From: Aliiroseovarius sp. F47248L
GTDB lineage: Bacteria > Pseudomonadota > Alphaproteobacteria > Rhodobacterales > Rhodobacteraceae
Direction: 5' to 3'
Assembly: GCF_023016085.1 (NCBI RefSeq)
Contig: NZ_JALKBF010000001.1
Location: forward strand, 1,674,001-1,738,000
DNA length: 64,000 nucleotides
Shown here: positions 1-64,000 of the stretch, in pieces
Layout: the number at the start of each line of letters is the position of its first letter
Position numbering within the stretch: the first letter of the stretch is position 1
Position numbers and translations under genes: made by a program
Notes under the pieces: generated by a model
Told to the model about the DNA's origin: nothing
The model's input: the letters and a program-made list of their open reading frames with translations, nothing else
The model's database searches: none

Positions 1-1
1 C

Positions 2-766
2 TGCGAGGATTTCACCATCACCGGCCCTGACCGCGACCTGCATTCGGGCATGTATGGCGGCATCGCGATGAATCCCATCCGTATCCTGACCCGTGCTTTG
101 GCTGATCTGCATGATGACACAGGACGCATCACCCTGCCCGGCTTTTATAACGGGGTCGAGGAGCTGTCGGACGAAATACGCGCCCAGTGGCAGGGGTTGG
201 GCTTTGACCACGCCGCCTTCCTAGGCGATGTTGGTTTGAAACATCCGGCAGGAGAACAAGACCGCATGCCGATCGAAATGCTGTGGTCGCGGCCAACCTG
301 CGATGTGAACGGTATCTGGGGTGGCTATACCGGCGACGGGTTCAAGACCGTACTGCCCAGCAAGGCATCGGCCAAGGTCAGCTTCCGGCTGGTGGGCAAA
401 CAAGACCCCGACGCGATCCGCAAAACCTTCCGTGCTTATCTGGAAAAGCGCCTGCCCGAAGGTTTCACCATTGAATACCGCACCGAGAAAGGCTCGCCCG
501 CTGCGCAGGTATCCACCGACAACCCGATGTTCGAACAAGCACGCAAGGCGCTGAGCGAAGAATGGGGTATGCCGGCAGCCTTTGCCGGTTGCGGCGGCTC
601 GATCCCGATTGCAGGCTATTTCAAGGATATACTGGGCGTTGACGCAATGCTGATCGGCTTTGGCAAAGATGACGACAACATTCACAGCCCGAACGAAAAA
701 TACGATCTGGAAAGTTTCCATAAAGGCATTCGCAGTTGGGCGCGCATCTTGGCAAAACTGTCCTGA
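2..766 (+). CDS. M20-family metallopeptidase (dipeptidase type), 3' part only
   Basis: The open frame runs in from the left edge, so only about the last 254 residues are present. The piece opens inside the dimerisation (lid) domain with GPDRDLHSGMYGG, typical of M20 dipeptidase/carboxypeptidase-type enzymes. It closes with the end of the catalytic domain, where NIHSPNE supplies the last zinc-ligand histidine. The family hydrolyses dipeptides or N-acyl amino acids in the cytoplasm with a two-zinc centre. The substrate cannot be named from this fragment. The gene converges on a small membrane-protein gene on the other strand. Confidence 0.85.
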   Translation, partial: CEDFTITGPDRDLHSGMYGGIAMNPIRILTRALADLHDDTGRITLPGFYNGVEELSDEIRAQWQGLGFDHAAFLGDVGLKHPAGEQDRMPIEMLWSRPTCDVNGIWGGYTGDGFKTVLPSKASAKVSFRLVGKQDPDAIRKTFRAYLEKRLPEGFTIEYRTEKGSPAAQVSTDNPMFEQARKALSEEWGMPAAFAGCGGSIPIAGYFKDILGVDAMLIGFGKDDDNIHSPNEKYDLESFHKGIRSWARILAKLS

Positions 767-802
767 ACACGCTGGTCCGGTATCCTGCGTACCGGGCCAG
801 CC

Positions 803-1036
803 CTATCCCTCGCGGGAGGTCGGACCCGACCGAAGGTGTCGCACGATCTTGATCAACAAGATCACCCACGGCCCACCATGCATCACAAGATCAAGTATAT
901 CGAGCGGACGCACCAATGTGCCGGATAACAGCATCACCAGCTTTTCCCAGATATGCGGTGGCGCAAATGGGGCTAGGCCGATGGTCAGGCAGAAAATGAC
1001 GACGGTCAAAAAAGGAATATTGTCAAAAATCGACAT
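803..1036 (-). CDS. Small inner-membrane protein, about 77 residues
   Basis: This short protein begins MSIFDNIPFLTVVIFCLTIG and has two hydrophobic segments, roughly residues 6-24 and 51-66. A conserved-looking PHIWEKLVMLLSGTLVRPLD stretch lies between them. Small proteins of this kind are, from memory, often labelled 'RND transporter' in Rhodobacteraceae genomes. Nothing in the sequence supports a transport role, so that label should not be trusted. An upstream in-frame start at 1066 exists, but the ATG at 1036 follows an AAGGGG-like ribosome site and fits the hydrophobic start better. Function unknown. Confidence 0.6.
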   Translation of the reverse strand: MSIFDNIPFLTVVIFCLTIGLAPFAPPHIWEKLVMLLSGTLVRPLDILDLVMHGGPWVILLIKIVRHLRSGPTSREG

Positions 1037-1132
1037 CAACAGCCCCTTTTGCCAAACCGGTCGCAATCTTGGTGTCTTGCGATCAACGCGGACAGGCTAT
1101 CGCCGAAAACTCAGGATGAATATGTGGTGAAG

Positions 1133-1209
1133 TGGCGCGGTTGACGGGGCTCGAACCCGCGACCCCCGGCGTGACAGGCCGGTACTCTAACCAACTGAGC
1201 TACAACCGC
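1133..1209 (-). tRNA. tRNA-Asp (GTC), copy 1
   Basis: The 77-nt cloverleaf has acceptor stem GCGGTTG/CAACCGC, a GTC anticodon in a CCGGC/GCCGG stem, a GGTTCGAGC T-arm and an encoded CCA end. It is identical to the second copy about 150 nt away and has its own promoter-like sequence. Confidence 0.97.
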
Positions 1210-1220
1210 GCGTGGCGGCG

Positions 1221-1249
1221 TGAATACAGTGGGCATGATGGACCGTCAA
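1221..1249 (-). promoter_or_regulatory. Promoter of tRNA-Asp copy 1
   Basis: On the minus strand TTGACG is followed after 17 nt by TATTCA, about 12 nt before the tRNA 5' end. This matches the sigma-70-type arrangement expected for a stable RNA gene. Confidence 0.6.
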
Positions 1250-1313
1250 TGGGCAAATCACACGATGCGGCTGGTTGGTTTACGGGTAAGTAGACAGGCT
1301 TGAACGGTGGGCT

Positions 1314-1343
1314 AAAAACGAAGAAACCCCGCCAATGGCGGGG
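1314..1343 (-). terminator. Rho-independent terminator after tRNA-Asp copy 2
   Basis: On the minus strand a perfect 7-bp stem CCCCGCC/GGCGGGG with a 3-nt loop is followed by TTTCTTCGTTTTT. It lies 18 nt downstream of the second tRNA-Asp. It separates the two tRNA genes into independent units. Confidence 0.75.
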
Positions 1344-1360
1344 CGTCTTTCAGGCAGTGG

Positions 1361-1437
1361 TGGCGCGGTTGACGGGGCTCGAACCCGCGACCCCCGGCGT
1401 GACAGGCCGGTACTCTAACCAACTGAGCTACAACCGC
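1361..1437 (-). tRNA. tRNA-Asp (GTC), copy 2
   Basis: The 77-nt cloverleaf is identical base for base to the copy at 1133-1209, including the encoded CCA. It is flanked by its own promoter-like element upstream and a terminator downstream. Confidence 0.97.
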
Positions 1438-1466
1438 TCACTGCCAGCCTTTCGGCTTGTTCGGGC

Positions 1467-1495
1467 GTTCTAGGCTGCAGGCCCAAGGGCGTCAA
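1467..1495 (-). promoter_or_regulatory. Promoter of tRNA-Asp copy 2
   Basis: On the minus strand TTGACG is followed after 17 nt by TAGAAC, about 30 nt before the tRNA 5' end. The -35 hexamer and spacing match those of copy 1, although the spacer sequences differ. Confidence 0.55.
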
Positions 1496-1518
1496 GCGGC
1501 CAATTCAGTTTTTCCGGA

Positions 1519-2115
1519 TTATTTTTCGATGGTCCGGTGTCCATGTCGGGCGGACAGGTGAAATATGATACCCTGACCGCCGGGCAAGTCCAGCATGTCA
1601 TGTTCGTTCAACCCCAACCAACGGGCCCGAAGCACTCGCGACAGAATGCCGTGGGTGAATATGACCGCCGGTCCGGACAGATCAGCCAAAAACGCATCGG
1701 CCCTGCGCTCAAGATCCAGATAGGTCTCGCCGCCCGGTGACATGAAGTGCCAGTTCAACGGATCGTTTTCAGCGATCACAGAAAGCTGGGGCCAACCAGC
1801 ATGGATCTGGGATTGAGTCAGACCTTCCCACGCGCCAAACGCAACTTCACATAAGCGCGCATCTTGGGTCAGAGGCCAACCCAGCGGCTTCAGCGACAAC
1901 TCGGCAGTTTGAAGCGCCCTGCCTTGCGGAGAACTAAAGGCTTGCACGTCCTGCCGTTCAGCCAAAATCTGCTGCAGGATCACGCCCATATCACGGGCTT
2001 GCTGGCATCCCAGTTCGGTCAGGGGCGAATCCAATCGTCCTTGATGCCGCCGCGCCAAGTTCCACTCTGTCTGGCCATGGCGAATGACAAACAACTCTGG
2101 GTATCGGCTATGCAT
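1519..2115 (-). CDS. Histidine phosphatase family protein
   Basis: This 198-residue protein carries the phosphohistidine signature IRHGQTEWN near residues 10-18. A second active-site histidine lies in FTHGILSRVLRARW near residue 155. The length and the DSPLTELG segment are typical of small phosphoglycerate-mutase-like phosphatases, which form a phospho-histidine intermediate in the cytoplasm. The family acts on sugar phosphates, nucleotide derivatives and cobalamin intermediates, so the substrate is undetermined. It sits alone between tRNA genes, so context does not help. Confidence 0.85.
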   Translation of the reverse strand: MHSRYPELFVIRHGQTEWNLARRHQGRLDSPLTELGCQQARDMGVILQQILAERQDVQAFSSPQGRALQTAELSLKPLGWPLTQDARLCEVAFGAWEGLTQSQIHAGWPQLSVIAENDPLNWHFMSPGGETYLDLERRADAFLADLSGPAVIFTHGILSRVLRARWLGLNEHDMLDLPGGQGIIFHLSARHGHRTIEK

Positions 2116-2196
2116 GAGGATCTGTTCCCTTCTGCTCGCTCAACCTAACCGACCTGAGTGATCTGGCAAGGATTCTTGGATATGAACGAGGGGGAA

Positions 2197-2272
<76 letters not shown>

Positions 2273-2281
2273 GATGGGCTG

Positions 2282-2311
2282 CTAATAGCCTTGGCAAACC
2301 GGGGATTGCAA
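2282..2311 (-). promoter_or_regulatory. Likely promoter of tRNA-Val (TAC)
   Basis: On the minus strand TTGCAA and TATTAG are separated by 18 nt, ending about 10 nt before the tRNA 5' end. Confidence 0.5.
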
Positions 2312-2463
2312 GTGCGGTTTTCATTATGGGTTAAAAATTTTTTGTCCCCCTCGGCCAGCGACCGACAATATACGAATTGCACACAGGCAACCCAGCGCCA
2401 AATGGTTGCACTTTGCCCTACGTAACGTATGGTGCCTGAATTCCACCAGTGAGGACCCTGAAC

Positions 2464-3465
2464 ATGTCGGCCCCTGTCGTTCCTAAAGGCGTTGCCCATG
2501 TTGCCATTGATGCACCCGACAGTCCCGAACCGATTGTGTTTGTTCTGTTGCCCAACCTGTCGATGTTGGCTTTTACATCCGCCATCGAACCGTTGCGCAT
2601 CGCAAACCAGCTGACCGGACAAAGCCTGTATTCCTGGACCACCATGTCTGAGGACGGTCAGAATGTGCGCTGCTCCAACGGGATCGAGATCGGCATTGAT
2701 CGCGCTTTGGGGGACACGCCGGGCGACTGTCGTATCTTCGTTTGTTCAGGCGTGCAACCCGAGCTTTCGACTAGCAGCAAAGTCGCGGACTGGACCCGCA
2801 AACAATGGCGCCTGGGGCGCACAGTCGGGGCCTTGTGCACCGGTACATATACGCTGGCCAAAGCGGGCATTCTGGCAGGACACAAGTTCACGCTGCATTG
2901 GGAAAACATTGCCCCCTTTCGCGAACATTTCCCGGATCTGAACCCGGTCGAGCAGCTTTATACGATGGACAACCGCGTTCTGACCTGCGGTGGCGGGTCG
3001 GCCGCCACGGATCTGTTTTTCAAGCTGATCTATGACACCCATGGGCCGGTTCTGGCGCAAGCCGTCCTGAACATGTGCCTGCACACAGTGCAGCGTTCGG
3101 AAACCGACCGCCAGCAAAGCTCCACCTCGGCATCGATCGGGGTACGCAATGACAAACTGGTACGCATTATCAACCATTTCGAAGAACATCTGGACGATCA
3201 CATCAATCTGGACATCGTCACCGAAGAACTGGGCATATCACGGCGCCAGATGGAGCGTCTGTTTCGTCACTATCTGGACACCACACCCAAGAAATACCTA
3301 CAAAACCTGCGTCTACAACGCGCACGAATTTTGCTGGCGGAAACCGACCTGGCGGTGGTCGATGTGGCCGTGGCATGCGGGTTTGAATCTGCCGCCTATT
3401 TCTCAAAACGGTTTCGCGAAGCGTTTGGTATGTCGCCGCACAAGTTTTCAACCGGTCACGTCTGA
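2464..3465 (+). CDS. GlxA/GbdR-like AraC-family transcriptional regulator
   Basis: The 333-residue protein has an N-terminal DJ-1/PfpI (class I amidotransferase-like) sensor domain, about residues 15-200, including GALCTGTYTLAKAGILAG. A C-terminal AraC-type double helix-turn-helix, about 220-325, includes LGISRRQMERLFRHYL and VAVACGFESAAYFSKRFREAFG. The layout and helix sequences resemble GbdR-type activators of glycine betaine and carnitine catabolism. A target here is only inferred; a MttB-family gene lies 10 kb away. A GTG at 2449 is in frame, but GAGGA at 2451-2455 is placed 8 nt before the ATG at 2464. Confidence 0.85.
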   Translation: MSAPVVPKGVAHVAIDAPDSPEPIVFVLLPNLSMLAFTSAIEPLRIANQLTGQSLYSWTTMSEDGQNVRCSNGIEIGIDRALGDTPGDCRIFVCSGVQPELSTSSKVADWTRKQWRLGRTVGALCTGTYTLAKAGILAGHKFTLHWENIAPFREHFPDLNPVEQLYTMDNRVLTCGGGSAATDLFFKLIYDTHGPVLAQAVLNMCLHTVQRSETDRQQSSTSASIGVRNDKLVRIINHFEEHLDDHINLDIVTEELGISRRQMERLFRHYLDTTPKKYLQNLRLQRARILLAETDLAVVDVAVACGFESAAYFSKRFREAFGMSPHKFSTGHV

Positions 3466-3526
3466 CGACTTATACACAACTAAGTTGCGCGAAGTTTGTG
3501 TTACTTCCAAAACAAAACAAGAAGAT

Positions 3527-3601
3527 TGGTGGGTGATAAGAGATTTGAACTCCTGACATCTTCGATGTGAACGAAGCGCTCTACCACTGAGCTAATCACC
3601 C
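3527..3601 (-). tRNA. tRNA-Val (CAC)
   Basis: The 75-nt cloverleaf has acceptor GGGTGAT/ATCACCC, anticodon loop TTCACAT (anticodon CAC) and an encoded CCA. It starts 19 nt after the HU-like gene's stop codon, and I see no promoter of its own in the gap. It may therefore be processed from the HU transcript. Confidence 0.95.
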
Positions 3602-3620
3602 GACGGGGCAGCTTTTAGCG

Positions 3621-4022
3621 TCAGTCATCAACCGGTGCAAGAGGGTCATCGACCTTGGCTGACATCTTATTGCGTCGGATTTTGCAAATCACAACATCCG
3701 CATCAGGCAAGGTCTTCTGACGGTTCACTTTCACCGTTCCCAGCGGAGGAATGCGCAACTTCTCTCCACGCACCAGGGCAGCGCCCAGCTCTTCTAACAC
3801 AGCCTCATAGACATCGCGCACTTGAATTGGGCGAAGCTCGGTCCGTGCTGCAACACGCGCCAGCATCTCTTTCGTTTTTACCACTGGTTCAGAGGGCGCG
3901 GTTGGCTTGCTCTCATCTGGTTTGGAGGATTTGGACAGCGGCGCGACGGCCTCTTTTACAGCTTTGTCTGCGGATGCCGAACTGCGCATCGTTTTTGATT
4001 TAGATTTCGGACTTACGGCCAT
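3621..4022 (-). CDS. HU/IHF-family DNA-binding protein with basic N-terminal tail
   Basis: The 133-residue protein has a lysine-, serine- and proline-rich N-terminal tail of about 45 residues. A bacterial histone-like domain follows (about 48-125), with the alpha-helical dimer half and a RIPPLGTVKVNRQKTL arm region. Ordinary HU proteins have about 90 residues, so the tail is an addition. Tailed HU-like proteins occur in alphaproteobacteria; this one presumably bends or compacts DNA in the nucleoid. It follows lon in the same orientation, as HU genes often do, but a hairpin lies between them. Confidence 0.85.
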   Translation of the reverse strand: MAVSPKSKSKTMRSSASADKAVKEAVAPLSKSSKPDESKPTAPSEPVVKTKEMLARVAARTELRPIQVRDVYEAVLEELGAALVRGEKLRIPPLGTVKVNRQKTLPDADVVICKIRRNKMSAKVDDPLAPVDD

Positions 4023-4102
4023 GAAAGGTCCCCTGTTTTTGGGTGGCGGCGTTTTTTGTTATTCTTCAAGGATAACGACGCGCCGAACGTCGCCTGAATG
4101 TG

Positions 4103-4135
4103 AAACGTGCGGACACTTGGCCCGCACGTTTTTTT
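4103..4135. terminator. Hairpin terminator between lon and the HU-like gene
   Basis: A perfect 10-bp stem AAACGTGCGG/CCGCACGTTT with a 9-nt loop has a run of seven T on the plus-strand side. On the minus strand, the direction of both neighbouring genes, it is followed only by TTTCAC. It could attenuate lon read-through into the HU gene. Confidence 0.55.
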
Positions 4136-4148
4136 ACTTTACCACCAA

Positions 4149-6554
4149 TCAATGTGCGATCGGGGGAGCACTTGGCGGATTCTTCGCCAGAGCGGCCGCT
4201 GCCGCCTCTTCTGCAGCTTCATCCCATTCGACCGGGACCGGCTTGCGCACCAAGGCGTGCTTCAAAACTTCGGACACGTGATTGACAGGTATGATTTCCA
4301 ACCCTTCTTTCACATTGTCCGGAATTTCGCGCAGGTCTTTTTCATTCTCCTGCGGAATCAGCACTGTTTTGATGCCGCCACGCAATGCTGCCAACAGTTT
4401 TTCCTTCAAACCGCCAATAGCCAGTGCGTTGCCGCGCAGCGTAACCTCGCCCGTCATGGCGATGTCTTTTCTAACTGGAATACCCGTCAGAACAGACACG
4501 ATAGACGTGACCATCGCCAACCCTGCCGACGGGCCATCCTTCGGCGTCGCGCCTTCCGGCACGTGCACGTGGATATCCCATTTTTCGAACTGGGGTGGCT
4601 TCACACCGATGTCCGGTGCAATCGAGCGGACATAGGAGCTTGCCGCGTCAATCGACTCTTTCATCACATCGCCCAGCTTGCCGGTGGTTTTCATCCGACC
4701 TTTGCCCGGCAGGCGCAATGCCTCGATCGACAGAAGATCGCCGCCCACGCTGGTCCAGGCCAAGCCCGTCACGACGCCGATCTGATCTTCCTGTTCGGCC
4801 AACCCATAACGATGTTTGCGTACACCCAGATAGTCATCCAGTGCGTCCGGGGTCACGTCGACCTTGTCGACTTCCTTTTTCACCAGCTTTGTCACGGCTT
4901 TACGAGCCAGTTTAGACAATTCGCGTTTCAGGTTACGCACACCCGCTTCGCGGGTGTAATATCGGATCATATCGGTCAAGGCGCTTTCCGACACCGAGAA
5001 CTCATCCTTTTTCAGGCCGTGATCCTTGATCACCTCTGGCAGCAAGTGACGCGTCGCGATCTCGCGCTTTTCGTCCTCGGTGTAACCGGCCAACGGAATG
5101 ATCTCCATCCGGTCCAGAAGCGGGCCGGGCATGTTGTAGGAGTTCGCGGTAGTCAGGAACATCACATTCGACAGGTCATATTCGACCTCAAGGTAGTGGT
5201 CGACGAAGGTCGAGTTCTGTTCCGGATCCAGCACCTCAAGCATCGCCGACGCCGGGTCGCCACGGAAATCCTGACCCATCTTGTCGATCTCGTCGAGCAG
5301 GATCAGCGGGTTCGTGGTTTTCGCCTTTTTCAGCGCCTGAATGATCTTGCCGGGCATAGAGCCGATATAGGTCCGGCGGTGGCCGCGGATCTCGGACTCA
5401 TCACGCACGCCGCCCAGCGAGATGCGGATAAACTCGCGCCCCGTGGCTTTCGCAACAGATTTCCCAAGCGAGGTTTTACCCACACCCGGAGGGCCAACAA
5501 GGCACATGATCGGGCCTTTGAGCTTCTTCGAGCGCTGCTGAACCGCCAGATACTCGACGATCCGCTCTTTGACCTTCTCAAGCCCATAGTGATCAGCGTC
5601 GAGCACTTTTTGCGCGTTGTTCAAGTCTTTCTTAACGCGGCTTTTCGTACCCCATGGCAGTCCCAGCATCCAGTCAAGATAGTTGCGCACAACGGTCGCT
5701 TCAGCCGACATCGGCGACATGTTTTTAAGCTTCTTCAGCTCGGCATCTGCCTTTTCGCGCGCCTCTTGCGACAGTTTGGTAGCTTCGATCTTTTCTTCAA
5801 GCTCGGTCAGCTCGTTCTGACCTTCTTCGCCGTCGCCAAGCTCTTTCTGAATGGCCTTCATTTGCTCATTCAAATAGTACTCGCGCTGGGTGCGCTCCAT
5901 CTGGCTTTTGACACGTGTCTTGATCTTTTTCTCGACCCGCAGCACGGACATTTCGCCCTGCATCAGGCCAAACACCTTCTCAAGCCGTTCGGACACGGTG
6001 AAGGTTTCCAGAAGTTCCTGTTTCTGATCCACTTCGACACCCAGATGACCAGCTACCAAATCGGCCAGCTTGTCTGGCGCGCGGGTTTCTGACACAGCGG
6101 CCAACGCTTCTTCGGGGATGTTTTTCTTGATCTTGGCGTAGCGTTCGAATTCCTCGCCAACCGAGCGCAAAAGCGCCTCGATCTCGCTGGCGTCACCGGG
6201 GCGTTCCTCGATGATTTCAGCGAAGGCTTCGAAATAGTCGGCATTGTCGACGTAATCGGTGATGCGCACACGCGACTGTCCTTCTACCAACACCTTTACA
6301 GTGCCGTCGGGCAGTTTCAAGAGTTGCAGCACATTGGCCAGCACACCCACATCATAGATGCCTTCCACGTCCGGCTCATCAACCGAAGGGTCGATCTGAC
6401 TGGACAGAAGGATTTGTTTGTCATCTGCCATCACCTCTTCCAGCGCCCGGACGGATTTCTCGCGCCCGACAAACAGCGGCACGATCATGTGGGGAAAGAC
6501 CACAATGTCACGCAGCGGCAGGACCGGGAAGGATTGGCTCAGTTGCTCACTCAT
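4149..6554 (-). CDS. lon: ATP-dependent Lon protease
   Basis: This is a full-length 801-residue LonA. The N-terminal substrate-binding domain starts FPVLPLRDIVVFPHMIVPLF. A coiled-coil follows, then the AAA+ module with Walker A GPPGVGKTSLGKS near residue 350 and Walker B LILLDEIDKM. The C-terminal protease domain has the catalytic serine in DGPSAGLAM and the lysine in GGLKEKLLAA. The cytoplasmic hexamer degrades misfolded and regulatory proteins. The tail ends in an alanine-rich stretch. AGGAAA is suitably placed before the ATG. Family membership is certain. Confidence 0.98.
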   Translation of the reverse strand: MSEQLSQSFPVLPLRDIVVFPHMIVPLFVGREKSVRALEEVMADDKQILLSSQIDPSVDEPDVEGIYDVGVLANVLQLLKLPDGTVKVLVEGQSRVRITDYVDNADYFEAFAEIIEERPGDASEIEALLRSVGEEFERYAKIKKNIPEEALAAVSETRAPDKLADLVAGHLGVEVDQKQELLETFTVSERLEKVFGLMQGEMSVLRVEKKIKTRVKSQMERTQREYYLNEQMKAIQKELGDGEEGQNELTELEEKIEATKLSQEAREKADAELKKLKNMSPMSAEATVVRNYLDWMLGLPWGTKSRVKKDLNNAQKVLDADHYGLEKVKERIVEYLAVQQRSKKLKGPIMCLVGPPGVGKTSLGKSVAKATGREFIRISLGGVRDESEIRGHRRTYIGSMPGKIIQALKKAKTTNPLILLDEIDKMGQDFRGDPASAMLEVLDPEQNSTFVDHYLEVEYDLSNVMFLTTANSYNMPGPLLDRMEIIPLAGYTEDEKREIATRHLLPEVIKDHGLKKDEFSVSESALTDMIRYYTREAGVRNLKRELSKLARKAVTKLVKKEVDKVDVTPDALDDYLGVRKHRYGLAEQEDQIGVVTGLAWTSVGGDLLSIEALRLPGKGRMKTTGKLGDVMKESIDAASSYVRSIAPDIGVKPPQFEKWDIHVHVPEGATPKDGPSAGLAMVTSIVSVLTGIPVRKDIAMTGEVTLRGNALAIGGLKEKLLAALRGGIKTVLIPQENEKDLREIPDNVKEGLEIIPVNHVSEVLKHALVRKPVPVEWDEAAEEAAAAALAKNPPSAPPIAH

Positions 6555-6744
6555 AAGATTTCCTTGTTCTTGGCAAAGCGCCCTGCCCCAGTATCTTGGC
6601 AGCTGGGGCGCCTCCTGTTCGGATATTCAGATGGGGGTCGCACCGCCCAACGTCAACCCGCTTTGCCCTGACACTCTGCCCCTGCCACGCGCGGACAACA
6701 AGGGCAAACCGGGGCATATTTTGCACGATCAGGTTTCCGATCTG

Positions 6745-7887
6745 TTAAAGCGGGTCGATATCGCCTTGTGCGCGACCTGCATGGAAGGCTGCTTCCCATT
6801 CAGCGAAGGATTGGGAGGCAATCGCATCGCGCATTCCTTGCATGATCTCTTGGAAATAATGCAGGTTGTGCCATGTCAGCAGCATTCCCGAAATCATCTC
6901 TTGCGCGCGAAAAACGTGATGGAGGTAAGCACGCGAGTAGTTGCGGCATGCGGGACAGCCGCAGTTGTCATCAATCGGGCGCGGGTCGTCCTGATGACGG
7001 GCGTTTTTTATGTTCAAAACTCCGTGACGGGTAAACACTTGCCCCGTCCGGCCCGAACGCGATGGCAAGACGCAGTCCATCATGTCGATACCGCGCTTCA
7101 CCGCGCCCACGATGTCGTCCGGCTTGCCAACTCCCATCAGATAGCGAGGCTTGTCTTGCGGCAGAAAATCTGGCGCGAAATCGAGGCAGTCGAACATCGC
7201 CACCTGCCCTTCCCCCACAGCCAACCCGCCAACAGCGTAGCCATCAAACCCGATTTCTTTCAAAGCTTCGGCGCTTTCCTCGCGGAAATCGCGTTCCAGC
7301 CCGCCTTGCATGATACCAAAAAGGGCATGACCGGGGCGATCTCCGAACGCGTCTTTGGATCTAGCCGCCCAGCGCATTGAAAGACGCATGCTGTCCGCAA
7401 TCCGGTCGCGATCGGCTGGAAGAGCGGGGCATTCGTCAAAACACATTACGATGTCGGATCCCAACAGCCGCTGAATCTCCATCGACCGTTCTGGCGTCAG
7501 TTCATGTTTCGATCCATCGATATGGGATTTGAAGGTCACGCCCTTCTCGGTCAGCTTGCGCAGGCCTGCCAAGCTCATCACCTGAAATCCGCCACTATCG
7601 GTCAGGATCGGCTTATCCCAGTTCATGAATCGATGCAGCCCACCCAGCCTGTCGATCCGCTCGGCCGTAGGGCGCAACATCAGGTGATAGGTGTTACCCA
7701 ACAGAATGTCAGCCCCGGTGGCCGCCACACTTTCAGGCATCATCGCCTTAACGGTAGCCGCCGTTCCTACTGGCATAAAGGCCGGAGTGCGGATATCGCC
7801 ACGCGGTGTGGATATCACCCCAGTACGGGCCTTACCGTCTGTAGCATTCAGCGAATAGGTGACGCGGTTTTGGCTTGGATTTTGCAT
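6745..7887 (-). CDS. tgt: Queuine tRNA-ribosyltransferase
   Basis: The 380-residue TIM-barrel enzyme exchanges guanine 34 for preQ1 in tRNAs with GUN anticodons (Asp, Asn, His, Tyr). Visible motifs are [10 protein letters not shown], the substrate-pocket [12 protein letters not shown], and the zinc site [22 protein letters not shown] 18 nt upstream is in frame, but the ATG at 7887 gives the usual family start [13 protein letters not shown]. The two tRNA-Asp genes near the left edge encode one of its substrates. It shares strand and order with lon without obvious overlap. Confidence 0.97.
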
Positions 7888-7963
7888 GCGCTTCGTGTGG
7901 CGCAAGACGCTCAGAATGCCAAGGGTTTTTTGCCAATGCGTGGGGTTTCAGCGCATGCGCTGT

Positions 7964-8188
7964 TCAGTTATCGTCACCGTGGTTGATCTTCACCGACCCA
8001 AGTTTGGCTTTATTCACACGTTCTGAAAGCCGCTCCAGCTTGCGACTGGTCAGCATCAGTTCCGTCAGAGTTGTGTTATCCACCCGGTTAGCCAACGCAT
8101 AGGCAACGTCCTGCACCATCCGAGCCGCCTGATCCAGCTGCTCGTTACATGTCACCGTTTTTGTCTCACCGTTTTTCGTCGAAATCAC
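7964..8188 (-). CDS. Conserved-looking 74-residue protein of unknown function
   Basis: The soluble, charged small protein is mostly alpha-helical in appearance (LDQAARMVQDVAYALANRVD, then LMLTSRKLERLSERVNKAK). It has no signal peptide and no motif I recognise. The start is GTG, supported by GAGGAG about 9 nt upstream. It ends 76 nt before tgt and could be co-transcribed with it. Confidence 0.55.
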   Translation of the reverse strand: MISTKNGETKTVTCNEQLDQAARMVQDVAYALANRVDNTTLTELMLTSRKLERLSERVNKAKLGSVKINHGDDN

Positions 8189-8522
8189 CGCCTAGGCTCC
8201 TCGTGTCGTACCTGTTTACGCAAAAGAGCGCTTTCCATCATAGATTCAAGTCGAACACGTCCATTTTATGGCGAATTATAGGCGTTTGCGCATCATGCGG
8301 TTGTGATTTTCAACACAATGCCCGGAAATTTTCTGGATTCGGATCGAAAGTCGAAACATGTAACATATTCAGCATCTTAAAGTTCTCGCCCCCGCTTTAA
8401 TGTCTGGCTCTCGGCAACACAGGGCTTTGACTCTACCACAGTGACGGTCTTGTTTCTGGCTGCCTCTGGACGTTGCAGGCATCAATCCTTATATGATCAG
8501 TCAGGATTAGAATGATGGCACA
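8189..8522. other. Intergenic region between divergent genes
   Basis: These 334 nt separate the 74-residue gene (minus) from sufT (plus) and must hold promoters for both. I see no tRNA, strong hairpin or convincing coding frame. The sequence is noticeably more AT-rich than its flanks around 8220-8400. Confidence 0.5.
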
Positions 8523-8888
8523 ATGACAATGAACACTTCCGACAAGATAGAAGGCGAACCGCTGATCAAGCCTTCGACGGTCGATCATCCGCTGTATGAC
8601 AGCGTGGTCGAAGCCTGCCGCACGGTCTATGACCCCGAAATACCGGTCAATATATTTGACCTGGGTCTGGTTTACACTATCGAGATCAACAACCAGAACG
8701 AAGTTGACCTGATCATGACCCTGACTGCACCGGGTTGCCCTGTCGCAGGCGAAATGCCCGGCTGGCTGATCGAAGCGATCGAACCGGTTGCCGGCGTCAA
8801 GCAAGTGAATGTCGATATGACATGGGATCCGCCCTGGGGCATGGAAATGATGTCGGATGAAGCCCGCCTTGAACTGGGGTTCATGTAA
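8523..8888 (+). CDS. sufT: SufT-type iron-sulfur cluster assembly protein (DUF59/MIP18)
   Basis: The 121-residue single-domain protein has the DUF59 core: YDPEIPVNIFDLGLVYTIEI, then the conserved cysteine in LTAPGCPVAGEMP, then VNVDMTWDPPWGMEMM. SufT-type proteins help mature Fe-S proteins in the cytoplasm. A SufA-type carrier follows 67 nt downstream in the same orientation, supporting this role. No sufBCDS genes are in the window. The ATG lacks a strong Shine-Dalgarno sequence, and a second ATG two codons later is equally possible. Confidence 0.88.
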   Translation: MTMNTSDKIEGEPLIKPSTVDHPLYDSVVEACRTVYDPEIPVNIFDLGLVYTIEINNQNEVDLIMTLTAPGCPVAGEMPGWLIEAIEPVAGVKQVNVDMTWDPPWGMEMMSDEARLELGFM

Positions 8889-8955
8889 CCCCAGATGCAC
8901 CCTGCACTTGAGCGACGCTCCGTGAGCGCCTAGCTTGAGAATGAAGGAGAAGCAG

Positions 8956-9330
8956 ATGTTTGGTATTCCCGGCAAATCGCCGATCACCATGACACAGGCC
9001 GCCGAATCCCAGATTGCCAAGCTGATGGCGTCTGGTGGACATAAGGGTTTGCGCATCGGGGTCAAGAAAGGCGGTTGTGCGGGCATGGAATACACCATGG
9101 ATTACGTTGATGACGTTGACCCACATGAAGAAGTGGTCGAACAGGGCGATGCCCGCGTGATCATTGCCCCCATGGCGCAGATGTTCCTGTTCGGGACAGA
9201 AATCGATTACGAGATCTCGCTTCTGGAAGCGGGGTTCAAATTCCGCAATCCAAATGTCAGCGAGGCCTGCGGTTGCGGAGAATCGATCAAGTTCGATGAT
9301 GCGCTAACCGAAGGGTCGTCGAAATGCTGA
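8956..9330 (+). CDS. sufA: A-type iron-sulfur carrier (SufA/IscA family)
   Basis: The 124-residue protein has the HesB/IscA fold. The three cluster-ligand cysteines are in KKGGCAGMEY and the C-terminal EACGCGESIKF. It would receive Fe-S clusters from the Suf scaffold and pass them to apo-proteins. The ATG at 8956 is chosen because AAGGAG lies 6 nt before it; an upstream TTG at 8935 is in frame. Its stop overlaps the start of the next gene. A second A-type protein, ErpA, is at 44241. Confidence 0.88.
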   Translation: MFGIPGKSPITMTQAAESQIAKLMASGGHKGLRIGVKKGGCAGMEYTMDYVDDVDPHEEVVEQGDARVIIAPMAQMFLFGTEIDYEISLLEAGFKFRNPNVSEACGCGESIKFDDALTEGSSKC

Positions 9331-9641
9331 TGGCCGTCACCGACGCCGATATCGCCTTTGTCAAAGAATTGCTTGAAGGCCTTGGCTCATTGACCCATCG
9401 TAAAATGATGGGTGGCGCGACCTTCTATTGCGATGGGCAAGTGTTTGCGATCCTGTCCAGTGGCGGCGAGGTTTACCTGAAAGCCAAAGGCCCGTTTGCC
9501 GACGCAATGGAGGCCGAAGGCAGCCGTATCTTCGGCATGGACGGCAAGACCATGGGCTATTGGACGCTGCCCGACGCCGCATTGGATGACCCGGAACTTG
9601 CCTGTGACTGGGCCCGAAGGGCGCTTGCAGCCCTGGCCTAG
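9324..9641 (+). CDS. TfoX/Sxy N-terminal-domain protein
   Basis: The 105-residue protein matches the TfoX N-terminal domain: LTHRKMMGGATFYCDGQVFAI followed by VYLKAKGPFADA. In gammaproteobacteria TfoX promotes competence. The short alphaproteobacterial proteins lack the C-terminal domain, and their role is unknown. It overlaps the sufA-like stop by 7 nt, suggesting translational coupling. Its TAG stop overlaps the TAG of the converging oxygenase gene. Confidence 0.8.
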   Translation: MLMAVTDADIAFVKELLEGLGSLTHRKMMGGATFYCDGQVFAILSSGGEVYLKAKGPFADAMEAEGSRIFGMDGKTMGYWTLPDAALDDPELACDWARRALAALA

Positions 9642-10555
9642 CCTTGCCCTGCATCTTTGAGATGCAGATAGGTTTCATCAAAACGTTTTTTCATGTGATC
9701 ACCGGCAAGGATCGACTTGTCCGCCCCTACCGGAGCGACATTTGTGTCATGGTTGGGGTTGAAAAACAGTGGGATCGAGATCCGCTCTGCGTCTGACCCG
9801 ACCACCCGATGCATCGTGGCCTTGACCCATCCGCCCGTCCAAATTTCCAACATCTCACCAAAATTGATCACGAATTCGCCGACTGGAGCATCGACCGACA
9901 ACCACTGTCCATCGTCTCCCAGAACCTCAAGCCCTGCCACCCCGTCGGAGGCAAGCAGTGTCAGGCAGCCGTAGTCGGTATGCGGGGCGATGCCAAAATC
10001 CTTGGCCCCCGCCCAGTCTGGTCGTGGTGGATAGTAATTGCCGCGCAACAGCGCCATCGGACGGGAGAATGCACTGTTGAAAAAGCCTTCATCTTCACCA
10101 ATCGACACGGATATCGCTCGCAAGAGATCAAGTGATAAAGTTGAGGCTTGCTTATAATAATTTTGGATGGTTTCACGAAATCCCGGCAAGCTGGGCCATT
10201 GGTTGTCACCATAAACCAACAAACCCAGCGCTCGCAGCGGATCTTCCTTATCCAGTTCAAACCCGCAATCGAAGACCTGCTTGAAATCGGGGTTTGACGT
10301 CGGGTCCACCTGTTCAGACCGTGCAGCCCCCCACCCCCGGTTCGAGCCTGTCCGCGCCATATTTACGGCCTGTTTCTCGGCATCCGGTAGCCGAAAGAAT
10401 GCTCGATAGCTGTCCAGCACCCGTTGCATCTTTGCGCGCGAAATCGGCGTATTGAAAATGGTCAGAAAACCAATGTCTTCCACGCTTCGTGTCAGTGCTG
10501 CCATAGTCTCGGGATCACGGGCCGAGATCTTTGCGGCATCCAGTCTTGGGATCAT
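9638..10555 (-). CDS. Isopenicillin N synthase-like 2OG-Fe(II) oxygenase
   Basis: The 305-residue protein has an N-terminal DIOX_N region (ISARDPETMAALTRSVEDIG, residues about 10-100) and a C-terminal jelly-roll oxygenase domain. The iron ligands are HTDYG (His, Asp) and the later histidine in VKATMHRVV. The 2-oxoglutarate arginine and serine are in RISIPLFFNP. The family hydroxylates or desaturates small molecules using O2; the substrate is unknown. The frame is open 366 nt further upstream, but that stretch overlaps the tpiA start and reads as non-coding. The ATG at 10555 gives the normal family start. Confidence 0.88.
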   Translation of the reverse strand: MIPRLDAAKISARDPETMAALTRSVEDIGFLTIFNTPISRAKMQRVLDSYRAFFRLPDAEKQAVNMARTGSNRGWGAARSEQVDPTSNPDFKQVFDCGFELDKEDPLRALGLLVYGDNQWPSLPGFRETIQNYYKQASTLSLDLLRAISVSIGEDEGFFNSAFSRPMALLRGNYYPPRPDWAGAKDFGIAPHTDYGCLTLLASDGVAGLEVLGDDGQWLSVDAPVGEFVINFGEMLEIWTGGWVKATMHRVVGSDAERISIPLFFNPNHDTNVAPVGADKSILAGDHMKKRFDETYLHLKDAGQG

Positions 10556-10686
10556 CTCGCCAGTCCTTTCCCAAAGGCCACTTTGATGACGTTGTAGCAA
10601 GCCATGTTTTCGGCGCAAGCCTCTCGCAGGGCTTGACGCCTCAGCCATTGCGTCGGACAACACATCAACCAACGAGGAGACATATG

Positions 10687-11436
10687 ATGACCCGGCGCAA
10701 ACTTGCTGCAGGCAATTGGAAGATGAACGGAACCAGCGCAAATCTGGACGAACTTGACGCGCTGGCACTTGCTCATCCAACACCGGGTTGCGACATTCTG
10801 ATTTGCCCTCCGGCGACTTTAATTTCGCGAGCGTCTTCAGCAACTCCAACCCAGATTGCCGTTGGGGGTCAGGATTGTCACAAGAATGAAACCGGCGCTC
10901 ATACCGGCGACATCTCGGCAAACATGCTGGTCGATGCCGGGGCCAGCTATGTCATTTTGGGCCATTCCGAGCGGCGCGAGGACTACGAAGAAAGCAACAC
11001 GGATGTCCGCGACAAAGTACTGGCTGCACTCTCGGCTGGTTTAAAAACCATTGTCTGTGTGGGCGAAAGCCTGTCCGAGCGCGAGGCCAACAACACGCTC
11101 GACATCATTGGCGGGCAGTTGGCCGGGTCAATCCCTGACGTGGTGACCGGAGAAAGCCTTGTGGTCGCTTATGAACCGATCTGGGCTATAGGCACAGGCA
11201 AAGTGCCGACGTTGGATCAGATTGGTGAAGTGCATGACTTCATCCGGTCACGGCTTGAGCGCCGGTTTGGCGCAGGCGTCGGGCGCTCGACGCGCATTCT
11301 TTATGGTGGATCGGTCAAGCCCGCAAACGCCGCCGAGATTTTTGCTGTCTCGAATGTGGACGGTGCTTTGGTAGGCGGCGCCAGTCTGTCGGCAAAGGAT
11401 TTTTCGCCGATCATCACCGCGCTTGAAAACAGCTGA
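10687..11436 (+). CDS. tpiA: Triose-phosphate isomerase
   Basis: The 249-residue glycolytic enzyme interconverts dihydroxyacetone phosphate and glyceraldehyde 3-phosphate. It shows AAGNWKMNG with the catalytic lysine, the electrophilic histidine in LGHSERRE, the catalytic glutamate and flexible loop in AYEPIWAIGTGKVP, and the phosphate-binding YGGSVKP. GAGGAGA lies 6-7 nt before the ATG at 10687; an ATG one codon earlier is possible. The enolase gene for the same pathway is elsewhere in the window. Confidence 0.97.
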   Translation: MTRRKLAAGNWKMNGTSANLDELDALALAHPTPGCDILICPPATLISRASSATPTQIAVGGQDCHKNETGAHTGDISANMLVDAGASYVILGHSERREDYEESNTDVRDKVLAALSAGLKTIVCVGESLSEREANNTLDIIGGQLAGSIPDVVTGESLVVAYEPIWAIGTGKVPTLDQIGEVHDFIRSRLERRFGAGVGRSTRILYGGSVKPANAAEIFAVSNVDGALVGGASLSAKDFSPIITALENS

Positions 11437-11516
11437 TCCTATGCCCTATGGGGTCAAGGATTGACGAGGCGTCCTATTTCATTAACAAGTTAATAATCTT
11501 GCCGGTGGAGCATGTT

Positions 11517-12914
11517 ATGGATTATTCAGACCTTGCCGATTGGCAAAAACGCGCGGCTGACTGGGCGCGGGACTATCATGCCGGTCTGCGGGATCGCCCA
11601 GTGCGCCCCGACATCGCGCCGGGAGAGTTTCTGGCAAAGATCAACACCCCTGTGCCCGAAACTCCGGAACCGATCGAAGCGATCTTTGATGACTTCACCC
11701 GGCTTGTGCCCGATGCGATGACTCATTGGCAACACCCGCGCTTCTTCGCTTACTTCCCGGCAAATGCTGCACCTGCCTCAATGCTGGCCGAGCAACTGGC
11801 CAACGCGATCTCGGCGCAAGCGATGCTGTGGCAAACGGCCCCTGCAGCCAACGAAATGGAAGACCTTGTGATCCGCTGGCTGCGCGACGCGATGGGACTG
11901 CCCGGTGATTTCACCGGCACAATTCACGACAGCGCGACCACGGCGACCTTTTCGGCCGTCACCACGATGCGAGAACTGGCCTTGGGGCACGAAGGCATCA
12001 CTAAAGGTCTGTCAGACGCGCCAGTACTGCGCATCTATGCCAGCGCGCAGACCCATTCCAGTGTCGACAAAGCGGTGCGCCTTTCCGGCATCGGACAGGA
12101 CAATCTTGTGAAAGTGCCGACAATTCCCGACCACCCCACCTGGTCGATGGACCCGGATGCTCTAGATCAGTTGATCCGCGAGGACTTAGACGCCGGGCGT
12201 AAACCTGCGGGCGTTGTGCTCTGTGTGGGCGGCACTTCGATCGGGGCTTGTGACGACATCGCGGCCTGCATCAAGGTCGCCCACAGCCACGGGCTGACCG
12301 TGCATGTGGACGCCGCATGGGCGGGGTCTGCCATGATCTGCGAAGAGTTCCGGCATCTTTGGGCCGGGATCGAAGACGCCGACAGCATCATCTTCAACCC
12401 GCATAAGTGGCTGGGGGCGCAGTTCGATTGTGCCGTACAGTTCCTGCGCGACCCCGGCCCGCAAATCGGCGCAATGGGCTTGCGACCGGAATACCTGAAG
12501 ACGCAAGGCGCGGACGAAATTGTAAATTACAACGAATGGACCCTGCCCCTTGGTCGTCGGTTCCGGGCGCTGAAGCTGTGGTTTTTGCTACGCTCCGAAG
12601 GGTTGACTGGGCTGCGTACACGCATTCGCAATCATGTCACTTGGGCCGCAGAGGCGGCAGAGGTCATTGACGCGCTTCCCGGATTTAACATCACCACGCC
12701 GCCGATCCTGTCGCTGTTCACCTTCCGCTTTCGGGACGACGCAAAAACCGTTGTGTTGTTAGAACGCGTGAACCGTGACGGGCGCATCTATCTGACCCAG
12801 ACGCACCATGACGGACAGTTTGTGATCCGTGTCTCTGTTGGTCAATATTCGACGTCCCGTGAAGATGTGATGATGATCCCCCACGTGCTGCGCGAACTGG
12901 CCCAGGACCTGTAA
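11517..12914 (+). CDS. Pyridoxal-phosphate-dependent group II decarboxylase
   Basis: The 465-residue protein resembles aromatic-L-amino-acid decarboxylases. Motifs are HPRFFAYFPANAAPASMLAE in the N-terminal substrate region, the cofactor aspartate in HVDAAWAGS, and the Schiff-base lysine in NPHKWLGAQFDC. Members decarboxylate tyrosine, tryptophan, DOPA or related amino acids. The exact substrate is not readable here. The ATG at 11517 is preceded by GGTGGAG at 7 nt. It follows tpiA by 80 nt, with no functional link evident. Confidence 0.88.
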   Translation: MDYSDLADWQKRAADWARDYHAGLRDRPVRPDIAPGEFLAKINTPVPETPEPIEAIFDDFTRLVPDAMTHWQHPRFFAYFPANAAPASMLAEQLANAISAQAMLWQTAPAANEMEDLVIRWLRDAMGLPGDFTGTIHDSATTATFSAVTTMRELALGHEGITKGLSDAPVLRIYASAQTHSSVDKAVRLSGIGQDNLVKVPTIPDHPTWSMDPDALDQLIREDLDAGRKPAGVVLCVGGTSIGACDDIAACIKVAHSHGLTVHVDAAWAGSAMICEEFRHLWAGIEDADSIIFNPHKWLGAQFDCAVQFLRDPGPQIGAMGLRPEYLKTQGADEIVNYNEWTLPLGRRFRALKLWFLLRSEGLTGLRTRIRNHVTWAAEAAEVIDALPGFNITTPPILSLFTFRFRDDAKTVVLLERVNRDGRIYLTQTHHDGQFVIRVSVGQYSTSREDVMMIPHVLRELAQDL

Positions 12915-13058
12915 CAGCAAGAAATCTTTACTTTTCCGTGCCAGCGTATAAACTGGATGTGGGTCGTGCCCTGTGTGGCGGACATTAATTTACCGCACAA
13001 TCGGCATGCCGGCACCCGCTTTGGTTCTTATCTATTTGATAGGCGAAAGGGGAATCCA

Positions 13059-13700
13059 ATGGAGTTCGGGAAGGACTTTACATATCACGAGTACGTCGCC
13101 GACGGCGTCGTGCACGGTTTGGGGGTGATCGCTGCAATTATCGGATCGGTCGCCCTGATTTACTGGGCCATGGGTGACGCACCGCTGGGCCGATTGCCTC
13201 CGATGTTGGCCTATGGGGCCGGATTGATCGCAAGCTTCACGCTTTCCGCCGCGTATAACATGACATTGCACCGGTCTGCGCGCCAAGTGCTGCGCAAGTT
13301 CGACCATGCAGCCATCTATGTCATGATTGCAGGCACGTATACACCGATTGCCCTGATCGGAATTGGTGGCACAAATGGCTATGCGCTGGTAGCTGCGGCT
13401 TGGACGCTCGCCATCGTAGGGATCGCCATGAAGCTGTTTTTCTTCGGTCGATTCGAACGGTTTGGTTTAATGCTAACCTTGATGCAGGGATGGATGGCGG
13501 TTCTGATGATCGGACCGTTAATCGCTTCGTTCAGCCCGGTTGTTTTGGTGCTGTTGGTGGGCGGCGGTTTGCTGTTCACCTTGGGGATCTTCTTCCATCT
13601 TGGCGAACATCTGCCCTTCAACCGTGCGATCTGGCATGTCCACGTGCTGTTGGGGGCAGCAGCGCATTATGCCGCTGTGGTGATGGTCGTGGGCACATAG
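13059..13700 (+). CDS. Hemolysin III-type (PAQR/YqfA) membrane protein
   Basis: The 213-residue protein has about seven hydrophobic segments. The histidine-bearing motifs of the PAQR superfamily are present: YVADGVVHGLG, KFDHAAIYVMIAGTYTP and HVHVLLGAAAHYAAV. Bacterial members are named after a Bacillus hemolysin, but they are probably membrane hydrolases or sensors. AAAGGGGA lies 5 nt before the ATG. Function in this organism is unknown. Confidence 0.85.
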   Translation: MEFGKDFTYHEYVADGVVHGLGVIAAIIGSVALIYWAMGDAPLGRLPPMLAYGAGLIASFTLSAAYNMTLHRSARQVLRKFDHAAIYVMIAGTYTPIALIGIGGTNGYALVAAAWTLAIVGIAMKLFFFGRFERFGLMLTLMQGWMAVLMIGPLIASFSPVVLVLLVGGGLLFTLGIFFHLGEHLPFNRAIWHVHVLLGAAAHYAAVVMVVGT

Positions 13701-13785
13701 GGCCGAAATAAACCGCTGTGTATGACGCGAACAGAACAGACCTGTCGTTTCCTGACCCGCTACGCTTGGGGTAGGGAGGACGGAA

Positions 13786-13869
13786 ATGGATCGGTTGGAC
13801 TGGCTCATTTCAATTGTAGTGCGCACCATCGGGGCCGAGCGCGGACGTGCAGCGCGCGGTCGCCCCTGA
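13786..13869 (+). CDS. Candidate 27-residue small protein
   Basis: A short frame MDRLDWLISIVVRTIGAERG continuing to RAARGRP lies between the hemolysin III-type gene and mttB. It has an amphipathic or hydrophobic first half and an arginine-rich end. It is preceded by AGGGAGG about 7 nt before the ATG, one of the best ribosome sites in the area, which is why it is listed. No family is recognised. It could be a real micro-protein or a leader peptide for mttB, 48 nt downstream. Confidence 0.35.
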   Translation: MDRLDWLISIVVRTIGAERGRAARGRP

Positions 13870-13917
13870 CGACATCTCTGTGTCACCAAAGCACTGCAAT
13901 CTGATCAGGTTTACTCT

Positions 13918-15456
13918 ATGACAAAATCTTTTTCCCGCCGCTCTGGCGGTCGCGCCGCCCGCACCGCCCTGCGTGCAGCCCCCCTTGCCCAAGATGTTCG
14001 CCCTGTCCGCGCAGGAATGGAAGGCGGTACCTTTAAACCTCTCACCCCCGACGGCATCAATCGCATTCACCTTGCTGCCTTGGACGCATTAGAGCAGATC
14101 GGACTGGCAGATGCCCCACCATCGGGCATCGACATCATGACACGCGCAGGCGCAATCCTTGGCGACGACGGTCGTTTGCGCTTCCCACGTGCACTGGTTG
14201 AAGACATGCTGGCCAAAGCAGCCAAGAGCATCACCCTGTGCGGTCGCGATCCGCAGCATGACCTGACCCTCAGCGGCAAGCGCGTGCATTATGGCACCGC
14301 GGGCGCGGCGGTTCACATGGTCGACCCCCACGGGCGCGAATACCGCGAAAGCACGGTTCAAGACCTGCATGATGCGGCGCGAATTGTCGATCAGTTGGAC
14401 AACATCCACTTCCTTCAACGCCCCATGGTGTGCCGAGATATTCCCGACAATCGCGAGATGGACCTGAACTCGATCTACGCCTGTACATCGGGTACGAAAA
14501 AGCATGTCGGCGTTTCATTCTCTGAGCCTGACTTTGTAGAAGACGGCATCGAATTGTTGCACTTGATCGCGGGCGGCGAAGACGCGTGGCGCGCACGCCC
14601 CTTCGTTTCGAACTCCAATTGCTTTGTCGTCCCACCTATGAAATTTGCCACCGAAAGCTGTCACGTGATGGAGAAGGTCATCGCAGCAGGCATGCCCGTA
14701 TTGCTTCTGTCGGCTGGCATGGCCACCGCCACGGCACCCCCCACCCTGGCCGGCGCGATCGTTCAGGCCGTCGCCGAGTGTCTGGCCGGTGTGGTCTATG
14801 TGAACGCGATCGCACCGGGGCATCCGGCCATTTTCGGCACATGGCCCTTCTTGGTTGATCTGCGGTCCGGGGCGATGTCCGGCGGGTCGGGTGAACAGGC
14901 TTTGATGACGGCAGGCTGTGCGCAGATGCACCAGTTTTATGGCCTGCCCGGAGGGGCGGCGGCCGGGTTCTCGGATTCCAAACTGCCGGATATGCAGGCG
15001 GGGTGGGAACAAATGTGTTCCAATGTGCTGGCTGGTCTTTCGGGTCTGAACATGGTTTACGAGGCCGCCGGCATGCACGCATCGCTTCTGGGATTCTGTC
15101 ATGAAAGCCTGATCCTTGGCGATGACATCGTTGGGCAAGCCTTGCGCTGCGTGCGCGGGATCGAGATCACGGAAGATGCGGTCAGCATCGAGATGATGAG
15201 ATCGGTCTGCCTTGGCGGCCCTGGTCATTATCTGGGCGAGGATCAAACACTCAGCCGGATGCAGACAGATTTCGTTTATCCGACCCTTGGCGATCGGACA
15301 TCCCCAAAAGAATGGGCCGAGGTTGGAAAGCCGGATCTGATCGCTGCGGCCACCGCACGAAAAGAGGCAATTCTGGAGCAGCGATCCGGCGCCCGTTTCG
15401 ATCCGCAGGTCGATGCCGCTATTCGGGCAAGCTTCAACATTCACCTGCCGCAGTAG
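13918..15456 (+). CDS. Trimethylamine methyltransferase (MttB) family protein, non-pyrrolysine
   Basis: The 512-residue protein belongs to the MttB/MtgB superfamily, visible in VQDLHDAARIVDQLDNIHFLQRP, LSAGMATATAPPTLAGAIVQ and the C-terminal MRSVCLGGPGHYLG. Archaeal MttB uses an in-frame amber codon for pyrrolysine; this frame has no amber codon. It therefore belongs with homologues that demethylate glycine betaine, proline betaine, carnitine or similar quaternary amines and pass the methyl to a corrinoid protein. No corrinoid-protein gene is adjacent. The first 35 residues are basic and low in complexity. Confidence 0.85.
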   Translation: MTKSFSRRSGGRAARTALRAAPLAQDVRPVRAGMEGGTFKPLTPDGINRIHLAALDALEQIGLADAPPSGIDIMTRAGAILGDDGRLRFPRALVEDMLAKAAKSITLCGRDPQHDLTLSGKRVHYGTAGAAVHMVDPHGREYRESTVQDLHDAARIVDQLDNIHFLQRPMVCRDIPDNREMDLNSIYACTSGTKKHVGVSFSEPDFVEDGIELLHLIAGGEDAWRARPFVSNSNCFVVPPMKFATESCHVMEKVIAAGMPVLLLSAGMATATAPPTLAGAIVQAVAECLAGVVYVNAIAPGHPAIFGTWPFLVDLRSGAMSGGSGEQALMTAGCAQMHQFYGLPGGAAAGFSDSKLPDMQAGWEQMCSNVLAGLSGLNMVYEAAGMHASLLGFCHESLILGDDIVGQALRCVRGIEITEDAVSIEMMRSVCLGGPGHYLGEDQTLSRMQTDFVYPTLGDRTSPKEWAEVGKPDLIAAATARKEAILEQRSGARFDPQVDAAIRASFNIHLPQ

Positions 15457-15471
15457 CCACCGCTGCGCGTG

Positions 15472-17298
15472 TCACCCACGCGCGGCGTCCGCCTTTTCTT
15501 CCAATGTCAGCCATTCCTCTTCCGCGGTGGCCAACGCCTGTTGTCGCTCGGCCAATCCGTCAGAGGCCTTTTTGAACTTCACAGGTTCCTTGGTGAACAG
15601 GTCCGGGTTCATCAGAAACTCTTCCAGTTTTGCGATCTCGGCGGATAGGCGATCCATTTCGGCAGGAAGAGCATCAAGGCGGTGGCGTTCTGTGAACGAC
15701 AATCCATCAGGTTCGGGCTTCACGTCCTGCTTTACGTTATCCGCCTTGAGCTTTGATTTATCTTTCCTTTTCTCATTCTGCAAACCGCCAACCGCGCGCT
15801 GCGCCTGATAGTCGGACCAACCGCCGGGATAGATCGTGGCACGTCCGTCACCTTCCATCGCGATGGTGCGTTCAGCCACTCGATCAAGGAAATCGCGGTC
15901 GTGGCTGACCACCAGAACGGTCCCGTCATAGGCGGTGATCAGCTCTTGCAACAGGTCCAACGTTTCCACGTCTAGATCATTGGTGGGTTCGTCCATCACC
16001 AGAAGGTTCGACTGCCGCGCCATGATCTTTGCCAGAATCAATCGCGCCTTCTCTCCTCCCGACAAAGAGCGCACCGGCGCACGAGCCTGCGCATCTGAGA
16101 ACAGAAACTCTTTCAGATACCCGACCACGTGTTTGGGATTGCCGCGCACCATCACCTGATCGGCCTTGCCAGATACGCGCATTTCGGGATCGCCGGTCAG
16201 GTTTTCCCACAGGCTGTCATCTTCGACCAGCCCTGTACGATTCTGATCAAACACCGCGATCTCAAGTCCCGTACCATGTTGCACACTGCCCGTGTCGGGC
16301 GCTTCCTGCCCGATCAACATCTTCAGCAGCGTGGTTTTTCCGGCCCCGTTCGGGCCAACAAAAGCAATCGTTTCACCACGCATGACGCGCAGGTCAAAAT
16401 CGCTCAGGATCACCCTTCCGCCATAGGATTTCGAGATACCGCGCGCTTCGATCACCTTGCGGCCGGATTTCGGGCCCGCCTCCAGCGCCATATCTGCAGC
16501 GCCCTGACGTTTGATCTGGGCGGCGCGTTCTGCTTTCAGATCGCCCAGCGCCCGCAAACGACCCTGATTGCGTTTGCGCCGCGCACTGATGCCTTCGACG
16601 GCCCAGCGCGCCTCGGCTTTGATCTTGCGATTCAACTTGTGGCGGCTCTGGTCTTCTTCTTCCCAGACCTTGTCACGCCACGCTTCAAAATGCTCAAACC
16701 CCTTTTCCTGCCGCCGCACCTGCCCGCGATCGACCCACAGCGTGGCCCGCGTCAGGGCGCGCAGGAAGGCACGGTCGTGGCTGATCAAAACAAACCCTGC
16801 GCGGGTCTGTGACAGTTCAGCCTCCAGCCACTCAATTGCGTGAATATCCAGATGGTTGGTTGGTTCATCGAGCAGCATCAGGTCAGGCGCTTCAGCCAGC
16901 AGCTTGGCCAATGCCGCGCGCCGCCGTTCGCCGCCAGAAGCCGTTCCAACCGGGGCGTCCAGTCGCATTTTCAGGCCTTCGGCCACGCGCTCCACCAGAT
17001 AGTCCTGCCCCGGTTCAAGCCCAGAGGTCGCAAAGTCGCCCAACGTAGTAAACTTTGATAAATCGGGGTGTTGCTCCATGTATCCAACCGATACTCCGGG
17101 CGACAGAACGCGGGTGCCGTGATCCAGCTCTACCAAACCAGCCATGACCTTCATCAAGGTCGATTTACCAGAACCGTTGCGCCCCACAAGCGCCACCCGG
17201 TCCCCAGGTTGGATCACCAGATCAAGCGCATCGAACACAGGATCGCCACCAAAGGTCAGCGAGATATCGGACATCTGAAGAAGGGGTATACGAGCCAT
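15472..17298 (-). CDS. uup: ABC-F family ATPase (Uup-like)
   Basis: The 608-residue soluble protein has two ABC ATPase domains and no membrane domain. Walker A motifs are GRNGSGKST and GPNGAGKTT. Signatures are ASGGERRRAALAK and LSGGEKARLILAK. The linker is basic (about residues 225-275). A lysine/glutamate-rich C-terminal region (about 510-608) looks like a coiled coil, as in Uup. ABC-F proteins act on ribosomes or, for Uup, have been linked to DNA-transposon precise excision and ribosome assembly. It converges on mttB. Confidence 0.88.
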   Translation of the reverse strand: MARIPLLQMSDISLTFGGDPVFDALDLVIQPGDRVALVGRNGSGKSTLMKVMAGLVELDHGTRVLSPGVSVGYMEQHPDLSKFTTLGDFATSGLEPGQDYLVERVAEGLKMRLDAPVGTASGGERRRAALAKLLAEAPDLMLLDEPTNHLDIHAIEWLEAELSQTRAGFVLISHDRAFLRALTRATLWVDRGQVRRQEKGFEHFEAWRDKVWEEEDQSRHKLNRKIKAEARWAVEGISARRKRNQGRLRALGDLKAERAAQIKRQGAADMALEAGPKSGRKVIEARGISKSYGGRVILSDFDLRVMRGETIAFVGPNGAGKTTLLKMLIGQEAPDTGSVQHGTGLEIAVFDQNRTGLVEDDSLWENLTGDPEMRVSGKADQVMVRGNPKHVVGYLKEFLFSDAQARAPVRSLSGGEKARLILAKIMARQSNLLVMDEPTNDLDVETLDLLQELITAYDGTVLVVSHDRDFLDRVAERTIAMEGDGRATIYPGGWSDYQAQRAVGGLQNEKRKDKSKLKADNVKQDVKPEPDGLSFTERHRLDALPAEMDRLSAEIAKLEEFLMNPDLFTKEPVKFKKASDGLAERQQALATAEEEWLTLEEKADAARG

Positions 17299-17329
17299 GT
17301 CGCCGAGTTAGGCAATCCGCTAGCCAAGG

Positions 17330-18076
17330 TCAACCGAAGGCTTGACCCGACACCGCGCGCAACAGGCGCGTTCGCGCGGCGGGCACAGCACGCACTTCAA
17401 GCCCGGTGAACACATGCAGGGTGTTCAGGTCGTGATCCACCACTGCATGATCAGACACCCACCCGCCCATCACAAGATAGCTGCGCAAAAGCGGTGGCAT
17501 TGAACGCAAGGCCAGCTTTGTATCCGGCTTGCGACGCATCCGTTGCGCATAACGGAACACCATGGGCGCTTTTACCCGAGGCAGCCAACGTTTCGGGGCA
17601 AGATGACGGTCACGCAACATGGCAAACGTATCCAGATAGCGGGCGGCGTCCGTGCCTTGAAACGATGAGCAGCCAAACAACATACCAATATCGTCTTCTT
17701 CCACATACTTGGTCATCATAGCCCACGCGATGCGCAAAATATCGGCCCCGTCCGATACATCGGGCGCAATACAAAAGCGCCCCAATTCGATCATCGGGGC
17801 ATCATAGGTTTGCAGGGCGGACAATTCATAGAACTGAGCGGCGTAGCTGTCTCCGATCTGTGCGCCACTCTCAAGCTGCAAAAGGCGACAACACCCGACG
17901 AGTTTTTGCGTCAGACGATCTTCGATCAGCATGTGGCGACAGCGTTCATCAAAGGCATCTGCGTCCAGTCCATCCCCTCCGCGAAAACAGCGATGGCGCA
18001 AAGCTTGCGCAGCACGAATGTCATCTTCGGTTTCTGCGAACCGGGCGATGTAGCAGCTTGTGGTCAATGTCTGCAT
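17330..18076 (-). CDS. olsB: L-ornithine N-alpha-acyltransferase
   Basis: The 248-residue GNAT-fold protein matches OlsB: ARFAETEDDIRAAQALRHRCF, then MIELGRFCIAPD, then LFGCSSFQGTDAARY. OlsB transfers a 3-hydroxyacyl chain from acyl carrier protein to ornithine, the first step of ornithine lipid synthesis at the inner membrane. OlsA, which adds the second acyl chain, is not in the window. The gene lies 31 nt upstream of the ABC-F gene on the same strand. Confidence 0.85.
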   Translation of the reverse strand: MQTLTTSCYIARFAETEDDIRAAQALRHRCFRGGDGLDADAFDERCRHMLIEDRLTQKLVGCCRLLQLESGAQIGDSYAAQFYELSALQTYDAPMIELGRFCIAPDVSDGADILRIAWAMMTKYVEEDDIGMLFGCSSFQGTDAARYLDTFAMLRDRHLAPKRWLPRVKAPMVFRYAQRMRRKPDTKLALRSMPPLLRSYLVMGGWVSDHAVVDHDLNTLHVFTGLEVRAVPAARTRLLRAVSGQAFG

Positions 18077-18235
18077 CTCGGACCTCCGCCCCTGATACGG
18101 GACTTGTTACTGCAACATATGCGTCTCGGAAGGGATGCCGGCAAGATATGACAGCAATATGAGGTTACTCCAGAAACCAGAAAAAGCGCGGCAACCTTTC
18201 GGCGCCGCGCTGTCTTGATCCGTATCTACCGCCGG

Positions 18236-18709
18236 TTAATTGCCGCGGATTTGTTCAGCCACGTCGATCCGACCAAAAGACCCGAACAGCTGTCGCAGGA
18301 AGCCGATACCCTTGACGTTGCTATCTGTCACACGACGTTCCAGCACGACGATACGCCCATCTTCCAGACCGAAGCGCTCGATGTTCTGGACGACGCCCTT
18401 TTCGGTGAAGCTGATGGCCAATACTTCGCGGTCAATTTCTTGCGGAGCGTTGTAAAGGTAATGTTTGAAGCGCGAGCGGACATAGTAATACCCACTGCCT
18501 GCCAACAGGCCCGAGGTTCCCGGCTTGCCAATCGACGCGCCAACGGTTTCGCGCGTGTCTTTGCCGACCTCAATCAGGTCAACGTCTTCTTTCGGCGGCA
18601 TATATCCGTGATTGCGGTATGTTGCCGAACAGCCTGTGACAAGAGCCAGAAGCAGCATCGCCCCGACCATCTTGCCCATATTCCTGCCCATTTGGCGCAG
18701 ATAAGACAT
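18236..18709 (-). CDS. bamE: Outer-membrane assembly lipoprotein BamE
   Basis: The 157-residue protein has a lipoprotein signal: hydrophobic MLLLALVTGC with the lipobox cysteine near residue 27. The BamE/SmpA fold follows (IEVGKDTRETVGASIGKPGTSG, then YYYVRSRFKHYLY). It is a periplasm-facing outer-membrane lipoprotein that stabilises the BamA insertase complex. AAGGGGGG precedes the ATG. The divergent DUF177 gene shares its upstream region, a common alphaproteobacterial arrangement. Confidence 0.88.
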   Translation of the reverse strand: MSYLRQMGRNMGKMVGAMLLLALVTGCSATYRNHGYMPPKEDVDLIEVGKDTRETVGASIGKPGTSGLLAGSGYYYVRSRFKHYLYNAPQEIDREVLAISFTEKGVVQNIERFGLEDGRIVVLERRVTDSNVKGIGFLRQLFGSFGRIDVAEQIRGN

Positions 18710-18857
18710 ACCGCCCCCCTTGCGTTCGCCACTCTGTCTTGGGTATCGGCTTAGCGTAGGATAGCGCGTGGTTCAAGAAACGATCACGAGCATTCTTTAT
18801 CTGGTATAGGTATATGCTGGACCAAACGCGACACCGAACAATCTGCGGAGACGCAAA

Positions 18858-19430
18858 ATGACCGACACGACCCCATCCGGCGATGCCCTGCCGTTCACTC
18901 ATCCCGTTCGCGTGGCCGATCTTCCGACCAGCCGCCCCACCCGGTTTGAACTTGTGCCAAATCAGGACACATGCAACGCGATCGCCGCGGATCTTGGCAT
19001 CCCTGGTCTGCGCAAGCTGAGATTTACCGGCGAATTGAAACCTTTGGACAAGCGCGATTGGCAAATGGAGGCCGACCTTGGTGCAACGGTGATACAGGAT
19101 TGCGTTGTCACACTTGACCCTGTCACCACCCGGATTGATGACACAGTCCTGCGCCGTTGGCTGAAAGATCTAAGCGAGCCTGACAGCGGTGAAGAGGTCG
19201 AGATGCCCGAGGATGACAATGTTGATGCATTGGGGCCTGTGATTGACTTGGGCCAGGTGATGATTGAAGCTCTAACCCTAGCGCTGCCCCTGTATCCCCG
19301 TGTCGAGGGGGCCGAGGTTCAGGCCAGAGTTTTCGCCGAGCCGGGTACGAAACCCATGACCGATGACGACGCCAAGCCCTTTGCGGGCCTGTCCGATCTG
19401 CGTGATAAGCTTTCGGGAAAGGACAAATAG
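18858..19430 (+). CDS. DUF177 (YceD) family protein
   Basis: The 190-residue acidic protein has the DUF177 pattern: LKPLDKRDWQMEADLGATVIQDCVVTLDPV, split here as it would be in the family's central beta sheet, and then PIDLG-type IDLGQVMIEALTLALPLYP. YceD proteins are almost always encoded next to rpmF, and E. coli YceD has been tied to 23S rRNA metabolism. Here rpmF follows 258 nt downstream, consistent with that association. Confidence 0.85.
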   Translation: MTDTTPSGDALPFTHPVRVADLPTSRPTRFELVPNQDTCNAIAADLGIPGLRKLRFTGELKPLDKRDWQMEADLGATVIQDCVVTLDPVTTRIDDTVLRRWLKDLSEPDSGEEVEMPEDDNVDALGPVIDLGQVMIEALTLALPLYPRVEGAEVQARVFAEPGTKPMTDDDAKPFAGLSDLRDKLSGKDK

Positions 19431-19514
19431 GTTCTCAGTCCCGCGACGACCTTGCCAAGATCGTTCATTTTCACCAGAACCGTGAAATTCCAGCGCATGC
19501 AGTGCAATTCGCCC

Positions 19515-19542
19515 TTGCAAGAATCAAGAAAGGCAGTATTTT
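19515..19542 (+). promoter_or_regulatory. Candidate promoter for rpmF-plsX-fabH
   Basis: TTGCAA and TATTTT are separated by 16 nt within the 258-nt gap between the DUF177 gene and rpmF. The gap is large enough to separate the two transcription units. This is a consensus match only. Confidence 0.35.
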
Positions 19543-19688
19543 CCCGCCTTCTTCCAAAAGATGGGTTGGACAGCGCACCGCAAACCGCGTATGAGGCGCC
19601 GAGACTCAGGAATGACTTGAGAACACCGGGCCATTGCGCCCCAGAATGACACCGGGCGACACCGCCCCCGAAACCGAAGGTTGAGACC

Positions 19689-19898
19689 ATGGCTGTCCAA
19701 CAGAACAAAGTATCGAAGTCGCGCCGCAACAACCGCCGTGCGCATGACGCCCTGGTTGCCGCGAACCCGAACGAATGTTCGAACTGCGGCGAGCTGAAGC
19801 GCCCCCATCACGTGTGCCCGTCCTGCGGCCATTATGACGACCGCGAAGTCGTTGCAATCGCCGACGAAGTTGACTTCGACGACGAAGACGCGGCGTAA
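19689..19898 (+). CDS. rpmF: 50S ribosomal protein L32
   Basis: The 69-residue basic protein starts [20 protein letters not shown], the standard L32 N terminus. It retains the four-cysteine zinc motif [18 protein letters not shown]. The C-terminal end is acidic ([11 protein letters not shown]). It precedes plsX and fabH, the widespread link between ribosome and lipid synthesis genes. Confidence 0.97.
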
Positions 19899-19954
19899 GC
19901 CTCTTGCCCGATGCGGGCGGGCATGTCAGAAAATCCCCGAGCATGGGATAACGA

Positions 19955-21043
19955 ATGACAATGAACGCCCCCAAACGCACAATTGTATCGGTCGACGCCA
20001 TGGGTGGAGATCTTGGACCGGCAGCCGTGGTTGCCGGTCTTGCGCTGTCTGCGGACAAAAACCCGGAAATCGGGTTCATTCTGCACGGCAACAAAACCGA
20101 GCTTGAAGGGCTGGTCGCCCGACACAAGGATTTGGCTGACGTTTGCGAGATTCGGCATGCCGACGAAGCTGTCACCATGGACGACAAGCCCAGTCAGGTG
20201 ATGCGAAACGGTCAGAAGACCTCGATGTGGTCAGCAATTGACGCAGTTCGCGATGGTGACGCCGAAGTCGTGGTCAGCTGTGGCAACACCGGTGCCCTGA
20301 TGCTGTTGTCAATGGTGCGGCTGCGCAAACTGCCCGGCGTAAACCGCCCCGCCATTGCCTGCCTGTGGCCATCGCGCAACCCGTCCGGGTTCAACGTGAT
20401 GCTGGATGTCGGTGCAGATGTCCGCGCGGATGAAGATGACCTGTTGCAATACGCGATGATGGGCGCGTCTTACGCTCGCAACGGTCTGGGCATTGCCCGT
20501 CCACGTGTTGGTCTTCTGAACGTCGGAACCGAAGAACACAAAGGCCGCAACGAATTGAAGGCGGCACACGAGTTGATCGCCAACGCCGCTGATGGCGCGC
20601 AGATCGACTTTGTCGGGTTTATCGAAGGCGTCGACCTACCCTCGGACCAAGTCGATGTTATTGTCACGGACGGCTTTACTGGCAATGTCGCGCTAAAAAC
20701 CGGCGAAGGCACCGCCAAGTTGATCTCCGGCCTGTTGCGCGAGGCATTCGGCGCAACGATCTTGTCAAAGATCGCTGCTGTTTTGGCCATGGGTCCACTG
20801 AAGCGCATGGGGCAACGCGTGGACCCGAGCCGCAACAATGGCGGTGTGTTCCTTGGTCTGAACGGGACAGTTGTCAAAAGCCACGGATCGGCGGATGCGA
20901 CGGGGATTTCCGCCGCTGTTCGGCTGGCGTTTCAGCTGGCCAAGGGCGGCTTCAACCAGAAGCTTGCCGCCCGGGTTGCATCCGGCGACGCATCACGCCA
21001 AGATGTCGCAACGGAAAGCCGGCAAGGTGAGCAGCAAGAATGA
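19955..21043 (+). CDS. plsX: Phosphate acyltransferase PlsX
   Basis: The 362-residue protein converts acyl-ACP and phosphate to acyl phosphate, the donor for PlsY in phospholipid synthesis. It is a peripheral membrane enzyme. Family motifs are [12 protein letters not shown] at the N terminus, SCGNTGALM, and [20 protein letters not shown]. Its stop overlaps the fabH start by 4 nt. An ATG two codons later (MNAPKR) is an alternative start. Confidence 0.96.
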
Positions 21044-22014
21044 CAAAACGCGCCGTGGTCAAGGGCGTTGGGCATTATCTGCCCCAACGCGTCGTCCCAA
21101 ATTCGTACTTTGAAAAGATCGTCGACACCTCGGATGAGTGGATTCGCACCCGCTCGGGCATTGAACGACGCCATTTTGCCGCCGAAGGGGAAACCACGTC
21201 GCAAATGGCTGCCGAAGCGGCACGTGCTGCGCTAGAAAAGGCAGGTCTTAAGATCGATGATATCGACGCGATCGTTGTTGCAACCTCGACCCCCGATCTA
21301 ACTTTCCCGTCCGTCGCCACGATGGTTCAAAACGAGTTGGGAATGACACGCGGCTTTGGATTTGACGTGCAAGCTGTCTGCGCGGGTTTTGTTTTTGCGC
21401 TGACAAATGCCAACGCTTTGATCATGTCCGGACAAGTTGACCGCATTTTGGTGATCGGGGCCGAAACATTTTCCCGCATACTGGACATGACCGACAGGTC
21501 GACATGCGTGTTGTTTGGCGACGGCGCTGGTGCGTTGGTGCTGGAAGCCCAAGAGGGCAGCGGAGATAACACTGATCGCGGAATCCTGTCGGCTGATCTG
21601 AACTCGGACGGGCGCATGCGCGAGATGCTGTATGTGGATGGCGGAGTGTCAACGACACAGACCTCGGGCCATTTGCGGATGCAGGGTAACCCGCTGTTTC
21701 GTCAGGCCGTCGGCAAATTGACTGAAACTGCCGAAACCGCATTGAAAAAGGTGGGGCTGACGGATGACGATCTGGATTGGATCGTGCCACATCAGGCCAA
21801 TATTCGCATCATTCAGGGCACAGCCAAGAAGATGGGCGTGCCGATGGATCGCGTGATCCTGACGGTGCAGGACCACGGCAACACCTCGGCCGCATCGATT
21901 CCTCTGGCCCTGTCCGTGGGCTGTACTGAAGGTAAGATCAAACAAGGCGATCTTGTCGTGACCGAGGCCATCGGCGGCGGATTGGCGTGGGGTGCGGTCG
22001 TAATCCGCTGGTAA
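21040..22014 (+). CDS. fabH: 3-oxoacyl-ACP synthase III
   Basis: The 324-residue thiolase-fold enzyme starts fatty-acid synthesis by condensing acetyl-CoA with malonyl-ACP. The catalytic triad is visible: Cys114 in [12 protein letters not shown], His251 in PHQANIRII, and Asn281 in HGNTSAAS. It is translationally coupled to plsX through an ATGA overlap and followed by ihfA, the conserved alphaproteobacterial order. Confidence 0.96.
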
Positions 22015-22034
22015 TACCTTTAAACCCCTGTGCG

Positions 22035-22055
22035 AACGGCTTTTCACAAGCCGTT
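22035..22055. repeat. 8-bp inverted repeat between fabH and ihfA
   Basis: AACGGCTT and AAGCCGTT form a perfect stem with a 5-nt loop 20 nt after the fabH stop. There is no T-tract, so termination would be weak. It may instead mark the end of the plsX-fabH message. Confidence 0.4.
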
Positions 22056-22113
22056 GATATTGACTCGGAAAATCAAACCACCCATGCTTCCCGAAAACAA
22101 TCAGGGGGACGAC

Positions 22114-22416
22114 ATGAGTGAAAAGACTTTGACCCGCATGGACCTCAGCGAAGCTGTGTTTCGCGAAGTCGGCCTGTCGCGCAACGAAAGCGCGCAGTTG
22201 GTCGAGACGGTATTGGGTCATGTTTCCGACGCCTTGGTGGCTGGCGAAAGCGTGAAAATATCATCGTTCGGGACATTTTCGGTGCGCGACAAGGCCGCCC
22301 GCGTGGGCCGAAACCCGAAAACAGGCGAAGAAGCGCCGATCCCGCCGCGTCGGGTTCTGACATTCCGTCCGTCACATCTTATGAAAGACCGGGTCGACGA
22401 AGGAAACAAACGCTGA
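22114..22416 (+). CDS. ihfA: Integration host factor subunit alpha
   Basis: The 100-residue protein has the IHF/HU fold. It includes [20 protein letters not shown], the beta-arm region [26 protein letters not shown] and the DNA-intercalating IPPRRVLTF. It forms a heterodimer with IhfB, which bends DNA sharply. AGGGGGA precedes the ATG at 22114, and the in-frame extension upstream is not needed. It precedes the merR gene, as in many alphaproteobacteria. Confidence 0.95.
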
Positions 22417-22489
22417 CACCTTCGCAACACCCGACCGGCGCGCACCTGCGCCTGAATGAATAATAGAAGCAGAACAGACAGGTCTGGAC

Positions 22490-23356
22490 ATGGATAAGAA
22501 GTCACCCGACGCCTTCCGCACCATAAGCGAGGTGGCCGAATGGCTTGGTGTGCCGACCCATGTGCTGCGGTTCTGGGAAAGTCGCTTCAGTCAGGTTAAA
22601 CCCGTGAAACGTGCTGGTGGGCGACGCTATTACCGTCCCAATGACATGGAGCTTCTGGGCGGTATCCGTAAGCTGTTGCACGAAGATGGTATGACGATCC
22701 GTGGCGTTCAAAAACTTCTGCGCGAAGAAGGTGTGAAGCATGTTGCGGCAATGTCGCCGCCGCTGGACAGTGACGAGATGCGTGACATCACGCCGTCAAA
22801 TGTTGTCCCGCTGGCCGGGAAATCCGCACCGGAAGAACGACCGCATGAAGATCGCAGCGAGGATCCTGTCACCGCCACACCACCGGTCGAAGAGACTGCC
22901 TCCGATGCATCGCAGCCAGATCCCGCGCCAGACCAGCCAGACGTCGCTGACGCCCAGCCAGAGCCATCAGACGAAGCCGCCACGTTGGTGGAGCACAGCG
23001 AAGCTGACCCCCACTTCACCCGCAGCGAAGTGGATACGCCGGACGAAAGCTCACATCCCACTGACGACCCGGTGGACGAACCAACCCTAACGGCGCCAGA
23101 GCTTCCGGGCCTTCATGGCTCTTCCGATTCGTCTGATGCTGCAGCGCCCCCAGAGCCTGCCCCAAAGATCGACATCACCCATATTCCCACTGATCCCGGC
23201 GATCAGGATGCGACTCCCACACCGACATTGACTAGCGCCCTGCGGCGTACGCGCCAGACAGGCACCGGTGCCCGTATTGCCGCCCTTCAAGCCCTGGCCG
23301 ACCGACTTGAGTCGCTGGCAGCACAAATGGGCCGCAACCCCGAACAAACACCGTAA
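22490..23356 (+). CDS. MerR-family transcriptional regulator with long acidic tail
   Basis: The 288-residue protein has an N-terminal MerR winged helix-turn-helix (about residues 8-80: [20 protein letters not shown] and [14 protein letters not shown]). About 170 residues rich in Pro, Asp, Glu, Thr and Ser follow, then a short helical C terminus ([20 protein letters not shown]). The position after ihfA is conserved in alphaproteobacteria; the regulon is unknown. The tail looks disordered and could mediate contacts or dimer spacing. Confidence 0.85.
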
Positions 23357-23420
23357 GCACGCCGATGTTTGATCGACCTCTGCTCGAATGCGGAATGATG
23401 CAATTCCTGCTGTTTCCCGC

Positions 23421-23448
23421 TTGCCCTGCCTGCGAAAATCACTATGTA
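23421..23448 (+). promoter_or_regulatory. Promoter of tRNA-Pro (GGG)
   Basis: TTGCCC and TATGTA are separated by 16 nt, ending 11 nt before the tRNA 5' end. Confidence 0.5.
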
Positions 23449-23459
23449 AGGTCTCCAGT

Positions 23460-23536
23460 CGGGCTATGGCGCAGCCTGGTAGCGCGTCCGTCTGGGGGAC
23501 GGAAGGTCGCAGGTTCGAGTCCTGCTAGCCCGACCA
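23460..23536 (+). tRNA. tRNA-Pro (GGG)
   Basis: The 77-nt cloverleaf has acceptor CGGGCTA/TAGCCCG, anticodon loop CTGGGGG (anticodon GGG) between TCCGT and ACGGA, and an encoded CCA. Confidence 0.97.
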
Positions 23537-23546
23537 ATCTCAAAAC

Positions 23547-23576
23547 CGCCCGCCCGTTCATCGGGCGGGTGTTTTT
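23547..23576 (+). terminator. Rho-independent terminator after tRNA-Pro
   Basis: A perfect 8-bp stem CCCGCCCG/CGGGCGGG with a 5-nt loop is followed by TGTTTTTG, 12 nt after the tRNA end. Confidence 0.8.
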
Positions 23577-23609
23577 GTATCCGCGTGACGGATCCAAGGG
23601 GGGACGCAA

Positions 23610-24683
23610 ATGAAGACCGGCGTATTGGCAGATCGGCAGATCCGGCAGATGATTACCGATGGTGGGATCGCGGCATCCTCGCCCATCCTGAACGAACAAA
23701 TCCAACCGGCTTCGCTGGACTTGCGGTTGGGGGATACAGCCTATCGCGTGCGCGCCTCGTTTCTGCCTGGCAAGACCTCAACCGTCGCTGAACGTCTGGT
23801 TGAGCTGACCATGCACGAAGTGTCGTTGACTGGCGGCGCGGTGTTGGAAAAGGGGTGCGTTTATGTCGTACCCCTGATGGAACACCTGCGCTTGCCCAAA
23901 GGCATGACAGCGGCGGCCAGCGCCAAATCTTCGATTGGGCGGGTCGATCTGATGACTCGGGTGATCACCGATCAGGGCATCGAATTTGATCGCGTGCCGG
24001 AAGATTATGACGGGCCGCTCTATGCCGAACTGTGCCCGCAAAGCTTTTCGGTCGTGGTCCAACCCGGACAGCTTCTAAACCAAATCATCTTTCGGCAAGG
24101 CAAGACGATCCTGACTGATGACGAGCTACGCGCGGTGCACGCACGTTCCCCGATCGTGTCGGGCGATCCGGTGATTTCGGACGGGCTTGGGTTCTCGGTT
24201 GATCTGAAACCTGCCAAGGGCGATCTGGTGGGATATCGCGCCAAGCGCCATACGGGCGTTGTCGATTTGTCGAAGCTCGCCCATTACGACCCGGCAAACT
24301 ACTGGGAAGAGGTACACACAACAGACGGGCGCATCATCCTTGACCCCGGCGCGTTCTATATCCTTGTCAGCCGCGAGGCGATTGCAATCCCTCCTGATTG
24401 CGCCGCCGAAATGGCCCCCTATCTGGCAATGGTGGGCGAGTTTCGCGTGCACTATGCAGGCTTTTTCGACCCCGGTTTCGGATATGACGCCGCTGGCGGA
24501 TCAGGGTCGCGCGGCGTGCTTGAAGTACGCTGTCACGAGGCACCTTTTGTGCTGGAACACGGGCAGGTTGTCGGACGTCTGGTCTATGAACGGATGAGCG
24601 AAGTGCCTGAGGTGCTTTATGGTGCTGACATCAAGTCAAATTATCAGGGGCAAGGGTTGAAACTGTCGAAGCATTTTCGCTAG
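23610..24683 (+). CDS. dcd: 2'-deoxycytidine 5'-triphosphate deaminase, double-length form
   Basis: The 357-residue protein contains dUTPase/Dcd-fold features: ILNEQIQPASLDLRLGDTAY, the catalytic-region SAKSSIGRVDLMTRVITD, and a second related half ending EHGQVVGRLVYERM. Usual Dcd proteins have about 190 residues. The doubled form is known in alphaproteobacteria. It should convert dCTP to dUTP for thymidylate synthesis. The ATG follows AGGGGGG. The name rests on motif recognition, and activity of both halves is inferred only. Confidence 0.82.
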   Translation: MKTGVLADRQIRQMITDGGIAASSPILNEQIQPASLDLRLGDTAYRVRASFLPGKTSTVAERLVELTMHEVSLTGGAVLEKGCVYVVPLMEHLRLPKGMTAAASAKSSIGRVDLMTRVITDQGIEFDRVPEDYDGPLYAELCPQSFSVVVQPGQLLNQIIFRQGKTILTDDELRAVHARSPIVSGDPVISDGLGFSVDLKPAKGDLVGYRAKRHTGVVDLSKLAHYDPANYWEEVHTTDGRIILDPGAFYILVSREAIAIPPDCAAEMAPYLAMVGEFRVHYAGFFDPGFGYDAAGGSGSRGVLEVRCHEAPFVLEHGQVVGRLVYERMSEVPEVLYGADIKSNYQGQGLKLSKHFR

Positions 24684-24771
24684 CTCTCTTTCCAACTCAA
24701 CCAGACACCAAAGGACAGGTGGGCTGACTTGTGCTAGCGTTCCTGAAAACTTTATTCAGGGATTGCGCGAA

Positions 24772-25167
24772 TTGGCCAAACAACGGCAACTGATCTCGAA
24801 CGGAAATCCGATGGAAGCCGTTGTCGGTTTCAGCCGCGCCGTTCGCGTTGGTTCGTTTATCGCTGTCGGTGGCACCGCACCGGTTGACCAGAACGGGAAT
24901 ACCGTCGGCGTTGGGGATGTGTTTCTTCAGACCAGGCAGTGCATTGAAATTATCAAGACCGCTCTGGAGGACGCCGGTTCCGGCCTTCAGGATATTGTGC
25001 GCACTCGGGTCATCCTGACCGACATCGACAATTGGAAAGAGGCGATCGAAGCGCGCAAACTGTACTGCCTGACCGCTCGTCCTGTTGATACGATCATGGC
25101 TGTAGATCGTTTTGTGAACCCTGAATGGCTAGTCGAAATCGAAGTGGATGCGGTCACCACCGACTGA
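24772..25167 (+). CDS. RidA/YjgF-family protein
   Basis: The roughly 131-residue protein has the RidA fold: RQLISNGNPMEAVVGFSRAVRVG, then the conserved arginine in VRTRVILTDIDNW, and the C-terminal VEIEVDAV. The catalytic-type arginine is present, so it may hydrolyse enamine/imine intermediates from PLP enzymes. No ATG start exists. TTG at 24772 is chosen because AGGGA lies 9 nt upstream; TTG at 24763 would be too close. Confidence 0.82.
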   Translation: MAKQRQLISNGNPMEAVVGFSRAVRVGSFIAVGGTAPVDQNGNTVGVGDVFLQTRQCIEIIKTALEDAGSGLQDIVRTRVILTDIDNWKEAIEARKLYCLTARPVDTIMAVDRFVNPEWLVEIEVDAVTTD

Positions 25168-25236
25168 GCGGAGACGCAAGCTAGCAATCCACAGCTCCTA
25201 CAACGACGTCGTACACCTTAAGGCGCGAATTGGTTT

Positions 25237-25839
25237 TCAGACTTGCTGCGCGACCTCATCTGTCGGCGGTGGCGCGGTGTTGGGATCAGCACGTTTGAGC
25301 ACCACGGTATCCGAAAGGTCAATGCGGCGCAGCTTCGTTTCGACAACTGTCACCTTCTCCACTTTTATTTTGACCGAAGGTTGCAGATGCCCTGCGGCAA
25401 TTCCGATGATTTGGCGATCCTTGATGGAAAGGGAGACGCCCGCAACTTCAACCGTCAAACCAACAGGTATGCGAATTTTTCGCAAGTCGACCGCCTCACC
25501 AACGGTCAAACGAACCTCGGGGGTATGCGTCGATTTCAGTTTGTGTTTCAACAGCGCTGCAACCCGTGTCTTACCGTCCATCGGGCCTTTTTCCCCCACC
25601 AGAGCCTGCACAGACTTCATACCTTCCCACGCCTTCAAAAGCGTATCGATAAGTGAGATCGACAGCGCCTCTTCAACGGCAGTCGCCACCGATTTGTGCA
25701 GAGTTCCTGCGTCCAACTCCATTCCGGCAAGACGCACGCCCGGTTCCCCTTCGTTCAGCGCGGATTTGACGGCGTCGACCACATTGCTGAAATCGGTGGG
25801 CGGGATAGCAGTTTCCAGCGTTTCAATGCTGTCGGTCAT
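25237..25839 (-). CDS. Unknown 200-residue protein
   Basis: No family is recognised. The protein has no signal peptide or membrane segment. The N-terminal half looks helical (DFSNVVDAVKSALNEGEPGV). The C-terminal half is rich in alternating valine and charged residues that suggest a beta sheet (IRIPVGLTVEVAGVSLSIKD). Its start overlaps the stop of the preceding 650-residue membrane protein gene by 4 nt (ATGA), so the two are translationally coupled and probably interact. It could bind the cytoplasmic tail of that protein, which is inference. Confidence 0.6.
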   Translation of the reverse strand: MTDSIETLETAIPPTDFSNVVDAVKSALNEGEPGVRLAGMELDAGTLHKSVATAVEEALSISLIDTLLKAWEGMKSVQALVGEKGPMDGKTRVAALLKHKLKSTHTPEVRLTVGEAVDLRKIRIPVGLTVEVAGVSLSIKDRQIIGIAAGHLQPSVKIKVEKVTVVETKLRRIDLSDTVVLKRADPNTAPPPTDEVAQQV

Positions 25840-27788
25840 GGCTCATCGCTCCTGTCTTCTTCCCGGATGATTGTGATATCGGTTCGTCCACCCCGATCAA
25901 CTGTCAGGGTGATCGTCGGCATCTGATCTGGTTCGACTGAAATATCTGGTGTGGTGTCGGGCACCGCATACACGTGGGGCATGATCCCCGACGCTAGGGG
26001 CTTTGGCTGCCGCGCTTTCTTAAATGGTCTGAAACCTCTGAGCGGCCAGATGAAACTGCCAAGCAGTAACAGGCCGACAATGCCGGGAACCAGCCAAGAT
26101 GGCGGACCAGCGGCTGGTCGGCGCAGCGCAAGTGCGCGTTGGTCGCGTTCCTCACCGGCCCCGTCGTGCACACGGATCACCAGCGGACGGTTCACACCTG
26201 GAGGCGGCATCGCAACAGCAACCGCGCGCCGTTCACCGGTATAGGACCAGACTTCCGACGTGCCGTCACCCAGCTCGACGCTCAGTTCCGCATCCGGCCA
26301 AGCGTTCAGAAGATCTACAACAATCTTGGCTTCAGGCTCCTCGGTCTCAATTACATTCCCCTCAAGATCACCGGCTTCAATCTGCAATCGCATGTCCGCC
26401 AACCGAAAAAGTGTGAGCGATTGCCGCGCGCGGATCGTACCTTCCCTATCCACAGCAAGAAACGTGGCGGTGCCGCTATCGCCGGGACGGGGCATGGGCA
26501 GATCGACCGCAATCGGCACCTCTTCATAGCGACGCTGATCGACCACGCCGGGATCGTTTGTCTGCCATTCGACGCTAGCATCGGGCCACGGGTCGCGCAG
26601 GGTCACCTGCACCTGCACCCTGTCCGTGCTGGCCACAATTCGTCCGTTCCGCAGGTGATCAGAAGCCAGATTAAGCGTCATGTCCATCATGCGCCGAAGG
26701 GTCAGACGTGTCTGGGCAAGAACACGTGTGCGGCCGTCCAGGGCGTCAAAACGAAGGTCCAGTTCGGCGCCCGGGTTGAGCGCGAAGTGATAGGGTATGT
26801 CTTGGCCCTGAGCACGGCGGTCCGCTTCAGCGACACGGCCCCCGGCTGTTACGCGGACCCACTCTACCGCTGCTGTTTCACGCGGATCGCTAATCGACAC
26901 GATCACCAATTGTTCAGCATCAGTCGGATCGCTTTGCACCCGTCCGGTGATGCCTATGCGCGCACGCGCCAGTGCCGCTTGCAAGGCGGGCCAGTTGTTG
27001 ACAGGTGCTGGCTCGAACCGCCGGATCGCCCCACAACTTCCCCCACCAATAAGCCCGTCGACAACACCTGCATTAAGCCCGAGGGCGTTCAGATCAGACT
27101 GGATCTGCCGCGCCATTGCAACATCTAACCCGTCGGGTGGCCCGCAAGCCGGAATACGGCGGATGAAGACGCTGCGCGTTCTTGGGTTGCCCAAACGATC
27201 CTCGGCAGAAATGACAACTCGCGTTTGTGCGTAGTCGTTTGGCAAACGGATCATGATCTCAAATCGATCCCCATTGCGTTGAACCAAATTTGCCCCGCTT
27301 GCATCTGCTCTGGCAACGCCACTTGGATCAGTGATGTCGGCAACTATGGCGACCGACCCCGATGAGGCGGTGAATTCATTGGCCACTGGCTCAATCACCG
27401 GACCATCACGGTCTGTCTGCGTAGGCGTGGGCTCGGGGCGCGCAGAGTCTAGAATCGCTCTGACCCACCTGACCGCCGCACCTTCGATCAGAAGGGTGCA
27501 ACGACCGGTACGCAAAGCCAATGATCCGGACCGGATTGTCGTCACCAATGTTCGGATGCCACGTTCATTCAGAAACCGTGCAAACGCCTGATCATCTGTG
27601 CAAACAACTTGTCTTTGCAGGAACCGCTGCAGGTTAACATCCGACTGCCCAGCCAACATACTACTTAACAGCGATCGCATTCGATCATCGCCAAGTGTCA
27701 GCCCGTCGGGAAGGTTTTGCGCAAACGCATGGGTCAGCAATATCCAGATAAAAAGCACGGCAGAAACACCGTGGCGAAACCAGCGCAT
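25836..27788 (-). CDS. Unknown membrane-anchored 650-residue protein with beta-rich repeats
   Basis: A Sec signal peptide (FRHGVSAVLFIWILLTHAFA) starts the protein. Next come about 500 periplasmic residues of repeated beta-sandwich-like stretches (for example DPWPDASVEWQTND and NAWPDAELSVELGD). A peptidoglycan-binding-1-like segment near 250 (IQSDLNALGLNAGVVDGLIG) is included. A transmembrane helix near 560 (SWLVPGIVGLLLLGSFIWPL) and a cytoplasmic tail of about 70 residues follow. The start at 27788 was chosen for the signal peptide; the frame is open 93 nt further. It diverges from the redox operon. No known family is recognised. Confidence 0.6.
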   Translation of the reverse strand: MRWFRHGVSAVLFIWILLTHAFAQNLPDGLTLGDDRMRSLLSSMLAGQSDVNLQRFLQRQVVCTDDQAFARFLNERGIRTLVTTIRSGSLALRTGRCTLLIEGAAVRWVRAILDSARPEPTPTQTDRDGPVIEPVANEFTASSGSVAIVADITDPSGVARADASGANLVQRNGDRFEIMIRLPNDYAQTRVVISAEDRLGNPRTRSVFIRRIPACGPPDGLDVAMARQIQSDLNALGLNAGVVDGLIGGGSCGAIRRFEPAPVNNWPALQAALARARIGITGRVQSDPTDAEQLVIVSISDPRETAAVEWVRVTAGGRVAEADRRAQGQDIPYHFALNPGAELDLRFDALDGRTRVLAQTRLTLRRMMDMTLNLASDHLRNGRIVASTDRVQVQVTLRDPWPDASVEWQTNDPGVVDQRRYEEVPIAVDLPMPRPGDSGTATFLAVDREGTIRARQSLTLFRLADMRLQIEAGDLEGNVIETEEPEAKIVVDLLNAWPDAELSVELGDGTSEVWSYTGERRAVAVAMPPPGVNRPLVIRVHDGAGEERDQRALALRRPAAGPPSWLVPGIVGLLLLGSFIWPLRGFRPFKKARQPKPLASGIMPHVYAVPDTTPDISVEPDQMPTITLTVDRGGRTDITIIREEDRSDEP

Positions 27789-28146
27789 CTTACTATCCAA
27801 TCGAAAAATGATCTGCGGAACGCGCCCAGAAACAGCATCGATACTAACACAACTTAGCAGAGAATCCCATATTCGCACCAATGACCCGCTAACTAGAAGC
27901 CACGATCGGTTGGGGGAACGGGGTTACTCATGTGTACTGAAATGACCATTTGGTGGGAAGTAAAAGAGACCGAAATCCGCCGGTCAGAAACATCAAAATT
28001 GACAGGATGCGATTGTCCAAAATGGTTGATCAATCTGCCCCAAATTGTCCGACTGTTGCAAAAAAAGCGACCTGAGGCGAGAATAGGCCCATTATTTAAA
28101 ACCTAAAATTGATTCTATTTTGAATATCTTACCGAGGAGTTTAGCT
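27789..28146. other. AT-rich divergent intergenic region
   Basis: These 358 nt separate the 650-residue gene (minus) from the redox operon (plus) and are clearly more AT-rich than either side. GAGGAG lies 7 nt before the cytochrome start. I find no RNA gene, no strong hairpin and no confident -35/-10 pair. TTGATCAA near 28030 is an 8-bp palindrome of unknown meaning. Confidence 0.5.
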
Positions 28147-30558
28147 ATGATACTCCGTGTTATTTGGTTTGTTTTGGCCGGTCTGTTGATGCCATTCTCA
28201 GCATCGGCCCAGCTTTTTTCTGGCCCGAAAGACGAAGCACTTCTGGTCGGGCGGGACGAAACCACATTCCCCCCAGCGGACGAAGATTATTTCGCAGATA
28301 TGGACAACGGCATTGCCCTGACATCTGACGAGATTAAAGGTCGCAACATGTGGATGGTTTGGACCGGCGGCAATGATTTGCTGTGGGACACGCTGACCGT
28401 AGACACGTTTGGGCAGTTTGATCTGCTGAAAACCCTGTCTTCGCATCCCAGCCTGCCCGCCAAACGGTCAAACCGTTTCGAATATTTGGGCCTGATCAAC
28501 GAACCTTGTTTCAACGAGGCAACCAGCCCGGTTGAAGACCGCCACGGGCTGTGGCTGGACATAAGGCGCGACGATTGCACGCCCGACCCCTTCGCCAATG
28601 CCGAAAAATATCCGGGCGTCGAAATTGGCGCGCGCGGGCGCAACATGCCCATCTGGTCCTACTACGGAGAGCCCACGGGCGTTCTGGGCCTGCGTCTTTT
28701 CCCGAACCCCGAATTTGACGAACGCGCCGAAGAACGCTGGGACGCCGAACGCTTTTACAACGATCCCGATTACTATAATGACGACGACCTCGTGCGACCC
28801 TATCGGGTTGGCATGTCCTGTGCGTTCTGCCATGTCGGACCGAGTCCGATTGACCCGCCCGCCGACCCGGAAAATCCGGAAATGCGCAACCTGAACGCCA
28901 CCGTGGGCGCACAGTATTTCTGGTTCGACCGGATCTTTGCTTGGAAGCCGGACAAGCGGCAATACATGGTGCAGCTGATCCATACGGCGCGGCCCGGTAC
29001 GCTGGATACCTCGCTTGTGTCGCCCGATTACATCAACAACCCGCGCACCATGAACGCGATCTATCTGCTTGAGGAACGTCTGGCCGTCGCCCGACGCTTT
29101 GGAGAAGAACGGCTTGAGGGCGGCGAGTTGGACAACAAGCAGTTTCAGGATTACGTGCCCGAAGGCCCCCTGACCGAGTTTTTTGAAGAGCCTGACCTGA
29201 GCTTCAGCCCCCGCGTTCTGAAGGACGGGGCAGACTCCGTCGGCGCGCTTGGGGCGCTCAACCGCGTTTATCTGAACATCGGATTGTTCAGCGAAGAATG
29301 GACCCGCCATTTCAACCCCATCGTGGGCGGAAAAGACATCACGCCGATCAAGATCGAGACCGCGCAGAAAAACTCGGCTTTTTGGCGAGCGACAGAAGAT
29401 CAATCCCCACTGACGGCGCTTTATTTCCTGAAAGCAGGTCGCCCCGACCGGCTCGCAGAAGCGCCGGGAGGCGACGCGTTTCTGACCGAGGACGCCGAAC
29501 AAGTGGATCGCGGCAAGATCGTCTTTGCGGAAAACTGTGCTGGGTGCCATTCGTCGAAACTGCCGGAAAGCGCATACGAAGCCATGCCGGGCGGCTGTTC
29601 CGGCTCCGGATATCTGGAGTGTTTCAACCGTTATGGCGAGTTGACGCGAACAGATGATTTCAAAGCTCAGATGCGCGAGATCGTGCAGGCCGATGACTTT
29701 CTGAATGGCAATTACCTGTCCAGCGAATTGCGCATTCCGGTGACGTTGCTGGAAACCAACGCCTGCAGCCCGCTGGCCACCAATGCGATCGCAGGCAATA
29801 TCTGGGACAACTTCTCGTCTTCGACCTACAAGGCGCTGCCGTCTGTGGGGACGATCAAGGTGCATCATCCGAAGACGGGCGAGGAATATGAATACGAGAT
29901 GCCGGCGGGCGGGCGCGGTTACACGCGTGTGCCGTCGCTGATCAGCCTGTGGTCCACCGCGCCCTATCTTCTGAACAACACGGTGGGGTATTACAACCAC
30001 GACCCCTCGGTCGACGGGCGGATGGCGGCGTTCGAGGACGGGATCACCAAGATGCTGTGGCCGGAAAAGCGGCTGCGCGACACTGTGCTGGGCGACAAGG
30101 TGCCCGGCCTGATCGACCGCACGACGGAACAAAGCTATCTGATCGTGCCGCGCGGGTTTCAACCCGATTTTCTGGTGAAGCTGCTGACGCCTTTGCGCGA
30201 TGATCTGCCGTGGCTTTTTGATCTGGACGGCAATATCGAACTTGGCCCGATCCCCGCGGGTACGCCCGTCGGGCTTTTGGCGAACCTGAACATCCGGCTG
30301 GATCAGGCGGACCTGCTGGAGCGTTTGGGCCATGATTTCGAGCTGGCCAAGCTGATCATCAAGATCAAGCGCAACCTGAAGGAGCTGCCCGATGATGCCA
30401 GCGACGAACAGGCCCGCGCAATCTTTGCCGACCTGATCGAGCCGCTTCTGGAGTTGAGCAAATGCCCCGACTTCGTGGTCAATCGCGGCCATTACTTCGG
30501 CACCAAGCTGGAAGATGACGACAAGCACGCGCTGATCGCCTTTCTCAAGCGGTTTTGA
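28147..30558 (+). CDS. Exported di-haem c-type cytochrome, 803 residues
   Basis: A Sec signal peptide (VIWFVLAGLLMPFSASA) directs it to the periplasm. Two haem c motifs are present: C225-AF-C228-H229 (SCAFCHVG) and C464-AG-C467-H468 (NCAGCHSS). The spacing of about 240 residues and the size recall di-haem oxidoreductases in the broad MauG/RoxA/peroxidase sphere. Similarity to any one of them cannot be shown by eye. It is the first gene of the six-gene operon and could take electrons from, or oxidise the product of, the others. GC rises visibly after about 29880. Confidence 0.8.
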   Translation: MILRVIWFVLAGLLMPFSASAQLFSGPKDEALLVGRDETTFPPADEDYFADMDNGIALTSDEIKGRNMWMVWTGGNDLLWDTLTVDTFGQFDLLKTLSSHPSLPAKRSNRFEYLGLINEPCFNEATSPVEDRHGLWLDIRRDDCTPDPFANAEKYPGVEIGARGRNMPIWSYYGEPTGVLGLRLFPNPEFDERAEERWDAERFYNDPDYYNDDDLVRPYRVGMSCAFCHVGPSPIDPPADPENPEMRNLNATVGAQYFWFDRIFAWKPDKRQYMVQLIHTARPGTLDTSLVSPDYINNPRTMNAIYLLEERLAVARRFGEERLEGGELDNKQFQDYVPEGPLTEFFEEPDLSFSPRVLKDGADSVGALGALNRVYLNIGLFSEEWTRHFNPIVGGKDITPIKIETAQKNSAFWRATEDQSPLTALYFLKAGRPDRLAEAPGGDAFLTEDAEQVDRGKIVFAENCAGCHSSKLPESAYEAMPGGCSGSGYLECFNRYGELTRTDDFKAQMREIVQADDFLNGNYLSSELRIPVTLLETNACSPLATNAIAGNIWDNFSSSTYKALPSVGTIKVHHPKTGEEYEYEMPAGGRGYTRVPSLISLWSTAPYLLNNTVGYYNHDPSVDGRMAAFEDGITKMLWPEKRLRDTVLGDKVPGLIDRTTEQSYLIVPRGFQPDFLVKLLTPLRDDLPWLFDLDGNIELGPIPAGTPVGLLANLNIRLDQADLLERLGHDFELAKLIIKIKRNLKELPDDASDEQARAIFADLIEPLLELSKCPDFVVNRGHYFGTKLEDDDKHALIAFLKRF

Positions 30559-30568
30559 GGGCGGGGCG

Positions 30569-32452
30569 GTGGGCGCGGCGCATGACTACATCGTCGTCGG
30601 CTCGGGTGCTGGCGGCGGGACACTGGCCGCGCGGCTGGCGGAACGCGGTATGCGGGTTTTGTTGCTTGAGGCTGGCGGCGACCCCCGATCCGCCAAGGGT
30701 GACGTGCGCGGGATGGAGGCGGCGGGAAACCGGCTGCCCGACGATTACGACGTGCCCGCCTTTCACCCGTTTGCAACCGAGAACGCCGCGCTGCGCTGGG
30801 ATTTTAACGTCACCCACCACGCGGATGCCGACCAACAGGCGCGCGACACGAAGGCAGGGCCAGAGGGTGTGCTGTACCCCCGCGCGGGCACGCTGGGGGG
30901 TTGCACGGCGCACAACGCGATGATCTTCATGTATCCCCACAACGCCGACTGGCAGGGGATCGCGGATCTGACCGGCGATGACAGCTGGTCGCCTGCGGCG
31001 ATGCACAAGATCTTCCGGCGGCTTGAAAACTGCCGTCACCGCCCGGTGCAGCGCGTCTTGCACAGCCTTGGCATCGACCGCACCGGCCACGGGTTTGACG
31101 GCTGGTTGCCGACAGAAAAGGCGATCCCGCGCGCGGCCATTCGGGACGACGATATCATGGACATGCTGCGAAATTCCTTGCGCGAAAGCTGGGGATCGGC
31201 GCCGGGGTTTCTGAAGCGCCTGCGCTGGCTTGCCAACAGCGCTGCCGACCCCAATGACCGCGACCGCATCGGGGATGACGCGGTCGGCATGGTCTATACG
31301 CCGCTGACCACGCAAAACGGCGTGCGGGTGGGCACGCGCGAGCGGGTGCTGGACGTGGCACGCCGCCATCCCGACCGGCTGACGGTGGAGCTGGACGCGC
31401 TGGCGACGCGCGTGCTGCTGGATGATGACAACCGCGCCATCGGAGTTGAATACCTGAAAGGTACGCGGCTTTATCGCGCCCACGCCGCCCCAAGTGATGC
31501 GCCGGGCGAACCCAGGCAGGCGCTGGCCGGGCGCGAGGTCATTCTGGCCGGTGGCGCGTTCAACACGCCGCAGCTTTTGATGCTGTCGGGCATCGGCGAC
31601 CCGGACGAGCTTGTCCCCCACGGGATCACGCCGAAGGTCGCCTTGCCCGGTGTCGGGCGGTCGTTGCAGGACCGATACGAGGTCGCGGTGGTCAACCGAA
31701 TGGCTTTTGATTGTTGGGACAGCATGAAAGACTGCCGATATGCCAAGGGGGACGCGCTGTGGCAGCAATGGCAGACCCGTGGTGACGGGATGTATGCCAC
31801 AAACGGAGCGGCGCTGGGGATCATTCGCAGATCGTCCGAGGCGCAGATTCTGCCCGACCTGTTCTGTATGGCGCTTCTGGGGCGGTTCAGCGGGTATTAT
31901 CCCGGCTATGCCGCCGATCTGGCCCAAAGTCGCAACCATCTGAGCTGGGCGGTGCTGAAGGCGCATACGCAGAACCGGGCGGGCCGGGTGACGCTGGCGT
32001 CAGCCGATCCGCGCGATCCGCCTCTGATCGACTTCAACTATTTCCCGGACGGGGGTACGGACGACCTGTCGGCGGTCGTCGAAGGTGTCAAATTCGTCCG
32101 CAAACTGTGCCAGCCCCTACACGACTCCGGCCGCATCGCCGCAGAAGAAATCCCCGGCCCCGACGTGCAAACCAATGCCGAGATTGCACAGTTCGTGCGC
32201 GACAACTGCTGGGGTCACCATGCGTCATGTTCCTGCCCCATCGGCCCTGCGGATCAAGGCGGCGTTCTGGATAGCCGCTTAAGGGTGCACGGCACCAAAG
32301 GCTTGCGCGTGGCCGATGCTTCCGTTTTTCCACGCATCCCCGGATTTTTCATCGCGTCCGCTGTTTATATGGTTGGCGAAAAAACGGCCGAGATGCTGCT
32401 GCAAGACGCGCAATCCCACCCCGAACGAGAGGAGATGCACTATGGCACATGA
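30569..32452 (+). CDS. GMC-family FAD-dependent oxidoreductase
   Basis: The 627-residue protein begins with a Rossmann FAD motif DYIVVGSGAGGGTLAARLAE, followed by LLLEAG and the GMC signature region YPRAGTLGGCTAHNAMIFMY. The C-terminal active-site region has D545-NCWG-H550-H551 and ends VADASVFPRIPGFFIASAVY. GMC enzymes oxidise alcohols or sugars. No signal peptide is seen, although its operon partner cytochrome is exported. The start is GTG, 10 nt after the cytochrome stop. It overlaps the next gene by 11 nt. Confidence 0.88.
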   Translation: MGAAHDYIVVGSGAGGGTLAARLAERGMRVLLLEAGGDPRSAKGDVRGMEAAGNRLPDDYDVPAFHPFATENAALRWDFNVTHHADADQQARDTKAGPEGVLYPRAGTLGGCTAHNAMIFMYPHNADWQGIADLTGDDSWSPAAMHKIFRRLENCRHRPVQRVLHSLGIDRTGHGFDGWLPTEKAIPRAAIRDDDIMDMLRNSLRESWGSAPGFLKRLRWLANSAADPNDRDRIGDDAVGMVYTPLTTQNGVRVGTRERVLDVARRHPDRLTVELDALATRVLLDDDNRAIGVEYLKGTRLYRAHAAPSDAPGEPRQALAGREVILAGGAFNTPQLLMLSGIGDPDELVPHGITPKVALPGVGRSLQDRYEVAVVNRMAFDCWDSMKDCRYAKGDALWQQWQTRGDGMYATNGAALGIIRRSSEAQILPDLFCMALLGRFSGYYPGYAADLAQSRNHLSWAVLKAHTQNRAGRVTLASADPRDPPLIDFNYFPDGGTDDLSAVVEGVKFVRKLCQPLHDSGRIAAEEIPGPDVQTNAEIAQFVRDNCWGHHASCSCPIGPADQGGVLDSRLRVHGTKGLRVADASVFPRIPGFFIASAVYMVGEKTAEMLLQDAQSHPEREEMHYGT

Positions 32453-32894
32453 TATCGACACATTGATGGATATGGAGCAGGACGCGCTGGATGATTTGTT
32501 CTCGAGCGTACCTGCAGGTCCTATTCCGGATGGCGAGGCTGAAGGCACGGCAATTATCGCGCCGGGCACCCGATTCACGCCACTGATCTCGCGTTTCATC
32601 AATGGGTTTGCGTGGCAAGGAAAGGTCTTTGACAGCGACAAACAGGTTCTGAAAAACCGCATCCTGCCCTTCGGGCTGAACGCCATTCTGGCCAAGGTCT
32701 ATGTCGAAAAAAGCTGGCTGGATGGCAAGGACTGCATCGTGCTGGACTATTCCGACACCTCGATCGTGGCGCAATGGATCCGTGACGAGATCCGCCAGAT
32801 CGGACCGGGCATCTATTTGGGCAAGGTCTATTGGGACGACACACGACTGATCGATTTTGCACTTGAATTCAAAGTGGAAGACAACGGTAAATGA
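32442..32894 (+). CDS. Unknown 150-residue protein of the redox operon
   Basis: The protein has an acidic N terminus (MDMEQDALDDLFSSVPAG), then an alpha/beta region with SRFINGFAWQGKVFDSD, CIVLDYSDTSIVAQWIRDE and GPGIYLGKVYWDDT. There is no signal, membrane segment or cofactor motif. The GxYLGKVYW end and central cavity-type residues recall small lipid- or ligand-binding proteins, but I cannot name a family. GAGAGGAG lies 6 nt upstream. It overlaps both neighbours (11 nt and 4 nt), so it is made in step with the operon enzymes. Confidence 0.65.
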   Translation: MAHDIDTLMDMEQDALDDLFSSVPAGPIPDGEAEGTAIIAPGTRFTPLISRFINGFAWQGKVFDSDKQVLKNRILPFGLNAILAKVYVEKSWLDGKDCIVLDYSDTSIVAQWIRDEIRQIGPGIYLGKVYWDDTRLIDFALEFKVEDNGK

Positions 32895-34192
32895 CTGGGC
32901 AGGACACATTCTTCATTCTTGCCCCGGTCACCGAAGGCCGGGCGCAAGGGCTCGTGTCCTTGCTGGAAAGCATGACAGTAAAACCGGGGTTTGCCGACCC
33001 TGACAACACCCTTGTGCCGTTTGGGCAGTTTGATCAACTGCACGTAGCGCGGTTCTTTTTGGTGCAGTCAAACACCTGGCGTGATGTCGAAGCCTATGGC
33101 CGTTCGCCGCGCCCCTACCCCCTGGCGCTGGCGTTTCTGGGCGATGTGGACGGGGATCGCGATGTGTTCCTGCGTGAACTTGTCACCCGCTGCGCCGACG
33201 GGTTGTCCGAGATTTTCAGCCATTGCGAAGGCGTACATCACGGCACGGACCTTTTGCGCTGGATGGAAGATCACAACGTCGAGGAAGCCGCCAATTATGT
33301 AAACATGCGGGGGCGTACGGTCGCACAGATCCGGCAAGAGGCCGCGCTGGCCGCCGCCCTGCATAATGAGCTGGATGGGATCGTCAAGTCACACGGAAAT
33401 GCGGACGCCTTCGGCTTGCACCGCCATCTGACCGAGTTCGTCGCGCGTCAGAAAGCCAGCGGGCGATTGCACTTGACCCAGCCTGTGCGGGCGACATGGG
33501 GTGAATGGCTCATCGATAAACTCGACCTGATCAGCCTGCCCCTTCTTGTCTTGCTTTTGTCGCCACTGCTTGTGCTGCTGTCGCCGCTTTTTCTCTTGCG
33601 TCTGCGGATGGCCGAACGGTCCGACCCGGAAATCCTGCCTCGTCCCGATGATGACCACATCGTTGATCTGGGCCGATACGAGGATCACGATGTGACCAAC
33701 CCGTTCTCGGCCTTTGGGGATGTAAAGCCCGGATGGTTCCGCCGCTCTGTCACAACTGTCGCGCTGTATTTGTTGAATTATTCGGCAAGGCACATCTATG
33801 GCCGGGGGTATCTGACGCGGGTTCAAACAATCCATTTCGCGCGCTGGGTTTTTGTCGATGACAAGCGCCGTGTGATGTTTTGCAGCAATTACGACGGGGC
33901 GCTGGAAAGCTATATGGATGATTTCGTGAATAAGGTGGCATGGGGGCTCAATCTCGTGTTCTCAAACGGTGTTGGGTATCCGACCACACGGTTCCTGATC
34001 AAGGGTGGTGCGGCCCAAGAGGTGAAATTCAAGCGCTATTTGCGCAACCGTCAATTGCCTACGCAGGTCTGGTACAAGGCCTACCCCGGCCTAAGCGCCC
34101 GCGATCTTGCGCGGCATAGCGAAATTCGCAGAGGTCTTGAGGTGCGTCCTGACGGCGCGCGCGCTTTGCGCAACTGGTTGGCCAAGATATGA
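32891..34192 (+). CDS. Unknown 433-residue membrane-anchored protein of the redox operon
   Basis: The N-terminal 200 residues look like ferredoxin-like repeats (FFILAPVTEGRAQGLVSLLE, then FGQFDQLHVARFFLV). A long leucine-rich hydrophobic segment near 218-240 (LPLLVLLLSPLLVLLSPLFL) should span or hairpin into the membrane. The C-terminal domain repeats the theme: IHFARWVFVDDKRRVMFCSN, YDGALESYMDDFVNKVAWGL and VWYKAYPGLSARD. The two halves resemble dimeric alpha/beta-barrel proteins. From memory such proteins accompany DyP peroxidases. No catalytic residue is identified. It overlaps both neighbours by ATGA. Confidence 0.65.
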   Translation: MTGQDTFFILAPVTEGRAQGLVSLLESMTVKPGFADPDNTLVPFGQFDQLHVARFFLVQSNTWRDVEAYGRSPRPYPLALAFLGDVDGDRDVFLRELVTRCADGLSEIFSHCEGVHHGTDLLRWMEDHNVEEAANYVNMRGRTVAQIRQEAALAAALHNELDGIVKSHGNADAFGLHRHLTEFVARQKASGRLHLTQPVRATWGEWLIDKLDLISLPLLVLLLSPLLVLLSPLFLLRLRMAERSDPEILPRPDDDHIVDLGRYEDHDVTNPFSAFGDVKPGWFRRSVTTVALYLLNYSARHIYGRGYLTRVQTIHFARWVFVDDKRRVMFCSNYDGALESYMDDFVNKVAWGLNLVFSNGVGYPTTRFLIKGGAAQEVKFKRYLRNRQLPTQVWYKAYPGLSARDLARHSEIRRGLEVRPDGARALRNWLAKI

Positions 34193-35643
34193 CCCGCGCA
34201 CCCGACATATCCAACGAACCGGTCGCCTTTGACGACATGCAGGGCCTGATCCGTTTTGGCCATGGTGCTTTGGTCGAAGCAGCGTTCATCCTGTGCACGA
34301 TCCGCGATCCAAAGGCAGCCGGCGAATGGCTGGAACAGGCGCCTGTGACGTCGGCAGAGACACTTGACGCCCCGCCCAAGATCGCTTTGCAGGTGGCGTT
34401 CACCGCGACAGGCCTGCGCGCGATGGGGTTGGATAAAGGGCATATTGCTGGGTTCTCCCAACCTTTCCTATCCGGCATATCGGGCGAGGATAGCCGATCG
34501 CGCCGGTTGGGCGACACCGATGCAAATGCGCCGTCAGAGTGGGATTGGAAAGGGGCGGACTCGCACCTGTTAATCATGCTCTATGCCCGCAAAGGTGGAT
34601 TGAACGCGTGGAAAAACAAGATCCTAGATTCTTCGTTTTTCGCCGCCTTCAAAGAACGACACAGCTTCCCCACCCGCCCCAATGACGGGTTTGAGCCGTT
34701 CGGGTTTCGCGACGGAATCTCGGAACCCAAGATCGACTGGCAAGACGCCCGCCCCCCGGCAAAACACGGGCGCGAAGATTTCAGCAACTTGATTTCACCC
34801 GGTGAGCTCGTTCTGGGGTATCGCAACGAATATGACGAACGCGCGGACTTGCCCGAAGCCGATCTGGGGCGCAACGGCAGCTATCTGGTGATGCGACAAC
34901 TGGCGCAGGACGTACCGGGGTTCTGGAACTATCTGGACAAGGCAACGGGTGGCAACGACGAACAGCGCGAGCTGTTGGCGGCGCAAATGGTCGGGCGCAG
35001 ACGCGATGGCACCCCCCTGATCCACGACCGACACGACATCGCGGGATCTCCGCGCAAGAACGACTTCTCCTATGACGACGACGTGAATGGCACCTCGTGT
35101 CCGCTGGGTGCACATATCCGCCGCGCCAATCCGCGCACGGGCGATCAGCCACATCGCGGTCAGGGGCGGCTTGGCTGGCTTCTAAGCACGCTGGGATTTC
35201 GCAGGCGACGCGACAAGCTGCCGGGGCGGCATGACCTTATCGCCTCGACCCGTTTTCACCGACTGGTGCGGCGCGGGCGGGCCTATGGCAGCTCGCTGAC
35301 GCCCGAAGCTGCCTTGCGACCAGATGCACCGACGGACGCACGCGGGCTGTTTTTCATCTGCTTGTGCGCCGATCTGGTGCGCCAGTTCGAGTTTGTGCAA
35401 AATGCGTGGATCGCGTCGCCCACCTTCAACGGTCTGACGGGCGAGGCCGACCCCTTGCTGGGCAATCGTCAACCCTTCAGCGGCGTGGCCAGTGACGGGT
35501 TCACCATTCAGACGCCTTCGGGCACCGGACAGCGTCTTGCCCCCCTGCCCCAATTCGTGACCGTTAAAGGCGGTGGCTACTTCTTCCTGCCGGGTCTCAG
35601 CGCCCTACGCATCATAGCCCGCCATGGTAGACAAGAGGTCTGA
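34189..35643 (+). CDS. DyP-type haem peroxidase
   Basis: The 484-residue protein shows the DyP signatures: GxxDG as FRDGISEP with the distal Asp near residue 175, GSYLVMRQL, AHIRRANPR with Arg312/Arg316, and a probable proximal His357 in RFHRLVRRGRAYG. The end (FFICLCADLVRQFEFVQNAW, then VKGGGYFFLPG) is that of the larger DyP class. No Tat or Sec signal is present, so it should be cytoplasmic or held at the membrane by partners. DyP enzymes oxidise dyes, phenolics or other substrates with H2O2. The natural substrate is unknown. Confidence 0.88.
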   Translation: MTRAPDISNEPVAFDDMQGLIRFGHGALVEAAFILCTIRDPKAAGEWLEQAPVTSAETLDAPPKIALQVAFTATGLRAMGLDKGHIAGFSQPFLSGISGEDSRSRRLGDTDANAPSEWDWKGADSHLLIMLYARKGGLNAWKNKILDSSFFAAFKERHSFPTRPNDGFEPFGFRDGISEPKIDWQDARPPAKHGREDFSNLISPGELVLGYRNEYDERADLPEADLGRNGSYLVMRQLAQDVPGFWNYLDKATGGNDEQRELLAAQMVGRRRDGTPLIHDRHDIAGSPRKNDFSYDDDVNGTSCPLGAHIRRANPRTGDQPHRGQGRLGWLLSTLGFRRRRDKLPGRHDLIASTRFHRLVRRGRAYGSSLTPEAALRPDAPTDARGLFFICLCADLVRQFEFVQNAWIASPTFNGLTGEADPLLGNRQPFSGVASDGFTIQTPSGTGQRLAPLPQFVTVKGGGYFFLPGLSALRIIARHGRQEV

Positions 35644-36855
35644 ATGCGAAAAATCCTAGTCCCCCTTCGCCGCCTGTTCCACCGCGCCACACAGGTCGGC
35701 CTGCAAATCGAGCGGCGGTTGGAACCGTTCTTTCGCCGCCGCCTGAACGATCTGGTTCGCGCGCCGCTGGCCAGATGGATCCAGCGGATGAAGAACCGAA
35801 AGCGTCCGGATCTTGGGTTGGCCTTGGCCGAGGAGAAGATATTCGATTGGGAAGAGGAAGCGCTGCAAACCATCATCGACGAAATGCGCGAGCAGATGAA
35901 CTTGCATTTTCAGCCGGGTGCCTATGAGCGCGGTGGAAACACCAAGACACATGGTCTGGTCCGCGCAACCTTCACCGTGTTGCCTGACCTGCCCGACCAT
36001 CTGCGCACAGGAGTGTTTGCGACCGAACGCGATTATCCAGCTTATATCCGATACGCTGGCCCCGGCCCGGATGTGCCCGAAGACATTCGCGATGTGGGCT
36101 TTGGTTCGATGTCAGTCAAACTGATGGACGTGCCCGGCCCGAAGCTGATGGACGAAGAAAAGTTCACGCAAGACTGGCCCGCCGTTGTGACCCCCACATT
36201 CGTCACCCCCGACGCCCGCGAAAACGCCAAGCTGCAATATTGGAGCACCATCGACGAGCCGCTTTGGTACTTTCTCAACCCGAAAGACAGCCATTTACTC
36301 GACTTCCTGATGCAGGGCTTGTGGAACGAAACGCAGTATAATCCGCTGGGGCAACGCTACTACAGTTGTGTGCCGTATCTGTTGGGAGAAGGTCAGGCGA
36401 TGCTCTATTCCTATGTCCCGCGAACGGATGTGCCAATGGACATTCCCGGTGTGCCCTTTGGCCGCGTACCGCCCAATTATCTGCGCGACAACATGGCCCG
36501 GACCTTGCGTGCGCAGGCGGTCGAATTTGACATGGTCGTGCAGATCCAGACCGACCCGCACCTGATGCCAATCGAAGATGCCTCGGTCCTGTGGCCCGAA
36601 GACCTGTCACCGTGGATTCCGGTCGCGCGGATACATATTCCCATACAGGACTTCGACACCCCCGCGCAGATGGCCTTTGCCCGTAGCATGCGCATCAATC
36701 CATGGCACGCCCTGCCCGACCATCGCCCGCTGGGCAATCAAAGCCGCGCGCGGCGGCGGATGTATCAGGAACTGGCTGCGTTTCGGCAGCACATGAACCG
36801 GACGGAGCATGTCGAACCGACGGGGGAAGAGCAATTCGATGCTGCAAATGGCTGA
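35644..36855 (+). CDS. Catalase-like haem protein (y4iL-like)
   Basis: The 403-residue protein shows a catalase fold with the essential histidine in KTHGLVRATF (His103) and FGSMSVKLMDVPG. The C-terminal INPWHALPDHRPLGNQSRAR matches y4iL-like catalase relatives. I do not see the R-x-F-x-Y proximal-tyrosine motif of true catalases. The first 55 residues are arginine-rich and amphipathic, a possible membrane contact. The start immediately follows the DyP stop (TGAATG). It could act on organic or lipid hydroperoxides instead of H2O2, which is inference. Confidence 0.82.
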   Translation: MRKILVPLRRLFHRATQVGLQIERRLEPFFRRRLNDLVRAPLARWIQRMKNRKRPDLGLALAEEKIFDWEEEALQTIIDEMREQMNLHFQPGAYERGGNTKTHGLVRATFTVLPDLPDHLRTGVFATERDYPAYIRYAGPGPDVPEDIRDVGFGSMSVKLMDVPGPKLMDEEKFTQDWPAVVTPTFVTPDARENAKLQYWSTIDEPLWYFLNPKDSHLLDFLMQGLWNETQYNPLGQRYYSCVPYLLGEGQAMLYSYVPRTDVPMDIPGVPFGRVPPNYLRDNMARTLRAQAVEFDMVVQIQTDPHLMPIEDASVLWPEDLSPWIPVARIHIPIQDFDTPAQMAFARSMRINPWHALPDHRPLGNQSRARRRMYQELAAFRQHMNRTEHVEPTGEEQFDAANG

Positions 36856-37004
36856 TCGGTGGCATCCTTGGTCACAGGACCTGCTACGCGCTGGACAACA
36901 TCATGTAGCGGTCTGACGATCTGTCCTGCTACGTCTCCGGAACGTCATGCAAATGACTAGTCAATACCGCATCCGTCGCGTTCTACGACCAGCGGCCTGC
37001 CGTG

Positions 37005-37226
37005 CTAGAACAGCCGCCGGGTCAGCTTTCGCGATTGGCGGGCGCGTTTAGCTATGTCTTTGCCTTGTCCGGCCTGACTGTCGGCGCGGGTGCGTTGTTC
37101 GTCTGTCATCTGTTCGCGCTGCTTTCCCCGGCGCGAGGCCATATCGATCCCCATATCGACACCCTTGTTGACCAAACGGCGAGTCACCTGCCGGATGATC
37201 ATGTTGATGATCTGGTTAGCGTTCAT
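37005..37226 (-). CDS. Unknown 73-residue basic protein
   Basis: The small protein starts MNANQIINMIIRQVTRRLVN. The first 30 residues form an amphipathic or hydrophobic helix, and the rest is rich in Arg, Lys and Gln. AGGAGA is suitably placed before the ATG. It lies downstream of scpB on the same strand and converges with the redox operon. No family is named. Confidence 0.55.
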   Translation of the reverse strand: MNANQIINMIIRQVTRRLVNKGVDMGIDMASRRGKQREQMTDEQRTRADSQAGQGKDIAKRARQSRKLTRRLF

Positions 37227-37308
37227 ATCTGTCTCCTGCCCTTTGGTCGGATGTTAGCTGTAAACTCGGGCAATTTCACGTCGTTTCAAAGATTGGTCGC
37301 AGATAGCA

Positions 37309-37995
37309 TCAATCTTCGAACAACTCGGACTGGCCCTCGGGGCTTTCGTCTTCGTCGTCGGTTTCCGGGCCGGGCATTGCACCGGGCGGCGGTCGACTTT
37401 CCAGCAACCCGGCCGAGCGCAGCTCCTTCAAACCCGGCAGATCGCGGGCGCTTTCCAGCCCGAAGTGGTCCAGAAACTCAGACGTCACAACAAATGTCAC
37501 TGGTCGGCCCGGCGTCATCCGGCGGCGACCGAAACGGATCCACTCCATCTCGATCAATTGGTCGATGGTGCCACGACTAACGGACACGCCGCGGATTTCT
37601 TCAATCTCGGCCCGGGTGACGGGTTGGTGATAGGCGATGATTGCCAGCGTTTCGATGGCCGCGCGCGACAGCTTGCGCGTCTCAACCGTTTCTTTTTGCA
37701 TAAGATAGCCAAGGTCCGGCGCAGTTCGGATCGCCCAGGCATCGCCCACCTTGACCACCGAGACACCGCGCCCCTCGTATCGTTTGCGAAGATACACCAG
37801 AGCTTCTGCAGCATCCGCGCCATGGGGCATACGCGCCTCAAGCTCTTTCACCGTCACTGGATTAGCAGACGCAAACAGGATGGCCTCGACCATGCGTTCC
37901 TGTTCGCCCATCGGTGGGGCTTCGAACAAGCTGTCATTTGCCGCATCCGCACGGCCTTCGCCCGTCACATCATCACGCGTTACATCATCCGTCAT
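37309..37995 (-). CDS. scpB: Segregation and condensation protein B
   Basis: The 228-residue protein has two winged-helix domains, beginning EQERMVEAILFASANPVTVK and including ETLAIIAYHQPVTRAEIEEI and RGVSVSRGTIDQLIE. It forms the SMC-ScpAB complex that compacts and separates chromosomes. The start at 37995 overlaps the end of scpA by 11 nt and has AGGAAA in front; the longer in-frame start at 38058 lies inside scpA. The C-terminal tail is acidic. Confidence 0.95.
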   Translation of the reverse strand: MTDDVTRDDVTGEGRADAANDSLFEAPPMGEQERMVEAILFASANPVTVKELEARMPHGADAAEALVYLRKRYEGRGVSVVKVGDAWAIRTAPDLGYLMQKETVETRKLSRAAIETLAIIAYHQPVTRAEIEEIRGVSVSRGTIDQLIEMEWIRFGRRRMTPGRPVTFVVTSEFLDHFGLESARDLPGLKELRSAGLLESRPPPGAMPGPETDDEDESPEGQSELFED

Positions 37996-38779
37996 TCGAT
38001 TTCCTGCGGATTTGAATGGGGGCGAATACATCGCCTTGTCGAAGTTCAACCGCGCCACGTTTGGCCAGTTCCAACGTGGCTGCGAAATTTGCCGCTGTGG
38101 CAGATCTGCGGCGGGCCGGGTCGGTTTCCCAGCCTTCCGGCAAGTACGAAGTCAGATCGGTCCAGTCGCCCGCATAGCCGATCAACCCGCGCATCCGATC
38201 CAGCGCCTGTTCCATGGTCATCACCGCATCCCGGTCCATGATAAAGGGGCGAAATTCATCTTTGGTGCGAATGCGGGCGTAACCCTGCATCAAATCCAGA
38301 AGGTTCGCGGTATAGGTCACGCGGCGCACACGAGTGACATCTTCGGGAATGCCGCGCGCAAAGAAGTCGCGCCCCAACTGGTCGCGCGCCATCAACTTGG
38401 CGGCGACATCACGCATTCCCTGCAATCGCTCTAGCTGGAAGGCAAGATGGGCGGCCAGTTCTTCGCCGGACGGGCCGTCTTCGGATGGATCAGGGGGCAA
38501 CAACAGGCGAGATTTCAGAAACGCCAGCCACGCGGCCATCACCAGATAATCCGCCGCCAGTTCGATGCGCAGATGACGCGCTTTCTCGACAAATCCCAGA
38601 TATTGTTCGGCCAATTCAAGGACCGAGATCTTGCGCAGGTCGACTTTCTGGGTGCGGCTGAGCGTCAGAAGAAGGTCAAGCGGGCCCTCGAACCCCTCGA
38701 CATCGACGATCAGTGCCTCGGCCGCCAGACGCGCCGAGACCGACATCGCGTCGCTTTCAAATTCTTCAGTCTCGCTCAT
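37985..38779 (-). CDS. scpA: Segregation and condensation protein A
   Basis: The 264-residue kleisin shows FEGPLDLLLTLSRTQKVDL, ISVLELAEQYLGFV and ADYLVMAAWLAFLKSRLLLP. It bridges the SMC heads and binds ScpB. It overlaps nagZ upstream by 14 nt and scpB downstream by 11 nt, the standard order in this family of bacteria. Confidence 0.95.
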   Translation of the reverse strand: MSETEEFESDAMSVSARLAAEALIVDVEGFEGPLDLLLTLSRTQKVDLRKISVLELAEQYLGFVEKARHLRIELAADYLVMAAWLAFLKSRLLLPPDPSEDGPSGEELAAHLAFQLERLQGMRDVAAKLMARDQLGRDFFARGIPEDVTRVRRVTYTANLLDLMQGYARIRTKDEFRPFIMDRDAVMTMEQALDRMRGLIGYAGDWTDLTSYLPEGWETDPARRRSATAANFAATLELAKRGAVELRQGDVFAPIQIRRKSNDG

Positions 38780-39797
38780 CCGTCGCCTGTTCAGACCTCT
38801 GACCTGTCATCAGGGTCTGAAACTCTGCGTCAAGCGCGGAAATGTCAACAGGATCGGGCGTGCGCCGCCATTCAAGCGCAGCATTGGCGCGCTCCAACGC
38901 AGGCCCCGTCAGCTCTCCGGCGGCATCGGCCACTTCTTCCATCTGCTCCAACACACCGTTGCAGTGCAAAACCATGTCGCATCCGGCCTGAAGCGATCTG
39001 CGTGCCCGAAGCGAAAGCGGACCGTCCAACGCCTCCATCGACAGATCGTCAGTTATCAGAAGACCCTCAAATCCGATCTGTTCCCGGATAAGATTGATGA
39101 CTATCGGGCTTTGCGTCGCTGGGTTTTCTGCGTCGATGTCTTCATAAACCACATGTGCAGTCATCCCGATGGGCAATCCCGCCAAAGGCTCAAACGCCAT
39201 GAAATCAGTGCGCCCTAGTTCTTTTGTCTTGGTCTTAACGCGTGGCAATTCCTGATGACTGTCCAGATTGGCGCGCCCCTGTCCGGGAATGTGTTTGACG
39301 ACGGGCAGAATACCGCCTTCCAACAGTGCCTGCGCCACGGTCCCCGCCCGTTCAGCAACACGCACCACGTCCTCGCCATAACAGCGATTGCGCAAGATCG
39401 GATGGGTATCGGTGTTTGCAATATCGGCTACCGGCGCGCAGTTGCCGTCGATTCCAACCGCCAGCAGTTCGTCAGCGATCAGGCGATAACGGATGTAAAG
39501 CGTGCGCAAAGCATCACTTTTGTTGAAATTCACCTGATCCAGTGCTGGAAGCCACTCGCGCCAATGCGGGCCTGTCATCCGGGCCACCCGACCACCTTCT
39601 TGATCAATGAAGATCGGCACGTCCCGTCCAACGGCACCGCGCAGTTCCGCCGTCAGTGCACGAATTTGATCAGGGTTTTCGATGTTGCGGGCAAACAGAA
39701 TGAAGCCCCACGGCTGGGCACGTTCGTAAAAATCACGCTCGGATTGTGATATCCGCGGCCCTTCGCATCCAAAAATATACGCGCCCGGGCTTTGCAT
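38766..39797 (-). CDS. nagZ: Beta-N-acetylhexosaminidase
   Basis: The 343-residue GH3 enzyme starts PGAYIFGCEGP. It shows FIDQEGGRVARM, the conserved KHIPGQGRANLDSHQELP with the catalytic histidine and aspartate, and a TDDLSMEAL nucleophile region. NagZ removes GlcNAc from anhydro-muropeptides in cell-wall recycling in the cytoplasm. Its ATG lies one base after the stop of the SPOR gene, so translation is coupled. Confidence 0.94.
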   Translation of the reverse strand: MQSPGAYIFGCEGPRISQSERDFYERAQPWGFILFARNIENPDQIRALTAELRGAVGRDVPIFIDQEGGRVARMTGPHWREWLPALDQVNFNKSDALRTLYIRYRLIADELLAVGIDGNCAPVADIANTDTHPILRNRCYGEDVVRVAERAGTVAQALLEGGILPVVKHIPGQGRANLDSHQELPRVKTKTKELGRTDFMAFEPLAGLPIGMTAHVVYEDIDAENPATQSPIVINLIREQIGFEGLLITDDLSMEALDGPLSLRARRSLQAGCDMVLHCNGVLEQMEEVADAAGELTGPALERANAALEWRRTPDPVDISALDAEFQTLMTGQRSEQATDERD

Positions 39798-39798
39798 C

Positions 39799-40995
39799 TC
39801 AGCGATTCACAACCGGAATACAGGCCGCTTTTGAAGCCATCAGAACCGAACAGAAGCGACGCGCATCGGCAAGGTCTTCGAAACCCACAGCTCGAAGGCG
39901 ATAGAAGGTTTTACCACCAGATTGGGCTTTTTGGACCACACGCGATTTGCCGGTAAAATAGTCTTCAAACTGCGTCGTCAAACGGTTCCACTCAGCACGG
40001 GCAACATCGGCGCTATCGAACGCGCCAAGCTGAACCAGCCGAGTGCCCGCAGCGACCTGATCCGGCGCAACCTCTGTCGCGACCACGGCGGGAGCAGCAG
40101 GAGGCGTGGCGGCGACACGTGTGGTCAGATCAGCCGGACGGCCTGTTGGGCGCGGCGATTGGCTTACACCAGGAACCGAGGCGGGAATGATTTTCACCGC
40201 AGCGGCGTCGGGCAAGGCCGCAGTTGCGTCCGAAAGTGATGCCAGTGTCGTCTCTTCCGACGCGGCTCCCGAGAGTGGTTCAACATCTGCTGCGATCTGT
40301 TCGGCAATCGCAAGCGCCGCCGCTACGGGATCAACCGAAGCAGAGTCAGCGTCCGGCAGGATGGCAGAGGCTTCATGCAACGGCAGTTCTGCCCCCGGCG
40401 CGGTATCGGTGCGGGTTGCGACTTCGGTTGTCATATCTTCGTCCGCAAGGTCTTCTGGCGCGGGCGCAAGCACCAGACGGTCAGCTGGCGCTGCAGCCTG
40501 ACCTTCAGATTGCACGTCATTCACAGCAAAGCCCTGATGGGCTGCGGATTGACCGCCAGGGTTGTCCGGCTGCACCCGCATAGGTCCTTCCAGCGCCCGC
40601 ACGACGGGAATGCCCGTGACATCGCGCACTGCCAGCTTATACCCCCAAACACCCAGGCCAACGATCAATGCCAGAGACAAGACCGCACCGGAATAGTTGA
40701 CCAACGTACCGAACCCACCGGGCGCAGAAGGTGTGTGGGTTTGCGGCTCATCTTCAGCCATGTTTGCCATCGGGGCGTCATAACCACCTTGGGGATGCTG
40801 CGATGGATGCATTTGCGGTCCACCATGGGCGGGATGAAGATACTGCGACGTGGCTTGATGCACGAACTGCGGCGCTGCCTGACGTGTCGGAGCCACCAAC
40901 GGCGGCTCGGCCCGATGCGGTGACGCATAGCCCTGATCATACTGATTGTTGAACGTTGCCTGACGGGTCCCGGGACCCCAGTTCGCTTCTGCCAT
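39799..40995 (-). CDS. SPOR-domain cell-wall protein
   Basis: The 398-residue protein has a Gln/His/Pro-rich cytoplasmic N terminus of about 100 residues. One transmembrane helix (GAVLSLALIVGLGVWGYKL) follows, then a long Ala/Asp-rich periplasmic linker and a C-terminal SPOR domain (about 320-398: VQLGAFDSADVARAEWNRL). SPOR domains bind denuded peptidoglycan at the septum, suggesting a division role. Its place between argS and nagZ is conserved in alphaproteobacteria. Confidence 0.9.
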   Translation of the reverse strand: MAEANWGPGTRQATFNNQYDQGYASPHRAEPPLVAPTRQAAPQFVHQATSQYLHPAHGGPQMHPSQHPQGGYDAPMANMAEDEPQTHTPSAPGGFGTLVNYSGAVLSLALIVGLGVWGYKLAVRDVTGIPVVRALEGPMRVQPDNPGGQSAAHQGFAVNDVQSEGQAAAPADRLVLAPAPEDLADEDMTTEVATRTDTAPGAELPLHEASAILPDADSASVDPVAAALAIAEQIAADVEPLSGAASEETTLASLSDATAALPDAAAVKIIPASVPGVSQSPRPTGRPADLTTRVAATPPAAPAVVATEVAPDQVAAGTRLVQLGAFDSADVARAEWNRLTTQFEDYFTGKSRVVQKAQSGGKTFYRLRAVGFEDLADARRFCSVLMASKAACIPVVNR

Positions 40996-41099
40996 AATGC
41001 CTCACCTCCGGATGCAAACGCACCGGCCATTACTGGCTCTGTCTGCGTCCCGTTCCGGTTACTGCGTCAACCTCTTGCCTGCCAAAGCTGCCCTTGTGA

Positions 41100-42821
41100 T
41101 CAGCGCATTTCTTCCGCAGGTGTGACGCCCAAAATACCCAAGCCTGACGAAATGACAACGGCTACCGCGCGCGGCAGGGCAATTTTCGCCGCTGATGAGT
41201 CTTTCTTGCCATCCTGAAGGAAGCGAAGTTCCGGCTTGTCATTGCCCCGGTTCCACAAGGCGTGGAAATCGGACGCCAGTTCATAGAGGTAGAAGGCGAT
41301 GCGATGCGGCTCATGCGTGCGTGCCGCGATCTCAACAAGGCGGGGCCATTCGGCAAGTTTCTTGGCCACGGCGATCTCCGCCTCATCCTCGATCTCGGGT
41401 GTGTTGGTAAAGGTGATCCCTTGATCCTCGGCCTTGCGCAGAACCGAGCGGACGCGCGCATGAGCGTATTGCACATAGAACACAGGGTTGTCGCGGCTTT
41501 GCTCCAACACCTTATCGAAGTCAAAATCCAGCGGCGCGTCGTTCTTGCGGGTCAGCATGACAAAGCGGGTCACGTCCGACCCCACCTGCTCGACCACATC
41601 GCGCAAGGTCACAAACGTCCCCGCCCGCTTCGACATCTTGAACGGCTCGCCATTCTTGTAAAGCTTCACAAGCTGCGTCAGCTTGATATCCAACGGCACC
41701 CGCCCATCCGACAGTGCCGACACCGCCGCCTTCATCCGCTTGACATAGCCGCCATGATCGGCACCGAACACGTCGATCAGCGCGTCAAATCCGCGTTCGA
41801 CCTTGTCAAAGTGATAGGCAATGTCAGGCGCGAAATAGGTCCAGCTACCGTCCGATTTCTTCACCGGGCGATCCACGTCATCACCGTGATCGGTGGATTT
41901 GAACAGAGTCTGCTCGCGCGGCTCCCAATCTTCGGGCTTCTTGCCTTTGGGCGGTTCCAGAACGCCTTCGTAGATCAAGCCTTTGCTCTCAAGTGCCCCT
42001 AACGCATCTTCGATCCGGCCTGTGCCATAGAGCGATTTTTCCGAGAAGAAGACATCCATCTTCACCCCCAGCATCGCCAAATCCTCGCGGATCAGGTCCA
42101 GCATCTTGTCGGTCGCGAACTCACGGATTTCAGCCAGCCAGAATTGCTCGCCCTTGCCAACGAACGCATCGCCCACCTTGTCTTTCAACGCCTGCCCGAC
42201 AGGCACCAGATAATCGCCCGGATAGGTGCCGTCCTCGAACGCCACCTCCTGACCATGTGCCTCCAGATACCGCAAATAGACCGAGCGCGCCAAAACATCG
42301 ACCTGCGCCCCACCATCGTTGATATAGTATTCCCGCGTCACCTCGTGACCCGAGAAATCCAGAAGGCTCGCCAACGCATCGCCGAACACCGCGCCGCGCG
42401 TGTGGCCCACATGCAAAGGACCGGTCGGGTTCGCCGAGACATATTCCACATTTACCTTCTGCCCCGCCCCCATGGACGAGCGGCCATAACCGTCACCACC
42501 AAGAATGTCCTCAACCAGTTTTGCCCAGATTGATGCATCCAGCCGCAGGTTCAAAAAACCCGGCCCGGCCACCTCGGCCACTTTGATGCGATCATCGGCG
42601 GCCAGCTTTTCTGTCAACGCCTCTGCAATATCGCGCGGTTTCATCTTGGCGGGCTTGGCCAGAACCATCGCCGCATTGGTTGCCATATCCCCATGGGCTG
42701 CATCGCGCGGCGGCTCGACCGCCACGTTGTCAAAGCTCAGCCCCTCGGGCAATGCACCCTCGGCAACCATCGCATTCAGCGCGTCGATGACAAGGCTGCG
42801 AATATCGGCAAACAAGTTCAT
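41100..42821 (-). CDS. argS: Arginyl-tRNA synthetase
   Basis: The 573-residue class I synthetase has an N-terminal Add-1 domain, the HIGH motif as HVGHT in [20 protein letters not shown], the KMSKS motif as FKMSKRAGT near residue 380, and a C-terminal DALR anticodon-binding domain. It charges tRNA-Arg in the cytoplasm. It lies between dgt and the SPOR gene. Confidence 0.97.
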
Positions 42822-42968
42822 GGGTATGGTCCTTTTCTCTCCGCCGCACTCCTAGCAGCCCCGCTCCAAAGGTCAAGCAACGCGAGCGATGGAACACAGG
42901 CTAGCCGGTTTCTTCTGGCTCAAAATATCCCAAGGGTGAGGGACACCGTCCCGAGGGGGCAGCGCCCC

Positions 42969-44111
42969 CTAGCCCCCCAATCCCAACCGTTTGTGTTCCT
43001 GAAGGGCGAAACGGTCGGTCATCCCGGCAATGTAGTCCGCCACCAGACGCGCCAGACGGCGGTCACTGGTGGCAGCTTCGATCTCGGCCCGCCATTCGCC
43101 GGGCAGATCGGAGGGGACTGCACGATAATGTGCAAACAAGTCTTCGACGACCCGTGTCACCCGCTCGCGCATCGCTACAACCGATGGCGCACGATACATA
43201 CGCGTGAACAGGAATTCCCGAATAACCTTCAGATCTGCCCACAGCGCAGGCGAGAACCGGATGACCGCATGATCCAATGCACGAATATCTTCGACCGATT
43301 GAGGCCCTGCCTCTTCCAACAAAGCCTGCGAGGTGGTCAGCACATCTTCGACCATCACGCCGAACACCCGGCGCAGTGCCTCGTGTCGACGGCGGCCTGC
43401 ATCCAGACCGGGATAAAGCGCATCCACCTCGGCTATTGCGGGTCCGACAATCGGGAGCTCGGCGATCTCATCCATGTCAAACAGTCCCGCGCGCAACCCG
43501 TCATGCAGGTCGTGATTGTTATAGGCGATATCGTCGGCCAGCGCGGCGGCCTGTGCCTCGGCGCCTGCATGGGTGTGCAGTTCCAGATCGTGGCGCGCGT
43601 TATATTCCGCCAGTGCAGGTGGCAGATCGCCCGTCACGGGTCCGTTATGTTTCGCAATCCCTTCAAGGGTTTCCCATGTCAGGTTCAACCCGTCCCATTC
43701 CGCATAGTGACGTTCCAGCGAGGTCACGATCTTCAACGCCTGCGCGTTGTGATCAAAGCCGCCAAAGGGGGCCATCATCGCGTCCAGCGCATCTTCGCCC
43801 GTATGCCCAAAGGGTGTGTGTCCCAGATCATGGGCCAGCGCCACGGCCTCGGTCAGATGACTGTTCAGCCCCAGCGCACCTGCTATGGTGCGTGCCACCT
43901 GTGCCACTTCGATCGAGTGGGTCAACCGCGTTCGGAAATAATCGCCCTCGTGTTCCACGAACACCTGCGTCTTGTGCTTCAACCTGCGAAAAGCGGAGCT
44001 ATGGATGATCCTGTCGCGATCTCGTTGAAACGGTTCGCGAAAGGCGCTTTCGCCTTCGTCATAGAGCCGCCCCCGGCTGCCACCGGGATGGGTTGCATAA
44101 ATGGCGAGCAT
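42969..44111 (-). CDS. dgt: dGTP triphosphohydrolase-like HD protein
   Basis: The 380-residue protein shows the HD-domain metal ligands: RLKHKTQVFV, RTRLTHSIEVAQVAR and ALAHDLGHTPFGHTGE. The dGTPase-like family cleaves dNTPs to nucleosides and tripolyphosphate. Alphaproteobacterial members are the shorter type, and their nucleotide preference is not readable. It is divergent from erpA. Confidence 0.9.
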   Translation of the reverse strand: MLAIYATHPGGSRGRLYDEGESAFREPFQRDRDRIIHSSAFRRLKHKTQVFVEHEGDYFRTRLTHSIEVAQVARTIAGALGLNSHLTEAVALAHDLGHTPFGHTGEDALDAMMAPFGGFDHNAQALKIVTSLERHYAEWDGLNLTWETLEGIAKHNGPVTGDLPPALAEYNARHDLELHTHAGAEAQAAALADDIAYNNHDLHDGLRAGLFDMDEIAELPIVGPAIAEVDALYPGLDAGRRRHEALRRVFGVMVEDVLTTSQALLEEAGPQSVEDIRALDHAVIRFSPALWADLKVIREFLFTRMYRAPSVVAMRERVTRVVEDLFAHYRAVPSDLPGEWRAEIEAATSDRRLARLVADYIAGMTDRFALQEHKRLGLGG

Positions 44112-44240
44112 ACTGCCCCCTTCTGCCTGTCACCGCTGGCACACCGGGATGTCCCGTCCCAAACACACCTTCCAGGCGTCTTGTCGCGCGCCCGTGGCAC
44201 CCCTATATTCCCTTTGGCGTGAACATGAAATGGAATTCCA

Positions 44241-44570
44241 ATGGACCTGACCCTACCCCCTACCGTCACCGACCGCGCATTCGCGCGTCTGGCCGAAATC
44301 GGCGCGGGTGCTCAAGGCAAAGCCCTGCGGGTGGCCGTTGAAGGTGGCGGATGCTCAGGGTTTCAATATGACATTTCGCTGGACGACCCAGCCGAGGGCG
44401 ACCTTGTGCTGGCAGGCGCGGGCGAACAAGTGGTGGTGGACGAGGTGTCCCTGCCGTTTCTGGCTAACGCGACGATTGATTTCAGCGAAGAGCTGATTGG
44501 CGCGCGGTTCATTGTGAACAATCCGAATGCCTCGGCGTCCTGCGGCTGCGGCACATCCTTCTCGATGTAA
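44241..44570 (+). CDS. erpA: Iron-sulfur cluster insertion protein ErpA
   Basis: The 109-residue A-type carrier has the three conserved cysteines in VEGGGCSGFQYDI and the C-terminal SASCGCGTSFSM. It delivers Fe-S clusters to target enzymes. The divergent dgt-erpA pair is common in alphaproteobacteria. It is the second A-type carrier gene in the window, after the one at 8956. Confidence 0.92.
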   Translation: MDLTLPPTVTDRAFARLAEIGAGAQGKALRVAVEGGGCSGFQYDISLDDPAEGDLVLAGAGEQVVVDEVSLPFLANATIDFSEELIGARFIVNNPNASASCGCGTSFSM

Positions 44571-44610
44571 TCCCCTTCCGATTGCCGACTGAATTGGCTA
44601 GGTGCAGCCC

Positions 44611-45804
44611 ATGAATACCGATTGGGACACCATAATCATTGGCGCGGGCGCGGCTGGGCTTTTCTGCGCACCCTTCGCGGCAGCGAGCGGCAAGCACGTG
44701 CTGGTGATCGACCACGCCGCCAAACCCGGCGAAAAAATCCGAATTTCAGGCGGTGGGCGCTGCAATTTCACTAATATGCACGCGGAACCCGCGAATTTCA
44801 CCGGCCAGAACCCGCATTTCCACAAATCCGCGCTCGCACGATACACCCAATGGGATTTCATCGCGATGATCGACCGCGCCGGGATAGCGTGGCATGAAAA
44901 GACGCTTGGGCAATTGTTTTGCGACGGGAAATCCACGCAAATCATAGACCTGCTGGTTCGGAACCTGAAGGATGCAGGGGCCGAGTTGCGTTTGTCCACC
45001 TCGGTTGAAACTGTGACCCAGTCAGATGGCGGCTTCGCACTGGACACCACGGCGGGTCCATTGACCTGCCGCAACCTCGTCCTTGCCACGGGCGGCAAGT
45101 CGATCCCCAAGATGGGCGCAACCGGTTTTGCCTATGACATCGCCCGCCAGTTCGGCCACGAGGTCATCGAACCACGCCCTGCACTCGTTCCCCTGACCTT
45201 CCCCGAAGGCCGCTTTGCCGCCCTGTCAGGCGTGTCACTGCCCGTCCGCGTCTGGACCGACCGTGCGTGCTTTGACGAGGCGATGCTGTTCACCCATCGC
45301 GGTCTGTCCGGGCCTGCGATCCTGCAAATCTCATCCTTCTGGCGCGAGGGTGAACCAATCCATATTGACCTGACCGGCGGGCGCGACCTGTTCACCACGC
45401 TCCGCTATCAACGGCAGGCCGAGGGGCGGCGACAGATCTCGACCGAACTGGCGCGCCATCTGCCTGCACGTCTGGTGGAGTTTCTGACGACGGACTGGGC
45501 CGACCAGTTCGACATGACTGCGCGTCTGGCAGACCAGTCAGACACCGCGTTGCGCGCGCTGACCGACCAATTGTCTGACTGGAAGCTGACCCCGTCCGGG
45601 TCCGAGGGCTATCGCACCGCCGAAGTCACGCTGGGCGGTATCGCCACCAAAGGGATCGACAGCAAGTCCATGATGTCAAAAACCGTCCCCGGCCTCTACT
45701 TCATCGGGGAATGCGTGGATGTGACAGGCTGGCTTGGCGGGTTCAACTTTCAATGGGCGTGGTCCAGCGCCCACGCCGCCGGGCAGCATATCGCCGAGGC
45801 CTGA
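44611..45804 (+). CDS. BaiN/HI0933-type NAD(P)/FAD-dependent oxidoreductase
   Basis: The 397-residue flavoprotein has an N-terminal Rossmann motif TIIIGAGAAGLFCAPFAAAS, followed by the family signature KIRISGGGRCNFTN. A C-terminal FAD site is in GLYFIGECVDVTGWLGGFN. The physiological substrate is unknown. The ATG at 44611 is preferred over the GTG at 44602. It follows erpA by 40 nt. Confidence 0.88.
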   Translation: MNTDWDTIIIGAGAAGLFCAPFAAASGKHVLVIDHAAKPGEKIRISGGGRCNFTNMHAEPANFTGQNPHFHKSALARYTQWDFIAMIDRAGIAWHEKTLGQLFCDGKSTQIIDLLVRNLKDAGAELRLSTSVETVTQSDGGFALDTTAGPLTCRNLVLATGGKSIPKMGATGFAYDIARQFGHEVIEPRPALVPLTFPEGRFAALSGVSLPVRVWTDRACFDEAMLFTHRGLSGPAILQISSFWREGEPIHIDLTGGRDLFTTLRYQRQAEGRRQISTELARHLPARLVEFLTTDWADQFDMTARLADQSDTALRALTDQLSDWKLTPSGSEGYRTAEVTLGGIATKGIDSKSMMSKTVPGLYFIGECVDVTGWLGGFNFQWAWSSAHAAGQHIAEA

Positions 45805-45868
45805 AACCCATCGCTTGCACCCCCGTCCGTTTGCGCCCACATTGGCCGCCAAACACAGGAGGGGCTTC

Positions 45869-46648
45869 ATGAAAATTGCCAGTTTCAACATCAACGGTAT
45901 CAAAGCGCGTTTGCCCGCGCTGATGGACTGGCTGGACGAGGCGCAACCTGATGTGGCGATCTTGCAGGAGATCAAGTCGATCGACGAGAATTTCCCGCGC
46001 GAAGCCTTTGAGGACAAAGGGTATAATGTCGAAACCCACGGACAGAAAAGCTTCAATGGTGTGGCGCTTCTGTCCAAGCTGCCGCTGGAGGATGTGACGC
46101 GCGGCCTGCCCGGTGACGACGACGACGAACAGGCACGCTATATCGAGGCGACGGTCGTGGGCGATCACGCGGTGCGCATCTGTGGCCTCTACCTGCCCAA
46201 CGGCAACCCGGTGCCGGGGCCGAAATACGATTACAAACTGGCGTGGATGGACCGCTTGCGTGCCCGAGCCGAGGAATTGCTGGCGGATGAGATGCCGTTC
46301 CTGATGGCCGGGGATTACAACATCATTCCCCAGCCCGAAGACGCAGCCCACCCCGAGGCCTGGATCGACGACGCGCTCTTCCGAACCGAAAGTCGCGAGG
46401 CTTGGCGCAAGATCTTGAACCTTGGCCTGACCGAAGCCTTCCGCGCTCGCAATCAAGCCCGCGAACACTACACTTTTTGGGATTTCCAGCGCGGCGCGTG
46501 GCAGCGCAATGATGGTATTCGCATCGACCATTTCCTGCTGTCGCCAGAATGCGCCGATCTTCTGACCGACTGTCAGATTGACAAGGATGTACGCGGACGC
46601 GAAAAGCCGTCGGATCACGTTCCGATCTGGGTTGAGTTAGCGGCATAA
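45869..46648 (+). CDS. xth: Exodeoxyribonuclease III (AP endonuclease)
   Basis: The 259-residue enzyme starts MKIASFNINGIKARLPAL. It shows the metal-binding LQEIKSID, the catalytic GDYNIIP, and the C-terminal SDHVPIW. It repairs abasic sites and 3' blocks. AGGAGGGG precedes the ATG at 45869. The upstream in-frame extension falls inside the preceding flavoprotein gene. Confidence 0.95.
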   Translation: MKIASFNINGIKARLPALMDWLDEAQPDVAILQEIKSIDENFPREAFEDKGYNVETHGQKSFNGVALLSKLPLEDVTRGLPGDDDDEQARYIEATVVGDHAVRICGLYLPNGNPVPGPKYDYKLAWMDRLRARAEELLADEMPFLMAGDYNIIPQPEDAAHPEAWIDDALFRTESREAWRKILNLGLTEAFRARNQAREHYTFWDFQRGAWQRNDGIRIDHFLLSPECADLLTDCQIDKDVRGREKPSDHVPIWVELAA

Positions 46649-46657
46649 GGACCTGAC

Positions 46658-47596
46658 ATGAAAAGAAAAATAATCATTGATACCGACCCTGGCCAGGACG
46701 ATGCAGTGGCCATTCTTCTGGCCTTGGCCAGCCCCGAGGATATCGAGGTTCTGGGCATCACCGCCGTCGCCGGAAACGTGCCCTTGGCGCTTACGGCCAA
46801 GAACGCACGGATCGTTTGCGAGCTTGCGGGCAAACCCGACACCAAGGTGTTCGCGGGCTGTGATCGCCCGCTGCGCCGCGACTTGGTCACGGCGGAATAT
46901 GTGCATGGCAAGACAGGCCTGAACGGCCCGGTTCTGCCCGACCCGGTGATGCCATTGCAAGACCAGCACGCAGTCGATTTCATCATCGACACCTTGCGGG
47001 CGCATGATCCGGGCACCGTGACACTTTGCCCGCTCGGGCCGCTTACCAACATCGCCACCGCCTTTGAACGCGCGCCTGATGTTGTCGAGAAGGTGCAGGA
47101 GATCGTCCTGATGGGCGGCGCTTATTTCGAGGTGGGCAATGTCACCCCGGCAGCCGAGTTCAATATCTATGTCGACCCGCAAGCCGCTGATATCGTATTC
47201 AGGTCCGGCGTCCCACTGGTCGTGATGCCGCTGGATGTGACCCACAAGGCGCTGGTGACGAAGGCCCGGAATGACGCTTTCCGCGCCCTGCCGGGTGACG
47301 TGGGCCACGCGGTCGCCGAGATGACGGATTTCTTCGAACGGTTCGACAAGGAAAAATATGGCTCGGACGGCGCACCGCTGCACGACCCCACCGTCATCGC
47401 CTATCTGATCCAGCCGGACCTGTTTTCAGGGCGGCATGTGAATGTGCAGATCGAGACCCAATCCGAGCTGACCATGGGCATGACCGTGGCCGATTGGTGG
47501 GGCGTAACCGTCCATGCACCCAACGCGTTGTTCGTCGGGGATCTGGACAGCGACGCTTTCTTCGCCCTTCTGACCGAAAGGATCGCCCGATTATGA
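46658..47596 (+). CDS. Nucleoside hydrolase
   Basis: The 312-residue protein has the calcium-binding signature IIDTDPGQDDAVAILLAL at its N terminus, and TLCPLGPLTNIATAFE and EFNIYVDPQAADIVF later. It cleaves the N-glycosidic bond of nucleosides for salvage. Base preference (purine, pyrimidine or inosine/uridine) is not readable. It overlaps the next gene by 4 nt. Confidence 0.92.
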   Translation: MKRKIIIDTDPGQDDAVAILLALASPEDIEVLGITAVAGNVPLALTAKNARIVCELAGKPDTKVFAGCDRPLRRDLVTAEYVHGKTGLNGPVLPDPVMPLQDQHAVDFIIDTLRAHDPGTVTLCPLGPLTNIATAFERAPDVVEKVQEIVLMGGAYFEVGNVTPAAEFNIYVDPQAADIVFRSGVPLVVMPLDVTHKALVTKARNDAFRALPGDVGHAVAEMTDFFERFDKEKYGSDGAPLHDPTVIAYLIQPDLFSGRHVNVQIETQSELTMGMTVADWWGVTVHAPNALFVGDLDSDAFFALLTERIARL

Positions 47597-48039
47597 GCAG
47601 CCTGCGCCTTGCCACCCCCGAGGATCTAGATCGGCTGATGCCGCTTGTCGCCGGGTTTCACGCCCAAAGTGGCATTGAACAAGATGAAGACACGCGACGC
47701 GGCGCGCTTGTTCCTTTGCTAGACGGTTCGCCACATGGGGCAATCTGGATGATCGGGCCGCGAGTAGCACCGGTTGGATACATCGCCGTTGCCTTTGGCT
47801 GGTCGATCGAATTTGGCGGGCTGGATGCCTTTCTTGACGAAATCTATGTCCGCGAAAAGGTGCGTGGGCGTGGTATGGGCAGCGAGGCATTGGCGGCGCT
47901 GGTGCGCGCATTGTCCGAGCAAGGCGTGGGTGCAATGCATCTGGAGGTCGAAGCCGACAATGACCGCGCCCGACTGCTATATGAGCGGATCGGCTTTCGA
48001 TCCCGCAATCACTATCACTTGATGACGCGGGTGATGTAG
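47593..48039 (+). CDS. GNAT-family N-acetyltransferase
   Basis: The 148-residue single-domain protein shows the acetyl-CoA motif VREKVRGRGMGSEALAALV and the C-terminal LEVEADNDRARLLYERIGF. The ATG overlaps the nucleoside hydrolase stop by 4 nt. Substrate unknown. Confidence 0.88.
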   Translation: MSSLRLATPEDLDRLMPLVAGFHAQSGIEQDEDTRRGALVPLLDGSPHGAIWMIGPRVAPVGYIAVAFGWSIEFGGLDAFLDEIYVREKVRGRGMGSEALAALVRALSEQGVGAMHLEVEADNDRARLLYERIGFRSRNHYHLMTRVM

Positions 48040-48069
48040 CGACCTGATAACTCTGCTAAGGTTGGGGCA

Positions 48070-49479
48070 ATGCGCGACATCTTTGACAATTCCTATGCCC
48101 GCCTGCCCGACAGGTTTTTTACCAAACTGCCGCCCGTTCCGGTCGCGCAGCCGCAGGTTCTGCGTATCAACGACGCCCTTGCACGTGCGTTAGGGCTGGA
48201 CCCCGCGACCCTGACCGCAGAGGTTCTGACGGGCAATTTCCTTTTGCCGGGGTCTGAGCCGCTTGCTCAGGTCTATGCCGGACACCAGTTTGGCGGATGG
48301 GTGCCACGTCTTGGTGATGGACGTGCGATTTTGCTGGGCGAGGTCACCGGCGATTTCGGGCGGCGGGATATTCAGCTCAAGGGCTCCGGCGTCACACCCT
48401 ACAGCCGCAACGGCGACGGGCGGGCCTGGGTTGGGCCAGTCATGCGAGAATACATCGTGTCCGAGGCGATGCATGCCTTTGGTGTTCCCACCACCCGCGC
48501 ACTTGGCGCAGCCCTGACCGGCGAGGGCGTTCAACGCGAACGCCGTTACCCCGGCGCCGTCCTGATGCGCGTGGCCGCCAGCCACATCCGCGTCGGCACC
48601 TTTCAATATTTTGCGGCGCGCGGCGATACCGCTGGCTTGCGCCTGTTGCTGGAACACTGCATTGCACGCCACTATCCGCAAGCCGATGGACCGCTCACTT
48701 TCCTTGCAGAGGTCGTCGCCGCTCAGGCGCGACTGGTTGCAAAATGGATGAGCCTGGGCTTCATCCACGGCGTGATGAACACTGACAACATGGCCGTGTC
48801 GGGTGAAACCATCGACTATGGACCCTGTGCCTTCATGGATGCCTATCACCCGCGTACGGTGTTTTCATCCATAGATCAGCAAGGGCGCTATGCGTTTCAG
48901 GCGCAACCCAATATGGCAGTCTGGAACCTTGCCCAACTTGCAACCGCGCTTCTGCCGCTGTTTGATGGCGACCCCGACCATGCGGCCGAGGAAGCGACAC
49001 GGGTTTTGGAAAGTTTCGCCGATCATTTCAGCCCCGAATGGATGCGTCTGTTTCGTGCCAAGATCGGTCTGATCACCGATGAAGACGGTGACGAAGCTCT
49101 AATAACCGGGCTTCTATCTCGTATGGCCAGCTCGCAAGCTGACTTCACCGCCACATTCACCGCCCTATTCCACGGCGACGCCAGCGCGCACATCACAGAT
49201 GACGGAGCGTGGGACAGTTGGGCACCCGACTGGTCAGCACGGTTGGAGCGGGAGCCGCGTGACCCTAAAAAAACGATGCGCGCCGCCAACCCTGTCCTGA
49301 TCCCGCGCAATCACCGGGTGGAAGAGGTCATTCAGGCCGGTATTGATGGAGATCACGCCCCATTCCATCGGTTGGTCGATGCCCTGAGCCGCCCCTTTGA
49401 TCCAAACCCCGAAGACCTTGACCTTGCCACGCCGCCGAAGCCGGATGAACGCGTGCTGCGCACGTTCTGCGGAACCTAA
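48070..49479 (+). CDS. selO: Protein adenylyltransferase SelO (YdiU family)
   Basis: The 469-residue pseudokinase-fold protein has the YdiU hallmarks QVYAGHQFGGWVPRLGDGRA, QLKGSGVTPYSRNGDGRA and HGVMNTDNMAVSGETIDYGP. SelO transfers AMP to proteins and helps in oxidative stress. The tail ends RTFCGT, placing a cysteine three residues from the end, where eukaryotic homologues carry selenocysteine. Confidence 0.93.
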   Translation: MRDIFDNSYARLPDRFFTKLPPVPVAQPQVLRINDALARALGLDPATLTAEVLTGNFLLPGSEPLAQVYAGHQFGGWVPRLGDGRAILLGEVTGDFGRRDIQLKGSGVTPYSRNGDGRAWVGPVMREYIVSEAMHAFGVPTTRALGAALTGEGVQRERRYPGAVLMRVAASHIRVGTFQYFAARGDTAGLRLLLEHCIARHYPQADGPLTFLAEVVAAQARLVAKWMSLGFIHGVMNTDNMAVSGETIDYGPCAFMDAYHPRTVFSSIDQQGRYAFQAQPNMAVWNLAQLATALLPLFDGDPDHAAEEATRVLESFADHFSPEWMRLFRAKIGLITDEDGDEALITGLLSRMASSQADFTATFTALFHGDASAHITDDGAWDSWAPDWSARLEREPRDPKKTMRAANPVLIPRNHRVEEVIQAGIDGDHAPFHRLVDALSRPFDPNPEDLDLATPPKPDERVLRTFCGT

Positions 49480-49528
49480 GGCAGCGTGACTTCTGGAAAT
49501 ACACGGCTGTCTTTACTAGATTGACGTC

Positions 49529-50227
49529 ATGGAACCCGATGCCTTCGACCTGAAGCTGGTCACTTACAACATGCGCAAAGCCATCGGGCTTGACCGACGG
49601 CGTGACCCGCACCGCATTCTGGACGTGATCAATCATCTCGACGCCGATGTCGTGGTCTTGCAAGAAGCCGACCGCCGCCTTGGCCCGCGCCCCACAGCCC
49701 TGCCGCATCACCTTCTGGCAGACGAAACAGATTTCGTGGTCGTTCCTTATGACCGCAAGGGCGTTTCACTGGGAAGCCATGGAAATGCGATTCTTATTCG
49801 TAAGGGCCTGACCTTTCATGCCGCCGAACAGCTTGAACTTCCGGGGCTTGAGCCTCGTGGCGCGGTTTCAGTCGAAATTGAAGGACGGCTAAAACTTGTC
49901 GGTACCCATCTGGGTCTTTTGCGCCCGTATCGCCATCAGCAAATGCGGCAATTGGCAAAGAAACTGGCGCATTCACCCTTGCCCACGGCGATCATGGGGG
50001 ATTTCAACGAATGGTCACCGAAACGTGGGTTCGAGCCGCTGGAACACCGGTTTGACGTCTTCTCGCCCGGTCGATCTTTTCACGCCGCGCGCCCTGTTGC
50101 GGCGCTGGATCGGGTGGCGCTTAGTCAGGGAGTCGAATTGCGCGATGCAGGCGTCGATCAGTCGCCGTTGGCCAAGGTCGCGTCTGATCACTTGCCAGTT
50201 TGGGCACATGTGCGCGTGAAAGGTTGA
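49529..50227 (+). CDS. Endonuclease/exonuclease/phosphatase-family protein
   Basis: The 232-residue protein has the fold's motifs: VTYNMRKAIGLDRRRD, VVLQEADRRLG, THLGLLRPYRHQQM, MGDFNEW and the C-terminal SDHLPVWA. Members act on DNA, phosphoinositides or other phosphodiesters; the target is undefined here. No signal peptide is seen. Confidence 0.85.
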   Translation: MEPDAFDLKLVTYNMRKAIGLDRRRDPHRILDVINHLDADVVVLQEADRRLGPRPTALPHHLLADETDFVVVPYDRKGVSLGSHGNAILIRKGLTFHAAEQLELPGLEPRGAVSVEIEGRLKLVGTHLGLLRPYRHQQMRQLAKKLAHSPLPTAIMGDFNEWSPKRGFEPLEHRFDVFSPGRSFHAARPVAALDRVALSQGVELRDAGVDQSPLAKVASDHLPVWAHVRVKG

Positions 50228-50319
50228 TGGCCCCTGGTCGGAGCATCAGAGCATGAAGTTTCAGCATTTGTCATCGACAAACAGCATGGTATGACAACCG
50301 GAAACCGCTGGACGCCCGC

Positions 50320-51576
50320 ATGAATATCCTTCAAATCACCTCGCTTCTGATCGTTCTGGCCGGAGCGTTTGGGTCGATCAACTACCTCTTCCTGAAGCTG
50401 CCCTCACCTATCGGTATCTTGTTGGTGTCGCTTATGGCCTCGCTTGCCTTGATGGGCTTGGATTTCCTGATCCCGGCAATGGGCGTAGCCGATCAAGTGC
50501 GCAGCACCGTCGCAAGTCTGGATTTCTCGGACACATTGCTTGAGGGAATGTTGGGCCTGTTGCTGTTTGCCGGCGCTTTGCATGTCAAAATTCATGATCT
50601 GCGGGCGCAATGGGGTGTGGTTTTCCTGATGGCCACAATGGGCGTCGCACTGTCCACGGTTGTGGTTGGAGTCGGTTTCAGTTGGCTGACCGGTGCACCA
50701 CTTCTGATCGCGCTGGTCTTCGGGGCATTGATCTCGCCCACTGATCCAGTCGCGGTTCTGGGCGTCTTACGTGACGCAAATCTGCCAAAGTCACTTGAAA
50801 CCAAGATTGCCGGGGAAAGCCTGTTCAACGATGGGGTCGGCTATGTTGTTTTTCTGGTGTTGGTGGGGCTGGCTTTTCCGTCCGGGCATGGCGACCATGC
50901 CACCAATCCCAGCGTTGAAGCCGCTTTCAGCCTGTTCTTTCAAGAGGCCGTTGGCGGGGCCTTGCTGGGTGTTGCCCTTGGGTGGCTGACCTTCCGCGTC
51001 ATGCGCCGCATTGACGACTACTCGCTTGAGGTTCTGTTGACCCTGGGGTTGGCGTTTGGTGGTTACGAACTGGCCGTTGTCCTACATGTCTCGGGTCCGA
51101 TCATGGCGGTCTGTGCAGGCCTTTTGATTGGCGATGTCGGCACCAAACACGGAATGAGCGAAGAGACACGCCGCTATGTCGATGCATTCTGGAAGCTGAT
51201 TGACGAGATTCTGAACGCCGTTCTGTTCCTGATGATCGGGTTCGAGGTTTTCGCTGTCGCCTTCGCAACGGATGCCGTAACAGCTGGCGTTCTGTCCATC
51301 ATTCTTGCGCTGTTTGCCCGCCTGACAGCTGTCGCCGTGCCGGTGATCTTGCTAAGGCCGTTCCGCAGCTTCTCAAAGGGTGTTGTGCCGATCATGACTT
51401 GGGGCGGTCTGAAAGGCGGCATCTCGGTCGCGTTGGCGTTAAGCCTGCCAGACAGCGAATGGAAGCCGATCATCCTGACAGCGACATATATCATCGTCGT
51501 CTTCTCGATCATTGTGCAAGGCTTGACGGTCGCGCCACTTGCACAGCGGCTGGGTCGTGAACCGGAGTTGATGTAA
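50320..51576 (+). CDS. CPA1-type Na+(K+)/H+ antiporter
   Basis: The 418-residue inner-membrane protein has about 12 hydrophobic segments. CPA1/NhaP signatures include ALISPTDPVAVLGVLRDANL, AGESLFNDGVGYV with the ion-binding Asn-Asp pair, and MTWGGLKGGISVALALSLP. It should exchange sodium or potassium for protons in pH and salt homeostasis, fitting a marine organism. It converges on the TetR gene. Confidence 0.9.
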   Translation: MNILQITSLLIVLAGAFGSINYLFLKLPSPIGILLVSLMASLALMGLDFLIPAMGVADQVRSTVASLDFSDTLLEGMLGLLLFAGALHVKIHDLRAQWGVVFLMATMGVALSTVVVGVGFSWLTGAPLLIALVFGALISPTDPVAVLGVLRDANLPKSLETKIAGESLFNDGVGYVVFLVLVGLAFPSGHGDHATNPSVEAAFSLFFQEAVGGALLGVALGWLTFRVMRRIDDYSLEVLLTLGLAFGGYELAVVLHVSGPIMAVCAGLLIGDVGTKHGMSEETRRYVDAFWKLIDEILNAVLFLMIGFEVFAVAFATDAVTAGVLSIILALFARLTAVAVPVILLRPFRSFSKGVVPIMTWGGLKGGISVALALSLPDSEWKPIILTATYIIVVFSIIVQGLTVAPLAQRLGREPELM

Positions 51577-51601
51577 GAGCGCGTCTTCAATCCAAGCAGT
51601 T

Positions 51602-52252
51602 TTACCGATCGGTTACCAACGCCCCAAGGATCAGCTCCGCAGCCGGGCGGAAATTTCGTGAAAACTCGTTGATTGCAAAGGCCTCACGCATGTCATCTGG
51701 CAAGCCTTCGGGGTCGCGATCCGCGGTCAGGTTAAATTGCGCCGCGCCTTGTAGAACATTCATCAAAGTGCGCGTCGCCAACTGTGCCCTTTCAGGCGTC
51801 AACTGCATGAGCTGAGCGAGATAAATGGTAAATCGCTCCATTTCTGCCAACATGCTTCGTTTGGCTGAGAACAATGCTTCATCGGCCACATTGGCCTCGA
51901 TCACGGCAACCAACCGGGCGAACAGAGGCAAAAACAGGGGTGTGCTTTGTGATAGATGTGTCAGCAAACCCGCCAACTCAGATGGATCCGCACTTAGATT
52001 CTGTTCGTTTACGAACCGGTCAACCAGTTCCCGCAACGCCTCGTCAAACAACAGAAGAAAAAGCTCTTCTTTAGAGCGGACGTACAGATACAACGTTCCT
52101 TTTGCGAGACCGGTACGTTCGGCCATGGCGTTCATTGTGACACCGTCAAATCCGCGTTCTTCGATCAAATCGCGCGCAGCTTTCAGGATCGCTGCATGCC
52201 GCTGGACCTTCTGGTCCTCGGACCGGGCACGTCTGCTAGTCTTCCCTGTCAA
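51602..52252 (-). CDS. TetR-family transcriptional regulator
   Basis: The roughly 216-residue protein has an N-terminal TetR helix-turn-helix (about 18-64: AAILKAARDLIEERGFDGVT, MAERTGLAKGTLYLYVRSKE) and a helical ligand-binding C terminus. The frame is open another 396 nt upstream, but that part is non-family sequence overlapping the divergent fur-like gene. The TTG at 52252 gives a normal TetR length. No nearby efflux gene shares its strand, so the target is unknown. Confidence 0.82.
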   Translation of the reverse strand: MTGKTSRRARSEDQKVQRHAAILKAARDLIEERGFDGVTMNAMAERTGLAKGTLYLYVRSKEELFLLLFDEALRELVDRFVNEQNLSADPSELAGLLTHLSQSTPLFLPLFARLVAVIEANVADEALFSAKRSMLAEMERFTIYLAQLMQLTPERAQLATRTLMNVLQGAAQFNLTADRDPEGLPDDMREAFAINEFSRNFRPAAELILGALVTDR

Positions 52253-52488
52253 ATGGATCTGCCATTCCTGTCTTACGCGCGGCCAGACCGTCGCATCTAA
52301 ACAAGTATTGGCCGTTGGAGCCTGCTTGGCAAGGTCTGGAGGTCCTACCCCTAGGTAAACACGTCCCATGTTTTTTGCCCGAAATCTGTCGACAAGTACG
52401 ATCTGCTTCCATTCGCTGCCAACTGAGCATTCCCCCCGCGCCGATTTCACGGCATAAGGGGGCAAGCAGATCGAGTATCGGAGGGCGA

Positions 52489-52911
52489 ATGTCCGAACCA
52501 TCCATTCTGAAAAGGTGCGAGGAGTTGGGCCTGCGCATGACCGGGCAGCGCCGGGTGATCGCACAAATACTGGAAGAAGCGCACCGCGACCACCCCGACG
52601 TCGAAGAACTGCATGCCCGCGCGGCAGGTCTGGACAGCCGCATCTCATTGGCGACGGTTTATCGCACCGTGAAGCTGTTTGAAGAAGCCGGGATCCTCGT
52701 CAAAAACGAATTTGGTGACGGGCGCGCACGCTATGAAAGTGCGGACCGCGATCACCATGACCATTTGATCGACCTGACTTCCGGACAGGTGATTGAATTT
52801 CTCGACCCAGAGATCGAAGCCTTGCAGGAAAAGATCGCCGCCAAGCTGGGTTACAAGCTAAAGGGGCACCGTTTGGAACTTTATGGCGTGCGAAAGAAAG
52901 ACAAGAGATAG
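52489..52911 (+). CDS. fur: Fur-family metal-dependent regulator
   Basis: The 140-residue protein has the Fur winged helix (LRMTGQRRVIAQILEEAHRD, ISLATVYRTVKLFEEAGIL) and the metal-site segment DRDHHDHLIDLTSGQVIEF. In Rhodobacteraceae this type acts as a manganese (Mur) or iron (Fur) repressor, and the sequence alone does not decide. GGAGGG lies a few bases before the ATG at 52489. Confidence 0.88.
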   Translation: MSEPSILKRCEELGLRMTGQRRVIAQILEEAHRDHPDVEELHARAAGLDSRISLATVYRTVKLFEEAGILVKNEFGDGRARYESADRDHHDHLIDLTSGQVIEFLDPEIEALQEKIAAKLGYKLKGHRLELYGVRKKDKR

Positions 52912-53030
52912 CAGCAACCAATCACTCCCAATGATCCAGAGCATCACGGATCACATCTTGCCTTGGCTCGCAAAACCGGGTCTTGTCGCCGGACTGCCCT
53001 CTCCCTTCTTGTTCAAGACGCCAGTTCACC

Positions 53031-53921
53031 ATGCAAAATATCCGCGGCATCATTCTTGTAACCCTTTCAATGGCTGCATTTGCAGTCGAAGATACCTTCA
53101 TCAAGTCGATGTCGCAGGGTCTGCCCGTATCGCAGGTTCTGATCATGCTTGGGCTTGGCGGTGCGATCGCTTTTGCCACGTTGACCTATATTCAGCGCGG
53201 CACGCTTGCCCCACTTGTGCATCGCGACATGCGCTCGCCTGTCATGTTGTGGCGCAACGCATCCGAAGCTGTTTCCGCCATGTTTTTCATCACGGCCTTG
53301 TCGCTGGTACCAATTTCGACGGTGGCAGCTGTGTTTCAGGCGACACCTCTGGCGATCACGGCTGGCGCCGCATTGTTTCTGGGTGAACAGGTTGGTTGGC
53401 GTCGCTGGACAGCCATTGCAATTGGATTCCTGGGGGTATTGATCATCATCCGCCCTGGCGCGGCCGGGTTTCAAATCGCCGCTTTGTTGCCGATTGCCGC
53501 CGTGTTCGGCATCGCTTTGCGGGACCTGTTGACGCGCCAGATGGATCCAACCATCCCATCTGCCAGTGTGGCATTTTTCGGCTTCGTGGCGGTGATCCCC
53601 GCTGGTATGGCTATGTCATTTTTCTTTGATCCTTTTGTCATGCCTGCGGGCATCCAGTGGTTCTTGATCTTGGGGGCCATCGTCTTTGGTGTGTCCGGGT
53701 ATTACGCGATTGTTCTGGCAATGCGGATCGCCGAAACTTCGATCATCATGCCATTTCGCTATGCCAGGCTGATTTTCTCAATGTTTCTTGGCATCCTGAT
53801 ATTTGGCGAAAGCCCGGACATCTGGACATATCTTGGGGCCGGTATCGTCATCGGCACCGGCATCTATACCTTCCTGCGAGAGCGACATGCGATGCGTGAA
53901 GTCGCTGCGGACCCTGCGTAA
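53031..53921 (+). CDS. DMT-superfamily (EamA) transporter
   Basis: The 296-residue inner-membrane protein has about ten hydrophobic helices in two EamA repeats (IRGIILVTLSMAAFAVEDTF and FQIAALLPIAAVFGIALRDL). It probably exports or imports a metabolite; the substrate is unknown. The ATG at 53031 gives the normal N terminus, and the in-frame extension to 52983 is unlikely. The Shine-Dalgarno sequence is weak. Confidence 0.86.
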   Translation: MQNIRGIILVTLSMAAFAVEDTFIKSMSQGLPVSQVLIMLGLGGAIAFATLTYIQRGTLAPLVHRDMRSPVMLWRNASEAVSAMFFITALSLVPISTVAAVFQATPLAITAGAALFLGEQVGWRRWTAIAIGFLGVLIIIRPGAAGFQIAALLPIAAVFGIALRDLLTRQMDPTIPSASVAFFGFVAVIPAGMAMSFFFDPFVMPAGIQWFLILGAIVFGVSGYYAIVLAMRIAETSIIMPFRYARLIFSMFLGILIFGESPDIWTYLGAGIVIGTGIYTFLRERHAMREVAADPA

Positions 53922-53966
53922 GGCTGTTGTCGTAACGCCCCGGACGCGCTAAAGAGCCTCAACTGA

Positions 53967-55268
<1,302 letters not shown>

Positions 55269-55289
55269 GCAAAACACCAAAAAATACAC

Positions 55290-55316
55290 AAAGGCTGGGG
55301 CGTTGCTCCGGCCTTT
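55290..55316 (+). terminator. Probable terminator after eno
   Basis: AAAGGCTGGGGC and GCTCCGGCCTTT pair over 12 bp with two G-T wobbles and a 3-nt loop, 22 nt after the eno stop. The T-tract is poor (GCTGCTT), so termination strength is uncertain. Confidence 0.5.
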
Positions 55317-55385
55317 GCTGCTTGAAATGCGCTCTTTAAGCGCGCATCCAAGCCAAACAGTCATCGCATGAATGCCGGAGCCCGG

Positions 55386-55898
55386 ATGATTAGACGCATC
55401 GCACATTACCTGATCCGGAAGGCTGAACGGCGCGTCGGCGTCACCCTCGACTATGTCCATGCCATTGCCGAAACCAACATCGGCTTGCTGTCGCGTTACA
55501 ACCGGATTTTCGGTATAGTCGACCCGCGCAAACATTTGCCCACAGATGCCTATCATGCGGCTCGTTTGCGCGGGGCGCTCGCCGCAGATTGTGGCACATG
55601 CGTCGAGGCCGAGATCAACTTAGCCCTGGCGGCGGGGCTTTCACAGGACTGGATGCACCGTGTGTTGACTGATCAGGTGAAAGGAGATCTCAACGCAGTG
55701 ATTGTGCTGAAAGATGCGGTGGTCCGGGATCGGATCGACGCGCCTGATGCGCGTGAGCAGGTACGATCTGCTTACGGAGATGCCGGCTTGATAGAACTGT
55801 CGCTGGCGATGAACGGTGCGGCCTTTTTGCCCGGTGTCAAACGGGCGATGGGCTATGCAACCGCCTGCAACCTTGAGGTGATGCAGCAACTAAAATAA
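55386..55898 (+). CDS. AhpD/carboxymuconolactone decarboxylase-like protein
   Basis: The 170-residue helical protein contains RLRGALAADCGTCVEAEINL, a CxxC in the position and setting of AhpD-like redox proteins, near residue 75. AhpD-type enzymes use the cysteine pair with a nearby histidine to reduce peroxides. That histidine (EHH-type motif) is not clear here, so activity is uncertain. The ATG at 55386 is chosen for GGAG just upstream. It converges on the deacetylase-like gene, one base apart. Confidence 0.6.
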   Translation: MIRRIAHYLIRKAERRVGVTLDYVHAIAETNIGLLSRYNRIFGIVDPRKHLPTDAYHAARLRGALAADCGTCVEAEINLALAAGLSQDWMHRVLTDQVKGDLNAVIVLKDAVVRDRIDAPDAREQVRSAYGDAGLIELSLAMNGAAFLPGVKRAMGYATACNLEVMQQLK

Positions 55899-55899
55899 G

Positions 55900-57210
55900 T
55901 TACAACCCACCCAACAGCAGCGCCGAGACCGGGGCCATTGCCACCGATTTCGCCCGGTTCCCAAGGTTCCATTCGATCAGAGCTTGCAAGGTTTCGGCCT
56001 GTGCGCGACCCAGCATGATCACGCCATTTTCCTGCCCGGCCTTGAACGCCGCGTTGTCCAAAAAGCGGCGCATGACCTTGCCGTCTTGCCCTTCACCATC
56101 CAGTTCTCGGAACACGACACCTGCGGCAACGCCGTTTTTCAGCGCGGTTTTGTGACCCGTGTTCAAGCCCTGCGGTTCAGACACCAGCCCATGCCCGCTG
56201 GCGGCCAGTATTTCAGAGATCTGCGCTGCAAGCTGGCTGTTGCTTTGAAACCCGCTTTCTTCGGTCAGGAACACGCCTACAGCCAGATCAAGCAATGGTG
56301 CCTGCGCTTGAAAAATCACTTCGGCGTCCGTGGGGGTCGCGTTCGTGGGCATGGCGGGCACTATCAACACCTCGGCCCCGGCATCGCGATAAAAGGCGAT
56401 GGCCTGTGCTGCATTCGGATCGTTGGTGTCCACCACGAAGCTGACCGGGAAGGGCAGATTGTTCAAATCGCCAAGCGATTGACGGGCGGCACCTTGGTCA
56501 AACAACACGACCGACATCAACGGACGGCCTTCAGGGTTGGTAAAGGCTGCGGCGTTCTGGTCGATGGCAAGCATCGGTGTGTCAGTCAGAACCGGATCGG
56601 CACCTGACTGTGCAGCCCCACCCTCGGTCACTGGCTGTTCAATCGTCGGCAGACGATTGGTTGTCACACCATCCGCCAAATCGCCGATCGGGGCGACGGG
56701 GTCACTTTTTATCTGGGGTGTGTTCGCTAGATCGGGAATGGACTGCGGCAGGTTGGCGTCCGTTTTAGTCTGGCCCTCGGTGGCGGCATCATTGCTTGGC
56801 TCACCAGACGCCTCTTCTGTTGAATCTTGCTCTGCGGGCTGTGACGTATCGGCAGGAGGCGTCGCGGCGGGCGCATCGGTTTCAACCGAAGCATCGCTTT
56901 CTGGCACAACAGGATCTGGCGGAGGTGTGGGCGCATCCGCCGACGGAACATCCGCATCAGGTGCCACATCCGTCGTTTCCATCTCCCCTGGTGTATCCGG
57001 CGCACTGATCGCGTCTGGCGGGGTGTCATTGGCAACCGGCACATCCGCGGTCTGCGGCGCTGTGTCGTCCGGCGCGGCGACATCCTGATCTACCACTGGC
57101 GGCGCCACCTGCGTCGGTTGAACCGGAGCCAGTTGCAGCGACACAACACCAAGACCCAGAACGGACACGACCGTTCCGGCCACAACACCCGACAAGAAGC
57201 CCTTTGCCAT
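55900..57210 (-). CDS. Divergent polysaccharide deacetylase family protein
   Basis: The 436-residue protein has an N-terminal signal anchor ([20 protein letters not shown]). About 170 Asp/Pro/Thr/Ala-rich linker residues (roughly 30-200) follow, then the divergent deacetylase domain (from [15 protein letters not shown] to the C terminus), with [18 protein letters not shown] and [16 protein letters not shown]. It should be periplasmic, attached to the inner membrane. The domain lacks the clear metal motif of classical deacetylases. GAGGAGAG precedes the ATG at 57210. Confidence 0.85.
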
Positions 57211-57341
57211 GGCATTCTCTCCTCGAAACCTCATCCTTTGCACGTGCCGCTCTTGACCGGTGGCACCTGCGTGGATCATGTATAGCCCGACAATCGCAGG
57301 ACGTAACCCCTGCTAAGACATTCTTGGCGAAAGGCCGCACT

Positions 57342-57923
57342 ATGATCCTGCTGATCGATAATTATGACAGCTTCACCTATAATCTTGTCCACTATTTCGG
57401 CGAATTGGGGGCCGAAGTGGTCGTTCGGCGCAACGATGCGCTGGATGTGCAAGAGGCGATGGGTATGGGCGCGGACGGAATCGTTCTGTCGCCCGGGCCT
57501 TGTGATCCGGCACAGGCGGGCATCTGTCTGGCCCTGACCGCCGCTGCGGCTGACGCGAAGGTTCCTCTGTTTGGTGTCTGTCTTGGCCATCAGGCGATCG
57601 GCGAGGCGTTTGGCGGCAATGTCGTGCGCGCACCTGAGATTGTGCATGGCAAGATGGGAGAGATCAGGCACCAAGGTAAAGGCGTGTTCGAAGGTCTGCC
57701 TTCGCCGCTTCTGGCCACTCGTTATCATTCATTGGTCGTAGATCGCGATACCCTGCCCGATTGTCTGGAAATCACCGCCGAGTTGGACAACGGCTTGATC
57801 ATGGGTCTGCGCCACAAAGAGCTTGAAGTGGAAGGCGTGCAGTTCCACCCGGAAAGCATCCGGTCCGAGCATGGGCACGCAATGCTTCAAAATTTCCTGA
57901 ACAAGACGAAAGTATCCGCATGA
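57342..57923 (+). CDS. trpG: Anthranilate synthase component II
   Basis: The 193-residue glutamine amidotransferase has [20 protein letters not shown], the catalytic cysteine in [16 protein letters not shown], and the His-Glu pair in VQFHPESI. It supplies ammonia to TrpE for tryptophan (or 4-aminobenzoate) synthesis. trpE is not in the window. It overlaps trpD by 4 nt. Confidence 0.95.
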
Positions 57924-58936
57924 GCGAAGCAATGAAACCACTGATCTATGCCGCGACCGAGGGGCCGCTGTCCCGCGCTCAGGCCGAACTTGCCTTTGAA
58001 GAACTGTTTGATGGTCGAGCAACCCCCGCCCAGATCGGTGCGCTTCTGGCCGCGATGCGCGCGCGTGGCGAAAGTGTTTCCGAATACGCGGCGGCGGCGG
58101 CCGTGATGCGCGCAAGATGCGCCAAGGTCAGCGCCCCGGACGGCGCGATGGATATTGTTGGCACGGGAGGTGATGGGATGGGCACGTTGAACATCTCGAC
58201 CGCGACGGCCTTTGTCGTGGCGGGCGCAGGCGTGACCGTGGCCAAACATGGCAACCGCAACCTGTCATCCAAATCAGGCGCGGCGGACGCACTGACCGAA
58301 ATGGGCGTGAACGTCATGGTCGGCGCGGATGTGGCTGAACGCGCAATCAACGATGTCGGCATCGGCTTCATGATGGCCCCGATGCACCATCCGGCGATGA
58401 AGCATGTGATGCCTGTGCGGCAGGAAATGGGCTGCAAGACGATCTTCAACATTCTTGGCCCCCTGACCAACCCGGCAGGTGTCAAACGCCAATTGACCGG
58501 CGCCTTTGCCGCCGACCTGATCTTTCCCATGGCGGAAACCCTGCAATCACTGGGATCAGAGAAAGCATGGCTGGTGCACGGAGCAGACGGGATGGACGAG
58601 ATCTCGATCACCGGTGTGACCTCTGTCGCCGCGCTTGAGGGCGGCAGAATTTATGCACGTGAAATTCACCCCGAAGATGCGGGGCTGCCAGTGCACCGAC
58701 TGGCCTCGATCCTTGGCGGAGAGCCTGCCGAAAATGCCATCGCCTTCCGCGCACTTCTGGATGGCGAAGCGTCAGCCTTCCGCGATGCGGTGCTGTTGAA
58801 TTCCGCCGCTGCCTTGGTGGTGGCTGACAAGGTGGTCGACCTGAAGGAAGGCGTCGAAATGGCCGCTGAAAGCATCGACAGCGGGGCAGCGAAATCGAAA
58901 ATCGAAGCACTGGCTGCATTGACAACGACGGCATAG
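57920..58936 (+). CDS. trpD: Anthranilate phosphoribosyltransferase
   Basis: The 338-residue enzyme joins anthranilate to PRPP. Motifs are [38 protein letters not shown] and [15 protein letters not shown]. It is coupled to trpG by ATGA and lies 36 nt before trpC. Confidence 0.96.
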
Positions 58937-58972
58937 CTTGCCCCGACCCCTTCAAGGAAATAGACCACGCCC

Positions 58973-59773
58973 ATGAGCACTGTTCTAGACAAAATCAAAG
59001 CATATAAGCTGGACCATGTGGCCGCATGCAAAGCCGCCCGCCCTTTGTCTGAGGTCGAGGCTGCCGCCCGTGACGCCTCCCCCACGCGTGGCTTCGCCGC
59101 CTCGCTGACGAAAGCCGCTGAAGCAGGTTATGGCCTGATTGCTGAAGTAAAGAAGGCCAGCCCGTCCAAGGGCTTGATCCGTGCCGATTTCAACCCGCCC
59201 GCATTGGCCCGTGCCTATGAGGCTGGCGGCGCGACTTGCCTGTCGGTTCTGACGGACACACCATCCTTTCAAGGTGCAGATGAGTTCCTTGTGTCAGCCC
59301 GTGCTGCGGTCAGCCTTCCCGCCCTGCGCAAGGACTTCATGTATGACACCTATCAGGTGGCCGAAGCCCGCGCGTTGGGTGCTGACTGTATCCTGATCAT
59401 CATGGCATCCGTGGAGGACAGCCAAGCGCAAGAGCTTGAAGACGCAGCTTTTTCATGGGGCATGGACGTTCTGATCGAAGTGCATGATGAAGTCGAGCTG
59501 GAACGCGCGGTTGCGCTGAAGTCTCCTCTTCTGGGCGTAAACAACCGCAATCTGAAGACCTTCGAGACGACGCTCGACACCACGCGCCGCCTGTCGAAAC
59601 TTGCGCCCGCTGACCGTCATCTTGTGTGCGAAAGCGGGTTGTTCACGCCGCAGGACCTGGCGGATATGGCAGAATACGGCGCGCGCAGTTTTCTGATCGG
59701 CGAAAGCCTGATGCGTCAGGACGATGTCGAAGCCGCAACTCGCGCCATTCTGGCCAACCCTGTACCCGCATGA
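58973..59773 (+). CDS. trpC: Indole-3-glycerol phosphate synthase
   Basis: The 266-residue TIM-barrel enzyme shows [39 protein letters not shown] and [14 protein letters not shown]. It follows trpD and overlaps moaC by 4 nt. Confidence 0.96.
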
Positions 59774-60258
59774 GCGACAAAAATCCCCTCACCCACTTCG
59801 ACTCCGATGGACAGGCCCATATGGTCGATGTCTCGGGCAAGGCCGTGACGGATCGCGTCGCGCTGGCCGAAGGCTTCGTCAAAATGACGGCAGAAACGCT
59901 GGCGCTAGTGACCTCTGGTTCGGCCAAGAAAGGTGACGTTCTGGGTGTCGCGCGGCTGGCCGGTATCATGGGTGCGAAACGCACATCGGACCTGATCCCG
60001 CTGTGCCACCCGCTGCCCATCACCAAGGTCGCACTAGAACTTGACCCACAGCCCGACCTTCCCGGTGTGCGGATCACCGCGACCGTCAAGACCGGCGGTC
60101 AAACGGGCGTCGAGATGGAAGCTCTGACGGCTGTAACTGTCGCCTGCCTGACTGTCTATGACATGCTGAAAGCCGCCGAAAAAGGTATGGAGATTACCGG
60201 TATCCGCCTGTTGCGCAAGGAAGGCGGGAAATCAGGAATATACGAGGTCGACAGATGA
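59770..60258 (+). CDS. moaC: Cyclic pyranopterin monophosphate synthase
   Basis: The 162-residue protein shows [38 protein letters not shown] and [20 protein letters not shown]. It acts early in molybdenum cofactor synthesis. It is coupled to trpC upstream and moeA downstream by 4-nt overlaps, a common alphaproteobacterial layout. Confidence 0.96.
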
Positions 60259-61427
60259 TCACCGTGTCCGAGGCGCTTGACGCGATATTCGATCTGGTCG
60301 GGCCGTTGGGAACAGAAGATGTGCCGCTGGCTGACGCCGCAGGGCGCACTCTTGTCGCCCCCGTTGTCGCATCCCGCCTGCAACCGCCCTTCGCGGCTTC
60401 AGCTATGGATGGCTATGCGCTGAACGGTGTTGAAGCCGACCCCGAAGCGATGTTCCGCATCGTCGGCGAAAGTGCTGCCGGGCATGGATTTCCGAGACGC
60501 GTCGGTTCAGGTGAAACCGTGCGCATTTTCACCGGCGCACCGATGCCCGATGGCACTGATCGCGTGATCATACAGGAAGATGTCGATCGCCGGGGTGATC
60601 TGATCACACTTGCGCGCAAACTGGACCTTGGTCCGCATGTGCGCCCCGCCGGGGCCGATTTCGTCCCCGGTGATACCATCCCGGCACCGCGCGTCTTGTC
60701 CCCTGCCGACCTTGCATTGGCGGCGGCGATGAATGTTCCCAAACTGACCGTCACCCGCAAACCTGTCGTGGCGCTTTTGGCGACAGGGGACGAGCTTGTC
60801 ATGCCGGGTGAGCAACCGGGACCGGACCAGATCATCGCCTCCAACAGCTTTGGCCTGAAAGCCTTGATCGAAGCCAATGGCGGCCACGCCCGTATGTTGC
60901 CCATAGCACGCGACAACGTTGGCAGCCTTCGCACCGCGTTCGAATTGGCCTCTGACGCCGATCTGATCGTAACGATTGGCGGTGCTTCGGTTGGCGACCA
61001 TGATCTTGTGGGCGACGTGGCCGCCACAATGGGGATGGAGCAGAGCTTTTACAAAGTGCTGATGCGCCCTGGAAAACCTCTGATGGCCGGACGAATGGGG
61101 GATGCCGTCATGATTGGTCTGCCCGGCAATCCCGTGTCGTCCATGGTCTGCGGACACGTATTCCTAGTGCCCGCCCTGCGCGCGATGCTGGGGCTGGGGG
61201 CGGCAGCCACACCGCGTATGTCTGCGGTTCTGTCGACACCGATCAAAGCGAATGGCCCTCGGGAACATTACATGCGCGCGCGCGTCGACGGCGACAAGAT
61301 CACAATCTTCGACAGTCAGGACAGTGCGCTTCTAAGCGTGTTGTCACAAGCCAACGCATTGGCTGTTCGCCCGGTCTCTGATCCCGAGCGTGAACCGGGC
61401 GAACGGCTCGACTACCTCCCTATCTGA
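60255..61427 (+). CDS. moeA: Molybdopterin molybdenumtransferase
   Basis: The 390-residue protein has [40 protein letters not shown] and [13 protein letters not shown]. It inserts molybdate into adenylylated molybdopterin. It ends the trpG-to-moeA operon, 155 nt before lexA. Confidence 0.96.
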
Positions 61428-61467
61428 CACGATTAGAATGCCTTACTTTCCCGCCTGACGTGCGCTG

Positions 61468-61507
61468 TTGACACAAAAAGGGAACAGGGATAGAACATTC
61501 GTTGAAC
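61468..61507 (+). promoter_or_regulatory. lexA promoter with two overlapping SOS boxes
   Basis: TTGACA (61468-61473) and TAGAAC (61491-61496) are separated by 17 nt, a good sigma-70 promoter. Three GAAC half-sites start at 61482, 61493 and 61504, each separated by exactly 7 nt. Read on the other strand this is GTTC-N7-GTTC-N7-GTTC, the alphaproteobacterial LexA operator in two overlapping copies. The middle half-site covers the -10 hexamer, so bound LexA would block its own transcription. Confidence 0.85.
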
Positions 61508-61582
61508 GCCCCGCAACAAGGGCCTTTCCAGCGCTGATAGAAACAGTGAACTTGGAATGAATAAAGACGGAGGTGCGAGAGC

Positions 61583-62281
61583 ATGTTGACACGCAAGCAG
61601 TTGGAACTTTTGGATTTCATTCATAAGCGGATCCAACGCGACGGTGTGCCGCCGTCCTTTGATGAAATGAAGGAAGCGTTGAATCTGCGGTCCAAATCCG
61701 GAATTCACCGTTTGATCACCGCATTGGAAGAACGCGGTTTTATACGCCGCCTTGCCCACCGCGCCCGTGCGATCGAAATCGTGAAACTGCCCGAGCCACT
61801 TGAAAATGCTGGTCGTGCCGGGTTTGAGCCGCGCGTGATCAAAGGCGACCGACCCGAACGCACCCCTGCAAGCGCCATTCCCCTTGAAGGTTTGGGCGTT
61901 AGCGACCTACCCCTGATGGGGCGCATCGCTGCCGGTGAACCGATCGAAGCCATTACTGATGGTGCGCAACACGTATCTGTGCCGGAAACCATGCTGGCCA
62001 CTGGCGGGCGTCACTATGCGCTTGAGGTCAAGGGCGACTCGATGATCGACGCAGGGATCAACAATGGCGATGTGGTGGTCATTCGCGAGACCAGCCAAGC
62101 GCAGAATGGTGACATCGTCGTGGCGCAGGTTGACGGGTATGAAGCTACGTTGAAACGGTTTCGCAAAACCGATGGGATGATCGCTTTGGAAGCCGCCAAC
62201 CCGGCCTATGAAACCCGCTTGCTGCCGGAAGGTCAGGTCAAGGTGCAAGGCAAGTTGGTCGGATTGATCCGCACTTACTGA
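61583..62281 (+). CDS. lexA: LexA repressor
   Basis: The 232-residue protein has an N-terminal winged helix ([40 protein letters not shown]) and a C-terminal S24 peptidase domain. Catalytic Ser153 is in [11 protein letters not shown] and Lys191 in EATLKRF. The self-cleavage site is Ala117-Gly118 in GRIAAGEP. It represses the DNA-damage regulon and is cleaved with RecA's help. The 30-residue insert between domains fits alphaproteobacterial LexA. Confidence 0.97.
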
Positions 62282-62311
62282 TCAGTTTCTAGCATTCTGA
62301 CCGAAATTAAA

Positions 62312-62343
62312 AAAGGGACGCAACTATGGTGCGTCCCTTTCTT
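62312..62343. terminator. Bidirectional terminator between lexA and phaR
   Basis: An 11-bp perfect stem AAAGGGACGCA/TGCGTCCCTTT with a 7-nt loop is A-rich on one side and T-rich on the other. It can serve both converging genes. Confidence 0.75.
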
Positions 62344-62365
62344 ACAATCAGTCGACGAATTTGCG

Positions 62366-62935
62366 TCAGCCAAGCCCTGACAGTTTTTTCTGCAACTCCG
62401 CAAGCTGTTTCTTGATAGCGTCCAGTTCGTCCTTGGATCCTGCTTCCGGTTTATCCGCCGCGCTGTCATCGTCTTCAGAAGACGAGGCACCGCCAGGAAA
62501 TCCACCCATCATCGCTTTCATGAAGGCTTCTTGCTGCGCTTGCATCGCTTCAAATCCGGGCATCTGTGCCATAGGATTTCCCATCGCACCGAAGTTTTCC
62601 ATCATCTTGGATTGACCATCGCGCAGCATCTCAAAGCTCGCCGCCAGGAACTGCGGCACGACGCTATGCGCTTGCGTGGTATAGGAACGTACAAGATCGG
62701 TCAGCACATCCACCGGCAAAACACTTTCGCCCCGGCTTTCGTGTTCGGCAACGATCTGAAGCAGGTACTGGCGCGTCAGATCATCACCCGACTTCAAGTC
62801 GATAATCTGAACTTCACGACCATCACGGATGAACCCGGCAATGTCGTCCAATGTCACATAATCCGAGGTCTCGGTGTTATACAGGCGCCGACTTGCGTAA
62901 CGCTTGATCAGCAGTGGTTCTTGTTTCTGAGCCAT
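62366..62935 (-). CDS. phaR: Polyhydroxyalkanoate synthesis repressor PhaR
   Basis: The 189-residue protein has the PhaR DNA-binding N terminus (LLIKRYASRRLYNTETSDYV, then the PHB-accumulation regulator domain to about residue 110). A methionine-rich middle and an acidic helical C terminus follow. PhaR binds PHA granules and represses phaP and itself, releasing DNA when granules form. phaP lies upstream on the same strand. Confidence 0.93.
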   Translation of the reverse strand: MAQKQEPLLIKRYASRRLYNTETSDYVTLDDIAGFIRDGREVQIIDLKSGDDLTRQYLLQIVAEHESRGESVLPVDVLTDLVRSYTTQAHSVVPQFLAASFEMLRDGQSKMMENFGAMGNPMAQMPGFEAMQAQQEAFMKAMMGGFPGGASSSEDDDSAADKPEAGSKDELDAIKKQLAELQKKLSGLG

Positions 62936-62959
62936 CTTATCTCCCCGCAGCAGCTATGA

Positions 62960-62973
62960 TTGCTGCACTGCAA
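62960..62973 (-). promoter_or_regulatory. Candidate PhaR operator in front of phaR
   Basis: TTGCTGCACTGCAA contains CTGC-N3-GCAA, one base off the CTGC-N3-GCAG pattern. It lies 25 nt before the phaR ATG. It suggests autoregulation. Confidence 0.6.
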
Positions 62974-63046
62974 AAGCCTAGCAAAGCCCACATCAAAGGC
63001 AAGTCTTTTGATCAAACTTTATGTGAGGAGACTAATGCAGGCACAA

Positions 63047-63078
63047 ATAAAAAAAGGGCGAGCACGAAGCTCGCCCTT
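63047..63078 (-). terminator. Rho-independent terminator after phaP
   Basis: On the minus strand AAGGGCGAGC/GCTCGCCCTT forms a 10-bp stem with a 5-nt loop, followed by a run of at least seven T. It lies about 45 nt after the phaP stop. Confidence 0.85.
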
Positions 63079-63122
63079 CTGGAATAGGCCGGATCGGGAG
63101 GTTGGTCTCCGGCAAAATTCGC

Positions 63123-63566
63123 TTACTTAGCAGTCGCTTTTTTGGCAGCTTTCTGAACTTCGTCAGTTGCTTTTTTGACAGCAGCTTGTGCGTCGTCGCC
63201 CAGCTCTTTGCCGGCAGCCATCATCAGCTCAACGGTTTCAGCTTGCACTTTTTTCGCAACTTCAGCGAAAGCGGCCAGGTTTTCAGCGGCCAGCTCGGCT
63301 TGAGCCGAAGCGAAGTCGGTTACGGCTTTGCCATAGTCAGCTGCTTCTTCTTTAGCAGTGGTGACGTCGCCCATTTTGGACAGAGTTTCTTTGGTCCATT
63401 TGGTCGAGATCTCAGCCGATTTGTCTGCAGCTTGCAGAGCAACTTTCGACATTTTTTCGGCCAAAGCAGCTTGGTTTTTGAAAGCGTCTTGAGCGACCGA
63501 CATGTCAACGGGGAAGTTACCCAGCATTTCTTGGAACATCTTGGTGAAGTCTTGTGTCTTAGTCAT
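63123..63566 (-). CDS. phaP: Phasin, granule-coating protein
   Basis: The 147-residue protein is almost wholly amphipathic helix, rich in Ala, Lys and Glu (AALAEKMSKVALQAADKSAE), and ends in an Ala/Lys repeat tail. It matches alphaproteobacterial phasins, which coat polyhydroxyalkanoate granules. GGAG lies 8 nt before the ATG at 63566; an ATG at 63572 is too close to it. It sits between phaC and phaR with an operator upstream. Confidence 0.9.
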   Translation of the reverse strand: MTKTQDFTKMFQEMLGNFPVDMSVAQDAFKNQAALAEKMSKVALQAADKSAEISTKWTKETLSKMGDVTTAKEEAADYGKAVTDFASAQAELAAENLAAFAEVAKKVQAETVELMMAAGKELGDDAQAAVKKATDEVQKAAKKATAK

Positions 63567-63632
63567 TGTCATATCTCCGAGGTTTTGCGCCGGGGAGGAG
63601 GTCGGCGCCTGAATTTCTATGAGGAGAATATG

Positions 63633-63677
63633 TATGCTGCAGTGCAGAAAATCAAGCTTTTTCTGCACTGCAGCATA
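63633..63677. promoter_or_regulatory. Large palindromic PhaR operator upstream of phaP
   Basis: A 19-bp perfect inverted repeat with a 7-nt spacer holds two CTGC-N3-GCAG boxes (63637-63647 and 63663-63673). This equals the PhaR recognition pattern reported for Rhodobacter sphaeroides. The site lies 67 nt before the phaP ATG, in the phaC-phaP gap. Confidence 0.8.
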
Positions 63678-63700
63678 AAACAATAATAAGTTGTTGAAAA

Positions 63701-64000
63701 TCAGGTAATTGGTTTCGCAACAACATAGGTACCAGGCGCTGGGGCAAGTGGTTTGTGCGACGAATCGCCGACCTCGCGTGCCTCTATCTGCTTACCTGAC
63801 CGCCTAGAAAGCCACTCATCCCAACGCCCCCACCAAGATCCTTCATTGAAGGTTGCCCCCTCCATCCAGTCATCCGAAGCCGCAGGCCAGTCTTCGTTGG
63901 TATAGTGGCCATATTTCTTTTTCGACGGCGGGTTCACGATCCCCGCGATATGTCCGCTTTGCGACACAATGAAGGTCTTGTCCTTCGACCCCATCTGCCG
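63701..64000 (-). CDS. phaC: Class I poly(3-hydroxyalkanoate) polymerase, 3' end only
   Basis: The last 99 residues are present; the rest lies beyond the right edge. The stretch FIVSQSGHIAGIVNPPSKKK and the following SWWGRWDEWLSRRSG are typical of the PhaC C terminus. The histidine in SGHIAG belongs to the catalytic triad. The protein polymerises hydroxyacyl-CoA at the granule surface. It is upstream of phaP on the same strand. Confidence 0.93.
   Translation of the reverse strand, partial: RQMGSKDKTFIVSQSGHIAGIVNPPSKKKYGHYTNEDWPAASDDWMEGATFNEGSWWGRWDEWLSRRSGKQIEAREVGDSSHKPLAPAPGTYVVAKPIT

Follow-up and report, generated by a model that had tools for sequence, protein, structure and literature searches.

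The six-gene operon described here is probably one version of a modular bacterial lipid-peroxidation pathway of the oxylipin type, and this pathway apparently moves horizontally. The genes, g1 to g6, lie on the + strand of a marine bacterium at 28147..36855 of the window, by which we mean the whole stretch of 64,000 nucleotides that was analysed. Re-reading of the DNA confirmed the operon of putatively co-transcribed genes that an earlier note had outlined, with its coordinates and its junctions: g1 and g2 are 10 nt apart, the next three pairs overlap by 11, 4 and 4 nt, and g5 and g6 meet directly at TGA-ATG. We propose a model where the exported g1 would act with g2 to oxygenate an unsaturated lipid, giving a hydroperoxide or a cleavage product. 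The g3 barrel would carry the oxidised lipid. At the inner membrane, g4 would retain this lipid and perhaps also act on it, as an ABM-type enzyme that needs no cofactor. The hydroperoxide may be rearranged or cleaved by g6, a haem protein with the catalase fold, and the DyP peroxidase g5 may take the hydroperoxide as oxidant or reduce it. We infer the fatty acyl substrate, the order of the steps, the product and the transfer between g1 and g3-g6. A point against the model is that g1 is exported, whereas no signal peptide was seen in g3, g4, g5 or g6.

That the genes belong to a single system, probably directed at lipids, is borne out by related loci. We surveyed the best 80 of 207 loci by g4 similarity, many of which share genera, with up to 10 kb fetched on either side of g4; 66 of the 80 have full flanks. 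The conserved cluster spans six phyla, and the back end, g3-g4-g5-g6, is mostly kept together. With start codons picked by rule, g4 and g5 are on the same strand and at most 126 nt apart in 79 of the 80 loci (the eightieth, L009, ends within g4), and the corresponding limits are 95 nt for g5-g6, kept in 68 loci, and 293 nt for g3-g4, kept in 66. Within about 10 kb, 65 of the 66 full-flank loci hold g1, a cyclooxygenase-type haem dioxygenase (AHP) or a lipoxygenase: g1 only in 26, AHP only in 24, and two or three types in 15. Counted by genus-level labels, a presumed dioxygenase is present in 37 of 38. The genome-wide background among 249 Pseudomonadota genomes is 22 for the AHP family, one for lipoxygenase and four for strong g1 matches.

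It is this front end that changes. On the g4 tree, the presence of AHP changes at least five times and that of g1 at least four, and the well-supported branches force three changes for the g1-only label and three for the AHP-only label. A Y-R-W/L-H motif, presumably the catalytic Tyr and proximal His of cyclooxygenases, is present in the AHP proteins of 40 of 43 loci; the exceptions are L015 and L018, both from Nitrosomonas, and L033, whose AHP is cut off. One AHP, from Nitrosospira (L041), matches cyclooxygenase-2 over residues 12-518 (E 2.5e-68), and in L017, the one locus tested, the lipoxygenase matches PF00305 (E 2.4e-62). Cyclooxygenase-type enzymes and lipoxygenases are families known for fatty acids. 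Patatin-type genes occur in 10 of the 80 loci and a Tle1-like phospholipase family in four (one of each Pfam-tested). The window's own genome has neither an AHP (PF03098) nor a lipoxygenase match, and g1 is therefore the sole one of the three types there. Against the model, some relatives have no such front end: genome G070 holds g3-g4-DyP-g6 (locus L099) with a GMC gene and a hydrolase, and AHP, lipoxygenase and g1 are absent genome-wide; L011 has no front end within its 12.7 kb; and the four sampled genomes with the long g4-DyP fusion (G055, G171, G194, G197) have no PF03098, PF00305 or g1 match.

The last gene, g6 (35644..36855, + strand), encodes a catalase-fold haem protein by profile comparison and residue conservation. 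None of 27 members matched any Pfam family at E <= 0.1, and so none matched PF00199. Against PDB sequences at the same threshold, the g6 profile found only 1u5u (E 0.00088) and 3dy5 (E 0.0072); the possible kinship to 1u5u lies in one local stretch (sister family CAT1, E 4.2e-9). These matches support a catalase fold. R370 and Y374 are present in 79 of 79 rows and form an R-x-x-x-Y motif that we take to be the proximal haem ligand motif of catalases. In an hhalign alignment with CAT1, g6 N99, an Asn in all 79 rows, faces a Gln; the final step to the distal His of classical catalases was made by eye on an R-x-x-H-x-K pattern, which we assume to mark that residue. No equivalent of this His is found in any of the 79 rows, and by the same alignment g6 lacks the distal His of catalase-related allene oxide synthase and hydroperoxide lyase. 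The distal Asn, placed by the D-x6-P-x-F spacing as in catalase 2j2m, is absent as well, residues 181 and 182 being V/T/I and S/C/V/T throughout the 79 rows. T102-H103 had been considered as the distal catalase pair and was dropped, because 12 of 79 rows have Gln in place of H103 and N99 takes that position in the profile alignment.

Judged by its sequence, g6 is not a catalase, and peroxide handling by a catalase is not supported. The same residues bear on the strongest rival to our model, that the back end destroys lipid hydroperoxides formed by the front end or met in the environment, with no signal or product as the goal. Peroxide removal suits a DyP together with a catalase-fold protein, and the hydroperoxide-forming PA2077 of P. 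aeruginosa is described, in the text available, as toxic when expressed without its partner (PMC4496055). However, the catalase distal residues are missing from g6, and a presumed hydroperoxide maker of the cluster's own in 65 of 66 loci would be odd for a pure clean-up device. We regard detoxification as an unlikely purpose, though one to be taken seriously.

The DyP-type haem peroxidase g5 (34189..35643, + strand) matches PDB entry 8re3 with E 6.9e-43. It scores 23.5 bits against Dyp_perox_C (PF20628; cut-off 20) and falls below the cut-offs of TIGR01413 (84.3 versus 100.5 bits) and PF21105. All 81 rows, of which the window's own copy accounts for two, share D175, H309 and four Arg within 358-364; we take these to be the catalytic Asp, the proximal His and the distal Arg.

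Both orphans of the earlier note remain so, as neither g3 nor g4 matches a Pfam or NCBIfam family. Searches of 41 members of each against Pfam gave no convincing match (for g4 the best E was 0.038, such matches being spread across unrelated families), and their profiles found nothing useful among PDB sequences. They belong to large database families, with at least 7,996 members for g3 and at least 5,450 for g4. The structure model of g3 (32442..32894, + strand; 150 aa) tentatively suggests an eight-strand barrel of the fatty-acid-binding or lipocalin sort, a carrier-type model in line with the earlier note, which had proposed a carrier and a scaffold for the two orphans. That of g4 (32891..34192, + strand; 433 aa) has two ABM-like halves of ferredoxin type, the paired ferredoxin-like barrel fold of ABM-type enzymes, set around a hydrophobic helix at residues 203-244. 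From its model, g4 resembles an ABM-type enzyme or binding protein with a membrane anchor more than an established scaffold. Neither DyP nor chlorite dismutase entries occur among the best 50 rows of the g4 structure search, which is not evidence against such kinship.

At the front of the operon, g1 (28147..30558, + strand) is an 803-aa exported di-haem c-type cytochrome with a hydrophobic N-terminus. Its two CXXCH motifs, invariant across the 23 rows of the alignment, sit within a double-size protein, a RoxA-type feature. NCBIfam NF040606 matches g1 below its cut-off (E 3.7e-9; 36.3 bits versus 150) and matches all 23 rows at E <= 0.001; at that threshold three members also match RoxC and one RoxA. 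PF21419 scores 11.3 bits (cut-off 26.7), and no RoxA/RoxB or di-haem peroxidase model exceeds its cut-off for g1. Against the PDB, the g1 profile found only short CXXCH-type cytochrome stretches, and RoxA is absent from the 47 matches at E <= 1. We read g1 as a distant relative of the RoxA and di-haem peroxidase group, with a weak relation to RoxA-type oxygenases. We presume that g1 is a lipid oxygenase because, apart from L011 and eight truncated loci, those without g1 have a dioxygenase of the cyclooxygenase or lipoxygenase type in its place. The mere electron acceptor of the earlier note is therefore not supported, although g1 could be a plain electron carrier. The distant kinship to RoxA also raises the idea that g1, like RoxA on rubber, cuts polyisoprenoid or sterol side chains, with g2 oxidising the alcohol. 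The GMC protein of L099, which matches GMC domains and looks cholesterol-oxidase-like, would fit; however, clusters lacking g1 hold cyclooxygenase-type enzymes or lipoxygenases, some beside phospholipase-family genes, and we find isoprenoid or sterol oxidation improbable.

The neighbour of g1, g2 (30569..32452, + strand; GTG start), is a GMC flavin oxidoreductase, with PF00732 (66.5 bits) and PF05199 (106.5 bits) both above their Pfam cut-offs. The GMC oxidase of the earlier note is thus upheld, as are its di-haem cytochrome and, by the Dyp_perox_C score, its DyP. The gene families fit by name a scheme along the lines of the earlier note: H2O2 from the GMC enzyme would let the DyP oxidise an alcohol or aromatic substrate, with the catalase-like protein clearing any surplus and the cytochrome accepting electrons. 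Yet 34 of the 66 full-flank loci have no GMC and retain the back end, and the residues of g6 are not those of a catalase, which leaves this scheme very little credence.

Where g2 is present in full-flank loci, g1 always accompanies it (32 of 32), and in two sampled genomes (G042, G186) the pair is adjacent without a g3 or g4 match; g1-g2 is a separable module. The earlier note had treated the six genes as a unit, to be refuted if their homologues usually lie apart. For g3-g4-g5-g6 this refutation fails, since they are mostly found together, but g1-g2 can part from them: the fetched stretch holds the complete set in 31 of 80 loci, and at least 11 of 80 keep the gene order and strand seen in the window, a lower bound because the count sorts stop-to-stop frames and misorders at least L072 and L077. 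Among more distant relatives the linkage is looser: a g4 match is missing from 19 of the 25 sampled genomes that have a g6-like match, and a g6-like match from eight of the 14 that have a g4 match. This looseness and the separability of g1-g2 are all that we found in favour of chance neighbours without a common pathway, an explanation we effectively dismiss against an order conserved over six phyla, small spacings and fused frames of two sorts (DyP-g6 in L020, which is a MAG, and P450-g4-DyP in L095).

Among known systems, Brash reportedly described in 2014 a linoleate 10S-dioxygenase of Nostoc punctiforme with a catalase-related hydroperoxide lyase. In the source as available to us, this is a cyclooxygenase-type enzyme whose catalase-related partner is encoded by a separate gene, and a g3-g4-DyP-g6 back end, the addition seen here, goes unmentioned for Nostoc (PMC13049297). 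Like that tandem, 24 of the 66 full-flank loci have AHP and the catalase-related gene CAT1 before g3; unlike it, 15 AHP-bearing full-flank loci lack CAT1, and the window's genome lacks AHP. The oleate diol synthase PA2077/PA2078 (OdsA/OdsB; FadCcp diol synthases) of P. aeruginosa is described, in the portion available, as a pair of RoxA-related di-haem proteins that are roughly double in size, bear two CXXCH motifs and oxygenate fatty acids, in an operon given without a back end of g3-g6 type (PMC4496055). By that description, g1 resembles PA2077/PA2078 in its di-haem type, size and two CXXCH motifs. The PDB matches of the g6 profile are the coral allene oxide synthase-lipoxygenase (1u5u, 3dy5), in which a catalase-fold protein partners a lipoxygenase. 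The coral synthase retains distal His67 and Asn137, according to the available part of its source (PMC5617202), whereas g6 has no equivalents of either. Fungal linoleate diol synthases are likewise presented as fusions of a fatty-acid dioxygenase and a P450, in which the haem partner rearranges the hydroperoxide; the P450 joined to g4-DyP in L095 is similar, but the fungal partner domains are others, and DyP and g4 are unmentioned in the part of that article available (PMC13049297). In open-licence PMC literature, judged by title or start of abstract and among the matches listed, we found no description of the g3-g4-DyP-g6 back end and, in keeping with the earlier note, no named pathway for the six-gene set.

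To our knowledge, few bacterial oxylipin pathways are known, mostly of one or two enzymes. It is tempting to speculate, and we do so tentatively, that the clusters encode an undescribed lipid-mediator pathway of many phyla, in which the same g3-g4-DyP-g6 set converts hydroperoxides from any of three unrelated dioxygenases. In this view, g4 would be a new membrane-located enzyme of ABM type that converts oxylipins, and g6 would be a former catalase now isomerising hydroperoxides. A constant back end served by a di-haem cytochrome, a cyclooxygenase relative or a lipoxygenase would link three separate literatures and would help to assign functions to the two large unnamed families of g3 and g4. 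It would also offer ready gene sets, including those of ammonia oxidisers and methanotrophs, for probing the purpose of oxygenated lipids in bacteria.

Between 27700 and 37400, a scan for promoters of sigma-70 type gave none on the + strand. A GAGGAG box of ribosome-binding type lies at 28134..28139 (+ strand), upstream of g1 and preceding its ATG at 28147, and an in-frame TTG at 28120 is a possible alternative start for g1.

The last four genes of the operon, encoding the orphans g3 (150 aa) and g4 (433 aa), a DyP-type peroxidase and the catalase-fold protein g6, constitute a back end that mostly stays together at the loci closest to the window's g4. Relatives are numerous at E <= 0.001, comprising at least 7,996 of 8,000 scored database candidates for g3 and at least 5,450 of 7,999 for g4. 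We fetched the best 80 of 207 g4 loci from one-genome-per-species contigs and assigned modules by how well each gene matched representative members, counting a module as present at 60 bits or more. Full flanks, meaning no less than 6 kb ahead of g4 and 3 kb behind it, were available for 66 loci, the flank being too short in 14. In the full-flank loci, g6 is present in all 66, DyP in 65 and g3 in 61, or 64 counting weak matches. The DyP exception is L020, from a MAG, where DyP and g6 share one frame of 926 aa.

Beside this back end lies a presumed lipid dioxygenase, whose type varies. At least one of the di-haem cytochrome g1, the cyclooxygenase-type AHP or a lipoxygenase occurs in 65 of 66 full-flank loci: g1 only in 26, AHP only in 24, g1 with AHP in six, all three in seven, AHP with lipoxygenase in two and none in one (L011). 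A front end is seen in six short-flank loci and not in eight. By genus-level label (n=38), the division is 17 g1 only, 16 AHP only, four both and one none. The GMC oxidoreductase g2 appears in 32 full-flank loci, always with g1, and g1 lacks g2 in seven; this pairing says only that the two work jointly. Similarly, CAT1, a second catalase-related gene from a sister family of g6, is found in 24, always with AHP, and AHP lacks CAT1 in 15. The earlier note treated all six genes as one unit; they co-occur in 31 of the 80 fetched stretches, with the window's order and strand kept for all six in at least 11.

AHP matches Pfam PF03098 in all three proteins tested, and that of L041 matches prostaglandin G/H synthase 2 over residues 12-518 (E 2.5e-68). 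A Y-R-W/L-H motif, which we take to be the catalytic tyrosine and proximal histidine, is found in 40 of 43 AHP-bearing loci and absent from L015, L018 and L033, the last a contig-end piece. The one lipoxygenase tested matches PF00305, and the C-terminal residue is Ile in six and Val in five of 11. In Nitrosospira (L041:14196-17562) and its sisters, the cyclooxygenase relative adjoins a lipoxygenase gene, both within the back end's flank; in one Nitrosomonas (L032:1258-4134), the cyclooxygenase-type gene is apparently broken into four frames. Patatin-type genes occur in ten of the 80 loci, and Tle1-like phospholipase and tyrosinase families in four each (one of each Pfam-tested).

That three unrelated dioxygenase types occupy the same place is most economically read as the back end acting on the kind of product they share, a lipid hydroperoxide. 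Of these types, the window's organism has g1 alone. This protein carries two CXXCH motifs, and its family is weakly akin to the di-haem peroxidase model (23 of 23 members), the window's g1 scoring below the cut-off. Like g1, PA2077 and PA2078 of P. aeruginosa are RoxA-related di-haem proteins, and these oxygenate fatty acids (PMC4496055). Because g1 has a signal-type N-terminus, g4 has an internal helix as its sole strongly hydrophobic stretch and the window's g2, g3, g5 (DyP) and g6 have none, the chain would work on both sides of the inner membrane, and the lipid would have to cross between g1 and the rest. g2 may oxidise an alcohol product or swap electrons with g1.

The strands, spacings and overlaps reported earlier for the six genes (28147..36855) match the DNA. 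Best protein matches place the genome near Aliiroseovarius. Large minus-strand open frames border them, upstream at 25237-27881 and downstream from 37309. A divergent 681-aa frame (25836-27881, minus strand) has a weak peptidoglycan-binding match and no convincing family match in Pfam and NCBIfam. Window positions 13918-15456 encode MTTB, of the trimethylamine methyltransferase family (PF06253).

What is known of such systems is the pairing of a dioxygenase with a hydroperoxide-converting haem partner. In Nostoc, a catalase-related lyase partners a cyclooxygenase-type dioxygenase (PMC13049297); Nitrosomonas europaea lipoxygenases have been characterised, according to a review (PMC11941309), and lipoxygenases are described as uncommon among bacteria, occurring in less than 0.5% of species (PMC6612559). 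The back end is widely shared and apparently undescribed, as no title or abstract opening among the open-licence literature matches listed describes the g3-g4-DyP-g6 set, which also goes unmentioned in the passages cited here.

A quick tree built from 67 g4 proteins requires no fewer than five changes of AHP presence and four of g1 presence, which may be gains or losses; strongly supported branches force at least three changes each for the g1-only and AHP-only labels. Such counts measure exchange better than locus counts, because near copies cluster labels. The proteins belong to Pseudomonadota, Thermodesulfobacteriota, Nitrospirota, Verrucomicrobiota, Acidobacteriota and Myxococcota, and phyla are intermixed, Nitrospira adjoining a Methylococcaceae row (support 94); this suggests horizontal transfer.

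As a control, 249 Pseudomonadota genomes were drawn evenly, among them the window's own and a second from its genus. The AHP family occurs in 22, lipoxygenase in one, g3 in three, g4 in 14 (three full length), g6-like genes in 25 and g1-like genes in 11 (four above 800 bits). All three genomes with g3 (the window's own, G235 and G070) have g3, g4 and g6 close together. G070 lacks g1, AHP and lipoxygenase genome-wide; its back end (L099:4850-12300) has an alpha/beta hydrolase and a different GMC protein for neighbours. In G042 and G186, g1 and g2 are paired (L103, L104) but neither g3 nor g4 is matched. A g4 match is present in just six of the 25 genomes with a g6-like gene, and a g6-like match in six of the 14 with g4, so distant relatives are often solitary. 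Weaker g4-like genes lie beside DyP and g6-like genes in L100, L101 and L109, and in L102 a RoxA-like di-haem gene (above NF040606 and PF21419 cut-offs) adjoins a DyP with a short g4-like match. Within the family (159 genomes, one per genus), g4 is patchy, matching in nine: full length with high score in the window's own, both halves at low score in G253 and G282, and partially in six.

Several loci depart from the common layout. L036 has two different g3 genes in tandem (371-799 and 1117-1569) ahead of g4. A variant in Nitrospira (L053, L060, L062) and L010 places a distant g1, a second di-haem protein (two CXXCH) and a ~300-aa protein weakly similar to g3 before g4. In L095:6602-10834 (G055) and L096:5856-10085 (G171), one ~1,410-aa frame joins a P450 region (Pfam-tested in L095 only), the g4 C-terminal half and DyP; G194 and G197 have similar long frames.
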